DNA of 43,702 nt from an uncultured Nitrospira sp. (lineage in GTDB: Bacteria; Nitrospirota; Nitrospiria; Nitrospirales; Nitrospiraceae). A program made the translations under genes and the position numbers. The notes under the pieces were generated by a model. That model worked only from the letters and a program-made list of their open reading frames with translations. It was not told the DNA's origin and did no database searches. Each line of letters opens with the position of its first letter. The first letter of the stretch is position 1. The stretch lies in NCBI GenBank assembly GCA_902500995.1, contig CABVSR010000018.1, forward strand, positions 1 through 43,702, in the 5' to 3' direction. This document shows, one piece after another, positions 1-43,702 of the stretch.

Positions 1-1546
1 TCCCCCAGCGATGTTCGGTCATGCCCAGGCCATGCACCGCCATCGAGCCGCCGCTCTTTGCATAGAGACGCGCCGCCTCGGCGATGAGATGGGCCGGCAC
101 TCCGGTCAACTTCGAGGTCAGTGCAGGAGTACAGTCCTCCACCACCTTCAGCCATTCCTCGAAACCTTCGGTCCGATCACGCACAAACGCGGCATCGGTC
201 AGGTGTTCCTTTGCGATGACATGCCCCATGCCGTTCAACAGGGCGACGTTCGTACCCGGATGCAGCTGCAGATGCAGATCGGCCAGGTGCGCCAATTCCG
301 TGCGCCGCGGGTCCACGACGATCAACGGCACCCCGTGCCGCGCGGCCCGTTTGATGCACGCGCCCAGCACCGGGTGGGATTCAGTGGGATTGGCGCCGAC
401 CACGAGAATCAGTTTCGCCAGATCCAGATCGTGAATGGAATTCGTCGCCGCGGAAGCACCGAGTGTTTCCATCATCCCGGTGACGGTCGCGCTATGGCAG
501 ACACGCGCGCAATTGTCGATATGGTTGGTACCGATCACGCAGCGCATGAATTTGCCGAACAGATAATTTTCTTCGTTCGTGCCGCGGCTGGACGAGATCG
601 TCGCCAGCGCATCAGGTCCGTAGGCCTCCTTGATGCGACTCCATTCTTCGGCAATCCGGTCGAGGGCGGCAGACCAGGAGAGTTCCACCCATCTGTCGCC
701 TTGCCGGAGCAGAGGTTTACGCAGCCGGTCCGGCGCATAGTTGTAGGTCCAGCCGAAACGCCCCTTCATACAGGCATGGCCTCGATTCGAGGGGCCGTCG
801 TCAGCTGGCACCATGCTCACCACCCGTTCGTCTCGCACACCGGCATCGAAGGCGCAACCGACGCCGCAATAGGCGCAGGTGGTACGAACGGTTTGCGCCG
901 GCGGGCCATCTTCAATCACCGTTTTTTCGATCAACGCGCCGGTCGGGCATTCCTTGACGCAGGCGCCGCAGGAGACGCAGTTCGACGAGGCAAACCCTGC
1001 CGCCTCGCCACTCAAGGCCGCGCTACCCGCCGCCGGACGGCTGGAAAACCCTCGATACAACATCGTCAGGGCATGGGTGCCTTGAATCTCATCACAAGCG
1101 CGCACGCAACGGGCGCATGAGATACAGATAGTATTGTCAAAAACGAAAAACGGATTGGACCGATCGACAATGTTGGCCCTGCCGGCAGGCTGCCGATAAC
1201 GCACCTCCGTCAGCCCCAACGACCCGGCCAACCTTTGCAAAAGCTCCGGCACGGCATCGCCCGGCGGCTGCTCGGACAGATAGAGCTCGACCAAATGTTT
1301 CCTCAGACGGGTGAGACGTTCGCTGTCCGTGTGAACGACCATGCCTTCGCGCACCGGCGTGGTGCAGGAAGCGGGCGTACCGGCCTGACCCTCAACTTCG
1401 CAGAGACAGAGGCGGCAAGAGCCGAACGGGGCTAAATGGTCCGAAGCGCACAGCCCGGGAATATCAATCCCGGCCCGCGTCGCCGCGCGATACACCGAAT
1501 CGCCTGGCCACGCTTCGACCGCTCGTCCGTTGATTTCAAACTTCAA
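1..1546 (-). CDS. fdsA: NAD-dependent formate dehydrogenase, alpha (catalytic) subunit, partial
   Basis: Molybdopterin catalytic subunit oxidising formate to CO2, passing electrons through Fe-S clusters to FdsB/FdsG and NAD+. The 3' end lies outside the window; 515 codons are present of a family length near 950. I translated the minus strand from a TTG at 1546 with GAGGA five bases upstream. Visible: N-terminal [2Fe-2S] domain (C33, C44, C47, C61), two ferredoxin-type clusters (C141-C151 and C190-C200), then the molybdopterin domain with its own cluster (C224, C227, C231, C259). The active-site motif NCARVCHSATV places Cys350 (bases 497-499) where other formate dehydrogenases have Sec or Cys. 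The following Arg-Val-Cys-His context favours formate dehydrogenase over NuoG. The His-Cys3 cluster motif usually seen between the [2Fe-2S] and ferredoxin regions is not visible. Last gene of the fdsG-fdsB-fdsA set. Confidence 0.9.
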   Translation of the reverse strand, partial: MKFEINGRAVEAWPGDSVYRAATRAGIDIPGLCASDHLAPFGSCRLCLCEVEGQAGTPASCTTPVREGMVVHTDSERLTRLRKHLVELYLSEQPPGDAVPELLQRLAGSLGLTEVRYRQPAGRANIVDRSNPFFVFDNTICISCARCVRACDEIQGTHALTMLYRGFSSRPAAGSAALSGEAAGFASSNCVSCGACVKECPTGALIEKTVIEDGPPAQTVRTTCAYCGVGCAFDAGVRDERVVSMVPADDGPSNRGHACMKGRFGWTYNYAPDRLRKPLLRQGDRWVELSWSAALDRIAEEWSRIKEAYGPDALATISSSRGTNEENYLFGKFMRCVIGTNHIDNCARVCHSATVTGMMETLGASAATNSIHDLDLAKLILVVGANPTESHPVLGACIKRAARHGVPLIVVDPRRTELAHLADLHLQLHPGTNVALLNGMGHVIAKEHLTDAAFVRDRTEGFEEWLKVVEDCTPALTSKLTGVPAHLIAEAARLYAKSGGSMAVHGLGMTEHRWG

Positions 1547-1555
1547 AGGAGTCCT

Positions 1556-1653
1556 CGTATCTCGTCGTTCGTTTTACGTTTCACCTTTCACGTCTTACGC
1601 TTCACGCTTCACGAGAGACGCTTCACGTTTCACGTTTTACATCTCACGTTTCA
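1556..1653 (-). repeat. Heptad tandem repeat, family I, locus A
   Basis: Between fdsB and fdsA. Read on the minus strand it is a run of degenerate 7-base units (GTGAAAC, GTGAAGC) followed by ACGAACG/ACGAGAT-type units. The fdsB stop codon TGA is itself the GTGA of the first unit. Same composition and order as loci at 3602, 18579 and 19565. Confidence 0.85.
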
Positions 1654-3147
1654 CGTTCTCAGCTTGCTCCGGAACTCGACGGGAAAATGTTCAATGGCTG
1701 TGAGCACCGGATAGGGCGCCCGCCCTCCGAGGGCGCAGAGGCTCGCGAGCTTCATGGTTTCACCGAGGTCGTCCAACAGCGCCAGGTCCTCCGAGGTGCC
1801 GCCGCCGGCTTGAATGCGCTCGAGGATTTCACGCCCGCGCACGGAGCCGATCCGGCAGGGCGTGCACTTGCCGCAAGACTCGTCCGCCGTAAACGCCATG
1901 AAATGCCGCGCCAGATCTACCATGTCGGTCTCATGGTCGTAGACGACGATCCCGCCATGGCCGAGCACCGCGCCGGCTTTGGCAAAGGCGTCATAACAAA
2001 TCGGCAGCTCCAATCCGGCGGCGGGAAAGAGGCTGCCGAGCGGCCCGCCGACCTGCACCGCCTTGAACCGCGAACCAGGCGCCATGCCCCCGCCGAACTG
2101 GTCCAACACCTGGCGCAGACTCAACCCGAAGGGCACCTCCACCAGTCCCGGATGTTTCACGCGCCCGCCTAACTGCAAGGCGATGGTGCCGCGAGAATGT
2201 TCGGTGCCGAGAGACGCATGCCAGGCGCCGCCGCGCGACAGAATTTGAGGGATCGTGGCGAAGGTCAGGACATTGCTCACAATGGTCGGCCGGCCGTACA
2301 AGCCGGCCTGCGCCGGATAGGGAGGCCTGGCGCGCACGATTCCCCGCTTCCCTTCCAGCGATTCCAGAAGCGCCGTCTCTTCTCCGCAGACATAGGATCC
2401 GGCTCCATCCACCACCTCGATCGGGAACGGTTCACCGTCTATGTCCAACAATTCCGCCTCGTCGGCCTTGTGGATGGCCGCGCGTAATGTGGCTGCCGCT
2501 GCCGGATATTCCTGCCGGCAATAGACGTAGCCGCGGCTCGCGCCGATCGCCCTGGCGCAGATCAGCATGCCTTCCAGTAGTCGAAAGGGATCGCCTTCCA
2601 GAATCATCCGGTCGCAGTAGGTACCGGCATCGCCTTCATCGGCATTGGCGACAACATATTTGGGGTGCGCCTTGGCTTGTTGCGCCACCTTCCATTTATT
2701 CCAGACAGGAAAGGCCGCTCCGCCTCGCCCTCGTAGCCCCGAGATGCGAAGTTCCTCGATGATCGCATCGGGAGCGAGCCGGAAGGCCTCTTCCAGCCCG
2801 GCCAGGCCGCCGCGCGCCTGGTAGGCATCCAGGGCCAAGGGTTCGGTCTCGCCGAAGTTGGCAAAGGTGTACCGGGCTTGATGCGCAAGAAAGGGAATAG
2901 ACCGGACCGCGGTGCCGCCCGTTCCCGACAGGATGGACGGAAGGTCATCAGGCGTGACGTTGAACCAGGCGATCCGGCCGTCAGGACCGTCCCGTTCCAC
3001 CATCGGCTCAAGAAAAAAGGCTCCCCGCGAGGACACACGGATGAGTTGCACCTCAGGACGGTCGGCCCAGGCGTCCGCCAGCGAGCCGGCTCCGGCTGCC
3101 CGGGCAGAGGTGTCGTTGGACAGGTAGAGTCGCGTGGGGTTGCTCAT
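1651..3147 (-). CDS. fdsB: NAD-dependent formate dehydrogenase, beta subunit (NuoF-like, FMN/NAD binding)
   Basis: Diaphorase subunit: FMN takes electrons from the Fe-S chain and reduces NAD+. 498 aa, matching FdsB/HoxF-type proteins. The N-terminal ~100 residues are a thioredoxin-fold-like domain without clear cluster cysteines. The NuoF core follows: GRGGAAFP (140-147) for FMN/NADH, the acidic NADEGDAGTY segment (168-177), GAGSYVCGEETALL (248-261), and a C-terminal [4Fe-4S] site with C425, C428, C431 and C471. ATG start at 3147, one base after the fdsG stop, so translation is probably coupled. The C-terminus ends in the heptad repeat, which supplies the stop codon. NuoF of complex I is excluded because the partner is a formate dehydrogenase alpha subunit. 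Confidence 0.93.
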   Translation of the reverse strand: MSNPTRLYLSNDTSARAAGAGSLADAWADRPEVQLIRVSSRGAFFLEPMVERDGPDGRIAWFNVTPDDLPSILSGTGGTAVRSIPFLAHQARYTFANFGETEPLALDAYQARGGLAGLEEAFRLAPDAIIEELRISGLRGRGGAAFPVWNKWKVAQQAKAHPKYVVANADEGDAGTYCDRMILEGDPFRLLEGMLICARAIGASRGYVYCRQEYPAAAATLRAAIHKADEAELLDIDGEPFPIEVVDGAGSYVCGEETALLESLEGKRGIVRARPPYPAQAGLYGRPTIVSNVLTFATIPQILSRGGAWHASLGTEHSRGTIALQLGGRVKHPGLVEVPFGLSLRQVLDQFGGGMAPGSRFKAVQVGGPLGSLFPAAGLELPICYDAFAKAGAVLGHGGIVVYDHETDMVDLARHFMAFTADESCGKCTPCRIGSVRGREILERIQAGGGTSEDLALLDDLGETMKLASLCALGGRAPYPVLTAIEHFPVEFRSKLRT

Positions 3148-3148
3148 G

Positions 3149-3601
3149 TTACCGGTATCGCTTCAGTATCGTCTCCACCTCCGACGGCAACACCCGACCA
3201 TAGAGGTCGCGGTCGATCGTCACCGTCGGCGAGACGGCGCAATTGCCTGCGCAGGACATGGTGCCGAGCGTAAATTTCCCTCCCGGCGTGGATTCACCCA
3301 CGTCGGCGCGAAGGTAGTCTTGAAGTGCTCGCAGCACGCGGCCGCACCCGTTGGCATAGCAGGATTCACCCATGCAGACGCGGATGACGTGGCGGCCAGG
3401 AGCGGCGACCCGCAAATCGGGATAGTAGGACAGCACTCCGGCAACCAGGGCGGTAGTGGTATCCAAGCTGCGCGCGATCTCGGAAATCGCCTCCACCGGC
3501 ACATGGCCGACCTGCTCCTGGATGGCAAGGAGTGTCTTGAGCACATTGGGCGGCTCACTCCGCACCTGCCTCAAAATGCTTTGCACCTGCTCATGCATCA
3601 T
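3149..3601 (-). CDS. fdsG: NAD-dependent formate dehydrogenase, gamma subunit (NuoE-like [2Fe-2S])
   Basis: 150-aa NuoE-like subunit carrying a [2Fe-2S] cluster ligated by C76 and C81 (CMGESC) and C117 and C121 (CAGNC), the usual C-x4-C...C-x3-C pattern. It pairs with FdsB to form the diaphorase unit. The reading frame is open further upstream to 3715, but those ~38 codons only translate the heptad repeat (KREA.., TRYEIRE..), so I start at the Met-Met pair at 3601. There is no strong Shine-Dalgarno; the GACGAGA at the end of the repeat is the only purine-rich stretch upstream. First of three tightly spaced fds genes on the minus strand. Confidence 0.92.
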   Translation of the reverse strand: MMHEQVQSILRQVRSEPPNVLKTLLAIQEQVGHVPVEAISEIARSLDTTTALVAGVLSYYPDLRVAAPGRHVIRVCMGESCYANGCGRVLRALQDYLRADVGESTPGGKFTLGTMSCAGNCAVSPTVTIDRDLYGRVLPSEVETILKRYR

Positions 3602-3765
3602 ATCTCGTCGTTCGTCGTTCGTCTCTCGTATCTCGTATCTCGTCGTTCGTATCTCGTGTTGCGCTTCACGCTTCACGAGAGACGCTTCACGGCTTGGGCT
3701 CGGCTCACGTTTCACCTTTCACGTCTAACGCTTCACGCTTCACGAGATACGCTTCACGTTTCACC
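3602..3765 (-). repeat. Heptad tandem repeat, family I, locus B
   Basis: Fills the whole gap between the unknown gene ending at 3766 and fdsG. On the minus strand GTGAAAC/GTGAAGC units begin two bases after the TGA stop and pass into ACGAGAT/ACGAACG units that end directly at the fdsG start codon. Confidence 0.85.
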
Positions 3766-5133
3766 TCAGCAGAGGCCGACATGCGCTCGCAGAATGTTGT
3801 AATCGAACGCGACCACCCCGGCGCGGAGGAGTCCGACATCGCACCGTTCCATGTCATCGATGAGACCGGCAACCCGATCCCGCCCGGCCGCCGTCCTGGC
3901 GACATGCCGCGGCGTCTCGCCGCCCAGTGCCGGAGATTCGCGGTCCGCCCATTCCAGATAGACGGTTTCAAGAAACGCCTTGAGCGATACACGATCCTCC
4001 TCGGCAGTCACCACGACCGTCAGCGGTTCACTACCCGACAATTCGTCCTTCGTGACCTGCCGTACCGGCGGCTGGACACTTTCTCCGCGAAAGTGCAGCG
4101 AATACCCGAACGTGGCAGCCAGGCGATGCTTAATCGCATCCAGCCGCTCCCGGGAATCACATTCCAGGAACAGTTCCGTCGCCGTCACTGTCACTCGGGC
4201 CTGAAGAGCGTCTTCTGCCTGCGGCCTCCCCATCTGGACGAAGCGACGGAGTTTCGTGGAAACAGCACTTCCCTCCCGCCTGGGCGGCGCTTCCTCCGTC
4301 CAGCCCTCCAACTCGGCCATTCCGCCGGCGATAAAGGTGAATTCGTGGTGTTCATAGAGGGCGATCACATACAAATAGGCCGCCCCGGTTTCTGTCCGAT
4401 AACGAATCTCGCTGACCGCTTCCAATAAGGCCGCCAACCGCATGCGCGCAAAATTCCTCATCAGCAGATGCCCGTACCGCTTGGCAAATTCCGGCCAGTC
4501 GCCGAGTTCGAACGATCCCCCGACCACCTCCATCTCGCGGCGCTCGTCGCCGGTGGTCTCGTACAGCGCCCGCGCATCCGCTCCGGACAGCACCAAGACC
4601 GGCCCCGCCGGCACCGCCAGGGTACTTTCCGGATCGCCCGGTTGACGCACCAGGCGCGTCAACAATACCGAGCCTGTCTCCGTGTCCAGGTTCAACCCCT
4701 CCGCAGGAATCTGGTATAGCCGCCGGTCTCCCATCGATCGCAGACTGTGCCGCGCCGCACCGGGCTGCGGCGGGAGAACCTCCACGAGATCCAGATAGGA
4801 ATGTTTCAATGGATCGAGCCAGGCCCGCTCTTCTTCGGGAATGTGCTCGGTGATGACGTCGCGCAATTGCTCGATGAGGGTCAGCTGCCCGTCTTCCGGA
4901 TAAAAATCGGCATACAGCAGCAGATCCGCCAGTTCGACTTCCTCCCGCAGCGGCGACAGGGGCGACTGGCTCCCGAGTTCGACATACACTTGCAAGGCCC
5001 GTTCGAAAGCGATCCGGCGTTGCTGCGCGAATCCCGGCGAAACGGACAGCCGATCGAGCCGCGACAGGAGATGAGCCAGGTCCTTATCGACCGGCGCAGC
5101 ACGTCCGGCGACTCGTTCATTGGCCAGCTTCAT
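3766..5133 (-). CDS. Conserved protein of unknown function upstream of fds genes
   Basis: 455 aa, soluble, no signal peptide or membrane segment, acidic and Leu-rich, predicted mostly helical. I recognise no catalytic motif. The segment SPALGGETPRHVARTAAGR near residue 410, followed by a stretch ending RAHVGL, resembles a C-terminal motif (PALGGxTPREAA..GR) that I associate with SEC-C-type and plasmid-related bacterial proteins; this is a weak family hint only. Start chosen at ATG 5133: GGAGG lies six bases upstream, while a TTG one codon earlier would be too close. About 100 bases separate it from the UspA gene upstream, and its stop is followed by the heptad repeat and fdsG, so co-transcription with formate dehydrogenase is possible but not shown. 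Confidence 0.75.
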   Translation of the reverse strand: MKLANERVAGRAAPVDKDLAHLLSRLDRLSVSPGFAQQRRIAFERALQVYVELGSQSPLSPLREEVELADLLLYADFYPEDGQLTLIEQLRDVITEHIPEEERAWLDPLKHSYLDLVEVLPPQPGAARHSLRSMGDRRLYQIPAEGLNLDTETGSVLLTRLVRQPGDPESTLAVPAGPVLVLSGADARALYETTGDERREMEVVGGSFELGDWPEFAKRYGHLLMRNFARMRLAALLEAVSEIRYRTETGAAYLYVIALYEHHEFTFIAGGMAELEGWTEEAPPRREGSAVSTKLRRFVQMGRPQAEDALQARVTVTATELFLECDSRERLDAIKHRLAATFGYSLHFRGESVQPPVRQVTKDELSGSEPLTVVVTAEEDRVSLKAFLETVYLEWADRESPALGGETPRHVARTAAGRDRVAGLIDDMERCDVGLLRAGVVAFDYNILRAHVGLC

Positions 5134-5236
5134 CAATCTCCTCCCGAACCACCGCTTCCGGAGAGGCGGCGATCACAACTGGCGGTGCCTTCCCTTTCAG
5201 CAGACATGGTTGCCTCCTTGCCGGCAGCCGGGCACA

Positions 5237-6178
5237 TTACGTAGTTCCCAGCGGGACCACACGCTCATGATCCGCGCCGAAATTGAATTGGCGTACGGTC
5301 AGAACCGGGCAGGGAGCATGCCGCAGCATCGCGCCGGCAATACTGCCGAGCAGTACATGGGAAATCCCTCGCCGCCCGTGCGTGCCCATGATCATCAGAT
5401 CGAACCCCTGTTGCGTCACGTAGGAAGCAATCGAATCGGCCGGCAGCCCCGGCTTGAGCACGTGATCGGCCTTGAGGCCCTGAGCAGTGACGCAGGCAGT
5501 CAAGACGCTGAGGCGCTTCTCCAGATAGTTGCGCTGCTCTTTCCACTCCTTCGCGTGGCTCAAGCTGAAATCCAGCCCGTAGGCCACCGGTTCCATTGCA
5601 TGGAGAATGGTGATGGCCGCTCCGAGCGGTTTGGCAAACTGCACCGCATACTCCAAGGCATCCAGCGAACAGGTAGAAAGATCGATGGGAACCACAATCC
5701 GCTTGATGGCAGGGGCCGGCGCCGCCGGCGTCTTCTCGCCTTTTTCCGCCTTCACCGCCAGGACCGGGCAAGGCGACACCCGTACGACCCTTTCGGCCGT
5801 GCTGCCCACCAACACATGATCCAGGCCCGTACGGCCATGGGTGCCGACGACCAGCAGATCCGCGCCGATCGTCCCGGCGACGGTGTGAAGGACCTGGCTG
5901 GGTATGCCGACTTCGATGCGGGTCGAGATGGCTTGACCGGCCGCTTCCGCACGGGCCTGCACGGCGCCCAGTTGGCGAGTCGCCTCCTCCCGCAAGTGGT
6001 CCAGATACATTTTATTGACCGTATAGTCCGGGTCCATCCCCGGATACAGTTCCAGCACGGTCACGACGGAGAGGTCGGCTTTCCAGGCCCCCGCCAGGGC
6101 CAGGGCATACCCCATGGCCCGATCGGCGCAGGCCGAGAAATCGGTTGCGAACAGGATCTGCTTGATCAGGGACGCCAT
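5237..6178 (-). CDS. Universal stress protein, tandem UspA domains
   Basis: 313 aa with two Usp domains (about 4-145 and 157-300). Each ends in the ATP-binding signature G-x2-G-x9-G-S: GTHGRTGLDHVLVGS near 112-126 and GTHGRRGISHVLLGS in the second half. This suggests an ATP-binding, UspFG-like stress protein rather than non-binding UspA. The start lies three bases after the stop of the upstream cupredoxin gene, so translation is probably coupled. It belongs to the minus-strand cluster running from a sigma-54-type promoter at 7161-7176. No obvious oddity in composition. Confidence 0.93.
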   Translation of the reverse strand: MASLIKQILFATDFSACADRAMGYALALAGAWKADLSVVTVLELYPGMDPDYTVNKMYLDHLREEATRQLGAVQARAEAAGQAISTRIEVGIPSQVLHTVAGTIGADLLVVGTHGRTGLDHVLVGSTAERVVRVSPCPVLAVKAEKGEKTPAAPAPAIKRIVVPIDLSTCSLDALEYAVQFAKPLGAAITILHAMEPVAYGLDFSLSHAKEWKEQRNYLEKRLSVLTACVTAQGLKADHVLKPGLPADSIASYVTQQGFDLMIMGTHGRRGISHVLLGSIAGAMLRHAPCPVLTVRQFNFGADHERVVPLGTT

Positions 6179-6181
6179 GAA

Positions 6182-6610
6182 TTACGCCGCCTCCACGTTG
6201 AGGAGGAGGAATTCTCCCTTCATGTTCTGGTGGATCGAACAACGGAATTCATGCCGCCCCGGCCGCTCCATGACAAACCGGATCACCGCGGATTTTTTTC
6301 CGTCCAGGAACAGCCCGTTGATGCCGCGGCCATAAGACACGACGCCGCCGGATTCCACCCGCGTTTGGAGGCCCTCGAACATGGTGGAGCCGAAATCGTG
6401 GCGGTCTTGATCCTCATTCGTGATGGTAATGACTGTGGCCACTCCCAGCCGGAGCGGCATCTGTTTGGTGACGAAAGCATAATCCTTGATCGCCACTTCG
6501 ATCCGCTGCTCCGCCTGCGCTCCCCCCTGCGAACAGAGGGCCAGCACAAAACAGACCGCCAACCAGACTCGCCCTCCGCTCAGAACCGCCGATCTCTGCT
6601 TCAAACCCAT
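6182..6610 (-). CDS. Secreted cupredoxin-domain protein
   Basis: 142 aa with an N-terminal signal peptide (basic start, hydrophobic 14-27, cleavage probably near AQA-EQ around 33). The rest fits a single cupredoxin beta-barrel: H71 (DRHDFGS) and C124-x2-H127-x2-M130 (CSIHQNM) match the His, Cys, His, Met ligands of a type-1-like copper site. It is therefore probably a periplasmic copper electron carrier or copper-binding protein. Start chosen at ATG 6610, where AAGGAGG is seven bases upstream; an ATG two codons earlier (6616) overlaps the spacing zone. It sits between two UspA genes on the same strand. A CoxII-like or nitrosocyanin-like role cannot be excluded. Confidence 0.85.
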   Translation of the reverse strand: MGLKQRSAVLSGGRVWLAVCFVLALCSQGGAQAEQRIEVAIKDYAFVTKQMPLRLGVATVITITNEDQDRHDFGSTMFEGLQTRVESGGVVSYGRGINGLFLDGKKSAVIRFVMERPGRHEFRCSIHQNMKGEFLLLNVEAA

Positions 6611-6622
6611 GACCATGCCTCC

Positions 6623-7126
6623 TTATGATGAACTTTTCGCGGATCGCGCCTTCGCTCGCTTCACCGGCAGCGGGACCGTCAAGACCGGACAACCGGCCGT
6701 TCGCACAACTTTTTCCGCCGTCGTGCCGAAAAAGATCTTTTCGACCCCGCCCACAGCTCCTCCATAACTGCCCATGACGACTAAATCAACCCCTTCCACC
6801 CTCGCCGTCCTGGCAATTTCTTCAAAGGGAGCCCCCTCGGCCAGGATCCGTTTGATCGCCACGCCCTTCGCCTCATCCCAAGCCAGCCACTGGCGGGTAT
6901 TCAAGCGGGCAAAGTGGCGCAGATGTTTTTTCTGTTTCGCAGCTTCCGCGGCGGGAGCCAACCCGAGGCGGTTCAAAGACTCCAAGCTCCTCGTATCGAC
7001 GACGTGCAGGAGCAGCACCTCCGCCTGATAGGACCGCGCAAACGACAAAGCGATCCGGAAGGCTTCTTCGGAGCAGGCCGAGAAATCCACCGGAACGAGA
7101 ATTTTCTGAAATAAGCGATCGATCAC
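6623..7126 (-). CDS. Universal stress protein, single UspA domain
   Basis: 167 aa with one Usp domain: IDRLFQKILVPVDFSACSEEA at the start and an ATP-binding-type end GSYGGAVGG...FFGTTAEKVVR near 130-152, then a basic tail (KRAKARSAK). Start is GTG at 7126; AAGGAGG lies 14 bases upstream, further than usual, but no other in-frame start falls between. Its stop overlaps the Shine-Dalgarno of the cupredoxin gene. It is the first gene after the sigma-54-type element at 7161-7176, so it is probably the leading gene of this stress cluster. Confidence 0.88.
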   Translation of the reverse strand: MIDRLFQKILVPVDFSACSEEAFRIALSFARSYQAEVLLLHVVDTRSLESLNRLGLAPAAEAAKQKKHLRHFARLNTRQWLAWDEAKGVAIKRILAEGAPFEEIARTARVEGVDLVVMGSYGGAVGGVEKIFFGTTAEKVVRTAGCPVLTVPLPVKRAKARSAKSSS

Positions 7127-7160
7127 CGGATCTCTACGATCCTCCTTCCTTTCTGATCAC

Positions 7161-7176
7161 AGCAAGCCGGATGCCA
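7161..7176 (-). promoter_or_regulatory. Predicted sigma-54 (RpoN) promoter for the minus-strand usp cluster
   Basis: Minus strand reads TGGCAT, five bases, TTGCT: the -24 GG and -12 GC dinucleotides have the exact RpoN spacing. Start of transcription would fall near 7150, just before AAGGAGG and the GTG at 7126. The same hexamer and pentamer recur on the plus strand at 7640-7655. Confidence 0.7.
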
Positions 7177-7278
7177 TCCGCAACAAGGCGACAGTGCGAT
7201 GAAATCATCTGTATTCCCCGCGAATCCCCCGCCATCAAGCCTCTCCCGGCAATACAGAAACCAGCTTGGTGGTGTCCT

Positions 7279-7306
7279 GCTACAGGCTTTCGCTTTCTCC
7301 TGTAGC
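7279..7306. promoter_or_regulatory. Inverted repeat between divergent usp promoters
   Basis: GCTACAGG and CCTGTAGC form a perfect 8-bp inverted repeat with a 12-base spacer. It lies about 130 bases upstream of the minus-strand sigma-54 site and 340 upstream of the plus-strand one, a typical place for an enhancer-binding activator. It could equally be a weak stem-loop; no T-run follows on either strand. Confidence 0.4.
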
Positions 7307-7452
7307 GGAACGCCACAGACGGCGACATGCTGCGCCGTGATGAAAACCGCCTCTAGCCCGTCGCGCCGTTGCTTTAGCAGGCTGCGGAAAACTCGATTAG
7401 TGCATCATACGTCGCGTTTCACACACGAGCCGTCTCGCGCCAGGATAGCCCG

Positions 7453-7575
7453 CAGGATGCGCAAAAAGGCCGTCCAGCAAGGCCGCAGCGAACGAAGAGG
7501 CGAATCGTACTCGTGCCGTACGGTGAGCCTCTGAATGATGCGAGAACGCCGCTGGCGGACTTTTTCCGCATCCTG
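7453..7575. repeat. REP/MITE-like palindromic element, copy 1
   Basis: About 123 bp bounded by inverted ends (CAGGATGCGC.. and ..CCGCATCCTG) with internal blocks GGCCGCAGCGA and GCGAGAACGCCGCTGG. The same blocks occur at 9477-9600 and, inverted, at 34207-34331. No open reading frame of its own; non-coding mobile or REP-type repeat by inference. Confidence 0.8.
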
Positions 7576-7639
7576 TTAGCCATCGAGAATGCGAGGTCAT
7601 CTCGATTGACACAGGGGCAGTCCGCCGGCGCAACGGTGA

Positions 7640-7655
7640 TGGCATTCCTCTTGCT
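7640..7655 (+). promoter_or_regulatory. Predicted sigma-54 (RpoN) promoter for 7691-9364
   Basis: Plus strand TGGCAT, five bases, TTGCT, with correct -24/-12 spacing. Predicted start near 7666, giving a leader of about 25 bases before the ATG at 7691 with AAAGG in front of it. It mirrors the element at 7161-7176. Confidence 0.7.
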
Positions 7656-7690
7656 CGATCAGTGTTTACAAGGAAGGGATAAAGGTTTCC

Positions 7691-7786
7691 ATGTCGCGCA
7701 CGTCGTGGGTCTTGATTGGAGCGTTGCTTCTCGGCACAGCCGTCGTCCTGTATCTTCTTTTCTTCTGCCCGACGGAGTGCCATTGA
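7691..7786 (+). CDS. Small single-pass membrane protein (31 aa)
   Basis: Very short gene: MSRTSWVLIGALLLG..., one hydrophobic helix (about residues 6-26) and a short tail ending CPTECH with two cysteines and a His. AAAGG lies five bases upstream of ATG. It is the first gene downstream of the sigma-54-type promoter and is followed about 50 bases later by the hydrolase gene. Function unknown. The good ribosome binding site, the promoter and the clean transmembrane segment support it, but it could be fortuitous. Confidence 0.55.
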   Translation: MSRTSWVLIGALLLGTAVVLYLLFFCPTECH

Positions 7787-7835
7787 TCCGCCGCCGGATC
7801 CTCCGGACCCCGAGACCCTATTCGACAGGATGAGG

Positions 7836-8504
7836 ATGGACCATACTTTTCAGGTCACCATCACCGGCGACGGGATCTCACTCGACGGGATTCTCGGGCT
7901 GCCTGCCCATCCCAAAGGCGTGATTGCCTTTGCCCATGGCAGCGGCAGCGGACGCTTCAGCCCGCGGAATCAATTCGTAGCGCGCGTCTTGGAGGAAGGC
8001 GGTTTGGCGACCTTGCTGTTGGATCTGCTGTCGCCCGGCGAGGCGGACGATCGGCGCAAGGTTTTCGACATTGATCTCCTGGCGGATCGTTTGCTCCTGG
8101 CTCGAAGTTGGCTACAGACGCATGGCCGGACCAAGCAGCTCCCCGCAGGGTATTTCGGCGCGAGCACGGGAGCAGGGGCCGCCCTGCAAGCGGCGGCTCG
8201 GCAGCCTGATGCCGTGGGCGCCGTCGTCTCGCGGGGCGGCCGGCCCGATCTTGCCGGTCCCTATTTGAGCCGCGTGACGGCGCCGACCCTGTTACTCGTC
8301 GGCGGCGAGGATGGCCCGGTCGTCGGCATGAATGAGGAGGCGCTCGCGAAACTCACCTGCCCGAAACAGCTGATGACCATCCCGGGAGCCACGCATCTCT
8401 TTGAGGAACCGGGCACCCTCGAACAGGTCGCCCAAGCGGCGCTTCGCTGGTTTCAGCGGTATCTGCACCCGGCACCGCAGCAAGCAAAGGAGTCCCTGCA
8501 ATGA
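7836..8504 (+). CDS. Alpha/beta hydrolase, dienelactone hydrolase-like
   Basis: 222 aa from ATG 7836 (an ATG two codons earlier at 7830 is an alternative; AGGATGAGG precedes). Alpha/beta-hydrolase signs: FAHGSGSGRFSPRN oxyanion region near 30, nucleophile elbow GASTGAG (Ser near 110), an acidic residue after LLLVGGEDG and His in GATHLFEEP near the C-terminus. This type is often annotated as dienelactone hydrolase family; the substrate is unknown. Its stop overlaps the start of the following UspA gene by four bases (ATGA), so the two are translationally coupled. Confidence 0.85.
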   Translation: MDHTFQVTITGDGISLDGILGLPAHPKGVIAFAHGSGSGRFSPRNQFVARVLEEGGLATLLLDLLSPGEADDRRKVFDIDLLADRLLLARSWLQTHGRTKQLPAGYFGASTGAGAALQAAARQPDAVGAVVSRGGRPDLAGPYLSRVTAPTLLLVGGEDGPVVGMNEEALAKLTCPKQLMTIPGATHLFEEPGTLEQVAQAALRWFQRYLHPAPQQAKESLQ

Positions 8505-9364
8505 ACACGCTGCTCGCCATCGATGGATCCGACCATTCTTATGAAGCCGTGCGGGCGCTGAAGTTTCTGCGCCGTGCGGAGACGCTGACCCTGCTGCATG
8601 TGGTCGATGCCCCTCGCCCGGCCTATCCCATGATGGTTCCCGAAGTAGCCCAGGAACTGTATGCGCAATTGGAACGCAGCATGAAGGAAGACGGCGAGCA
8701 GCTTCTGACGCGGATTCAATCGCTCCTACCGCTCCATAGTGGGCCCGTCACCAAGCTGCTGCGCGTGGGCTCGCCGGCGGAGCAGATCGTGGCGGCGGCT
8801 CAATCCTGCCATGCGGATCTCATTGTCATGGGGGCCAGGGGCATGGGGCCGGTGAAGGAACGGCTGCTCGGCAGCGTCTCTCATCGCGTCTTGAGTACGG
8901 CCCCTTGCGCAAAATTTATTCTCCACGGATCGCTCCGCCAACTGAAGCAGGTCCTCTTGCCGCTCGAGGGACCCTCCGACGCCGAAGCGGCGCTCAGGTT
9001 TCTCGCGAAACAACCCTTTCACGAACCGGTGAATGTGAACCTGCTGGCCGTACTCCCTCCCACAAGGCCACCCTGGCCGGTGGATGATGCCGCCGCTGAA
9101 AAATTGGAAGCGCAAGCGCTCGGCCATGCCCGTGAGTTCGTGGAAGACGTGGCCTCCAAGCTTCGCACCCAGGGCTATACGACCCGCAGCGCGAGTGTGC
9201 TGGGCACCCCGCTGACCATGATCCTGCACGAAGCGGAAAAACTGGGGGTGGATCTCATCATGGTCGGCTCTCGCGCCAGACAGGGCGTCACCCGGTTCGT
9301 CCTGGGAAGCGTCTCCCATGCCGTGCTCCATAGAGCACCTTGTCAGGTACTGGTATTTGAGTGA
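8501..9364 (+). CDS. Universal stress protein, tandem UspA domains
   Basis: 287 aa, two Usp domains. The first ends GARGMGPVKERLLGSVSHRVL (about 112-132), the second GSRARQGVTRFVLGSVSHAVL (about 253-273); both keep the G-x2-G/A...GS nucleotide-binding layout, the second less perfectly because its first Gly-x2-Gly is GSRA. AAAGGAG is eight bases before ATG, inside the end of the hydrolase gene. It is the third UspA gene within 4.2 kb, on the arm opposite to the other two, and both arms carry the same promoter type. Confidence 0.93.
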   Translation: MNTLLAIDGSDHSYEAVRALKFLRRAETLTLLHVVDAPRPAYPMMVPEVAQELYAQLERSMKEDGEQLLTRIQSLLPLHSGPVTKLLRVGSPAEQIVAAAQSCHADLIVMGARGMGPVKERLLGSVSHRVLSTAPCAKFILHGSLRQLKQVLLPLEGPSDAEAALRFLAKQPFHEPVNVNLLAVLPPTRPPWPVDDAAAEKLEAQALGHAREFVEDVASKLRTQGYTTRSASVLGTPLTMILHEAEKLGVDLIMVGSRARQGVTRFVLGSVSHAVLHRAPCQVLVFE

Positions 9365-9476
9365 GCGGAGACGCTCAGAGCTAGAGGTGGGACCCTGCTG
9401 GGGTGAAACAGTCGGACCGCACTGCATCCCTCCAGGGATACGTTCGACCTTTCACAGTCACGCTCGTAACGCCAAC

Positions 9477-9600
9477 CAGGCTGTTCAGAACGGCTATCCA
9501 GCCAGGCCGCAGCGAGGGAGCATGTGAGGCGTACCCTCAGCGGTACGTTGAACATGCGAGCGACGCGAGAACGCCGCTGGTGGCCGTTCTGAACAGCTTG
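9477..9600. repeat. REP/MITE-like palindromic element, copy 2
   Basis: Ends CAGGCTGTTCAGAACGGC and its near-perfect complement GCCGTTCTGAACAGCTTG, with internal GGCCGCAGCGAG and GCGAGAACGCCGCTGG blocks as in copies 1 and 3. It lies between convergent genes (UspA stop 9364 and the minus-strand gene ending 9603) and could also form a long stem. The rest of 9365-9476 holds nothing I can name. Confidence 0.85.
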
Positions 9601-9602
9601 GG

Positions 9603-10010
9603 CTAGCAGGGCTGGCCGTTGAAGAGACAAGGCTTATACCGCGCGATGTCGAACTCGACGTCTTCCTGATAGACCCGCTCGTTTCCGTTGACCCCGTCCT
9701 GGTCCGGATCGTTGAACATCGTGTGGTTCCACCAATAGAACAGCGGAAACTGTTCGGTGTAGTAGACCGGGTTGCCGTAGTTGCTCCTCGTATAGTCCTG
9801 CACCAGACGCCCCGTCACATAGTCGACCTTGCCGTCGCCGTGCAAGGAGTAGAGCATGATGAACATTCTGGTCTCATGGTCATACAGTTCGTCGAGACGG
9901 CTGTTCAGATCCGGTTCAAGCGGAAGAGGGTCCATGGACCAACCGGGGCCAGCCCGAAGCAGAAGGCACAAGAGGCAGATCACACCAGCGGCAATGCGGA
10001 GGTTTGTCAT
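9603..10010 (-). CDS. Small secreted protein of unknown function
   Basis: 135 aa with a clear signal peptide (MTNLRIAAGVICLLCLLLRAG, cleavage probably near GWS-MD about residue 25). The mature part is rich in aromatic and acidic residues. DPDQDGVNGNE (about 101-111) is a DxDxDG calcium-loop-like segment and HGDGKVDY a weaker one. Two late cysteines (CLFNGQPC) could form a disulphide. No family recognised. No strong Shine-Dalgarno precedes ATG 10010. Divergent from mtaB with 143 bases between. Confidence 0.75.
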   Translation of the reverse strand: MTNLRIAAGVICLLCLLLRAGPGWSMDPLPLEPDLNSRLDELYDHETRMFIMLYSLHGDGKVDYVTGRLVQDYTRSNYGNPVYYTEQFPLFYWWNHTMFNDPDQDGVNGNERVYQEDVEFDIARYKPCLFNGQPC

Positions 10011-10115
10011 AGTTCAGCTACCAGACCGACGACACGGCTCACACAGTGTTCGTCATGCTACCACCCACATACCGAGCGTTCAAGCGCGCGCCCGACTTTT
10101 CTCCGCTCACTCACC

Positions 10116-10145
10116 TTGCTGATCCCATGCGCCTCCTCTTATAAT
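10116..10145 (+). promoter_or_regulatory. Sigma-70 promoter of mtaB-miaB, probably leaderless
   Basis: TTGCTG (10116-10121), 18-base spacer, perfect TATAAT (10140-10145). Only eight bases separate TATAAT from the ATG at 10154, so the transcript should start within about three bases of the start codon. Confidence 0.7.
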
Positions 10146-10153
10146 CGCGCACG

Positions 10154-11497
10154 ATGTCCTCCACCATGCCGCGTGCATCACTCCATACATTGGGCTGCCG
10201 CCTTAGCCAGTCGGAAACCGCCATGTTGGGCGATAGCCTGACACGCCAGGGCTACCGATTGGTGGAGTACGGTGAAGAAACCGATCTGCTCGTCCTCAAT
10301 ACCTGCTCGGTGACGGAGAACGCCGAGAAAGATTGCCGCTACGCCGTCCGCAAGACCTTACGTCACTCGCCCCATGCCTTCGTGGCGGTGACCGGTTGTT
10401 ATGCCCAGACAGGAGCCGCGCAGTTGCAGACCGTTCCCGGCATCGATCTGATCGTCGGCACGCAATTCAAAATGAATCTGCCGGACTACCTTCCGGCCCC
10501 TGCGCAACTGCGCAAACAGCCGGAACCGGAACTCCGCCACAGCCGCACCATTGATCGCGAAGACTTTGTCCTGCCGGGCACCGCCTATTCCGACTCCACC
10601 CGAGCGCTGCTGAAGATCCAGGACGGGTGCGACTTCATGTGCAGCTTCTGCCTGATCCCTTTTGCCCGCGGGCGCGAACGCAGCCGGGTCGCCGCCGATG
10701 TCTTGCGCGAAGCGCGCGAGCTGGCAGCCCATGGTTATCGGGAGCTCGTACTGACCGGCGTGAACATCGGCCGATATGCCTATCAAGGAATGGAGTTGGT
10801 TGACTTGCTGCAGGAGCTTGAAGCCATTCCCGAGGTGGTCCGGATAAGGATTTCTTCCATCGAACCGACCACGCTGCCGGCCAAACTTCTCGAACATATG
10901 GCCGCCTCGTCGAAGCTCTGCCACTATTTGCATCTCCCCCTACAAAGCGGCGACAATGGCATTTTGCAGGCCATGAACCGGCGCTATGGCCTGCGGGAGT
11001 ATGAAGAGCTGGTCGCGCAGGCCCTGGCCCTCATGCCGGATCTCGGCCTGGGAACGGATCTCATGGTCGGATTCCCCGGCGAGGACGAGCAGGCATTTGC
11101 GAACACGCTACACACCGCCGGACGGCTCCCCTTTTCCTATTTTCACGTGTTCAGTTATTCCTCCCGTCCCGGCACCGCGGCGGCCCGCCTTGAGCCGCAG
11201 GTCCCGGCCGCCGTCATCCGGCAACGGAGCAAGGCTCTCGCGGAGCTGTCTCGAACCAAGGCCCTCGCCTTTTATCAGCGACAGATCGGCCGCACCGTTT
11301 CAGTGTTGTTCGAACAGGGAGAACGCGACGGTTTTCGCACCGGCACAACGGCGAACTTCACCCGCGTGGCCGCCCCGGCCGATACGGTTGCAGCCGGCTC
11401 TATCCACCAGGTCACGATTACGGGAATCATGGACGGCTTGGCCTATGGCCATCCGGCCGCTTCACCCTCCGCGCCGGGACAGAGGCCGCTGCTATGA
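10154..11497 (+). CDS. mtaB: tRNA (N6-threonylcarbamoyladenosine(37)-C2)-methylthiotransferase MtaB
   Basis: 447-aa radical-SAM enzyme that adds a methylthio group to t6A37 of tRNA. N-terminal UPF0004 domain with cluster cysteines C15 (TLGCRLSQ), C51 (NTCSVT) and C82 (GCYAQ). Radical-SAM motif C159-x3-C163-x2-C166 (CDFMCSFC), and a C-terminal TRAM-like region. TLGCRLSQ and the short linker favour the MtaB/YqeV subfamily over MiaB or RimO. ATG 10154 is used; an ATG at 10166 is an alternative. No Shine-Dalgarno precedes it, which fits a leaderless mRNA. Its stop overlaps the miaB start (ATGA). Confidence 0.92.
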   Translation: MSSTMPRASLHTLGCRLSQSETAMLGDSLTRQGYRLVEYGEETDLLVLNTCSVTENAEKDCRYAVRKTLRHSPHAFVAVTGCYAQTGAAQLQTVPGIDLIVGTQFKMNLPDYLPAPAQLRKQPEPELRHSRTIDREDFVLPGTAYSDSTRALLKIQDGCDFMCSFCLIPFARGRERSRVAADVLREARELAAHGYRELVLTGVNIGRYAYQGMELVDLLQELEAIPEVVRIRISSIEPTTLPAKLLEHMAASSKLCHYLHLPLQSGDNGILQAMNRRYGLREYEELVAQALALMPDLGLGTDLMVGFPGEDEQAFANTLHTAGRLPFSYFHVFSYSSRPGTAAARLEPQVPAAVIRQRSKALAELSRTKALAFYQRQIGRTVSVLFEQGERDGFRTGTTANFTRVAAPADTVAAGSIHQVTITGIMDGLAYGHPAASPSAPGQRPLL

Positions 11498-12852
11498 CAC
11501 AACCGAACAAGCGCCATACGGTACACATCGAAACCTTCGGTTGCCAGATGAACGAGTATGATTCCGAACTCGTCCGCACCTTACTCCGCAAGGCGGGTTT
11601 CGAATGTACCGAGGATCGCGAGCGCGCCGATGTCATGCTCATGAACACCTGCGCGATCCGTGAGAATGCCCACAATAAGGTCTACGGGCATCTCGCCGAA
11701 CTCAAGGCCGTGAAGGAGCAACGGCCGCTGGTCGTCGGCGTGCTGGGTTGCATGGCGCAAAACCTGAAGGAAGAGCTCACCGATAAGCAGCCGCTCGTGG
11801 ATGTGCTGGTCGGACCGGACGGGTACCGGCAGTTGCCGGGCCTGCTGACCAGCGCGTTGAACGCCGAGGAGCAGGGATTGGCACGCCGCGGGCTGTCCGT
11901 GGATCTGTCTGAATACGAAACCTATGACGATATCCTGCCCGAGCGCGACGGCGGCTGCAACGCCTGGATCGCCATCATGCGCGGCTGCGACAATTTCTGC
12001 AGCTTCTGCGTGGTGCCCTACACCAGGGGGCGGGAGCGCTCGCGTGACCCAGAAGGAATTTTGCGCGAGGTGCAGGTGTCGGTGGAGGCAGGCTACCGGC
12101 AGATTACACTGCTGGGCCAAAACGTGAACTCCTACCATCATGGCGATTGGGACTTCGCCCGCCTGATTCTCGCCGTGGCGAACATGCCGGGCGTCGAGCG
12201 GGTGCGCTTTACCTCCCCGCATCCGAAAGATTTTCCCGCCGCCCTCTTGGATGCCGTGGCCGGCCATCCGAACATCTGCAAGCACATTCACCTCCCGTTG
12301 CAATCCGGCAACGACCGCATTCTGGAATTGATGAATAGGACCTACAGCCGGAAGGACTATCTCGACCTGGCCGCAACCATCCGCCGGCGGCATCCCGGCA
12401 TCGCCCTCACGACGGATATCATCTGCGGCTTTTGCTCGGAAACGGAAGAAGAGTTCCTGGATACCTATCGAGTGGTCGAACAGGTGCAGTACCACTCCGC
12501 CTATGTATTCAAATACTCGGAGCGGAAAAATACCATTGCCGCGCGCAAGTTCCCCGACGATGTGCCGGAGGCCGTGAAAGGTGAACGAGTCAGCCGCCTC
12601 GTGGACCTGCAACGCCCGATCACCGCCCGCATCAATCGAGCATTGATCGGCCGCACCCTCCCCGTCATGGTGGAAGGGGACTCGAAACGTTCCGCCGACC
12701 AGTGGATGGGCCGCACCGACGAGGGCATTTACGTCATTTGGAACAAGAGCGATAGTCCGGCGTTGCTGGGGAGCATTCAGCCCGTCACAATCGTCGATGG
12801 AAGCGCGGCCGTGCTCATGGGCCGGCGCGAGCCGGACGCAACTCTCCCCTGA
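11494..12852 (+). CDS. miaB: tRNA-2-methylthio-N6-dimethylallyladenosine synthase MiaB
   Basis: 452-aa radical-SAM methylthiotransferase acting on i6A37 of tRNA. ETFGCQMN (C17), NTCAIRENA (C53) and GCMAQ (C86) bind the auxiliary [4Fe-4S] cluster; C165-x3-C169-x2-C172 (CDNFCSFC) followed by VVPYTRGRERSR is the MiaB radical-SAM signature. The last ~65 residues fit a TRAM domain. Full family length. It overlaps mtaB by four bases, so both position-37 methylthiolations are produced from one transcript. Confidence 0.95.
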   Translation: MTQPNKRHTVHIETFGCQMNEYDSELVRTLLRKAGFECTEDRERADVMLMNTCAIRENAHNKVYGHLAELKAVKEQRPLVVGVLGCMAQNLKEELTDKQPLVDVLVGPDGYRQLPGLLTSALNAEEQGLARRGLSVDLSEYETYDDILPERDGGCNAWIAIMRGCDNFCSFCVVPYTRGRERSRDPEGILREVQVSVEAGYRQITLLGQNVNSYHHGDWDFARLILAVANMPGVERVRFTSPHPKDFPAALLDAVAGHPNICKHIHLPLQSGNDRILELMNRTYSRKDYLDLAATIRRRHPGIALTTDIICGFCSETEEEFLDTYRVVEQVQYHSAYVFKYSERKNTIAARKFPDDVPEAVKGERVSRLVDLQRPITARINRALIGRTLPVMVEGDSKRSADQWMGRTDEGIYVIWNKSDSPALLGSIQPVTIVDGSAAVLMGRREPDATLP

Positions 12853-13195
12853 CATCTGTTCGAACTGGTCACTTGCCCTGCAAAAAGATCCTGTCCTGCC
12901 CGGTAGAACGGACATTGTTGCGCAGTCCTGAACAAATCTTGCCAAATTTTAGACGGCCCCTTCGTCAGACTGACAGGAACAACCGGCGCCGGCACGGCCT
13001 GAATGTGATCAGTTTTTATGCTCCGTCGCCGGCAATCCGCCTCTATGCTTCTCAACGGAGTGTGATGACAACCTCGCCACATCAATAACTTAAGTTCTCT
13101 AATCGACTCGGCAGCGCTCAGCCCGTCAGTCACCTCCATCGCAGAAACTCACCCAACGGCAGCGAACAACCTCACGTCCTGAGTCCATGGGGACA
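12853..13195. other. Intergenic region without recognisable gene
   Basis: About 340 bases after miaB. Short open frames exist but none has a convincing start site, composition or family resemblance. I see no terminator hairpin with a T-run. Confidence 0.6.
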
Positions 13196-13211
13196 GGGCA
13201 TAGGCTTTGCT
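13196..13211 (+). promoter_or_regulatory. Possible sigma-54 promoter upstream of 13278
   Basis: GGGCAT, five bases, TTGCT: same layout as the sites at 7161 and 7640, with one mismatch (G for the T at the first position). The GG and GC pairs are correctly spaced. Predicted start near 13222, 56 bases before the ATG at 13278. Confidence 0.5.
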
Positions 13212-13277
13212 AGGTCCATTCTCGCAACCATAAACACCCGGCTTACCCACCACCGATCGAGCAGAGGACGCCGCATC

Positions 13278-13409
13278 ATGAAGAAAGAACTCAGCCAGAC
13301 GCACATAGAAGAAGCCCCTAAGGGGATCAGCCTGGAAACCATCATCGCAGTCGGCGTCTTCGGTTGGATGGCTCTTGGCGTGGTGATGATGGGCCTGGGT
13401 ATCTGGTAA
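13278..13409 (+). CDS. Small single-pass membrane protein (43 aa)
   Basis: MKKELSQTHIEEAPKG, then one hydrophobic helix rich in Gly, Val and Met (about residues 20-42) ending GIW. A soluble charged N-terminus with a C-terminal membrane anchor. AGAGGA lies about ten bases before ATG. It is followed 83 bases later by the lipoprotein gene and preceded by a sigma-54-like element, much like the 31-aa gene at 7691. Unknown function. Confidence 0.6.
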   Translation: MKKELSQTHIEEAPKGISLETIIAVGVFGWMALGVVMMGLGIW

Positions 13410-13492
13410 ACCGATCCGCGTTTCGCCTGTTCTCCCTGAAGCCGCACCGCCCTGTTCGTGACCGCCTGGACCAGCCGAGAAGGAAGACCGCC

Positions 13493-14527
13493 ATGCTGAC
13501 TCACGGCTCCCGCTCCTTTCTGATGCACAGCCTGAACTCCGGACTCTTCGGACTCATCTTGATGGGCGCCATGGCCGGTTGCTCCTCGACCGCTGCTTCC
13601 GTTCAACAGAAAGCCTCCGCGCAGCCCCAGGGCTCCGTCCGGCTGGAGGAAGTCGCCGATTGGGAATTTGAAGCCTCCCATCCCAGTACTATCGATGCCG
13701 CCACACTCGACAGCCTGTTGCGGGCGGTCGTGATCGCGGAGGCGCAGAAGGATATGTCGAATCTGCCCGTGGATGGCAGCAAGCCGATGACAGTGTTCAG
13801 CGATGAGGACGTGCGTTATCTTGCTCCCCTGCTAGCCCAAGCCTTGTCTCAAGCGCAACCCGAATACGTGGTCGCTTTCCGGCTCTCCTCATCGGCAGGG
13901 TCAGGCTCTGAACCCACCGCGGGCACCCTTTATGTGAAAAACAACCGGTTGTATCTCACGTTCTCCGAGCACAACGGCTCGCTGGCCAAGGTCGAGCCGA
14001 CATGGTTTGGCGGCGGGCGACCGGCGCGTATCGTGAGCATCAATCCGGTTTCCGCCGGGCAGATCGAACAGGCGTTGCCCGCCGTGATCCAGGGCCGGCA
14101 ACACATGAAATCTCTCGCGATCGACTATAGCCGGTTTGCCAACAATCCCGAACCGGTCCCGGTCACGGCAGCGCTCGCGGCCCCCGCTTCCCCGGAGGTC
14201 CCAACCAGCGGGGCGAAAACCGCGGCCGCCGTCACCCCCGAGCAGCCGGCCAGGAACCAAGCACCTGCGCAAACTGCAGCGATCGAGAAGGTTGCGTCAA
14301 ACCTGCCCGCAGCGGAAGAGGAACGGCTGAACGAGACGCTTCAAGAATTGCAGGACGTCCGGGATGCCATGGCCCGCAAGGACGCGAAGATCAGCGTGCT
14401 GAGGAAAGACTTGGAGTCGATGCGGATGCAGTTGGAAACGAAAGATAAGGAACTCCGGGCGGTAAAAAGCACTCAGCAGATGCAACCCAAACGCGAGACC
14501 CGCAACAAGGCTGAACTGACCCGCTGA
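13493..14527 (+). CDS. Outer-membrane-type lipoprotein with C-terminal coiled coil
   Basis: 344 aa from ATG 13493 (AAGGAAG six bases upstream). The frame is open further back, but the upstream part lacks a signal sequence and overlaps the small membrane protein. Lipoprotein signal: basic start, hydrophobic stretch and lipobox MAGC (Cys about residue 27), next residue Ser, so probably not retained in the inner membrane by an Asp+2 signal. The middle is a globular domain of unknown family, then an Ala/Pro-rich linker (about 215-275), then a strongly heptad-patterned coiled coil (ERLNETLQELQDVRDAMARK... to the end). Converges on the exonuclease gene with a gap of only 17 bases. Confidence 0.8.
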   Translation: MLTHGSRSFLMHSLNSGLFGLILMGAMAGCSSTAASVQQKASAQPQGSVRLEEVADWEFEASHPSTIDAATLDSLLRAVVIAEAQKDMSNLPVDGSKPMTVFSDEDVRYLAPLLAQALSQAQPEYVVAFRLSSSAGSGSEPTAGTLYVKNNRLYLTFSEHNGSLAKVEPTWFGGGRPARIVSINPVSAGQIEQALPAVIQGRQHMKSLAIDYSRFANNPEPVPVTAALAAPASPEVPTSGAKTAAAVTPEQPARNQAPAQTAAIEKVASNLPAAEEERLNETLQELQDVRDAMARKDAKISVLRKDLESMRMQLETKDKELRAVKSTQQMQPKRETRNKAELTR

Positions 14528-14544
14528 CCGTTCCCGGTCAGGGT

Positions 14545-15261
14545 TCAGCCCACATCCACCAGCTCCGGCTTCAACAGCACAATCTCCCTCGATATCGGCG
14601 GCCGGAAATTCATCCGGCAGTAACAGCCATAGGTCACATACGTATCCTGCAGGCAATAGAGGGCAATTTCCTTCCCCTGCCCGCTCGCCCACATCTGCGC
14701 CACCTGGGACCCGCTCCCCGACTTGCTCTCGACGTTCAAGGCCCGCGCAAGTACGTCCAGCTTGACCCATCCACGATTGTCCCAGTTACTCCAGATCGCC
14801 ATGGTGTCGTAGACCGGCTCCGCGCGGAACTTGGCCAGATTGATCTCCATGCTGGGTTTCACTTGATGAACAATCGATCGCTTTTTGATGAAGGGCAGGT
14901 CGAAATTCAATCCGTTGTGGGTGATGAACAGCGACGGGCGCGACTGGCCGAGATGGTTCCAGAAAGCGCGCAGCAGCGCCGGTTCATTCTGGCCATACCA
15001 GGAGATGGCGCCGCGGGGTTCGAGGGTATCCGTGAACTCCAGCAGGCCGATGCAGACGATCCTGCTGAAGGTGCCGTCGAAGGAAGATTTTTCGTACAGG
15101 TCTTCATCCAGCCGGTGCTGTGCTTGCGCTTCGCCCACGGCGAACAGGTCGCCGCCGCTCTCGTCGAACGTGGTCTCGCCGGAGGCCAGCTGACGCCCGG
15201 CGATGCGCGCCCATTCTTCCCGGGGGGCTTGCACCGTTTCGATATCCAGCACCACTTTCAT
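14545..15261 (-). CDS. Predicted 3'-5' exonuclease of the PolB exonuclease-like family
   Basis: 238 aa, DnaQ/RNase H-fold. MKVVLDIETVQAP carries the first catalytic Asp-x-Glu pair (D6, E8). THNGLNFDLPFI (about 114-125) matches Exo II (N-x3-F-D), and YCLQDTYVTY near 205 gives the third motif Y-x3-D. This arrangement fits the family annotated as exonuclease related to the PolB proofreading domain (PF10108 type). It starts six bases after the mutT stop in the same direction, forming a repair cluster mutY-mutT-exonuclease. Whether it acts on DNA or RNA is not shown. Confidence 0.82.
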   Translation of the reverse strand: MKVVLDIETVQAPREEWARIAGRQLASGETTFDESGGDLFAVGEAQAQHRLDEDLYEKSSFDGTFSRIVCIGLLEFTDTLEPRGAISWYGQNEPALLRAFWNHLGQSRPSLFITHNGLNFDLPFIKKRSIVHQVKPSMEINLAKFRAEPVYDTMAIWSNWDNRGWVKLDVLARALNVESKSGSGSQVAQMWASGQGKEIALYCLQDTYVTYGCYCRMNFRPPISREIVLLKPELVDVG

Positions 15262-15267
15262 GCGCCG

Positions 15268-15660
15268 CTACACCTTTCCCTGCTGAAGCGCGGCGATCAC
15301 GGGCCGGTCGGCCGGCGGAAACTCGAAGCCCGCCATTTCATGAGGATAGACCCATCGAAGCTCCGCGCAGTCCATCGCGACCGCCACACCCGCCTCGATA
15401 CGGCAGCGGAAGAAATGCAATTCCACAACCTTCTCGGGATATTCATGCCGTATGATCTGAAATGGTGTCGGAATGCCGATGCGAACCTGCAACTCCTCCC
15501 ACAGCTCCCGATGCAGGCATTCTTCTAACGTCTCGCCCGTTTCACGCTTGCCGCCAGGGAACTCCCACAAGCCGCCCAAATGCGCGCCGGCCTTGCGCCG
15601 GGCGATCAAGTACCGGCCTTCGTGAGCGATGATTCCAGCCGCGACCTCGATGACATTCAT
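15268..15660 (-). CDS. mutT: MutT/Nudix family hydrolase, 8-oxo-dGTP diphosphatase-like
   Basis: 130 aa from ATG 15660; the frame continues 17 codons upstream, but those codons translate the intergenic repeat. MNVIEVAAGIIAHEGRYLIARR is typical of MutT. The Nudix box runs GKRETGETLEECLHRELWEE, with Gln where the box usually has the last Gly. GGLWEFPGGK before it is the MutT-type nucleotide-binding loop. Likely role: sanitising oxidised dGTP. It sits directly downstream of a MutY-like glycosylase, giving a GO-type repair pair. Confidence 0.88.
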   Translation of the reverse strand: MNVIEVAAGIIAHEGRYLIARRKAGAHLGGLWEFPGGKRETGETLEECLHRELWEELQVRIGIPTPFQIIRHEYPEKVVELHFFRCRIEAGVAVAMDCAELRWVYPHEMAGFEFPPADRPVIAALQQGKV

Positions 15661-15661
15661 G

Positions 15662-15774
15662 ATGAACCGCGTCCATGTGCTATCAGCGATCAGGGATCGG
15701 CTATCAGCCATCAGCTCTGCGCTATCTGCTATCAGCCATCAGCCATCGGCTCTCCGCCATCTGCTCCTGCTCCG
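15662..15774 (-). repeat. Heptad tandem repeat, family II, locus E
   Basis: Fills the mutY-mutT gap. Minus strand reads GATGGCT, GATAGCA, GATAGCG, CAGAGCT, GATGGCT, GATAGCC and so on, a clear period of seven bases, starting just after the mutY stop codon. Same family as the loci at 28521, 28600, 30381 and 30497. Confidence 0.85.
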
Positions 15775-16497
15775 TTATCCGGCCGAATTGAACGGATAGG
15801 TTTTGCACAGCGGTTTCATCGGGCAGAGGAGGCAATAGGGATTGCGCGCCGTGCAGATCGTCGCCCCGAAATCCATGATCGCTTGGTTGAAATCGTACCC
15901 CTTGCCGCGCGGAATCAACGTTTCTGAGAGTTCCCACAAGGCGGCTTTTTGCGCCTTCGGATCACCCTCGGCGATGAACACCCGGTGCAACACACGGATC
16001 ACGTTCGTATCCAGAATCGGCGCGTCCTCGTTGAATGCAAACGAACGAATGGCCCCCGCGGTATAACGCCCGATGCCTTTGAAGGATAATAATTCCTCGG
16101 CGTCGCTTGGCAACTGACCGCCGTACCGGGCCACGGTCTCGCGCGCGATGCTGTGCAGTCGCTCGGGACGGATGTTGTAGCCCAGCGGATACCAGGTCTC
16201 TTTGACCTCCGCCACCGGCGCGTCGGCCAGCTCCGCGAACGACGGATAACGTTCCAGAAACTCATGGTATTTCGGAATGACCCGATCTACCTGCGTCTGC
16301 TGGAGCATCACCTCCGAAACCAGAATGTGGTACGGGTCCGAGGTCTTTCGCCAAGGCAGGTCGCGGCCATACTCCTTGTACCACTTCAACAGCCGGTTCT
16401 GAAATCGCTGTTTCTGCCCGCGGGCAAGCGACACGGAGGATGCCGGCGACTGTTTTTTTCGCCGGGTAGATTTCTGAGCGCGAGATTTTATCGGCAT
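15775..16497 (-). CDS. mutY: MutY-like A/G-specific adenine glycosylase, short form
   Basis: 240 aa. HhH-GPD glycosylase: catalytic Glu62 in SEVMLQQTQVDRV, helix-hairpin-helix LLSFKGIGRYTAGAI (137-150), catalytic Asp163 in ILDTNVIRVLHRV, and a [4Fe-4S] site C215-x6-C222-x2-C225-x5-C231. The protein ends right after the cluster, so the C-terminal Nudix-like 8-oxoG recognition domain of classical MutY (~350 aa) is absent. The LGYNIRPERL segment also departs from the usual LGYYARARNL. It may be a MutY variant or a mismatch glycosylase of Mig type. The gene is followed on the same strand by repeats and a free-standing mutT. Confidence 0.85.
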   Translation of the reverse strand: MPIKSRAQKSTRRKKQSPASSVSLARGQKQRFQNRLLKWYKEYGRDLPWRKTSDPYHILVSEVMLQQTQVDRVIPKYHEFLERYPSFAELADAPVAEVKETWYPLGYNIRPERLHSIARETVARYGGQLPSDAEELLSFKGIGRYTAGAIRSFAFNEDAPILDTNVIRVLHRVFIAEGDPKAQKAALWELSETLIPRGKGYDFNQAIMDFGATICTARNPYCLLCPMKPLCKTYPFNSAG

Positions 16498-16645
16498 ATC
16501 GGTCCGTGAAGCGTGGCGGCATTCTAAAAGGCGGGGGGTCGAAAATCAAACCGGCTCAAAACAGAAGGCGCCGCCGGGCAGGGTCTCCTTCCCGGACCAC
16601 TCCCCGCCCCGCGGCGCATCATGCCACACGATCAGGCCGCTAACG

Positions 16646-17011
16646 TTATTGCGGCGAAGCCTGCACCTTCGTGCCCTCCTTCACCGGCGGATCGATCACG
16701 ATATTGGGCCCTTGCACCTTGGGCAGAATACCGGCGCCGGGTTTTTCCAGCAGGCGCTGGTTTTGATCGTTGATGGAAAGTTTCTGCGAGACATGCCGGT
16801 CGTCAAACGCCGCGGCCCCGCCGAGCGCGGATTCCCCGCCTCCCGCGGGCCGGCCGGGATCGTTGGCGAGGGCTTGACCGTTGACCGGATCGGTCGCCTT
16901 CCCCATCGGATACCCCGGATGCTGGGGCAACAAGGCAGGATTGGCAAACACCACGGCAGCGCCGAACAGCGCCATGGCGACGATCACATATATGGATAAC
17001 GAGGCCTTCAT
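16646..17011 (-). CDS. Exported protein of unknown function
   Basis: 121 aa from ATG 17011; GGAGGTG six bases upstream fixes the start, although the frame is open to 17182. Signal peptide MKASLSIYVIVAMALFGAAVVFANP, cleavage probably after FA-N. The mature chain is Pro/Gly-rich, low in hydrophobics and probably unstructured (HPGYPMGKATDPVNGQ, PAGGGESALGG). No cysteine or metal motif and no recognised family. A strong terminator-like hairpin lies in its 5' leader (17044-17073). Confidence 0.8.
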   Translation of the reverse strand: MKASLSIYVIVAMALFGAAVVFANPALLPQHPGYPMGKATDPVNGQALANDPGRPAGGGESALGGAAAFDDRHVSQKLSINDQNQRLLEKPGAGILPKVQGPNIVIDPPVKEGTKVQASPQ

Positions 17012-17043
17012 ACGACACCTCCTCAGGGGCGGATAAAATAAGA

Positions 17044-17073
17044 GCGCCCTCCGACAACCGAGCCGGAGGGCGC
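17044..17073 (-). terminator. Terminator-like hairpin in the leader of the gene at 17011
   Basis: GCGCCCTCCG and CGGAGGGCGC form a perfect 10-bp stem with a 10-base loop. On the minus strand it is followed by TCTTATTTTATCC, resembling an intrinsic terminator. It lies about 20 bases before the Shine-Dalgarno of the downstream gene, so it is either an attenuator or the end of a small upstream transcript. Confidence 0.65.
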
Positions 17074-17242
17074 AGGACTGGACCGTTGAAGGTGTAACCA
17101 GCGGACGATGGAGGAAGTTACCCCGGCATGCGACACCTCCAACTGTCATACTCAGCATCTTCCTCCGGCAACGCCCAGTCAAGCGGATGGAACAGGGCCC
17201 GCCAAGCCGCTTTCCAGCCGGGCGCTCCTATCTGAGAATCTT

Positions 17243-17268
17243 CCCTAGGGCCTATCGGCAACCTAGGG
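17243..17268. promoter_or_regulatory. Paired CCTAGG boxes upstream of the PilZ and exported-protein genes
   Basis: CCCTAGGG (17243-17250) and CCTAGGG (17262-17268) have their CCTAGG cores 18 bases apart. A related cluster lies at 17888-17916. Operator role is inference; CCTAGG is usually rare in bacterial DNA. Confidence 0.4.
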
Positions 17269-17502
17269 TTTTTCCCACCACCATATGACCGGAGACATTA
17301 TCTTCGTCGCGCCTGGCAGGATCGGCATGGTATGTCAATCTGCCGGAACAATTGTCCTTCGCTCTCACGGCCCGCATCAGAGGGTGTAGAGAAGGCTCCG
17401 CCGCGGCCAGAGGATCAGTGTGCTTGGTCAGGCTTCACCTGGAGTTCGACGGTGCACCAGGGTAACGCCATTACTCACGCAGCCGAGGATGCGCAGCATC
17501 GC

Positions 17503-17826
17503 ATGTCCATGACCGTTCATTACCGCGTATCTCTCTCTGCGGAATCCACGGCGACCGGCGAAGGGCGACTCTTGGACCTTTCCCTGGAAGGCTGCCGCAT
17601 CGAGGCCGACAGACCCCTCGCCGTCAACACCTACCTGTCGCTGCGCCTCCAGATCGCGCCGAAGGACATGCCGATTCTGGTAGACCTCGCGGCCGTGCGG
17701 TGGACTCGGGGCATGAATTGCGGCGTCCATTTTTTGTCGATCCAACCGCTGCAGGCCGCCCGGCTCAAAACATTTCTCGCCTCCGCGGCGGGAGCTAAAC
17801 AACCGCCTCCCCCTGAAAACAACTGA
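17503..17826 (+). CDS. PilZ-domain protein
   Basis: 107 aa from ATG 17503. The frame is open back to 17332 but that part lacks domain character. The protein is a single PilZ beta-barrel: HYRVSLSAES at the start, then GRLLDLSLEGCRIEAD with the D/N-x-S-x2-G motif (DLSLEG), and later WTRGMNCGVHFLSIQP, a common PilZ ending. The N-terminal RxxxR that binds cyclic di-GMP is incomplete (only one Arg), so ligand binding is uncertain. Ribosome binding is weak (GAGGATG about 14 bases upstream). Monocistronic; CCTAGG boxes lie upstream. Confidence 0.78.
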   Translation: MSMTVHYRVSLSAESTATGEGRLLDLSLEGCRIEADRPLAVNTYLSLRLQIAPKDMPILVDLAAVRWTRGMNCGVHFLSIQPLQAARLKTFLASAAGAKQPPPPENN

Positions 17827-17887
17827 TCGCAGCCCGACCGCCGGGTCGCCTGAAATTGCCCTTGCCTTTTTTTTCCCGCTCCAGCAT

Positions 17888-17916
17888 TCTAGGCCCGACC
17901 TAGAGATATCCCTAGG
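17888..17916. promoter_or_regulatory. CCTAGG-type box cluster upstream of the transporter gene
   Basis: TCTAGG (17888), CCTAGA (17899) and CCTAGG (17911) are spaced 11 and 12 bases apart, about one DNA turn each, 40-70 bases before ATG 17956. This is the layout of a multi-site operator, but no regulator can be named. Confidence 0.45.
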
Positions 17917-17955
17917 TACCTTGTAGTCGTATCCACTAGTCGGGAGGAATGGCCA

Positions 17956-18573
17956 ATGAACGAAGAGAATCAAACCCGGCGAATCGACGTGCTCGCAATC
18001 GGCCTCTTCGGCCTGGCAGTGGGGGCGCTGACCCTGGGAGTCGCCCAACTCGGATGGATTCAGCATAAGAACATGGTGGGAGCCCTGGTGATCGCCCTGA
18101 TCTTCGGCGGGATCGTGCAACTGCTGGCCGGCATTACCGATATTCGCTACAACGAACAACTCGGTGGAACCGCGCTGACGATGTACGGCTTCCTCTGGAT
18201 CACCCTCTGCACCGTCAAACTGGTGAGCGCCAGTTCCACCTTTCAGTTCGATGCGGTGCTCTATGCGCCGATCAATCTGGTCTACGCGGTCTTTTCCTGC
18301 GTGATGATTTTCCTTACCGCCTACCGCAACCTGACGTTGAGCGCGCTGCACGTCATCATCACCCTGACCTTCCTGGCGACGACCTTTGCCCGTCTGGATT
18401 TCATCAGCGAGTTATTGCCCGGGTGGGGCCATATCATTGTCGGCTTGATGGCCTTTTATCACGCGGTCGGCAGCCTGACGCAGGCCTTCACGGGAAAATC
18501 CATCCTGCCGCTTGGCCCGCCGCTGCTATACCATCACCAGAAACCGCTGCATTCGATCGCCAAGGCAATCTAA
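17956..18573 (+). CDS. Acetate/succinate transporter-like membrane protein (GPR1/FUN34/YaaH family)
   Basis: 205 aa with six hydrophobic segments. VLAIGLFGLAVGALTLGV opens helix 1 where the family has NPAPLGL-type sequence. GGIVQLLAGITDIRYNEQLGGTALTMYGFLW (about 50-80) matches the second signature region of SatP/YaaH proteins closely. Helices then follow at about 105-125, 130-150 and 160-180. Likely a small-monocarboxylate channel or transporter in the inner membrane. GGGAGGAAT lies eight bases upstream of ATG. In an autotroph it could take up acetate or formate-like acids; the specificity is inference. Confidence 0.75.
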   Translation: MNEENQTRRIDVLAIGLFGLAVGALTLGVAQLGWIQHKNMVGALVIALIFGGIVQLLAGITDIRYNEQLGGTALTMYGFLWITLCTVKLVSASSTFQFDAVLYAPINLVYAVFSCVMIFLTAYRNLTLSALHVIITLTFLATTFARLDFISELLPGWGHIIVGLMAFYHAVGSLTQAFTGKSILPLGPPLLYHHQKPLHSIAKAI

Positions 18574-18578
18574 AAGTT

Positions 18579-18741
18579 TCTCGTGAAGCGTCGCTCGTGA
18601 AGCGTATCTCGTAAACGTGGAAGAGATGGGTATCTCGTGAAGCGTGAAGCGTATCTCGTGAACCTGAGACGTAAGACGAACGACGAGAGACGAGGAACGA
18701 GAGACGAACGACGAGATACGAGCGACGAACGACGGCAGACG
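18579..18741 (+). repeat. Heptad tandem repeat, family I, locus C
   Basis: Between convergent genes. On the plus strand CTCGTGAAGCG units begin six bases after the transporter stop (18571-18573) and pass into ACGAACG/ACGAGAG units ending next to the SDR stop. Same module order as loci A, B and D, here on the plus strand because the gene it follows is on the plus strand. Confidence 0.85.
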
Positions 18742-18744
18742 TGC

Positions 18745-19464
18745 CTACCAATCCGCACCAAGACGATCCACTACAAGTTGATGGACCACGGCCTGCGGAC
18801 CCAGGCAGGCCAAGTATAGAGCAGCCTCTGCGATGTCGAACGGATCGATTTTTTCACTGGCTGCCCGCGCCTCCGCCGTCGCATCCACCAACTCGTCCGC
18901 GACTCCGCCGGGACAGAGAGCGCTGACTTTGATCCGATAGGCCCGCCCTTCGTCGGCCAGCGATTTTGTCAGGGCCATGATGGCATGCTTGGAAGCGCTG
19001 TAGGTCCCCGTCCCGCTCCAGGCCTGCACTCCGGCCACACTCGACATGTTGATAATCGTCCCGCCGCCCTGCTTTTTCATCAGGCCAAACGCGGCGCGGC
19101 AGCACAAGAACGTCCCCCGAACATTGGTGCGCATCACCTCATCGAAGGCGTCGGTACTCGTCTCCTCGAGCCGCCTGCCGCCGAAGATGCCGGCATTGTT
19201 CACGAGGATATCCAGCCGCTGGTAACGCCGGACCGTTTCCGCCAGGAGCTGCTCGACCTGGGACTCCTGGGCAATATCCGTCTGGACTGCCCAGGCCCGG
19301 CCTCCCGCGGATTCAATCTGCCTGACGGTTTCTTGGCATTTGGCGAAACGTCTGGCTGCAACGATCACCGTCGCACCTTCCTGCCCGAACCGCAGGGCAA
19401 TCGCCTTGCCGATTCCACTGCTGCTCCCGGTCACCACCGCGATTTTTCCCTTCAACCGGCTCAT
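18745..19464 (-). CDS. Short-chain dehydrogenase/reductase
   Basis: 239-aa classical SDR: cofactor motif TGSSSGIG (12-19), NNAG (89-92), catalytic Ser near 141-142, Tyr155 and Lys159 in YSASK. Arg residues after the second beta strand (ARRF) favour NADP(H). GGGAGGAATCAT precedes ATG 19464, a good ribosome binding site. Substrate unknown. Separated from the yhaN stop by about 250 bases, mostly repeats on the other side. Confidence 0.92.
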   Translation of the reverse strand: MSRLKGKIAVVTGSSSGIGKAIALRFGQEGATVIVAARRFAKCQETVRQIESAGGRAWAVQTDIAQESQVEQLLAETVRRYQRLDILVNNAGIFGGRRLEETSTDAFDEVMRTNVRGTFLCCRAAFGLMKKQGGGTIINMSSVAGVQAWSGTGTYSASKHAIMALTKSLADEGRAYRIKVSALCPGGVADELVDATAEARAASEKIDPFDIAEAALYLACLGPQAVVHQLVVDRLGADW

Positions 19465-19564
19465 ATGATTCCTCCCTGCTTAATACGGACGCCGGATCCA
19501 TTCACGGTCTACGCATTTCGCAATAGGATACAGGTGAAACCCCGCGTGGAGAAACAGGCGGGGG

Positions 19565-19711
19565 ACTCTCGTATCTCGTATCTCGTCTCTCGTCTCTCGT
19601 CTCTCGTCTCTCGTAGTTCGTTTTACGTTTCACGTCTTACGCTTCACGAGATACGCTTCACGAAATACCCATCTCTCCCACGCTTCACGCTTCACGAGAT
19701 ACGCTTCACAA
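19565..19711 (-). repeat. Heptad tandem repeat, family I, locus D
   Basis: Starts two bases after the yhaN TAG on the minus strand with GTGAAGC/GTATCTC units and ends in an almost perfect run of ACGAGAG units, the cleanest example of the 7-base period. Leads into the space upstream of the SDR gene. Confidence 0.87.
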
Positions 19712-22700
19712 CTAGAGCTGATGTGCAACAAAGGCCTGCTCCCCGATTGTCGCTCGTGCGACGTCGAGCAGGTGGCGATGGTGGGTGAAAATCAACACCT
19801 GGCCTCCCTCGGCGAAGCGGGCCAAGGCCCGCAGGATCTGCGCCACGCGCCGGTCGTCGGAGGTGATGAGTGCGTCGTCCAGCACCAGCGGCATCTGCGG
19901 GTGGGCCGCGCGCCGGACATCCAGCGCCGCCAACCGCAATGCGAGATAGAGCTGGTCCGCCGTCCCCTCGCTCATGTCCTCGACGCTGACGCGCGCGCCG
20001 CCTGACCGTACCGCGCACAACCGCGGCTGCCCGACGGCATCGTCACTGATCAACCGTTCATAGTCCCCGTCCGTCATGAGGGAGAAATAGGCCGAGGCCT
20101 TGGTAATCATGGGCGCCTGCGCCCGTTCACGAAACCGGTTCAACGCCTCCTGCAGCAGCGCGCGAGCCAGTTTCAACCTGGCCCAGGGTCTGATGGCCGA
20201 GCGATAACGGGCGGCCGCAGACTCCATGGCCTCGCGCGACCGGGCTGCGCGGTCCGACGAGTCGATGGCATTCAGGGCCAATCGCGCCTGTTCTTCCGCC
20301 CGACGCGCAGCAGCCTGCTCTTCCTCGCGAATCGTCATCTCCGACCGGCACTGTTCGCGCTCGCTTTCGATCGTCACCGCATCGCGGCCGGACAGGCGCC
20401 GGCGAAGTTCCGCTTCGGAATGGGAAGAGGCGGCCGCCATCTGCCGCTGAACCTGGTTGAGCGCTGAGGCCGCTTCCCGCTTGCGTTGGGCCGCTTCCTC
20501 ACACTGCGGCAACTCCTCGTGATGCGCCACCCCGGCCCCGGCGCAGAGCCGCGCCAATGTTGCCTGCTGAGCGGCCTGGTCAGAGAACGCGCGGCGCCGC
20601 TGTTCCTCGGCCTTGCGTTGATCGCGCAAATGGGTGGCCCGTTCCTGCTCAGCCGTCCGTGCGGCCGCAGCCCTCCCCCGCAAACGGTCCGCAAAGTCTT
20701 CCACGATGCGAGGCGCCGGCTCGCCCAGCAAGGCAGCCACGTCCTTGGATTGCGCGGTCAGGTCATCGAGGATGGCCTGCATGCGGGCTTTCCGCTGCTG
20801 CGCTTCGGTCAAGGCCGCGGCCTGGCGCGCGATACCGTCCAATTCATCCAACCGCACTTTGATCGCATCCGGAATCGTGCCTGACGAGAGAAACAACCGC
20901 GCATGCCATTCTTGTAATGCTGCCTGGCGGCGCTTGAGATCGGCCTCCGCTGCGGCCATCAAACGGTCTATCTCTTGGCGCTCCAGGCGTTGCACGTTCG
21001 CCGCTTGTTCCTTGGCGTTGCGAGCGGCCTCAGCCTCCACGGCTTTCGTGTCATAGTGCACCGCCTGTTCGATCAATGCCGGCAAGGCGTCACCACCCGC
21101 CCGGTTCGCCTCACCGGCAGGCTGGCCAAGCCTCAACATTGCTGCCTCGATTCCACCCGCTGCATGGTTCATCTCTCCCCGCAACCGGGCACTGGCCGCG
21201 CGTAATGCCTCCACGCGCCCGGCTATTTGGAGCGCCTCGGCTCGCCGCGTTTGCCATTCCCGTAACGGTTCGGGGTCCAGATCCGGCAGCCCCGCTTCTT
21301 TCAGCCGCTGCGCCCATGCAGCCAGCGTTTCTCCACGGCCTGCCGAAAGCCGTGAAATCTGCCGCTCAATATCGGCTCGCCGCGCCTCCATCTGTTCGAT
21401 GCGTCCCGTGCATTCCTCCAGGCCGGCGGCGCGTTTGGCATCGGCGCGCAGGAGGTCCGCCTGCCGGTCGGTTTCACTCAACGCCGCTTCGAACGATTCC
21501 GGAAGGGCCCGGCCCGCTTCAAAACTCAGCGCCAGCTGATCGAGACTCTGTGTCCGGTCGATATAGGCCACCCGAATGGCCGCCCAGCTTTCATCACGCC
21601 GGGCTCGAGCCTGGCGTAATGTTTCCGCCGTGACCACTTCGCCTTCTGCCGCCAACTGCCGGAGCCGCACCCGCTGTCCGTCCAGGTCGCGACCCAACAA
21701 TTCCTGTTCATCGCGCAGCTTGCGGAGCTGTTCGTCGAGATCGGCCAATTCCCGCCTCGTTTGCCCTATGTGCGTATCCAGCAGCGGCCGGGCCCGCCGC
21801 AGCGCCTGGTCGGAGGCCAGCCCGACATCCGACAGCGCCTGTTCGAGAACGAGTTCCGTTTCACGCCGTTGCTGGTCCAATTCCTGCTGCCGGCGGAGCA
21901 CATCACCCAGAGATTGCGCTCCACGCACGGCTGCCGTGAGTTGCTGCCGGGCGGCGGGATCCGCCGGGAGCCACCTGTCCTGATCGTCCGCTGCCAGAGC
22001 CTGATCCAGCGCCCGGACACGGTGGCGGTATTGGTCCAGCCGGTCATGTAATCGAGTCACCTGCGCCAGATGATCGTCCAGCACGAGGCGGTCGGCGGAA
22101 GAAGGCAGGGCTTGCAGCACATCCCGCAATTCATGCCCTGGCGCCGTTCGCGCGACCATCACGGCCAGGTCGCTCTCCAGGGACGAGATCACCGCCTCCT
22201 GTTGTTGCACCTCGATCCGGTGACGAGCCGCCCCGGCCACACCCGAGACCAATCGTTCGATCGCAGCGGCATGCTCCAGCACCAACGGTTCGAGGACCAG
22301 CGCGCCGAGCGCGCGCGTGCATCGCTCGGCCTCGACCTCCGCCTCCCTCAGGCTGCGTTCCGCATGGGCGAGAGCCTGCAAGGCCGCCAGCCGCTCTTCC
22401 CGCGCCTGCTCGGCCAAGGCCGGAACTTCGGCGAATGACGCTACCAGCGACGCTGCCGCGTCATGGGCGCGCAACAGGGGCTCGACCGTGCGCAGTTCGG
22501 TCAATTCGTTTTCACGTCGGCGCAACCGTTCGAGCATGGCGCTCACGTCCGCCAGCGCCGCGGCAGCGGAGGCATGCGCGCGATTCAAGCTCTGCCATTC
22601 CGCCGGCTTCGTTTGCGCTTCGCGCCAGGCCTGCCGCTGTTCATCGAGCCGTTTGCGCGCCTCATTGATCACCGCATGCTGCGCCCGCCCATGCGGGCTG

Positions 22701-23242
22701 TAGAGCTTCTTCGCGTCATTCTCCAAGGCCGCAAGCAGCGCCGCGATCCCGCTGGTTCCCGCGCTCGCTTCGAACAGGGCCGATCCCAAATCTCCCTCGC
22801 CGCGCAACAAGACCTGGCCGCCTTCGCGTAAACGGGCATGGGTGAGCCCGAACATGGCTTCGAACTCGGCTCGCTCCAGGCCGCCGGTCAATCCGCGCTC
22901 GTGGCTGGTTTCGACAGCGAGAGTCTGATCCACCTGCTCGGTCAGGACATTGAGCCTCGCCAATGTCGCCCCCTTGCCCTTCCTGCGCACGAAGCCGATC
23001 CGCTCCCCGTCCGGCGCGGCAAACATGCCGCCGATCCGGAGATCGCCGGCGGCGTGGAGAAAGTCATCCTGGCTCCGGAGTGGAATCCCGAAGCGCAAAT
23101 CCATCATGGCCCGCAATGCCGACGACTTGCCCGCCTCGTTCGGACCGTAAATCAGATGCAGGTCGGCAGGGCCCGCCGAGAAATCCAACCGCTTGCCGGT
23201 GAACGGCCCGTAGGCCTGGAGCAACAACGTGAGCAGTTTCAC
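19712..23242 (-). CDS. yhaN: SbcC/YhaN-like AAA ATPase, DNA repair
   Basis: 1176-aa SMC-like ATPase, partner of the nuclease encoded just upstream. Walker A GPNEAGKS (33-40); ABC-type signature SEGTADQLYLALRLAAL near 1084-1100; Walker B LVLDDAL near 1119-1125; switch His in FTHH near 1153. Between them ~900 residues of Glu/Arg/Ala-rich coiled coil (many RRxxxLxxL heptads), with no Rad50 zinc-hook CxxC seen. The N-terminus MKLLTLLLQAYGPFTGKRLDF matches the YhaN subfamily rather than E. coli SbcC. Overlaps the yhaO stop by four bases. Its stop is followed at once by the heptad repeat. Confidence 0.9.
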   Translation of the reverse strand: MKLLTLLLQAYGPFTGKRLDFSAGPADLHLIYGPNEAGKSSALRAMMDLRFGIPLRSQDDFLHAAGDLRIGGMFAAPDGERIGFVRRKGKGATLARLNVLTEQVDQTLAVETSHERGLTGGLERAEFEAMFGLTHARLREGGQVLLRGEGDLGSALFEASAGTSGIAALLAALENDAKKLYSPHGRAQHAVINEARKRLDEQRQAWREAQTKPAEWQSLNRAHASAAAALADVSAMLERLRRRENELTELRTVEPLLRAHDAAASLVASFAEVPALAEQAREERLAALQALAHAERSLREAEVEAERCTRALGALVLEPLVLEHAAAIERLVSGVAGAARHRIEVQQQEAVISSLESDLAVMVARTAPGHELRDVLQALPSSADRLVLDDHLAQVTRLHDRLDQYRHRVRALDQALAADDQDRWLPADPAARQQLTAAVRGAQSLGDVLRRQQELDQQRRETELVLEQALSDVGLASDQALRRARPLLDTHIGQTRRELADLDEQLRKLRDEQELLGRDLDGQRVRLRQLAAEGEVVTAETLRQARARRDESWAAIRVAYIDRTQSLDQLALSFEAGRALPESFEAALSETDRQADLLRADAKRAAGLEECTGRIEQMEARRADIERQISRLSAGRGETLAAWAQRLKEAGLPDLDPEPLREWQTRRAEALQIAGRVEALRAASARLRGEMNHAAGGIEAAMLRLGQPAGEANRAGGDALPALIEQAVHYDTKAVEAEAARNAKEQAANVQRLERQEIDRLMAAAEADLKRRQAALQEWHARLFLSSGTIPDAIKVRLDELDGIARQAAALTEAQQRKARMQAILDDLTAQSKDVAALLGEPAPRIVEDFADRLRGRAAAARTAEQERATHLRDQRKAEEQRRRAFSDQAAQQATLARLCAGAGVAHHEELPQCEEAAQRKREAASALNQVQRQMAAASSHSEAELRRRLSGRDAVTIESEREQCRSEMTIREEEQAAARRAEEQARLALNAIDSSDRAARSREAMESAAARYRSAIRPWARLKLARALLQEALNRFRERAQAPMITKASAYFSLMTDGDYERLISDDAVGQPRLCAVRSGGARVSVEDMSEGTADQLYLALRLAALDVRRAAHPQMPLVLDDALITSDDRRVAQILRALARFAEGGQVLIFTHHRHLLDVARATIGEQAFVAHQL

Positions 23243-24498
23243 GCTTCGGCTCCGGGGTCGATCAGGCGCGCCAGCACCGTGGCTTCCGCATCCATCAGAA
23301 GACCTTTCAGTTCGGCGAGGTCGTCGAGCTTCGGTACGTCACCGGCAGCCACTTCCTGCGGGAGGAAACCCAGCACATCGCCCAGTTCGGTCTGGCCCCA
23401 CCGCAGCAGCTCCGGCTCGTCGCCGGCGATTGAATCGACGAGACGGACGAGTTCACCCACCGCATCCTGGCGCCGGGCGGCCTGAAGGCGATCCAGCGGG
23501 ATAGAAAGGTCAAGCCGCACCTGCTCGATCCAGACTTCGGCCTCGCCGATATCCTGCGCCGCCCCATACATCGCCGCCGCCAAGGTGCCTGGTTGGCTTG
23601 CTTCCAGCCGATGGAGTTCCGTCGATCCCGCCAAGGTCACCCGCACTGCGTGCAATCGATCCGTCGCGCCGGTGAGCAACGGTTCCAGCGCATGGCGAAA
23701 GGCTTCGCCCAGGGCCTCCAGCCGGTGCACCCCGTCCAGCGGCACGGTCAGATGATTCCAGCGGACGACGTCGAGCGCCACGAATTCACTCTCGATTTGG
23801 CCCGCTGCTGCCGTCACCAGTTCGCACCCCTTCGGTCCCGTTTCTTTCGCGTGGCGGCCTTGCAGATTGCCGGGGAAAACGATACGCGGTTGTTCGGCGA
23901 TCACTTCGCGCGCATGCACATGACCCAGGGCCCAATAGTCGTAGCCTTTGTTAATCAATATCGGCAGATCCGTCGGCGCATAGGTGTCATGCCCGGCGCG
24001 CCCCGTCAGGCTCGTGTGCAGGAGGCCGATGTTGAAGAAGCCCGGCACGGGAGGCGGATAGGAAGGCACGAGGTCTTCATCGACCGCCCGCTCGGGAAAG
24101 CTACGCCCATGGATCGCCACCGAGAGATCGTCGAGCCGGATTGTCTGAGCGTTGCGGCTCGAAAACACCGTGACATTCGGCGGCAGAACGAGCTGCTTTG
24201 AGATCACACCCTGCGCGTCATGATTGCCTTGCACGATGAAGACTCGAATCCCCTCTCGCTCCAACCGGACCATCTGCCCCCGAAAAAACAATCCGGTATG
24301 GAAATCCTGCCAGTCGCAGTCGTAGATGTCGCCGGCCAAAAGCAGGAAGTCCACGCGTTCGCTGATCGCCTTGTCGATCAGCCGCTCGAACGCGCTGCGT
24401 GTCGCCGTGCGCAACCGCGCAACGGGCGCGCCGTCGTACCGATCGAGCCCGCGCAGGGGGCTGTCGATATGAAGATCAGCGGCGTGAATGAAACGCAT
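23239..24498 (-). CDS. yhaO: SbcD/YhaO-like DNA exonuclease (metallophosphoesterase)
   Basis: 419 aa. Mre11-type calcineurin-like nuclease: DLHID (8-12), GDIYD (about 56-60), GNHD (about 91-94), LLHTS and GHVHAREV (about 196) supply the two-metal site. The C-terminal ~150 residues form the capping and partner-binding region. With YhaN it should form an Mre11-Rad50-like complex that processes DNA ends. ATGA overlap with yhaN. No strong Shine-Dalgarno before ATG 24498. Confidence 0.92.
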   Translation of the reverse strand: MRFIHAADLHIDSPLRGLDRYDGAPVARLRTATRSAFERLIDKAISERVDFLLLAGDIYDCDWQDFHTGLFFRGQMVRLEREGIRVFIVQGNHDAQGVISKQLVLPPNVTVFSSRNAQTIRLDDLSVAIHGRSFPERAVDEDLVPSYPPPVPGFFNIGLLHTSLTGRAGHDTYAPTDLPILINKGYDYWALGHVHAREVIAEQPRIVFPGNLQGRHAKETGPKGCELVTAAAGQIESEFVALDVVRWNHLTVPLDGVHRLEALGEAFRHALEPLLTGATDRLHAVRVTLAGSTELHRLEASQPGTLAAAMYGAAQDIGEAEVWIEQVRLDLSIPLDRLQAARRQDAVGELVRLVDSIAGDEPELLRWGQTELGDVLGFLPQEVAAGDVPKLDDLAELKGLLMDAEATVLARLIDPGAEA

Positions 24499-24592
24499 GA
24501 GCAGTGAGGTCTCGAAGTTATTTTGAGAACCGGTGACCCAAGGAGCATCTCATCGAGTCCGGGCGGACCACGTTCTGATGCTCACTCACAAA

Positions 24593-25054
24593 TCATATCC
24601 ATTTCCGGACGCGAGCTCGATACTCCGCAAATGCCCGACCGAAGAGGCGCAGGAGCGCTCGCTCCTCCGGTTCGATCTGGAAACGATTCATATACAGCAC
24701 GAAGCCGGGAAGCACCACATAGGCCGGCACGTTCGACAGATATATGCCCCAACCGAGCAGGATCCACAAGAAGCCCAGATACATCGGATTGCGTGTCCAT
24801 CGATAGATGCCGCTCACCACCAGCGCAGACGACGATTCCGGCTTCATGGGATTGACGGTGGTCTTGGCCATTCGAAATGAAACGATACCCATTCCAGCTA
24901 CTGCCAAGCCGATGACAACCGCGCCTGTTGCGCAGATGAGTCGCGCGGGAAAGTCAAACCCGAAGGCCGGAGCCGCCCAGGCGATCAGCCACATGCTCCC
25001 GCCTGCCAGCAGCACGACAACGACAGGAGGAACCTTTAACTCCAAGCCCCGCAT
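24593..25054 (-). CDS. Isoprenylcysteine carboxyl methyltransferase-like membrane protein
   Basis: 153 aa from ATG 25054 (GGAAG seven bases upstream; a TTG seven codons earlier is less likely). Helices near 7-30, 38-60 and 85-115. The C-terminal catalytic half has SGIYRWTRNPMYLGFLW and EPEERALLRLFG..EYRARVRKWI, the RNPxYxG and E-E...Y-x3-V-R-W signature of ICMT/PEMT-type SAM-dependent methyltransferases. Bacterial members have varied or unknown substrates. It follows the metallothionein-like gene on the same strand, separated by a hairpin. Confidence 0.85.
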   Translation of the reverse strand: MRGLELKVPPVVVVLLAGGSMWLIAWAAPAFGFDFPARLICATGAVVIGLAVAGMGIVSFRMAKTTVNPMKPESSSALVVSGIYRWTRNPMYLGFLWILLGWGIYLSNVPAYVVLPGFVLYMNRFQIEPEERALLRLFGRAFAEYRARVRKWI

Positions 25055-25187
25055 AGGATCACTTCCGCCGAGCAAGCCCCATCGTGCCGCCTCTCCTCTC
25101 GACTTCCCGATCCCCTATGACCGCATGATACGCGAGCGGCTAAGTCGTCACAATCCGGCTCACAGCCATTCACCCGGGACAATCCGA

Positions 25188-25220
25188 TGTCCCGCCCGCC
25201 GAGGGCCGGAGGGCGGGACA
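25188..25220 (-). terminator. Hairpin after the metallothionein-like gene
   Basis: TGTCCCGCCC and GGGCGGGACA form a perfect 10-bp stem with a 13-base loop, eight bases after the stop codon. No U-run follows on the minus strand, so termination may be partial or the stem may protect the mRNA end. Confidence 0.5.
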
Positions 25221-25228
25221 AGGTTGGT

Positions 25229-25390
25229 CTAACGTTTGGAAGCTCGCTTGCGGCAGCCACATTGACAGTCGATCTGCACGCAGCGGCAGGCGTCGGCCTG
25301 GCATTCGCACGAACAGCCCGAGCAGTCGCATGTTCCGCAACAATTGCTCTTCGCGAGAGCCGGTGAAGTGGTGAGTTTTTCTTTTGCCAT
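25229..25390 (-). CDS. Metallothionein-like cysteine-rich protein (53 aa)
   Basis: ATG 25390 with AGGAG seven bases upstream. After a 16-residue polar N-terminus come 12 cysteines in about 31 residues, mainly as C-x-C pairs (CDC, CSCEC, CRC, CQCGC), then a basic tail RKRASKR. There is no aromatic residue and no His. Such density without other features is the mark of a metal-thiolate cluster protein, probably cytosolic storage or buffering of Zn, Cu or Cd. I cannot match it to a named bacterial metallothionein (SmtA or MymT). It faces an ECF sigma gene with a Cys-rich tail across 106 bases, which suggests a metal or redox response. Confidence 0.8.
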   Translation of the reverse strand: MAKEKLTTSPALAKSNCCGTCDCSGCSCECQADACRCVQIDCQCGCRKRASKR

Positions 25391-25440
25391 GGTCTGTCTC
25401 CTTTGATCCGCCAGCACGTGATTGCGCTGTCACAGAGGCT

Positions 25441-25465
25441 GACGCAGCGCCCCCGAAAACCTTAC
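25441..25465 (-). promoter_or_regulatory. ECF-type promoter signature for the metallothionein-like gene
   Basis: Minus strand has GTAAGG (25465-25460), a 15-base spacer and CGTC (25444-25441). The GTAA...CGTC form is seen for several ECF sigma groups. Predicted start near 25433, 43 bases before ATG 25390. Its assignment to the adjacent sigma factor is inference. Confidence 0.5.
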
Positions 25466-25496
25466 AGTCCCGGACAACGCATGGTAAGCTGCCTTC

Positions 25497-26084
25497 ATGA
25501 AGATTGAATCTGAGCCATCCACAGCACTCTCACCGGAGGCCGTTGCGCAACTGGTGAAGGGGCATAAACAGTTTCTGGCCTTCCTGGAGCGGCGGGTGGA
25601 ATCAAGAGCCGTCGCGGAAGACATTCTTCAAACGGCGTTCACGCGTGGTTTGGAGCGCGGGGCCGGTGTGGACGATGAAAAAGTCGTGGCTTGGTTCTAT
25701 CGCGTGCTCCGCAACGCGGTGATCGACCACTACCGGCAGAGGTCCATCGCCGAGCGAGCGATGGAAGCCTGGGCAAGGGAATTTCCGGATGCGCAGGAGC
25801 CGGAGGCGGAACTGCAGCAGGAAATCTGCCAATGCCTGTCGAGCTTGCTGGAAACTCTCAAACCGGAATATCGACAAGCCCTGCAGATCGTGGATCTGCA
25901 AGAAGGCACCCTCAAAGATCTCGCGCAACAATCAGGCATCACGGCCGAGAATGCGGCCGTCCGGGTCCATCGGGCCAGGGCGGCGCTGCGTCGCCGGATC
26001 GAACAGGCCTGCGGCACCTGCTCCGTGCATGGCTGCCTGGATTGTTCGTGCGAGAGTTCTAGCGGATCGAAGTGCGGAGGGTGA
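25497..26084 (+). CDS. ECF sigma factor with cysteine-rich C-terminal tail
   Basis: 195 aa. Region 2 (about 24-85: FLAFLERRVESR...AWFYRVLRNAVIDHYRQR) and region 4 (about 113-168: LKPEYRQALQIVDL...ENAAVRVHRARAALRRRI) are typical of extracytoplasmic-function sigma-70 proteins. After region 4 a 25-residue tail holds C172, C175, H178, C180, C183, C185 and C193. A Cys-rich tail that senses metal directly is established for CorE-type ECF factors of Myxococcus; similarity here is by layout only. No anti-sigma gene is next to it. Divergent from the metallothionein-like gene. Confidence 0.88.
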   Translation: MKIESEPSTALSPEAVAQLVKGHKQFLAFLERRVESRAVAEDILQTAFTRGLERGAGVDDEKVVAWFYRVLRNAVIDHYRQRSIAERAMEAWAREFPDAQEPEAELQQEICQCLSSLLETLKPEYRQALQIVDLQEGTLKDLAQQSGITAENAAVRVHRARAALRRRIEQACGTCSVHGCLDCSCESSSGSKCGG

Positions 26085-26134
26085 GGAAGAATTCCTGTCT
26101 GCATTCATTCAGAGACAGGCAGCAGCGATCTTCT

Positions 26135-26418
26135 TTAGCGATGAGTTCCGCTTATGCGCATACCGTCGCCGATACTGCGGTTGTTGTCCTTGGCTTCGAT
26201 GACGGCGAGGGGAATGCTCGGCTTATAGTAGAGAATGTAGTCGGCGAACTTGGCCTTGCCGCGGGTGACCAATTTCCCTCGAACAATGATTCTGCCCTTG
26301 GTGAAGTACACCTGCTCGCGAATTTGCATCAATCATCCCAGCCGGCGTTTCTCACGGCCGGGGTGATGAGCTTGCTGCAGATGTCGCGTTCGCTCAGGGA
26401 CTTCTTATCGAGACTCAT
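26135..26418 (-). pseudogene. hsdR: Remnant of type I restriction subunit HsdR (frameshifted, truncated)
   Basis: Two pieces of an HsdR N-terminus in different frames. The first, from ATG 26418, gives SLSERDICSKLITPAVRNAGWDD and stops at 26329. The second continues from about 26332 with REQVYFTKGRIIVRGK and ADYILYYK...AVIEAKDNNRSIGDGM, the well-conserved N-terminal nuclease region with PDDEXK-type E-A-K. Homology ends near 26158, so ~90 of some 800 residues remain. The start overlaps the end of the DUF1016 gene (ATGA), which shows the original operon. The break lies about 70 bases from the sigma factor stop. Confidence 0.8.
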
Positions 26419-27443
26419 TCCCCGTCCTCCAGCAGTTTCGCGATCTCTGCGGGACTGGGCAATTGGCCTTTGAGCTCTTTGGGCAACCGTTTCACCACCT
26501 GATACGTCGCCACGCCGATAGGCTTCTTGGCCGAATGCAGCGCATACTCCACAATCGTCCGCTTTTTTTCCTTGCAGAGGATGATGCCGATCGACGGCTG
26601 CTCGCCTTTTTCCCGCACCTGCCGGTCGAGGGCCGTGAGGTAAAATTGCATCTTGCCGACGAACTCGGGCTGGAACTCGCCGATCTTCAATTCGACAGCC
26701 ACCAGACATCTCAGACGACGATGATAGAGAAGGAGATCGATGAAATATTCCTTGTCTTCGACCTCCAATCGATATTGGCTGCCGATAAAGGCGAAGCGCC
26801 CGCCCATGGCACGAAGGAAAGTTTCAATCCGTGCGATCAATGCGCGTTCGAGTTCGCGCTCGGAATGCTCCTCGCCCAGATCGAGAAAATCGAAGGTGTA
26901 CTCATCCTTTACCGCCAATTTCGCCTGCGCGCGCAACGCCGGAGTGAGAACCTTGTCGAAGTTGGTTTGGCCGAGGAGCGTCTTCTCGTAGGTTTGGTTT
27001 TCGATCTGATGGATCAGGACATTCTTAGCCCATCCGAACTTCCTCGTCATGCGGATGTAGAATTCGCGTTCAAGCGGATCCGTGCAGCGTTCAAGAATGA
27101 TGAGGTTGTGGCTCCAAGCAATTTCTCGCACCAGTGGTGCGAGTTTTTCGAATGAGACATACGCCTCAAACAAGCTTTTCATTCGCCAGAGATTGGACGC
27201 CGAAAAACCTCCCACACCTGGAAAGTCCACCTGCAGATCGGCTGCCAATCGCTCCACAACAGCCTTTCCCCATGACTTTCCTTCCTGCCGCTTGACGATC
27301 ATCCCCCCGATGTCCCAATAGAGACCGACTAATTCCTTGTTCACGGCCCGCAACGCAGCATACTGAGCGGTACGGACGCGCTCCTTCACCTCGGCCAACA
27401 GGGAGATATACTCTTCTGGAAGCGATGGTTTGGTATTGCTCAT
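26415..27443 (-). CDS. DUF1016 (YhcG-type) PDDEXK nuclease-domain protein
   Basis: 342 aa. N-terminal DUF1016_N region (EYISLLAEVKERVRTAQYAALRAVNKELVGLYWDIGGMI...) with SASNLWRMKSLFEAY and WSHNLIILERC, then the PDDEXK domain: FAFIGSQYRLEVEDKEYFIDLLLYHRRLRCLVAVELK, giving the D...E-x-K catalytic set. Such genes are common inside type I restriction loci as an extra nuclease, and here hsdR follows immediately. No hsdM or hsdS is present in the window, so this may be an orphan remainder. Reading frame intact and full length. Confidence 0.88.
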   Translation of the reverse strand: MSNTKPSLPEEYISLLAEVKERVRTAQYAALRAVNKELVGLYWDIGGMIVKRQEGKSWGKAVVERLAADLQVDFPGVGGFSASNLWRMKSLFEAYVSFEKLAPLVREIAWSHNLIILERCTDPLEREFYIRMTRKFGWAKNVLIHQIENQTYEKTLLGQTNFDKVLTPALRAQAKLAVKDEYTFDFLDLGEEHSERELERALIARIETFLRAMGGRFAFIGSQYRLEVEDKEYFIDLLLYHRRLRCLVAVELKIGEFQPEFVGKMQFYLTALDRQVREKGEQPSIGIILCKEKKRTIVEYALHSAKKPIGVATYQVVKRLPKELKGQLPSPAEIAKLLEDGE

Positions 27444-27695
27444 GGACCCAACTTGTTGGATTTCTCAGCCCAATGCCTGTTTTTTTCCTGCGTCCATTAC
27501 CCTGACCAGCGACAGGAGAATACTGCTTCCGCCCGCCCCAGACAAGCGCCTCAGGACGTCCTAAGCTACCATCCAACAGTGACATCCGGGGTCACGCTTC
27601 TGGTGGCCAGGCGGAACTATTTGAGACTGCCCGGCGGTGATTCTTGCAATTCCCGCGACCCGACCCGTATGCTCCCAACACGATTTGAGGATGCG

Positions 27696-27914
27696 ATGAT
27701 GGAACCGACACAGAAGCTTTCCGAGCTGACGCCGGCGGAATTGAAAGAGCTGGTGCAGGGGATGGTCGATGACCGGCTACGCACCTTGCTGGGCGACCCC
27801 GATCTCGGGGCGCCGCTGGGGGAGTCCGTCCGCGAACGTTTGAAGCAATCCCTTGCCTCAACGGCGCGGCTGTCCGGTGATGAAGTGGCCGACAAGCTCG
27901 GCCTGCGGTGGTAG
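27696..27914 (+). CDS. Antitoxin of a RelE/ParE-type toxin-antitoxin pair
   Basis: 72 aa starting at a Met-Met pair (27696; GAGG five bases upstream). EPTQKLSELTPAELKELVQGMVDDRLRTLLGDPD is amphipathic and helical, followed by RERLKQSLASTARLSGDEVADKLGLRW. The short, acidic, helical character and the position two bases before a RelE/ParE-like toxin identify it by context; it has no clear DNA-binding fold of known type. The longer open frame upstream (to 27453) has no supporting features. Confidence 0.75.
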   Translation: MMEPTQKLSELTPAELKELVQGMVDDRLRTLLGDPDLGAPLGESVRERLKQSLASTARLSGDEVADKLGLRW

Positions 27915-27916
27915 CG

Positions 27917-28192
27917 ATGCCCTGGTTTCGCCTCGCCTTCCGTCCCGATGTGGTCACTGATCTCAGCACCGCCGATCCCGCCATGGCGCAACGGTTATTC
28001 GACAAAACGAAGTGGCTGGCGTCCAACGTGGACAATTTGCGGCACGAACCGGTCGCTGCCGATCTTCCCGGCATCCATAAATATGCCGTCGGCGACTGGC
28101 GCATTTACTACTCGATCGACCGGTCGGACCACATGGTAGACATTCACTATATTCAGCATCGGCCTCTCGCAGGCCGGAACTCCGGAGCCTGA
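27917..28192 (+). CDS. RelE/ParE family toxin
   Basis: 91 aa. MPWFRLAFRPDVVTDLSTADPAMAQRLFDKTKWLASNVDNLRHEPVAADLPGIHKYAVGDWRIYYSIDRSDHMVDIHYIQHR follows the RelE/ParE fold: N-terminal strand, two helices, then LPGIHKYAVGDWRIYYSID and a last strand IHYIQHR. The GDWRIYY core is characteristic of HigB/RelE-like mRNA interferases; gyrase poisoning (ParE) cannot be excluded. Start at ATG 27917, two bases after the antitoxin stop; the third gene begins two bases after its own stop. Confidence 0.85.
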   Translation: MPWFRLAFRPDVVTDLSTADPAMAQRLFDKTKWLASNVDNLRHEPVAADLPGIHKYAVGDWRIYYSIDRSDHMVDIHYIQHRPLAGRNSGA

Positions 28193-28194
28193 CG

Positions 28195-28500
28195 ATGCTC
28201 AAGCTGACGCAGAAGGCTGTGGACCGCTTGCGAGCGCTCCTCCTGGAACATCCTGAAGATCCCGTGGTGCGCATCACCGTACGCGATATGGATGCGCAGC
28301 GCCTTTCACTTTCGATCACGTTGGAATCAGCGGCTCGGGAGGAAGATGTGGTCGAGCAAATCGAAGGGCTGACGATTGCGTCGGACCGGTCGAGCGCGCA
28401 CCGGACCGGCGGGATGACGGTGGATTACCAGGCCGGAAGTTTCAGCTTTGTGCATCCCCAGGCGGATGACCCCGGGTTGATCATGCCCAGCCGCAACTGA
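28195..28500 (+). CDS. HesB/IscA-like fold protein lacking cluster cysteines
   Basis: 101 aa. MLKLTQKAVDRLRALLLEHPEDPVVRITVRDMDAQRLSLSITL..., then MTVDYQAGSFSFVHPQADD. The order of elements follows A-type Fe-S carriers (LTxxAxxxLxxLL; VRxGGCSGxxYxL; hDYxxxxxGSGFxxxNPxA), but all three cysteines are missing: GGCSG becomes DMDAQ and the C-terminal CGCG is absent. There is no cysteine anywhere, so it cannot carry a cluster in the standard way. It is the third gene of the toxin-antitoxin transcript. Assignment rests on fold-pattern resemblance. Confidence 0.6.
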   Translation: MLKLTQKAVDRLRALLLEHPEDPVVRITVRDMDAQRLSLSITLESAAREEDVVEQIEGLTIASDRSSAHRTGGMTVDYQAGSFSFVHPQADDPGLIMPSRN

Positions 28501-28520
28501 GACGTGATGGCAGGGAGCAA

Positions 28521-28552
28521 GAGCCGATGGCGTATGGCTGATAGCGAGAAGG
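28521..28552 (+). repeat. Heptad tandem repeat, family II, locus F
   Basis: GCCGATG, GCGTATG, GCTGATA, GCGAGAA on the plus strand, about 20 bases after the stop of the IscA-like gene. Inverted relative to locus F' at 28600-28639. Confidence 0.75.
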
Positions 28553-28599
28553 CCGAAGCCTAAGACGTCACGGCTTAACAAGGGCCATTTCGTCTTCCG

Positions 28600-28639
28600 C
28601 TTCTTGCCATAAGCCATTCGCCATATGCTATACGCTCTT
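28600..28639 (-). repeat. Heptad tandem repeat, family II, locus F'
   Basis: Minus strand reads GCGTATA, GCATATG, GCGAATG, GCTTATG, GCAAGAA, about 10 bases after the stop of the Nudix gene. Together with locus F each of two convergent genes carries a repeat in its own sense direction. Confidence 0.75.
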
Positions 28640-28648
28640 AAATTTTAG

Positions 28649-29191
28649 CTACGATTTCATCCGCGGGAACACGCTGCCGAAATGCATGGTGAACGTGCCG
28701 CGTGCGACATCCGCCACATACCGTTCCAGGGCCGCCTCAATAACGGGAAACGCGAGATCATCCCAGGGAATGTCGTCCAGCGCGAACAACTGCACATCCA
28801 GACTTTCCGTGCCGGGTTTGAATTCCGGCGCGCGCAGCGTCCCACGAAAGATCATGTGCACCTGGCTGATCCGCGGCAGGCTCAGGACGGCATACAGGGA
28901 AGTGATCTCCACGTCGGCATGCGCTTCTTCGAACGTTTCGCGGACGGCGGCCTGTTCGGTGCTTTCGCCGACTTCCATGAAGCCCGCGGGAAAGGTCCAG
29001 TGGCCGATGCGAGGCTCGATCGCCCGGCGGCAGAGCAGAATCTTGTTTTCCCATTCAGGAATACAACCGGCGACGATTTTCGGATTGATGTAATGGACGA
29101 CCTGGCAGGTTTCGCAGACGAACCGCGGCAGGTTGTCGCCGGGAGGAATTTTTTTCGACAGCCCGGCCCCACACTCGCTGCAGAATTTCAT
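28649..29191 (-). CDS. Nudix hydrolase with N-terminal zinc ribbon
   Basis: 180 aa. A zinc ribbon (C4, C7, C26, C29: CSECG...CETC) precedes a Nudix domain with the box GFMEVGESTEQAAVRETFEE from about residue 70. IGHWTFPAGFME and the zinc ribbon recall the NudC/ADP-ribose pyrophosphatase group, but the NudC SQPWPFPxS signature after the box is missing, so NADH pyrophosphatase activity is not claimed. GGGAG lies six bases before ATG 29191. Divergent from the RNA methyltransferase with only 34 bases between start codons. Confidence 0.87.
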   Translation of the reverse strand: MKFCSECGAGLSKKIPPGDNLPRFVCETCQVVHYINPKIVAGCIPEWENKILLCRRAIEPRIGHWTFPAGFMEVGESTEQAAVRETFEEAHADVEITSLYAVLSLPRISQVHMIFRGTLRAPEFKPGTESLDVQLFALDDIPWDDLAFPVIEAALERYVADVARGTFTMHFGSVFPRMKS

Positions 29192-29225
29192 TGCGACTCC
29201 CGATCACGACGAGAGAAAGACAGAA

Positions 29226-30395
29226 ATGGATAGCACAATTCAGGCATTTTTTGCACCCTGCCCGCGCGGCCTCGAGCCGGTGCTCGTGGATGAACTGACC
29301 GGCCTGGGCGCCGCCGCGGTCAAGGCCACGGCCGGAGGGGTCGCCTTTCGCGGCACCCTCGCCCTCTGTTACCGGGTGAATCTCGAAAGCCGCATCGCCA
29401 GCCGCGTGTTGCTGCGGATTGCGGAAGGGGCCTATCGCGACGAACAGGATGTGTACGACGCGGCCTACGCCATCCGCTGGCAGGATTGGTTTACGCCGCA
29501 GCAACGCATCAAGGTGAAGGTGAGCGCGCACCGCTGCCCGCTGAAGAGCCTGGATTTTGTCACGCTGCGGGTCAAGGATGCCGTCTGCGATCGATTACAA
29601 TATGCCAGAGGCAAACGTCCCTCCGTCGATACCCATGCGCCGGACATCCTGATTGCCGTCTACTTGGACGGCACAGCCTGCACCTTGTATCTGGACACGT
29701 CGGGTGAACCGCTGTTCAAACGGGGATGGCGAAAATCGGCGGGCGAAGCGCCCATCAGGGAAAATCTCGCGGCCGGCATCCTGCGCCTTTCCAAGTGGGC
29801 GCCGGACCTCCCGCTCTATGACCCTATGTGCGGCAGCGGCACCTTTGTAGTCGAGGCCGCGTTGATGGCCCGCCGCATCGCGCCCGGCATCGGCCGACGC
29901 TTCGCGTTCGAGAAGCTGCTCTCCTTCGCGCCCCCGACGTTGAACGACGTGCGCGAGGAACTGCAGGCCGCTGAGATCGACGCGCAATCTGGGTTGATCC
30001 ATGCCGCCGACCAGAGCGCCCAGGCTATCACATCGATTCGAGCGAATCTCGCGCTTGCGGGACTGACTGAGTCGGTGACGCTGCAACAGGGAGATGTCCT
30101 GCACCTGCCTCCGCCGGCAGAAGCCGGACTCCTTGTCACCAATCCACCCTACGGCCATCGCATGGGGGAAGGTGACGCATTGAAGACATTCTATCCTCAA
30201 TTCGGCGATCATCTGAAAAAGCACTTCTGCGGGTGGACGATCCAGATTTTTACCGCCGACATGAAGCTACCCGGCTTGCTGCGCCTGGCGCCCTCCCGGA
30301 GAGTGCCGTTGTTTAACGGAGCGATCGAGTGCCGTCTGTTCGAATTCCGCATGGTAGCCGGCAGCCTCCGGAAGAAAAGAGCTGATGGCGTATAG
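29226..30395 (+). CDS. THUMP-domain class I RNA methyltransferase (RlmL N-terminal-like)
   Basis: 389 aa. N-terminal ferredoxin-like and THUMP domains (about 1-160: FFAPCPRGLEPVLVDEL...), then a Rossmann methyltransferase: LFKRGWRKSAGEAPIRENLAAG, SAM loop DPMCGSGTFVVEAAL (about 198-212), and catalytic NPPYG at about 304-308, as in N2-guanine RNA methyltransferases. It corresponds to the RlmL N-terminal half or YpsC of Firmicutes, so 23S rRNA m2G methylation is likely. The last residues (RADGV) and the stop codon are read from a family II heptad repeat, suggesting the original C-terminus was altered. Confidence 0.9.
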   Translation: MDSTIQAFFAPCPRGLEPVLVDELTGLGAAAVKATAGGVAFRGTLALCYRVNLESRIASRVLLRIAEGAYRDEQDVYDAAYAIRWQDWFTPQQRIKVKVSAHRCPLKSLDFVTLRVKDAVCDRLQYARGKRPSVDTHAPDILIAVYLDGTACTLYLDTSGEPLFKRGWRKSAGEAPIRENLAAGILRLSKWAPDLPLYDPMCGSGTFVVEAALMARRIAPGIGRRFAFEKLLSFAPPTLNDVREELQAAEIDAQSGLIHAADQSAQAITSIRANLALAGLTESVTLQQGDVLHLPPPAEAGLLVTNPPYGHRMGEGDALKTFYPQFGDHLKKHFCGWTIQIFTADMKLPGLLRLAPSRRVPLFNGAIECRLFEFRMVAGSLRKKRADGV

Positions 30396-30413
30396 CTGAT
30401 AGCGAATGGCGCG
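30381..30413 (+). repeat. Heptad tandem repeat, family II, locus G
   Basis: GCTGATG, GCGTATA, GCTGATA, GCGAATG. It overlaps the 3' end and stop codon of the RNA methyltransferase gene. Confidence 0.8.
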
Positions 30414-30496
30414 GAGTCTGAGTTCCGCAGACCGGAGCAAGACACCCTCTCCATATTTACATTTCCGCCCTAAACGACCGAGCCCGGCATCCTCCC

Positions 30497-30530
30497 CTTC
30501 TCGCTATCGGCCATCAGCCATACGCTCTTG
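30497..30530 (-). repeat. Heptad tandem repeat, family II, locus G'
   Basis: Minus strand GCGTATG, GCTGATG, GCCGATA, GCGAGAA. Inverted to locus G, so transcripts crossing both could form a long imperfect stem. Unlike other loci no gene ends here on the minus strand. Confidence 0.75.
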
Positions 30531-30548
30531 GATCTCACGCTTCCATGC

Positions 30549-30577
30549 TTGACAGCCGGGCAAAAGCCTCCTATTTT
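30549..30577 (+). promoter_or_regulatory. Sigma-70 promoter of the trehalose-phosphate synthase gene
   Basis: Consensus TTGACA (30549-30554), 17-base spacer, TATTTT (30572-30577). Predicted start near 30584, 38 bases before ATG 30622. Confidence 0.75.
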
Positions 30578-30621
30578 CAATCCATGCCGTTCGAGCCGAT
30601 TCCATATTTGACTACGAAGAA

Positions 30622-32160
30622 ATGCGCGACATTGTGAGCGCCTCCCACGCGCCGCTTGAAGCCCCGCAAGAGGAGCACGACCTCTCGCTTTCCCGCCTTA
30701 TCGTGGTGTCGAACCGCGAGCCTTACGAACACCGGCTGGTCAAGAATCACCTCATCTGGGAACGCACCACCGGCGGACTCATTTCGGCGCTCGACCCGGT
30801 GATGCGGCGGCTGGGCGGAACGTGGATTGCCTGGGGCAGCGGCAAGGCGGATCGGGATGTGGTGGATCAGGATATGACCGTCGAAGTGCCTCCCGACGCT
30901 CCGACCTACCGCTTACGCCGCGTGTGGTTGGAAAACGGCGAGGTGAAAGGCGGGTATCAGGGATACGCCAACCAGGTACTCTGGCCCCTCTGCCACCTCA
31001 CCTTAGACCGCGTGTCCTACCGGAAGGCATTCTGGCACGCCTACCAGGCCATGAATGCGCGCTTCGCGGAGGTCGTCCTCAGGGAGTTGGCTGAAAAACC
31101 GGGATTCGTCTGGGTGCACGATTTTCATCTGGCCCTGCTTCCCGGCCTTATCAAAGCCTCTCTGCCTGCCCAGCCCGTGGCAATCTTCTGGCATACTCCC
31201 TGGCCCGGCCCCGACGCCTTCCGCATTTTGCCCGAACGCCGCGAGCTCCTCGAATCGCTGCTGGCGGCCGACCTGGTCATGTTCCAGACTCAAAGCTTCC
31301 TCCATTGTTTTCTGGAATGTGCCAAGGAGTTTTTGGGGACCGATGTCCTGCCCGAGGACCATCACATCGACTATAAAGGCCGCCGCACCAGGCTGGTGAT
31401 TCGCCCGATCAGCATCAACTATCAGGCCTGGACCGAGCGGGCACAATCGCCGCAAGTCACCCGGGCCATGGAAGTCCTTCGCAATCTGCACGTCTTCCAG
31501 CCGACGGTGCGCATCGGGCTGGGCGTCGACCGGCTCGACTACACGAAAGGGCTCCTCAAACGGTTGTGGGCCATCGATGCCTTCTTTCACCAATTTCCGC
31601 AGTACCGGGGCCATTTCACGTTTATTCAAATCGCGGTGCCGACCCGTGGCGATGTCGATACCTATCGCAGCTACCGGGAGCTGATCCGGGAAACCGTCAA
31701 TGAGATCAATATCCGTTACGGCACGATCTCGCACCAGGGCAGCCCGCAGGCCTCGCGCTGGCGCCCGATCGAATTTCGCGAAGGGCGCATCGGGATGGAT
31801 ACCTTGGCGGCCTACTACCGCATGGCCGACCTGGCCCTGGTCAGTTCCGTCTATGACGGCATGAACCTGGTGGCGAAGGAATATGTCGCGAGTCAGGTTG
31901 AGGAGAAAGGCGTGCTGCTTGTGAGCCACCTGGCCGGCGCGGCGGAAGAACTGACCGGCGCGTTGGTCATCAATCCCTATGACCTCGAGGGAGTGGCCGA
32001 CTCCATCCGGCAGGCGTTGGAGATGCCGTTGGAGGAACGCCGGAACCGGATGCGAGGCATGCGCGCCTATCTGGAGGCGCATGATATTCGCACCTGGGCT
32101 GATGACTGCCTGCGCGACGCAGAAATGCTTCCACGTCAGGACAATCCCCCCCTTGAATAA
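30622..32160 (+). CDS. otsA: Alpha,alpha-trehalose-phosphate synthase (GT20 family)
   Basis: 512-aa retaining glycosyltransferase joining a nucleotide-activated glucose to glucose-6-phosphate. N-terminal LSRLIVVSNREPYEH and TTGGLISALDP (donor Gly loop), WVHDFHLALLPG (about 164-175), FWHTPWPGPDAFRILPER, GVDRLDYTKGLLKRL (about 306-320) and DGMNLVAKEYVA near 412 are GT20 signatures. FWHTPWP resembles glucosylglycerol-phosphate synthases and some archaeal trehalose synthases, so the acceptor is uncertain. No otsB phosphatase lies next to it. No clear Shine-Dalgarno at ATG 30622. The following lipoprotein gene overlaps its end. Confidence 0.85.
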   Translation: MRDIVSASHAPLEAPQEEHDLSLSRLIVVSNREPYEHRLVKNHLIWERTTGGLISALDPVMRRLGGTWIAWGSGKADRDVVDQDMTVEVPPDAPTYRLRRVWLENGEVKGGYQGYANQVLWPLCHLTLDRVSYRKAFWHAYQAMNARFAEVVLRELAEKPGFVWVHDFHLALLPGLIKASLPAQPVAIFWHTPWPGPDAFRILPERRELLESLLAADLVMFQTQSFLHCFLECAKEFLGTDVLPEDHHIDYKGRRTRLVIRPISINYQAWTERAQSPQVTRAMEVLRNLHVFQPTVRIGLGVDRLDYTKGLLKRLWAIDAFFHQFPQYRGHFTFIQIAVPTRGDVDTYRSYRELIRETVNEINIRYGTISHQGSPQASRWRPIEFREGRIGMDTLAAYYRMADLALVSSVYDGMNLVAKEYVASQVEEKGVLLVSHLAGAAEELTGALVINPYDLEGVADSIRQALEMPLEERRNRMRGMRAYLEAHDIRTWADDCLRDAEMLPRQDNPPLE

Positions 32161-34207
32161 TCGACGCCCGGCTGCCACCACCGACCGGCCGCGCCTGGCA
32201 GGCCGGCTTCCACTGTTCATACTCCTAAGCTTTTCACTGCTGCTGAGCGGCTGCGCGCAGTTGTCACAACTGTTCGCGCGCACCCCGCCGGCGGATCAGC
32301 AGGTGGATCGCCAGGCGCAGGCCATCGTGGCACGGCTCGCGCCGGCCATCGAAGCTGACCTGCGTGACAATCTGAACACCATGCTCCCGGCCGTGCGCAA
32401 AGGTTTGGCAGACCAGACGAACAAGGCGGCGAGTTTTACCAACGACCTGGTCTTGCGCACGCTGGCCGACCCCTGGGATGGCCTCAGCGCGATCGAACAG
32501 ACCGGGCTGGTGGCAGCCACTGCTGCCGCAGCGGGAATTGAGGAGTTGCCCGCCGCCATCGAAATTCTCGAAAGAGGAATGGACCGGACCGGCGCCCCCT
32601 TCCGGCCCCTCAACTTTCCCGTCACCCTGGCGCGCGAGGATCTTCTCGGCTTTATGATGGAAGCGCTTGAAGATGCCCATCAAGACCGCGAGCATGCCCT
32701 GCGTCACCTGTCTCCACAGGACCGGGAGTTTCTCTTCACTCAGGCCCGCCAGCTGGCGGAACAGTTCATCCCGCAAATTACCCCGCCGGCCAGACTGGCA
32801 GAGGCCGAAGCGGCCGCCCGTTATGCGACTCTGGTCACGCAGCAGGTCGATTATGCGTCGCTCATTGCCGCCGCGCAGCGATTGGCGCGTCTCGGCAACC
32901 GGAAATTTCTGCAGCAATTGGAGATTGCGTTTCATGACAAAAAGCCGATCGGTCATTCGATCCCCGGCATCACCGGCGATCTCCTGTTAGCTCAGCAGAC
33001 TTCGTACGGGCTGGTGATCATCGGGGGACATGGTCCGAATACCTACGACCTGGATAAAGGCGCCACGCTGATCATCGACCTGGGCGGCAACGACACCTAT
33101 CGAGGCCTCATCGGCGCGAGCCCGAACAGCGACCTGGGCAACAGCATGGTAATCGACCTGAGCGGCAACGATCACTACCAGCCCGCCACGCTGGGCTTAG
33201 CCACCGGGCGCGCCGGCATCGGCATCGTCATCGACCACAGCGGAGACGATACCTACAGGCTGGCGCCCGGTTCCGGTGGGGCCGGCTTTGCGGGATTGGG
33301 TCTCCTGTATGATGGAGAAGGACAGGATCTGTACGAAGGAAGCCGGTTTACCCAAGGCGCGGCCTTCGGCGGGCTCGGCCTGCTCCTGGATCGTGCCGGC
33401 GACGATCGTTATACGAGCTTCGGCTACGCGCTGGGTTTCGGCGGTCCACTGGGCGTCGGCGCCCTCATCGATATCGCCGGCAATGATGCCTACGAATGCG
33501 GCGGAAAATATCCCAGCGCCTATAACGAGGCAGACGCGCCCCATGCCCGGCCGAGCGATCCCACGTTTCAATACGATTGTTTCGGGCTCGGCACCGGCGC
33601 GGGGCTCCGCGTCTTCAGTAAGCTTCCGGCTCAACGCGCCCAGAGCCTGGCCGGCGGGTGGGGCCTCTTGATCGATCTGGCCGGTCGTGACCGCTACCGT
33701 AGCGCGAACTTTTCGCAGGGACACGGGTATTTTTTCGGCCTTGGCGTGAAACTCGATCTATCCGGCGACGATGAGCATCAGGCGGCCCGCTATGGGCTGG
33801 GAACCGCCGCACATTCCGGCGTGGGCTTGAGCCTGGACTATCAGGGCAAGGACCGGTACGGTTCCAAGGGGCCCTTCTATAACGGCGGCACAGCCTGGGA
33901 CAGCAGCGTTGCGCTCGCCGTGGACGGCGGACCGGACAGCGATTTGTACGATCTGCCCGCCTCGACCGGTCTGGGCATGGCCGATCTGGGGGGCTGGGGC
34001 CTTTTCATCGAAGAAGGCGGCGCCGATCAATACTTTGCCGGTCGAGGACTAGGTCAGGGTACGCAGACGAGCATCGGCGCATTTTTTGATCTGGAAGGAA
34101 GGGACGACTATTCCTCACTTCCACTGCCCGGTGGACAGGCGCGACCGGAACGGCTCAACCGGAAAACGTATATTGAGAATGCAGGCAGCCTCTTCATCGA
34201 CCGGTAG
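32153..34207 (+). CDS. Lipoprotein with about twelve DxxGxDxY repeats
   Basis: 684 aa if started at TTG 32153 (AGGA nine bases upstream, overlapping otsA by eight bases); ATG 32102 is an alternative. Lipoprotein signal LPLFILLSFSLLLSGC. Residues about 30-290 are helical without known family. From about 300 to the end a repeat of 22-35 residues follows, each with D-x2-G-x-D-x-Y (DLGGNDTY, DLSGNDHY, DHSGDDTY, DRAGDDRY, DIAGNDAY, DLAGRDRY, DYQGKDRY, DLEGRDDY and variants) alternating with GxGxGxLxD strands. The pattern suggests a beta-solenoid or calcium-binding surface, somewhat like RTX repeats but with Tyr. Located between otsA and lon; probably outer membrane. Confidence 0.8.
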   Translation: MNNRRPAATTDRPRLAGRLPLFILLSFSLLLSGCAQLSQLFARTPPADQQVDRQAQAIVARLAPAIEADLRDNLNTMLPAVRKGLADQTNKAASFTNDLVLRTLADPWDGLSAIEQTGLVAATAAAAGIEELPAAIEILERGMDRTGAPFRPLNFPVTLAREDLLGFMMEALEDAHQDREHALRHLSPQDREFLFTQARQLAEQFIPQITPPARLAEAEAAARYATLVTQQVDYASLIAAAQRLARLGNRKFLQQLEIAFHDKKPIGHSIPGITGDLLLAQQTSYGLVIIGGHGPNTYDLDKGATLIIDLGGNDTYRGLIGASPNSDLGNSMVIDLSGNDHYQPATLGLATGRAGIGIVIDHSGDDTYRLAPGSGGAGFAGLGLLYDGEGQDLYEGSRFTQGAAFGGLGLLLDRAGDDRYTSFGYALGFGGPLGVGALIDIAGNDAYECGGKYPSAYNEADAPHARPSDPTFQYDCFGLGTGAGLRVFSKLPAQRAQSLAGGWGLLIDLAGRDRYRSANFSQGHGYFFGLGVKLDLSGDDEHQAARYGLGTAAHSGVGLSLDYQGKDRYGSKGPFYNGGTAWDSSVALAVDGGPDSDLYDLPASTGLGMADLGGWGLFIEEGGADQYFAGRGLGQGTQTSIGAFFDLEGRDDYSSLPLPGGQARPERLNRKTYIENAGSLFIDR

Positions 34208-34331
34208 CAGGGCGGTGAAAAAGACCGCCGGCTTTGTTCTCGCATCGCGCAGAAGCTCAACGTACCGCAAGGGTACGCCTCGCCTCTTTGCTCGCTGCGG
34301 CCTCGCTGGACGGCCTTTTTGACCACCCTGC
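34207..34331. repeat. REP/MITE-like palindromic element, copy 3
   Basis: Starts at the last base of the lipoprotein stop codon: GCAGGGCGGTGAAAAAGACC... to ...GGCCTTTTTGACCACCCTGC, inverted ends of about 15 bp. Internal blocks TTCTCGCATC, CTCGCTGCGGCC and GCTGGACGGCC are those of copies 1 and 2 in the opposite orientation. May act as a terminator stem. The rest up to lon at 34501 holds only a weak promoter-like pair (TTGACT 34387, TATCTC 34409). Confidence 0.85.
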
Positions 34332-34500
34332 AAGCTCGCTCCGCATCGTGTCCAGCCCTTGAGTTCTCCCTCTTCCTGAACTGCGCTTGACTCCCCCCTC
34401 CCCGTGGCTATCTCAAAGAACGGTGATCAACAGGAACGAACATCATTGCTCGTAGCCCATTCATCTTTCTTGTGATGACCTCAGAATCCTGGAGGAAGAT

Positions 34501-36897
34501 ATGACCGATTCCAACGGCCCCATACTCACGAACCTACCGATACTCCCGTTGAAGCGCACGGTATTGTTCCCCGGCACGATGATGCCCCTGACGGTCGGGC
34601 GCGACCGTTCCATCGCCGCCGTCGAAGCCGCGCTGAAGACCGAAGACAAGACCTTGCTGGTCGTGGCGCAACGGGATGCGCAAACCGATCAACCCACACT
34701 CGAAGATCTGTATACGATTGGGACCAAGGCCGTCATCAAGCAAACAGCCCGCACCCAAGAAGGTCATTATAATATTTTGATCCAGGGTTTGGAGCGGTTC
34801 GTGCTGCTGAAGCTGGATCAAGTCGATCCCTATCTTCAGGCGCGGGTCAAGCAATTGCCGGCTCCCGACGAACGGAGCACGGAGGTCGAAGCCCTGCACC
34901 GGGCGATTCTCGACATCATCACCGAATTGCCGAAATTGATCCAGACTCCAGGCGTGCACGAAGCGGTGGCGGCGCTGGGGACTGAAGAAGATCCCGTCGT
35001 GTTGGCCTATCGTATTGCCTCGTTGCTGAACCTCACGCTCGACGGCGAGCAGCAGTTGCTGGAAGCCTCGACCCGGGCCGATCTGTTGCGCGGGCTCTAC
35101 GCGGCGCTGTCGCGGGAGGTCCAGATTCTCCAGCTGCGGGACAAGATCACCAGCGAAGCCAGGGAGAAGCTCGGCAAGACCCAGCGGGAATATCTGCTGC
35201 GCGAGCAACTGAAGACGATTCAGCAGGAGCTCGGAGAGGGCAACGGCGAAGAGGATGAGGTCGCCGCGCTGAGAAAGAAGGTTCAGGAGGCGGATCTGCC
35301 CGAACAGGTGCGGAAAGAAACCGATCGCGAGCTGACGCGCCTGGCAAAAACTCCCAGCGCCTCGCCTGAACATCAGGTCATCCGCAGCTATCTCGAGCTG
35401 GTGCTCGAGTTGCCGTGGAACAAATCGTCCGAAGAAGGCCTGGACCTCGCCCATGTGCGAAAGGTGTTGAACGAGGACCATTACGGCATCAAGGAGGTGA
35501 AGGAACGGATTGTGGAGCACTTGGCGGTACTGAAGTTGAACCCGTCTGCCAAGGCGCCGATTCTCTGCCTGGTCGGGCCTCCGGGAGTGGGGAAAACCAG
35601 TCTGGGACAGTCCATCGCCAAGTCCATGGGCCGGACCTTCGAGCGATTCAGCCTCGGCGGCTTGCATGACGAAGGCGAACTGCGCGGCCACCGCCGCACC
35701 TATGTCGGCGCGCTGCCAGGGCGTATTATCCAGGCAGTGCGGCGAGCCGGAGTGAATAACCCGGTCATCATGTTGGACGAGGTCGATAAGCTGGGCCGCG
35801 ATTTCCGGGGCGACCCTGCGGCGGCTTTGCTGGAGATTCTGGATCCCGCACAGAACCATACGTTCCGCGACCATTATCTCGATCTGCCGTTCGACCTGTC
35901 GAAGGTGTTTTTCATCACGACGGCCAATACACTGGAGACCCTCTCGCAGCCGTTGCTGGATCGGATGGAGATCATCCGCGTGAACGGCTACAGCGAACGG
36001 GAAAAGCGGGAAATCGCCCTGCGCTACCTCTGGCCAAGACGGCTGAAGGAAGCCGGTCTGATGGCTGACGAGGTGACCTTGCCCGATGCCGTGCTCGACC
36101 ACATTATCGGCCGGTACACCAGGGAATCCGGGGTGCGGCAACTGGAGCAGATGCTGGGCCGTATCACGCGAAAAGTGGCAGTGACTTTTGCCGATCGGCC
36201 GTCCGATGCACCGGCCGCGCCGGTGGAGATCACGCAACCGCTGCTGGACGAATGGCTCGGGCAGGAACGATTCCAGCCGGAAGAAGCGCGCAAGAATCTG
36301 CCGGCGGGTGTCGCCACCGGCATGGCCTGGACGCCCACGGGTGGTGACGTGCTGTATATCGAAACGACCCTGCTGCCCGGCAGTCACGAGTTGACGCTCA
36401 CCGGACAATTGGGAGACGTGATGCAGGAATCGGCTCGCGCGGCGCGCAGCTATCTCTGGTCGCATGCCGAAAGCATGGGGCTGGACATCTCGCGCTTCAA
36501 GCGGAACGGCGTGCACATCCACGTGCCGTCCGGCGCCATTCCCAAAGACGGCCCTTCGGCCGGGATCACGATGGCGACCGCGCTGGCCTCGGCCTATGTC
36601 GGCAAACCGGTGCGGAGCGACACGGCCATGACCGGCGAGATCAGCCTGACCGGTCTAGTGCTGCCGGTCGGCGGCATCAAGGAAAAAGTGCTGGCGGCGC
36701 ATCGGGCCGGCATCAAGCGGATCATTCTGCCGAAGGCCAACGAGAAAGATCTCAAGGAGGTGCCGCAGGAAGTTCGCGATGAATTGACGGTCATTCCGGT
36801 CGAGCGGATCGAGGAAGTTCTGCCGGTGGCCTTCAACCAGGATTCGGGCTCGCCGGACGAAAAACACGAGCCCGTCACGTCATCCACTGTGTCGTAA
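34501..36897 (+). CDS. lon: ATP-dependent protease La (Lon)
   Basis: 798-aa LonA protease of AAA+ type degrading unfolded and regulatory proteins in the cytosol. N-terminal LAN domain (LPILPLKRTVLFPGTMMPLTVGR), central coiled region, Walker A GPPGVGKTS (359-367), Walker B IMLDEVDKL, sensor FITTANT, and a C-terminal protease domain with catalytic Ser686 in PKDGPSAG and Lys729 in GGIKEKVLAAHR. Full length. GGAGGAAGAT directly precedes ATG 34501. A GC-rich hairpin follows the stop. Confidence 0.97.
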   Translation: MTDSNGPILTNLPILPLKRTVLFPGTMMPLTVGRDRSIAAVEAALKTEDKTLLVVAQRDAQTDQPTLEDLYTIGTKAVIKQTARTQEGHYNILIQGLERFVLLKLDQVDPYLQARVKQLPAPDERSTEVEALHRAILDIITELPKLIQTPGVHEAVAALGTEEDPVVLAYRIASLLNLTLDGEQQLLEASTRADLLRGLYAALSREVQILQLRDKITSEAREKLGKTQREYLLREQLKTIQQELGEGNGEEDEVAALRKKVQEADLPEQVRKETDRELTRLAKTPSASPEHQVIRSYLELVLELPWNKSSEEGLDLAHVRKVLNEDHYGIKEVKERIVEHLAVLKLNPSAKAPILCLVGPPGVGKTSLGQSIAKSMGRTFERFSLGGLHDEGELRGHRRTYVGALPGRIIQAVRRAGVNNPVIMLDEVDKLGRDFRGDPAAALLEILDPAQNHTFRDHYLDLPFDLSKVFFITTANTLETLSQPLLDRMEIIRVNGYSEREKREIALRYLWPRRLKEAGLMADEVTLPDAVLDHIIGRYTRESGVRQLEQMLGRITRKVAVTFADRPSDAPAAPVEITQPLLDEWLGQERFQPEEARKNLPAGVATGMAWTPTGGDVLYIETTLLPGSHELTLTGQLGDVMQESARAARSYLWSHAESMGLDISRFKRNGVHIHVPSGAIPKDGPSAGITMATALASAYVGKPVRSDTAMTGEISLTGLVLPVGGIKEKVLAAHRAGIKRIILPKANEKDLKEVPQEVRDELTVIPVERIEEVLPVAFNQDSGSPDEKHEPVTSSTVS

Positions 36898-36908
36898 GTT
36901 AAGTTATG

Positions 36909-36936
36909 GAGGCCCTGGCGCCAGAGCCGGGGCCTC
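36909..36936 (+). terminator. Hairpin downstream of lon
   Basis: GAGGCCC and GGGCCTC form a 7-bp stem around a 14-base loop, 12 bases after the lon stop. There is no T-run, so it may be only a weak or Rho-assisted terminator. Confidence 0.45.
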
Positions 36937-37092
36937 GCACCAGCGTGATTCCTCTCTCCGCACAGTCTTGTGCTGTTTCACAGCCAAGGTTCACCCATCC
37001 AATCGCCTTGCCCTGCCGTAAAGACATGTGTAAGGATGAAGCTTTGCGTGAACAGTTCGGCGACTTTGACGAACCGGCAAAGGAGATGATCC

Positions 37093-37512
37093 ATGCCAGC
37101 ACATAGCGAGATCGGCCCGATCGTAAAAGTGACCAAGTCCGACGAGGAATGGAAGAAGCTGCTGTCGTCCGCTGCCTACCGGGTGTTGCGACATGAAGAT
37201 ACCGAACGGGCCTATACCAGTCCCTTGCATGAGAATCACCAAGCCGGCCTCTATCACTGCGCCGGCTGTGACCTCCCCGCCTACTCGTCCGAGCATAAGT
37301 TCGATAGCGGCACGGGCTGGCCGAGCTTCTGGCAACCTGTCGATCCCAAGGTTGTCGAAACGCGCACCGATAGCAGATTCTTCATGACGCGGGTGGAAGT
37401 GCATTGCGCACGCTGCGGCGGGCATCAGGGACATGTCTTCGAGGACGGTCCTAAACCGACCGGATTGCGCTACTGCATCAACGGCGTCTCCTTGAAGTTC
37501 GTGCCCTCTTGA
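37093..37512 (+). CDS. msrB: Peptide-methionine (R)-S-oxide reductase MsrB
   Basis: 139 aa. Reduces the R form of methionine sulfoxide in proteins with thioredoxin. Structural zinc C56, C59 (CAGC) and C105, C108 (CARC); catalytic Cys128 in RYCINGVSLKF; substrate-pocket GTGWPSFWQP (74-83) and GHVFEDG. The usual resolving cysteine (near E. coli-type position 64) is not obvious, being Ser in AYSSEHKFDSG. AAAGGAG lies seven bases before ATG. No signal peptide, so cytosolic. Close to lon, fitting a protein-quality and oxidative-stress theme. Confidence 0.95.
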   Translation: MPAHSEIGPIVKVTKSDEEWKKLLSSAAYRVLRHEDTERAYTSPLHENHQAGLYHCAGCDLPAYSSEHKFDSGTGWPSFWQPVDPKVVETRTDSRFFMTRVEVHCARCGGHQGHVFEDGPKPTGLRYCINGVSLKFVPS

Positions 37513-37597
37513 AGGTCCCGACGACAACGATTTCTTGAACGGCCTCTGCGCTTGACGCCGATCGCCTGTGACATCGCGCCGAGCGCTCCGTCGCACC

Positions 37598-37627
37598 TTG
37601 CAATTTATCGCTGAAGACTCCTAGACT
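37598..37627 (+). promoter_or_regulatory. Promoter of the lipoprotein gene at 37637, near-leaderless
   Basis: TTGCAA (37598-37603), 18-base spacer, TAGACT (37622-37627), then nine bases to ATG 37637. There is no Shine-Dalgarno, so the message probably begins within three bases of the start codon. Confidence 0.55.
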
Positions 37628-37636
37628 ATCCAATCC

Positions 37637-38803
37637 ATGGCTGCTTGCCTTTCACTGCGCGTTGTTTCTGCCGCCCTCTTGATGGGGGCCACGCTCCTCG
37701 GCTGTTCCCAATCCACCGACGTCATTTCGACGAATTTGAATGCCTGCCTCATCGTGACCGAAGCCGAGGTTGAATTCGCCATCGGTACGCCGGTCACGCC
37801 GGGCCTGCGCCAGAACGACCGCCAATGTCTCTATCAGGCGAAGCGCAATCCGCAGGAAACGGTGATGGTCGAATTGAATTCCGGACCGGATGGGGACCGG
37901 AAAAGTCTGTTTCAGGATCAACGCTCCAAAGCCGGCCACCAGCCGGTCGCCGGCGTCGGCGATGGCGCGTTCACGCTCCGTTCGCCCATCGGGGGTATCC
38001 AGCTGACCTTCTTAAAGTCGGATGCGCTGGTGACCTTGTCGCTCACGTCTACCAAACAAGCCAATCCCCAGGCAGCGGTCACGAATCTCGCGAAAGTCGC
38101 CGCTACCAGGCTCGGCGCCCCGATTCGCGCGACTCCAGCCTCGGCGGCCGAACGTGGAATCACAGGCTCGCCGTCACAGTGGGCCGGCGACTGGTACGGC
38201 TGCATGCCCGTCGGCATAATGTACGGGAAGGGCCATCTCACATTGAACGAACAGGGCACCTGGACGATGACGACCGCCGTGGTCATGCCGGGTACCATCG
38301 TCGCAGACCGCGGGCGCTGGGAAGCGGAATCCTATCAGGAGATTCTGCATGGCACCTATCAAGTCGCCGGCAGCGACCGGTTTTCCACGACCGGCATCCT
38401 CAACGTGACCTGGGACAAGCTCGCAAAGAACCAAGGGCCGACTAAATTCGATCCGCTTCTCTGGCAATCCTTCTCGGCGATTCCACGCAAAGTGACGGTG
38501 AAACGGCTACCGGCGATCGAACCGACGCTGATCGGCACCTGGGAAGGGTCCGCAAAATTTCTTGATCGGCAGGAAGACTTTGTCTGGACAATTACCGCGG
38601 CCAACGTCTCCGAATTTTTTAAAGCGACGTCGCAAACCGGCCGCCTCGAGCAGGAGCAGGATCGGTTTCGATTGGTCGTCCCGCAAAGCAAAACGCCGCC
38701 TCTCTCAGTTCGGGTGTTATCGCAGGAGAAAATGGAACTGACCGATCCGAGCGGCACCGTCTCTCAGTGGAACCGGAACGAGAAACTCCTGTCGCGCTGT
38801 TGA
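37637..38803 (+). CDS. Lipoprotein of unknown function
   Basis: 388 aa with lipoprotein signal MAACLSLRVVSAALLMGATLLGC (lipobox LLGC, Cys23). The first part of the mature protein (about 30-170: NACLIVTEAEVEFAIGTPVTPG...RQCLYQ) resembles small sensor-like lipoprotein domains with a Cys pair (C37, C63). The second half (about 185-388) contains two related beta-rich segments that start with WAGDWYGC and GTWEGSAK, suggesting an internal duplication of a lipocalin-like fold. Function not recognised. Leaderless-type promoter upstream. Confidence 0.78.
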   Translation: MAACLSLRVVSAALLMGATLLGCSQSTDVISTNLNACLIVTEAEVEFAIGTPVTPGLRQNDRQCLYQAKRNPQETVMVELNSGPDGDRKSLFQDQRSKAGHQPVAGVGDGAFTLRSPIGGIQLTFLKSDALVTLSLTSTKQANPQAAVTNLAKVAATRLGAPIRATPASAAERGITGSPSQWAGDWYGCMPVGIMYGKGHLTLNEQGTWTMTTAVVMPGTIVADRGRWEAESYQEILHGTYQVAGSDRFSTTGILNVTWDKLAKNQGPTKFDPLLWQSFSAIPRKVTVKRLPAIEPTLIGTWEGSAKFLDRQEDFVWTITAANVSEFFKATSQTGRLEQEQDRFRLVVPQSKTPPLSVRVLSQEKMELTDPSGTVSQWNRNEKLLSRC

Positions 38804-38854
38804 CCGCCGGGGCGAACAATTGCCGATTTATTTCGTTCGTATCTTCCGCGCACC

Positions 38855-38884
38855 TTGACCGGCTTTTCCCTCCTCCGATAGACT
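38855..38884 (+). promoter_or_regulatory. Promoter of the gene at 38891, leaderless
   Basis: TTGACC (38855-38860), 18-base spacer, TAGACT (38879-38884), six bases, then ATG 38891. The same TAGACT -10 hexamer and spacer length occur upstream of 37637. Confidence 0.6.
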
Positions 38885-38890
38885 GACATC

Positions 38891-39298
38891 ATGCGAACGT
38901 GGCTTATTGCTACTGTCTTCCTGGCCGCACCGATGCTGCTCACGGCAGAGGTCCCTGCCGCGCAGGCCGCAGAGCGCCAGGACAAGCAAGCAAGCGAGTT
39001 CTTCGATCAGGTGGTGCCGAAGGGACTCCTGCGCGACCTCTACAACCAGGCCCTCTCCACGGTACAGGAGTACGTCGAGCTGGAAGGCAGCCTGCCCGGC
39101 GAAGGCCAATCACGGCATCAGGCGGGCGAGTTTCGGCTCAAGCTGTTCCCGCAGGGTAAGTCCCGGTCCCGAGAGCACGTGACAGCCGAAGGGTCATTTC
39201 GCCTGTCACCCGATGCCGATCAGCGGGAATTCACGCTGCGATTCAAATCCACCCGTGATTCTCCGCCGGGCCCTTCACCGAGTGACGATGTGATCTGA
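38891..39298 (+). CDS. Exported protein of unknown function
   Basis: 135 aa. Signal peptide MRTWLIATVFLAAPMLLTA..., cleavage probably at AQA-AE (about 28). The mature part is charged: helix FFDQVVPKGLLRDLYNQALSTVQEYVELEG, then two strand-like segments GEFRLKLFPQGKS and GSFRLSPDADQREFTLRFKS. Ends in a Pro/Ser-rich tail. No cysteine, no known motif. No Shine-Dalgarno, consistent with the leaderless-type promoter. Short spacing from the lipoprotein gene upstream (87 bases). Confidence 0.75.
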   Translation: MRTWLIATVFLAAPMLLTAEVPAAQAAERQDKQASEFFDQVVPKGLLRDLYNQALSTVQEYVELEGSLPGEGQSRHQAGEFRLKLFPQGKSRSREHVTAEGSFRLSPDADQREFTLRFKSTRDSPPGPSPSDDVI

Positions 39299-39337
39299 GG
39301 AGCGCGAGTGCGCGCGGGCCTTCGTAGCTTCCAGCCC

Positions 39338-39366
39338 TTGACCAGGGTATCAGCGGGGCATAGAAT
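39338..39366 (+). promoter_or_regulatory. Sigma-70 promoter upstream of the small-protein genes
   Basis: TTGACC (39338-39343), 17-base spacer, TAGAAT (39361-39366). Predicted start near 39373. It would serve the frames at 39410, 39625 and 39910. Confidence 0.6.
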
Positions 39367-39409
39367 GTTTTTCTGGTAAACGATCCGCCTGACTCCGGAG
39401 GTCGGAACC

Positions 39410-39652
39410 ATGCTCTTCCTTGGGACTCACATCCAACGGGACGAACATGGGTGGTGTACCCTCCTCTCTCCCCCTACGTCTTCTATTCACAGCGCCGAGT
39501 TGCAATCATCCACTTACTGCATCCTTGCGCGCGCGCCTTTCCGACCCCTGCTGCCGGCATCGATCAACGGTAGGGCGACGCGTGAACAAAGGACCCGCGC
39601 GGTCCTCGTGCGGGAGCGTGGCCTATGTCTGGTATCTATTGGGGCATTGTGA
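39410..39652 (+). CDS. Possible small protein (80 aa), doubtful
   Basis: ATG preceded by GGAGGT at eight bases and by a good promoter, but the product (rich in Ser, Arg, Leu; no membrane segment, no motif) looks like random translation and it overlaps the better gene at 39625. It may be a leader frame that sets translation of 39625. Confidence 0.25.
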   Translation: MLFLGTHIQRDEHGWCTLLSPPTSSIHSAELQSSTYCILARAPFRPLLPASINGRATREQRTRAVLVRERGLCLVSIGAL

Positions 39653-39804
39653 CAGGTCTCTTGGCGATGGTGGCGACCCTGTTTCTGTGCGTCGACATTC
39701 TGTACGGCACACAGGAGGGATCCTCCAAGGCGCCGGGAAATGGAATGGATGAGTCGGAAAAGGCGGCCGGGCCCGCCGTGAAGGGCTCGCGCCAGGCGGC
39801 TTAA
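39625..39804 (+). CDS. Small single-pass membrane protein (59 aa)
   Basis: MSGIYWGIVTGLLAMVATLFLCVDILYG forms one membrane helix (about 5-26), followed by a hydrophilic tail rich in Gly, Ala, Lys and Glu (TQEGSSKAPGNGMDESEKAAG...). GGGAG lies eight bases upstream of ATG. Its size and shape resemble small subunits of respiratory complexes, but no family match is evident. Precedes a second small membrane protein gene by about 105 bases. Confidence 0.65.
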   Translation: MSGIYWGIVTGLLAMVATLFLCVDILYGTQEGSSKAPGNGMDESEKAAGPAVKGSRQAA

Positions 39805-39909
39805 GGCCGGCTGCCGACCCGGCAGTCCGGACGAAAATGCCATCAAGGTCCTGTCAACGAACCGACGTTCCCGGCAACGAATCTGTTGTGCCATCAACGG
39901 AGGTGCCAC

Positions 39910-40080
39910 ATGGAAGTCGAGATTATCGGTGTCGCAACAATGATTTCCCTGGTATGGCTGATTGCTTGGTCGATGGCGGGCGAGAGCGAGTCCGAGAGGC
40001 GGCGAATGGCTTCGTCGCCTGACAGCGGTCACTCGTTTGAAACCGCGACCGGCGACACGCGGGTCAGACACGCGGCCTAA
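39910..40080 (+). CDS. Small single-pass membrane protein (56 aa)
   Basis: MEVEIIGVATMISLVWLIAWSMAGE is one membrane helix, then a Ser/Arg/Glu-rich cytosolic or periplasmic tail (SESERRRMASSPDSGHSFETATGDTRVRHAA). GGAGGTG is four bases before ATG, a strong ribosome binding site. Same architecture as the 59-aa gene upstream; probably the same transcript. Function unknown. Confidence 0.65.
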   Translation: MEVEIIGVATMISLVWLIAWSMAGESESERRRMASSPDSGHSFETATGDTRVRHAA

Positions 40081-40171
40081 GCTTGTAACCGTATTGTGCT
40101 GAAGACAGTGTCCGTGCCCTTTCGATTGCGGGCAGGCGGAGAGGTTTGGTGTGTGCCGGCAGCCCGGATGG

Positions 40172-41455
40172 TCAGGCAAGAATTTTCGGCTGCCCGATTC
40201 CCGCAATGACTTCTTCAGTGATGACGACCGACTTGACCCCACTCAAGGCCGGCACGTCATACATCAGATCCAGCATCACTTCTTCCAGGATCGTGCGCAG
40301 GGCCCGAGCGCCGGTTTTCATCACCGCGGCGCGGCGGGCAACAGCCTTGACAGCCGCATCGGTGAATTGCAGGTCGATGCCTTCGATCTCGAACAGGGCC
40401 TGATATTGTTTCACCAAGGCGTTTCTCGGCTCACTGAGCACACGAATGAGCGCGGGCACGTCAAGATCAGACAGGGTGGTCAGGACCGGGAACCGCCCCA
40501 CGAATTCCGGAATGAGTCCGAATTTCAGAAGATCTTCAGATTGCACGCATCGCAGCACTTCGCTGTGACCGTCCAGCTCGCCGGCCGGCGCCATCGCGCC
40601 GAACCCCAGACGTTTGGGCACCGTCCGTTGCGCGATGATGCTGTCCAATCCGACGAAGGCGCCGCCGGCAATGAACAGAATGTTCGTCGTATCCACGCGG
40701 ATGTAATCCTGCTCCGGATGCTTGCGCCCGCCCTTGGGCGGCACATTGCACACCGTCCCTTCCACCAGCTTCAAGAGCGCCTGTTGCACGCCCTCGCCTG
40801 ATACATCCCGCGTCAACGATGGATTCTCGGACTTGCGGCTGATCTTGTCGATCTCGTCGATGTAGATGATGCCGGTCTCGGCGCGGGCGACGTCGTAGTC
40901 ACAACTCTGAAGCAGCTTGAGCACGACATTTTCGACATCTTCCCCCACATAGCCCGCCTCAGTCAGCGCCGTCGCATCGGCGATGGTAAACGGCACGTGA
41001 AGGATACGGGCCAGCGTCTGGGACAGCAACGTCTTGCCGGTGCCGGTCGAGCCGATCATGAGGATGTTGCCCTTTTCGAGATCGACGTGTTTGAGCCGTT
41101 CCCGATTCACCATGCGCTTATAGTGATTGTGCACGGCGACAGAGAGCACTTTCTTCGCGCGGTCCTGCCCGATCACATATTCATCGAGCTTGGCTTTGAT
41201 ATCCGTGGGCTTGGGGATAATCTGCGGGAAGGGCGAGGCTGCAGCCGGGGAGCTAGCGGGCTTGTTCTTGGCGAGGGACAGCGAGCATCGTTCAATACAT
41301 TCTTCGCAAATAGACACGGCCGCCGTGGTACGGCACGAGGGGCAGGTGAACGGCTCCGAGTTGGTGACGAGCGTCCGGCTGGCATCCTGCGCTTTGCCGC
41401 AAAACGAACAGCGCCGGTCTGGTTTCTGCGTCGAATGCCGCGTGTCCCAGAACAC
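40172..41455 (-). CDS. clpX: ClpX-type AAA+ unfoldase, variant zinc domain
   Basis: 427 aa. GTG start at 41455 (GGAGGAAAGG eight bases upstream). N-terminal zinc domain has C16, C19, C50, C53 plus an inserted CPSC (C38, C41) absent from ordinary ClpX. AAA+ core: GSTGTGKT Walker [11 protein letters not shown] Walker B, pore loop [23 protein letters not shown], and the ClpP-binding IGF-like loop LGFGAM. C-terminal sensor-2 region with [10 protein letters not shown]. All catalytic parts are kept. No clpP or tig is adjacent, so this may be a second ClpX paralogue. The final residues are ordinary. Confidence 0.92.
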
Positions 41456-41602
41456 AGCCTTTCCTCCATGCTACGAGGTGCGCGTGGTTGCGTTGCCTCA
41501 TCTTATGCCTCTGGGATGGCGACCTGCAAGCATGGAGGAGCCGCCGTCCCGGCCCTGGCTCGCGCCAGAAGGAGCCGGGCGGCGGCAGGTTGCGGCGACC
41601 GG

Positions 41603-42352
41603 TTAGAACGAGAAGCCTATCCCTCCCGCGACGATATGCGCGCGGTAGTTCAGTGTAAAGGAAGGTCCGCGGGACCCGTCGGGTACTTCGCTTTCCCACT
41701 GGTAGTTCGCGACCAGATACTTGTATTCGGTAAACAGAAAGATGCGATCAGTGACATTGGCCCGGACGCCGCCGATCAACTGATACGCAAAGGCCCCGTC
41801 GGCCGCGTTTTCATGCACCACGCCGATCGTGCTGTGCTGGACATTCAGATCACGGGCGAATCCTCCGGAGAGCCCCGCTCCGATCCCGATGTAGGGCTGA
41901 ATGGTCTCGCCCGGATAGCGCAATAACAGATTGGCCATAGCGTTGATCGATTGCAGGCGGAAGTCGGCAGATCTCGTCACTCCGCCTCTCGTGGCCGTGG
42001 GGGCATTCGCCTTTCCGTCCAGTCCCGACAATTCGGCTTCCAGCCCGATATACCGCCCGGCGAATGCCGGGAAGAATCCGACTTTTATGCCGCCGCCGAG
42101 TCCGCCTTGAACATCCGTGTTCGTGAATGGATCTTCCTGCAAGCGGAAGGGACGATTCAAGGGGCGACTCCCCTGCATGTAGACGCTCACGTACAGTTCG
42201 GATTTTGCCTCTCCCTCTTTCGATTCGGCCGATGCGGCCTGAGACTTCGGTGCAGCGGGTACGGGATCAGCCGCCAGCGAAATTGCGGAATGGGACTGCA
42301 TGAATCCCACCGTAAACAGAACGAAAACGAGAGAGGAGAAGACTGATTTCAT
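41603..42352 (-). CDS. Outer-membrane beta-barrel protein
   Basis: 249 aa, signal peptide (hydrophobic 6-25, cleavage near SLA-AD). After a charged linker come alternating amphipathic strands (YVSVYMQGSR, GGIKVGFFPAF, YIGLEAELSG, ...) ending in AHIVAGGIGFSF with a terminal Phe, the usual outer-membrane insertion signal. This is the porin/OmpW-OmpX type of 8-strand barrel; QPYIGIGAGLSGGF and FLFTEYKYL are typical of that class. GGGAG precedes ATG 42352. Specific cargo unknown. Confidence 0.87.
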   Translation of the reverse strand: MKSVFSSLVFVLFTVGFMQSHSAISLAADPVPAAPKSQAASAESKEGEAKSELYVSVYMQGSRPLNRPFRLQEDPFTNTDVQGGLGGGIKVGFFPAFAGRYIGLEAELSGLDGKANAPTATRGGVTRSADFRLQSINAMANLLLRYPGETIQPYIGIGAGLSGGFARDLNVQHSTIGVVHENAADGAFAYQLIGGVRANVTDRIFLFTEYKYLVANYQWESEVPDGSRGPSFTLNYRAHIVAGGIGFSF

Positions 42353-42519
42353 AATTGACTCCCTAATGAGTGAACAAGGCGCGGCAGGACGCGAAGACCT
42401 GCTATGGGCCAGTCATATCACGAGGGGCATGTAGGACAAACTGAATCGGCAGTTTTCGCGAGCCCGAGGGACCCCATGAGGAGCCAGTCCGACTAACGCG
42501 TCGCAGATGATCGGTCTTA

Positions 42520-42527
42520 CTACGTAG
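42520..42527. promoter_or_regulatory. CTACGTAG palindrome upstream of the outer-membrane protein gene
   Basis: An 8-bp perfect palindrome within TTACTACGTAGGGG, about 170 bases before ATG 42352. TACGTA cores are bound by some FixJ/NarL-type response regulators; here it is only a candidate. The surrounding 42353-42548 also has a separated inverted repeat (CGACTAACG ... CGTTAGTCG). Confidence 0.35.
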
Positions 42528-42548
42528 GGGATGAGTCCGAGGAGTCCG

Positions 42549-43136
42549 TTAGTCGCGGGTGAGAAAGTGCCTGAGGGTTTCCTGGGGCATCAAACCGACC
42601 AGCATCTGTTGATCCGGCCGCTGGAGCAACGGCACGCCTTGATGTTCCGTCTGTTCCCAACGATCCCGCCACTCGTCGAGTATTCTCTCGACCGGCGGCG
42701 CGGCCGATCCGGCCAGTTCTGTTCCTGCAAATCCGAACCGTTCCGCTTCCACTTGCACGATCCGTTGGTCGGAGAGATCTGCGCCGTCTATCCAGAACAA
42801 CCGATACAACGAACGGATGAAGTCCCCGGCTCGCGGAGGGTCCAGCCGCAGAGCGCGGGCCGCCGCAGCGATCGCCAAGGCCGTATTGGGTTTTCCTGCC
42901 GGCAGGGAGATCGAGACCTCGGGCGCGAGCCGGCGGACCATCTCCACCTCTTGCTTCAATTCCGCCCGCAGGTGCCCGGCCCAGACGGCCATGGGCTCAG
43001 GCAAATGCGGAGCATGCTGGACCCCCTGCCATGAAATCTGCTCCATGACACCAAGCGCATACAGCCGCTCGTGCATCGCGTAGCAGAACGGGCAGTTAAA
43101 ATCGCTATACAACCGGCACCGGTTCATCCCGGTCAT
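42549..43136 (-). CDS. DsbA-family thiol oxidoreductase-like protein (FrnE type)
   Basis: 195 aa, no signal peptide, so cytosolic. RLYSDFNCPFCYAMHERLYAL puts CPFC at the start of the first helix as in DsbA/FrnE proteins, and GVPLLQRPDQQMLVG near the end supplies the cis-Pro loop. The helical insertion between them is intact. 2-hydroxychromene-2-carboxylate isomerase belongs to the same fold but usually lacks CxxC, so a redox role is more likely. It overlaps the upstream cyclase-family gene by four bases (ATGA), which indicates a joint transcript. Confidence 0.85.
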   Translation of the reverse strand: MTGMNRCRLYSDFNCPFCYAMHERLYALGVMEQISWQGVQHAPHLPEPMAVWAGHLRAELKQEVEMVRRLAPEVSISLPAGKPNTALAIAAAARALRLDPPRAGDFIRSLYRLFWIDGADLSDQRIVQVEAERFGFAGTELAGSAAPPVERILDEWRDRWEQTEHQGVPLLQRPDQQMLVGLMPQETLRHFLTRD

Positions 43137-43702
43137 CGCTCACTCCGAGACGGCAGGAGGGCAATGATACGAACCGGCGCGCCCGTCCCTCCCGCGATTT
43201 TCATCGGCAGCGCCACCAGTGTGGCGCCCGAGGCAGGAACCTCTGCAAGACCTGCCACGTTCTCGAGTCCATAAAGTCCTGCCGCATTGACAATCCGATG
43301 CACGGCAAAATCTTGAGAAGGCCCGTAATCAATGCTGGCCGTATCGACACCGATCCCGGAAATGTGCCGCTCCCGCACGAGCCATTCCGCCGCTGCTTGT
43401 GAGAAGCCGGGGAAATGCAGGGTCGTTGGATCCTCCGGCGTCGCGCTGCCGAAATAGCGCTCACGATTCTTCCAATGATCTCCCCAGCCGGTCAGCATCA
43501 TGACGATGGCGCCTGGCGGGATGGTCCCGTGGCCGTCTTCCCACCGCTGCACGTCGACGATCGACAGGCGATAATCGCGGTCACGCGCCGCTGCCGCCCG
43601 GACATCAATCACCACCGCAGGTCCGATCAACTGCTCGACGGGAATTCCGTCGATCGCCGCCTGGCCCTGGGCAAAATGAACAGGTGCGTCCATGTGTGTC
43701 CC
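43133..43702 (-). CDS. Cyclase-family metal-dependent hydrolase, 5' part missing
   Basis: The gene enters from the right edge. The visible part begins GTHMDAPVHF, the H-x-G-T-H-x-D-x-P-x-H metal-binding signature of the kynurenine formamidase/cyclase family, so roughly 60 N-terminal residues lie outside. Then IDVRAAAARDRDYRLSIVDVQRWEDGHG, PPGAIVMMLTGWGDHW, and SGIGVDTASIDYG with a late metal or catalytic region, ending LVALPMKIAGGTGAPVRIIALLP. An arylformamidase role is unproven because no other tryptophan-degradation gene is nearby. The stop overlaps the next start. Confidence 0.87.
   Translation of the reverse strand, partial: GTHMDAPVHFAQGQAAIDGIPVEQLIGPAVVIDVRAAAARDRDYRLSIVDVQRWEDGHGTIPPGAIVMMLTGWGDHWKNRERYFGSATPEDPTTLHFPGFSQAAAEWLVRERHISGIGVDTASIDYGPSQDFAVHRIVNAAGLYGLENVAGLAEVPASGATLVALPMKIAGGTGAPVRIIALLPSRSER

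Follow-up and report, generated by a model that had tools for sequence, protein, structure and literature searches.

A candidate two-gene metal homeostat in Nitrospira: a CorE-like sigma factor facing a metallothionein-like gene

The window analysed here is a 43,702-nt stretch of DNA from an uncultured Nitrospira sp. (assembly GCA_902500995.1, contig CABVSR010000018.1, positions 1 to 43,702 of the forward strand), whose genome amounts to 3.97 Mb. It contains a unit of about 850 bp made up of two divergent genes whose start codons lie 106 bp apart. The features of the locus are as follows:

24593..25075, minus strand: ICMT/PEMT-family membrane methyltransferase (Pfam PF04191, over cut-off), 3' of the Cys-rich gene
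25229..25390, minus strand: gene for a 12-Cys metallothionein-like protein of 53 aa, divergent from the sigma gene
25398..25404, minus strand: ribosome-binding site AAAGGAG of the Cys-rich gene, 7 nt 5' of the ATG and near-invariant in the 19-genome alignment
25441..25466, minus strand: predicted CorE-group promoter element TGTAAGGTTTTCGGGGGCGCTGCGTC (TGTAAN-N16-CGTC), with boxes conserved in 19 genomes
25497..26084, plus strand: CorE-like ECF sigma factor gene (195 aa: sigma2, linker, sigma4, Cys-rich tail)
25827..25835, plus strand: CxC motif C111-Q-C113 in the sigma2-sigma4 linker, invariant in orthologue alignment A2
26010..26081, plus strand: C-terminal Cys-rich domain (CRD), C172-x2-C175-x4-C180-x2-C183-x-C185-x7-C193, with His178

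An earlier reading made from the sequence only had described a Cys-tailed ECF sigma factor with no adjacent anti-sigma gene, facing a 53-aa protein with 12 Cys, and these elements of the description held. By Pfam, the genes flanking the pair encode the ICMT/PEMT-family methyltransferase, an HsdR-like fragment and a YhcG nuclease; no anti-sigma gene was found next to the sigma gene, either among the neighbour families in the window or in the flanks in relatives, and no copper gene adjoins the pair. The methyltransferase gene is absent or shortened in many genomes that retain the pair, and is probably an optional neighbour outside the two-gene unit. An ICMT-family methyltransferase also lies near CRD sigma genes on alphaproteobacterial plasmids (L137:7408-8064; L138:7667-8323); it could be a companion that recurs at metal loci, or its presence there could be chance. 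On the other side, 3' of the sigma gene, window positions 26135-27443 hold the HsdR-N-like fragment and a complete gene for the YhcG-type nuclease. This insert is absent beside the pair in most relatives, and the nuclease gene lies near the same block in G014 (L187).

The sigma factor matches Sigma70_r2 and Sigma70_r4_2 above the Pfam cut-offs and consists of sigma2 and sigma4 only, followed by a short Cys-rich C-terminal extension, CGTCSVHGCLDCSCESSSGSKCGG, with six Cys and one His. In CorE, the tail Cys are at positions 181, 184, 189, 192, 194 and 206 (PMC3107203), and the spacing of the first five is that of C172, C175, C180, C183 and C185 here (C-x2-C-x4-C-x2-C-x-C). The four tail Cys that are invariant in the CorE group (CorE 181, 184, 192 and 194) correspond to C172, C175, C183 and C185, and these are likewise invariant in alignment A2. 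The second hallmark of CorE-like factors, a CxC in the sigma2-sigma4 linker (PMC8999054), had been passed over in the sequence-only reading; it is present as C111-Q-C113, and it occurs in 27/27 CRD sigmas and in 0/4 SigZ-like controls. Moreover, in a tree of 31 proteins comprising the 27 CRD sigmas and four SigZ-like relatives (Myxococcus xanthus CorE is not among them), all the CRD sigmas form one clade with 100/100 support, apart from the SigZ-like factors. This clade takes in plasmid-borne sigmas of Phenylobacterium zucineum and Roseobacter litoralis, species named in the CorE paper (PMC3107203). With tail spacing, linker CxC, missing anti-sigma gene and position in the clade all pointing the same way, the likeness to CorE suspected earlier has become firmer: by every hallmark that its sequence carries, the factor is CorE-like (former ECF44, part of ECF238). 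Membership of SigZ (TIGR02959) was considered and rejected: this family is the best NCBIfam match of the sigma body, but it scores 105 bits against a cut-off of 169, and the SigZ-like controls have neither a CRD nor the linker CxC. An AlphaFold2 model of the protein gave a confident body and a tail without confident structure (pLDDT <50), so the model allows no statement on the metal site.

The start of the Cys-rich gene was counted from the ATG at 25390, since the conserved AAAGGAG fits this codon; an in-frame GTG farther 5' would give 62 aa. The protein contains 23% Cys and six CxC steps. Across 19 orthologues all 12 Cys are invariant and His, Phe, Trp and Tyr are absent, and the non-Cys positions have a mean pairwise identity of 69%. 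In the orthologue alignment, differences are 2.4-2.7 times more frequent at third codon positions than at the first two; by this measure the gene is under purifying selection. Comparison with Pfam and NCBIfam profiles returned no match up to E = 1, and searches of the PDB and of plasmids with the protein gave nothing meaningful. The CxC steps and the lack of room for a hydrophobic core are in keeping with a metallothionein. Its size, its content and conservation of Cys and its lack of aromatic residues make the 53-aa protein metallothionein-like, and it would be expected to bind metal.

How strictly the two genes go together was analysed in 29 Nitrospira genomes and, for the phylum, in 296 genomes. 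An orthologue of the sigma factor (84-92% identity) is encoded in 20 of the 29, every one of which has the Cys-rich gene beside it, and the remaining nine have neither gene (Fisher p = 1e-7, with the 29 genomes treated as independent of kinship). Note that among the 20 pairs one Cys-rich copy is cut off by the contig end at residue 20, and one sigma gene carries a frameshift. The Cys-rich gene is present in one copy per genome, always adjoining the sigma gene, and the 296 phylum genomes hold no clear homologue of it outside the genus, only two weak, partial matches. The co-occurrence that the sequence-only reading had asked to be tested was thus borne out, and among the sampled genomes the pairing is obligate.

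The pair sits in a syntenic block, with SbcCD on one side and relE-like, Nudix and RlmL genes on the other, and adjacency alone could therefore be the result of vertical inheritance. This raises the alternative that the two genes are mere neighbours, the Cys-rich gene being constitutive or otherwise regulated and the sigma factor acting elsewhere, which the synteny of the chromosomal block in most genomes would fit. Against this, genome G005 has kept the SbcCD and relE-like-Nudix-RlmL flanks and lacks both genes, the pair being missing as a unit. In addition, the gap between the two genes is constant at 105-106 bp in 19 genomes, while the outer distances vary by up to kilobases. This joint absence and the constant intergenic region are the only points that argue beyond mere vertical inheritance of the neighbourhood. 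That the unit exceeds chance is argued by the conservation of both genes and of the element between them in about 20 genomes, and by the codon-position bias in the Cys-rich gene. A pair accompanied by SbcCD was also seen in a contig binned as Bryobacterales, Acidobacteriota (L061), at 83-89% identity to Nitrospira (62% for the Cys-rich protein). Since the sigma factor and SbcD reach 87-89% identity, this contig is most likely mis-binned Nitrospira.

Upstream of the Cys-rich gene, at 25465-25441 on the minus strand, lies GTAAGG-N15-CGTC, which equals TGTAAN-N16-CGTC. The sequence-only reading had called this an element of the ECF-promoter type and had proposed aligning upstream regions to look for a shared motif. 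When the intergenic regions of 19 genomes were aligned, the -35 box ACTGTAAGGTTT was near-invariant (mean column identity 0.996) and the -10 box CGTC invariant (identity 1.0), the sole deviation in the boxes being one G-to-T in one genome, whereas the spacer drifts (identity 0.73) at a fixed length. In the published CorE site a conserved G lies 16-18 residues from the AAC of the -35 (PMC3107203), and the spacing of the window element agrees with this. A search of the intergenic region for sigma-70-like promoters found none.

The same signature recurs beside CorE-like factors of other lineages. Across 107.7 kb from 12 plasmid loci with a CRD sigma, most of them alphaproteobacterial and one from Candidatus Manganitrophus, 20 matches to TGTAA[ACG]-N16-CGTC were counted where 0.25 would be expected, although some of the loci are related and the matches are not all independent. 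These loci contain the same pair of boxes at no other gap from 10 to 22, and three loci of CRD-less relatives contain no TGTAA[ACG]-N16-CGTC at all. Within the Nitrospirota, sister loci carry the element 5' of a CopZ-like gene (L045), 5' of a membrane protein gene that is DUF4396-like by eye (L043), and just 3' of the sigma gene (L129). For a third CRD sigma of Nitrospira, six loci were read, and each has TGTAAT-N16-CGTC a short way downstream of the sigma gene. Through the sharply spaced TGTAAN-N16-CGTC, likely targets can be assigned to CorE-like factors in several lineages, and TGTAAGG-N15-CGTC has the marks of a conserved, group-specific promoter.

With regard to that third factor (L192:4880-5533, L195:5230-5946, L132:8169-8867 and relatives), we observed that its tail, CGPCCERNCRNC[MT]C, is of the CorE2 type, and that a near-identical element, TGTAATGCTAGAGGGTCCTCAACGTC, lies within about 600 bp downstream, with a heavy-metal RND pump adjoining.

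Across the whole genome that carries the window (G000), TGTAAV-N16-CGTC is not enriched: it has 10 matches, against 32 for the reversed pattern. At genome scale the motif alone is accordingly weak evidence, and by the same result the sigma factor may act chiefly, or solely, on the Cys-rich gene. The scan brought no wider regulon to light, and one recurrent element, TGTAACACAGGTGAAAAATTTGCGTC, was left unassigned because it also occurs in genomes without the sigma factor. This element is nearly unchanged in most Nitrospira genomes, with or without the sigma gene (G009:C1:1239906-1239931, G017:C203:7519-7544).

The missing genome-wide enrichment speaks for the alternative that the genes are mere neighbours. 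That alternative has to accommodate two hexamer-like boxes that are kept as the spacer drifts, a signature and an exact spacing that match the CorE group, an intergenic region in which no sigma-70-like promoter was found, and the absence of the pair as a unit in G005; we regard it as very improbable. Because the two genes are jointly present or absent, the boxes are conserved, and the signature is enriched beside other CorE-like sigmas, the sigma factor very probably transcribes the Cys-rich gene.

We consider it likely that the locus is a two-gene metal homeostat, in which the CorE-type sigma factor switches on the metallothionein-like gene via TGTAAGG-N15-CGTC. The sensor would be the CorE-type tail of the sigma factor itself together with the linker CxC, in place of an anti-sigma factor. 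A rise in cytoplasmic metal (copper most likely, Cd or Zn being alternatives) would lead to its binding by the Cys of tail and linker, and the metal-loaded sigma factor, with RNA polymerase, would recognise TGTAAGG-N15-CGTC and transcribe the divergent gene. The 12-Cys protein would then accumulate and tie up the metal, and once metal is drawn off the sigma tail the response would be switched off. From CorE we infer that both proteins bind metal, that metal activates rather than represses, and that there is such feedback. An extension of this would be a closed loop in which the sensor tail and the thionein, as the sole product of the sigma factor, compete for the same metal, the thionein buffering the metal and also stripping the tail and so resetting the sigma factor; the CGTC-led Cys array of the thionein may derive from the tail or mimic it. 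We find this extension doubtful.

A different role for the small protein would be that of a regulator: a soluble anti-sigma factor that binds the sigma tail, or a donor that passes metal to it. In both proteins a cluster of Cys does follow CGTC (CGTCSVHGCLDCSC and CGTCDCSGCSC), the pairing is strictly one-to-one, and no second conserved promoter site was found. But CorE needs no partner protein, and when overexpressed without copper it is inactive (PMC3107203); no such partner lies at any other CRD sigma locus examined, and the Cys-rich protein, with nearly a quarter of its residues Cys and no aromatic residue, looks like a chelator. A regulatory role is, in our judgement, very unlikely. We give even less credence to a thiol or redox stress unit, whose sigma tail would sense oxidation and whose Cys-rich protein would be a thiol buffer: although Cys clusters can sense redox, and CorE tells apart the redox states of copper (PMC3107203), the members that have been studied respond to metals, for which they require the tail Cys, and the sister factors adjoin metal transporters.

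Returning to the metal homeostat, the metal itself can be approached through the Cys code of the tail. In PMC9023288, CorE, which responds to copper, is given as C-x4-C-x2-C-x-C and CorE2, which responds to Cd and Zn, as CC-x3-C-x2-C-x-C, the extra Cys of CorE2 setting the Cd/Zn specificity. The tail of the window factor follows the CorE pattern (C175-x4-C180-x2-C183-x-C185), with Ser or Ala after C175 in all full-tail orthologues, and C180, which corresponds to the CorE activation Cys C189, is kept in every orthologue with a complete tail. Sister CorE-type sigmas in the Nitrospirota have as neighbours P-type ATPases with scores above the copper-class threshold, as well as a CopZ-like protein, and the CRD sigma on the Candidatus Manganitrophus plasmid lies near an annotated copper ATPase. 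The CorE2-type Nitrospira paralogue lies near a heavy-metal RND pump that is CusA-like by eye and could also handle copper, so the Cys code gets no clean confirmation from the neighbours. On the strength of this code and of the CopA-linked sister factors, copper is the metal that we favour, with some reserve.

The same circuit could serve another metal, with a tail that answers Zn, Cd or another soft metal and a 12-Cys protein that is a Zn/Cd thionein. CorE2 of Myxococcus, whose tail is much alike, answers to Cd and Zn (PMC8999054, PMC9023288), the pair has no adjoining copper gene, and NmtA and other known bacterial metallothioneins are linked to Cd and Zn (PMC8790569). This is an alternative of lower probability that deserves to be kept in mind; it has against it that the window tail is without the extra Cys of CorE2, that C180 is retained throughout the complete-tail orthologues, and that CopA and CopZ are the neighbours of sister CorE-type factors in this lineage.

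The literature searched contains no report of a CorE-like factor linked to a metallothionein, nor a description of the Nitrospira pair, and no small Cys-rich neighbour was seen at the other CRD sigma loci examined. The sigma type is already known: Candidatus Nitrospira defluvii NIDE1902 is one of the 21 CRD sigma factors listed in the 2011 CorE paper (PMC3107203), which makes the novelty of the sigma factor smaller. A search of the N. defluvii genome (FP929003; L062/G024) gave a single CRD sigma, at the same locus and with the same Cys-rich gene adjoining; the other relative in that genome is SigZ-like. Since this is the one CRD sigma that the search gave, and since NIDE1902 was the sole Nitrospira member listed in 2011, NIDE1902 is almost certainly the orthologue of the window factor. 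The papers found list its sigma tail alone and do not mention the Cys-rich neighbour or the promoter. Of the novelty claimed for the unit, what stands is the metallothionein-like target, which would be the new element. A complete sensor-to-buffer circuit would here be contained in two small genes, which could find use as a simple reporter module for metal and which offer a testable metal-tolerance unit for Nitrospira, a genus of key nitrite oxidisers that is difficult to manipulate. As a separate observation, Rhodococcus plasmids (L141:4739-4915, L143:4658-4834) carry a 58-aa Cys-rich ORF (CCSTERQAICCDQSEKSTCCGP...GGCGCQ) in convergent orientation to a SigZ-like sigma gene, possibly a second kind of pairing between a sigma factor and a Cys-rich protein.

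Among known systems, the closest is CorE of M. xanthus (MXAN_3426, copper-dependent, former ECF44, grouped with ECF238), which has the same spacing of the first five tail Cys, the linker CxC, no anti-sigma neighbour, and an AA-rich -35 with 16-18 nt to the conserved -10 G. The two differ in the sixth Cys, 8 residues past the fifth in the window factor and 12 in CorE, and in the -35, which is TGTAAGG at the window locus and AAC-containing in CorE. They also differ in their targets: CorE acts on a multicopper oxidase and a P-type ATPase, whereas the sole target linked to the window factor is the metallothionein-like gene. CorE2 of M. xanthus has the same architecture and is metal-activated, but its tail has the CC-x3-C for Cd/Zn, the extra Cys of which is missing from the window factor and present in another Nitrospira paralogue. 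The bacterial metallothioneins SmtA/NmtA/BmtA and MymT of Mycobacterium tuberculosis resemble the 53-aa protein in being small, Cys-rich and without aromatic residues, in single copy, and expected cytosolic chelators; the protein has no Pfam match to a known metallothionein family, and its ligands would all be Cys, with no His. Finally, the metallothionein genes so far described in bacteria are controlled by repressors (SmtB/AzuR; PMC8790569) that sense the metal and then release them, whereas the Nitrospira gene is apparently under the control of an activating, metal-sensing sigma factor.
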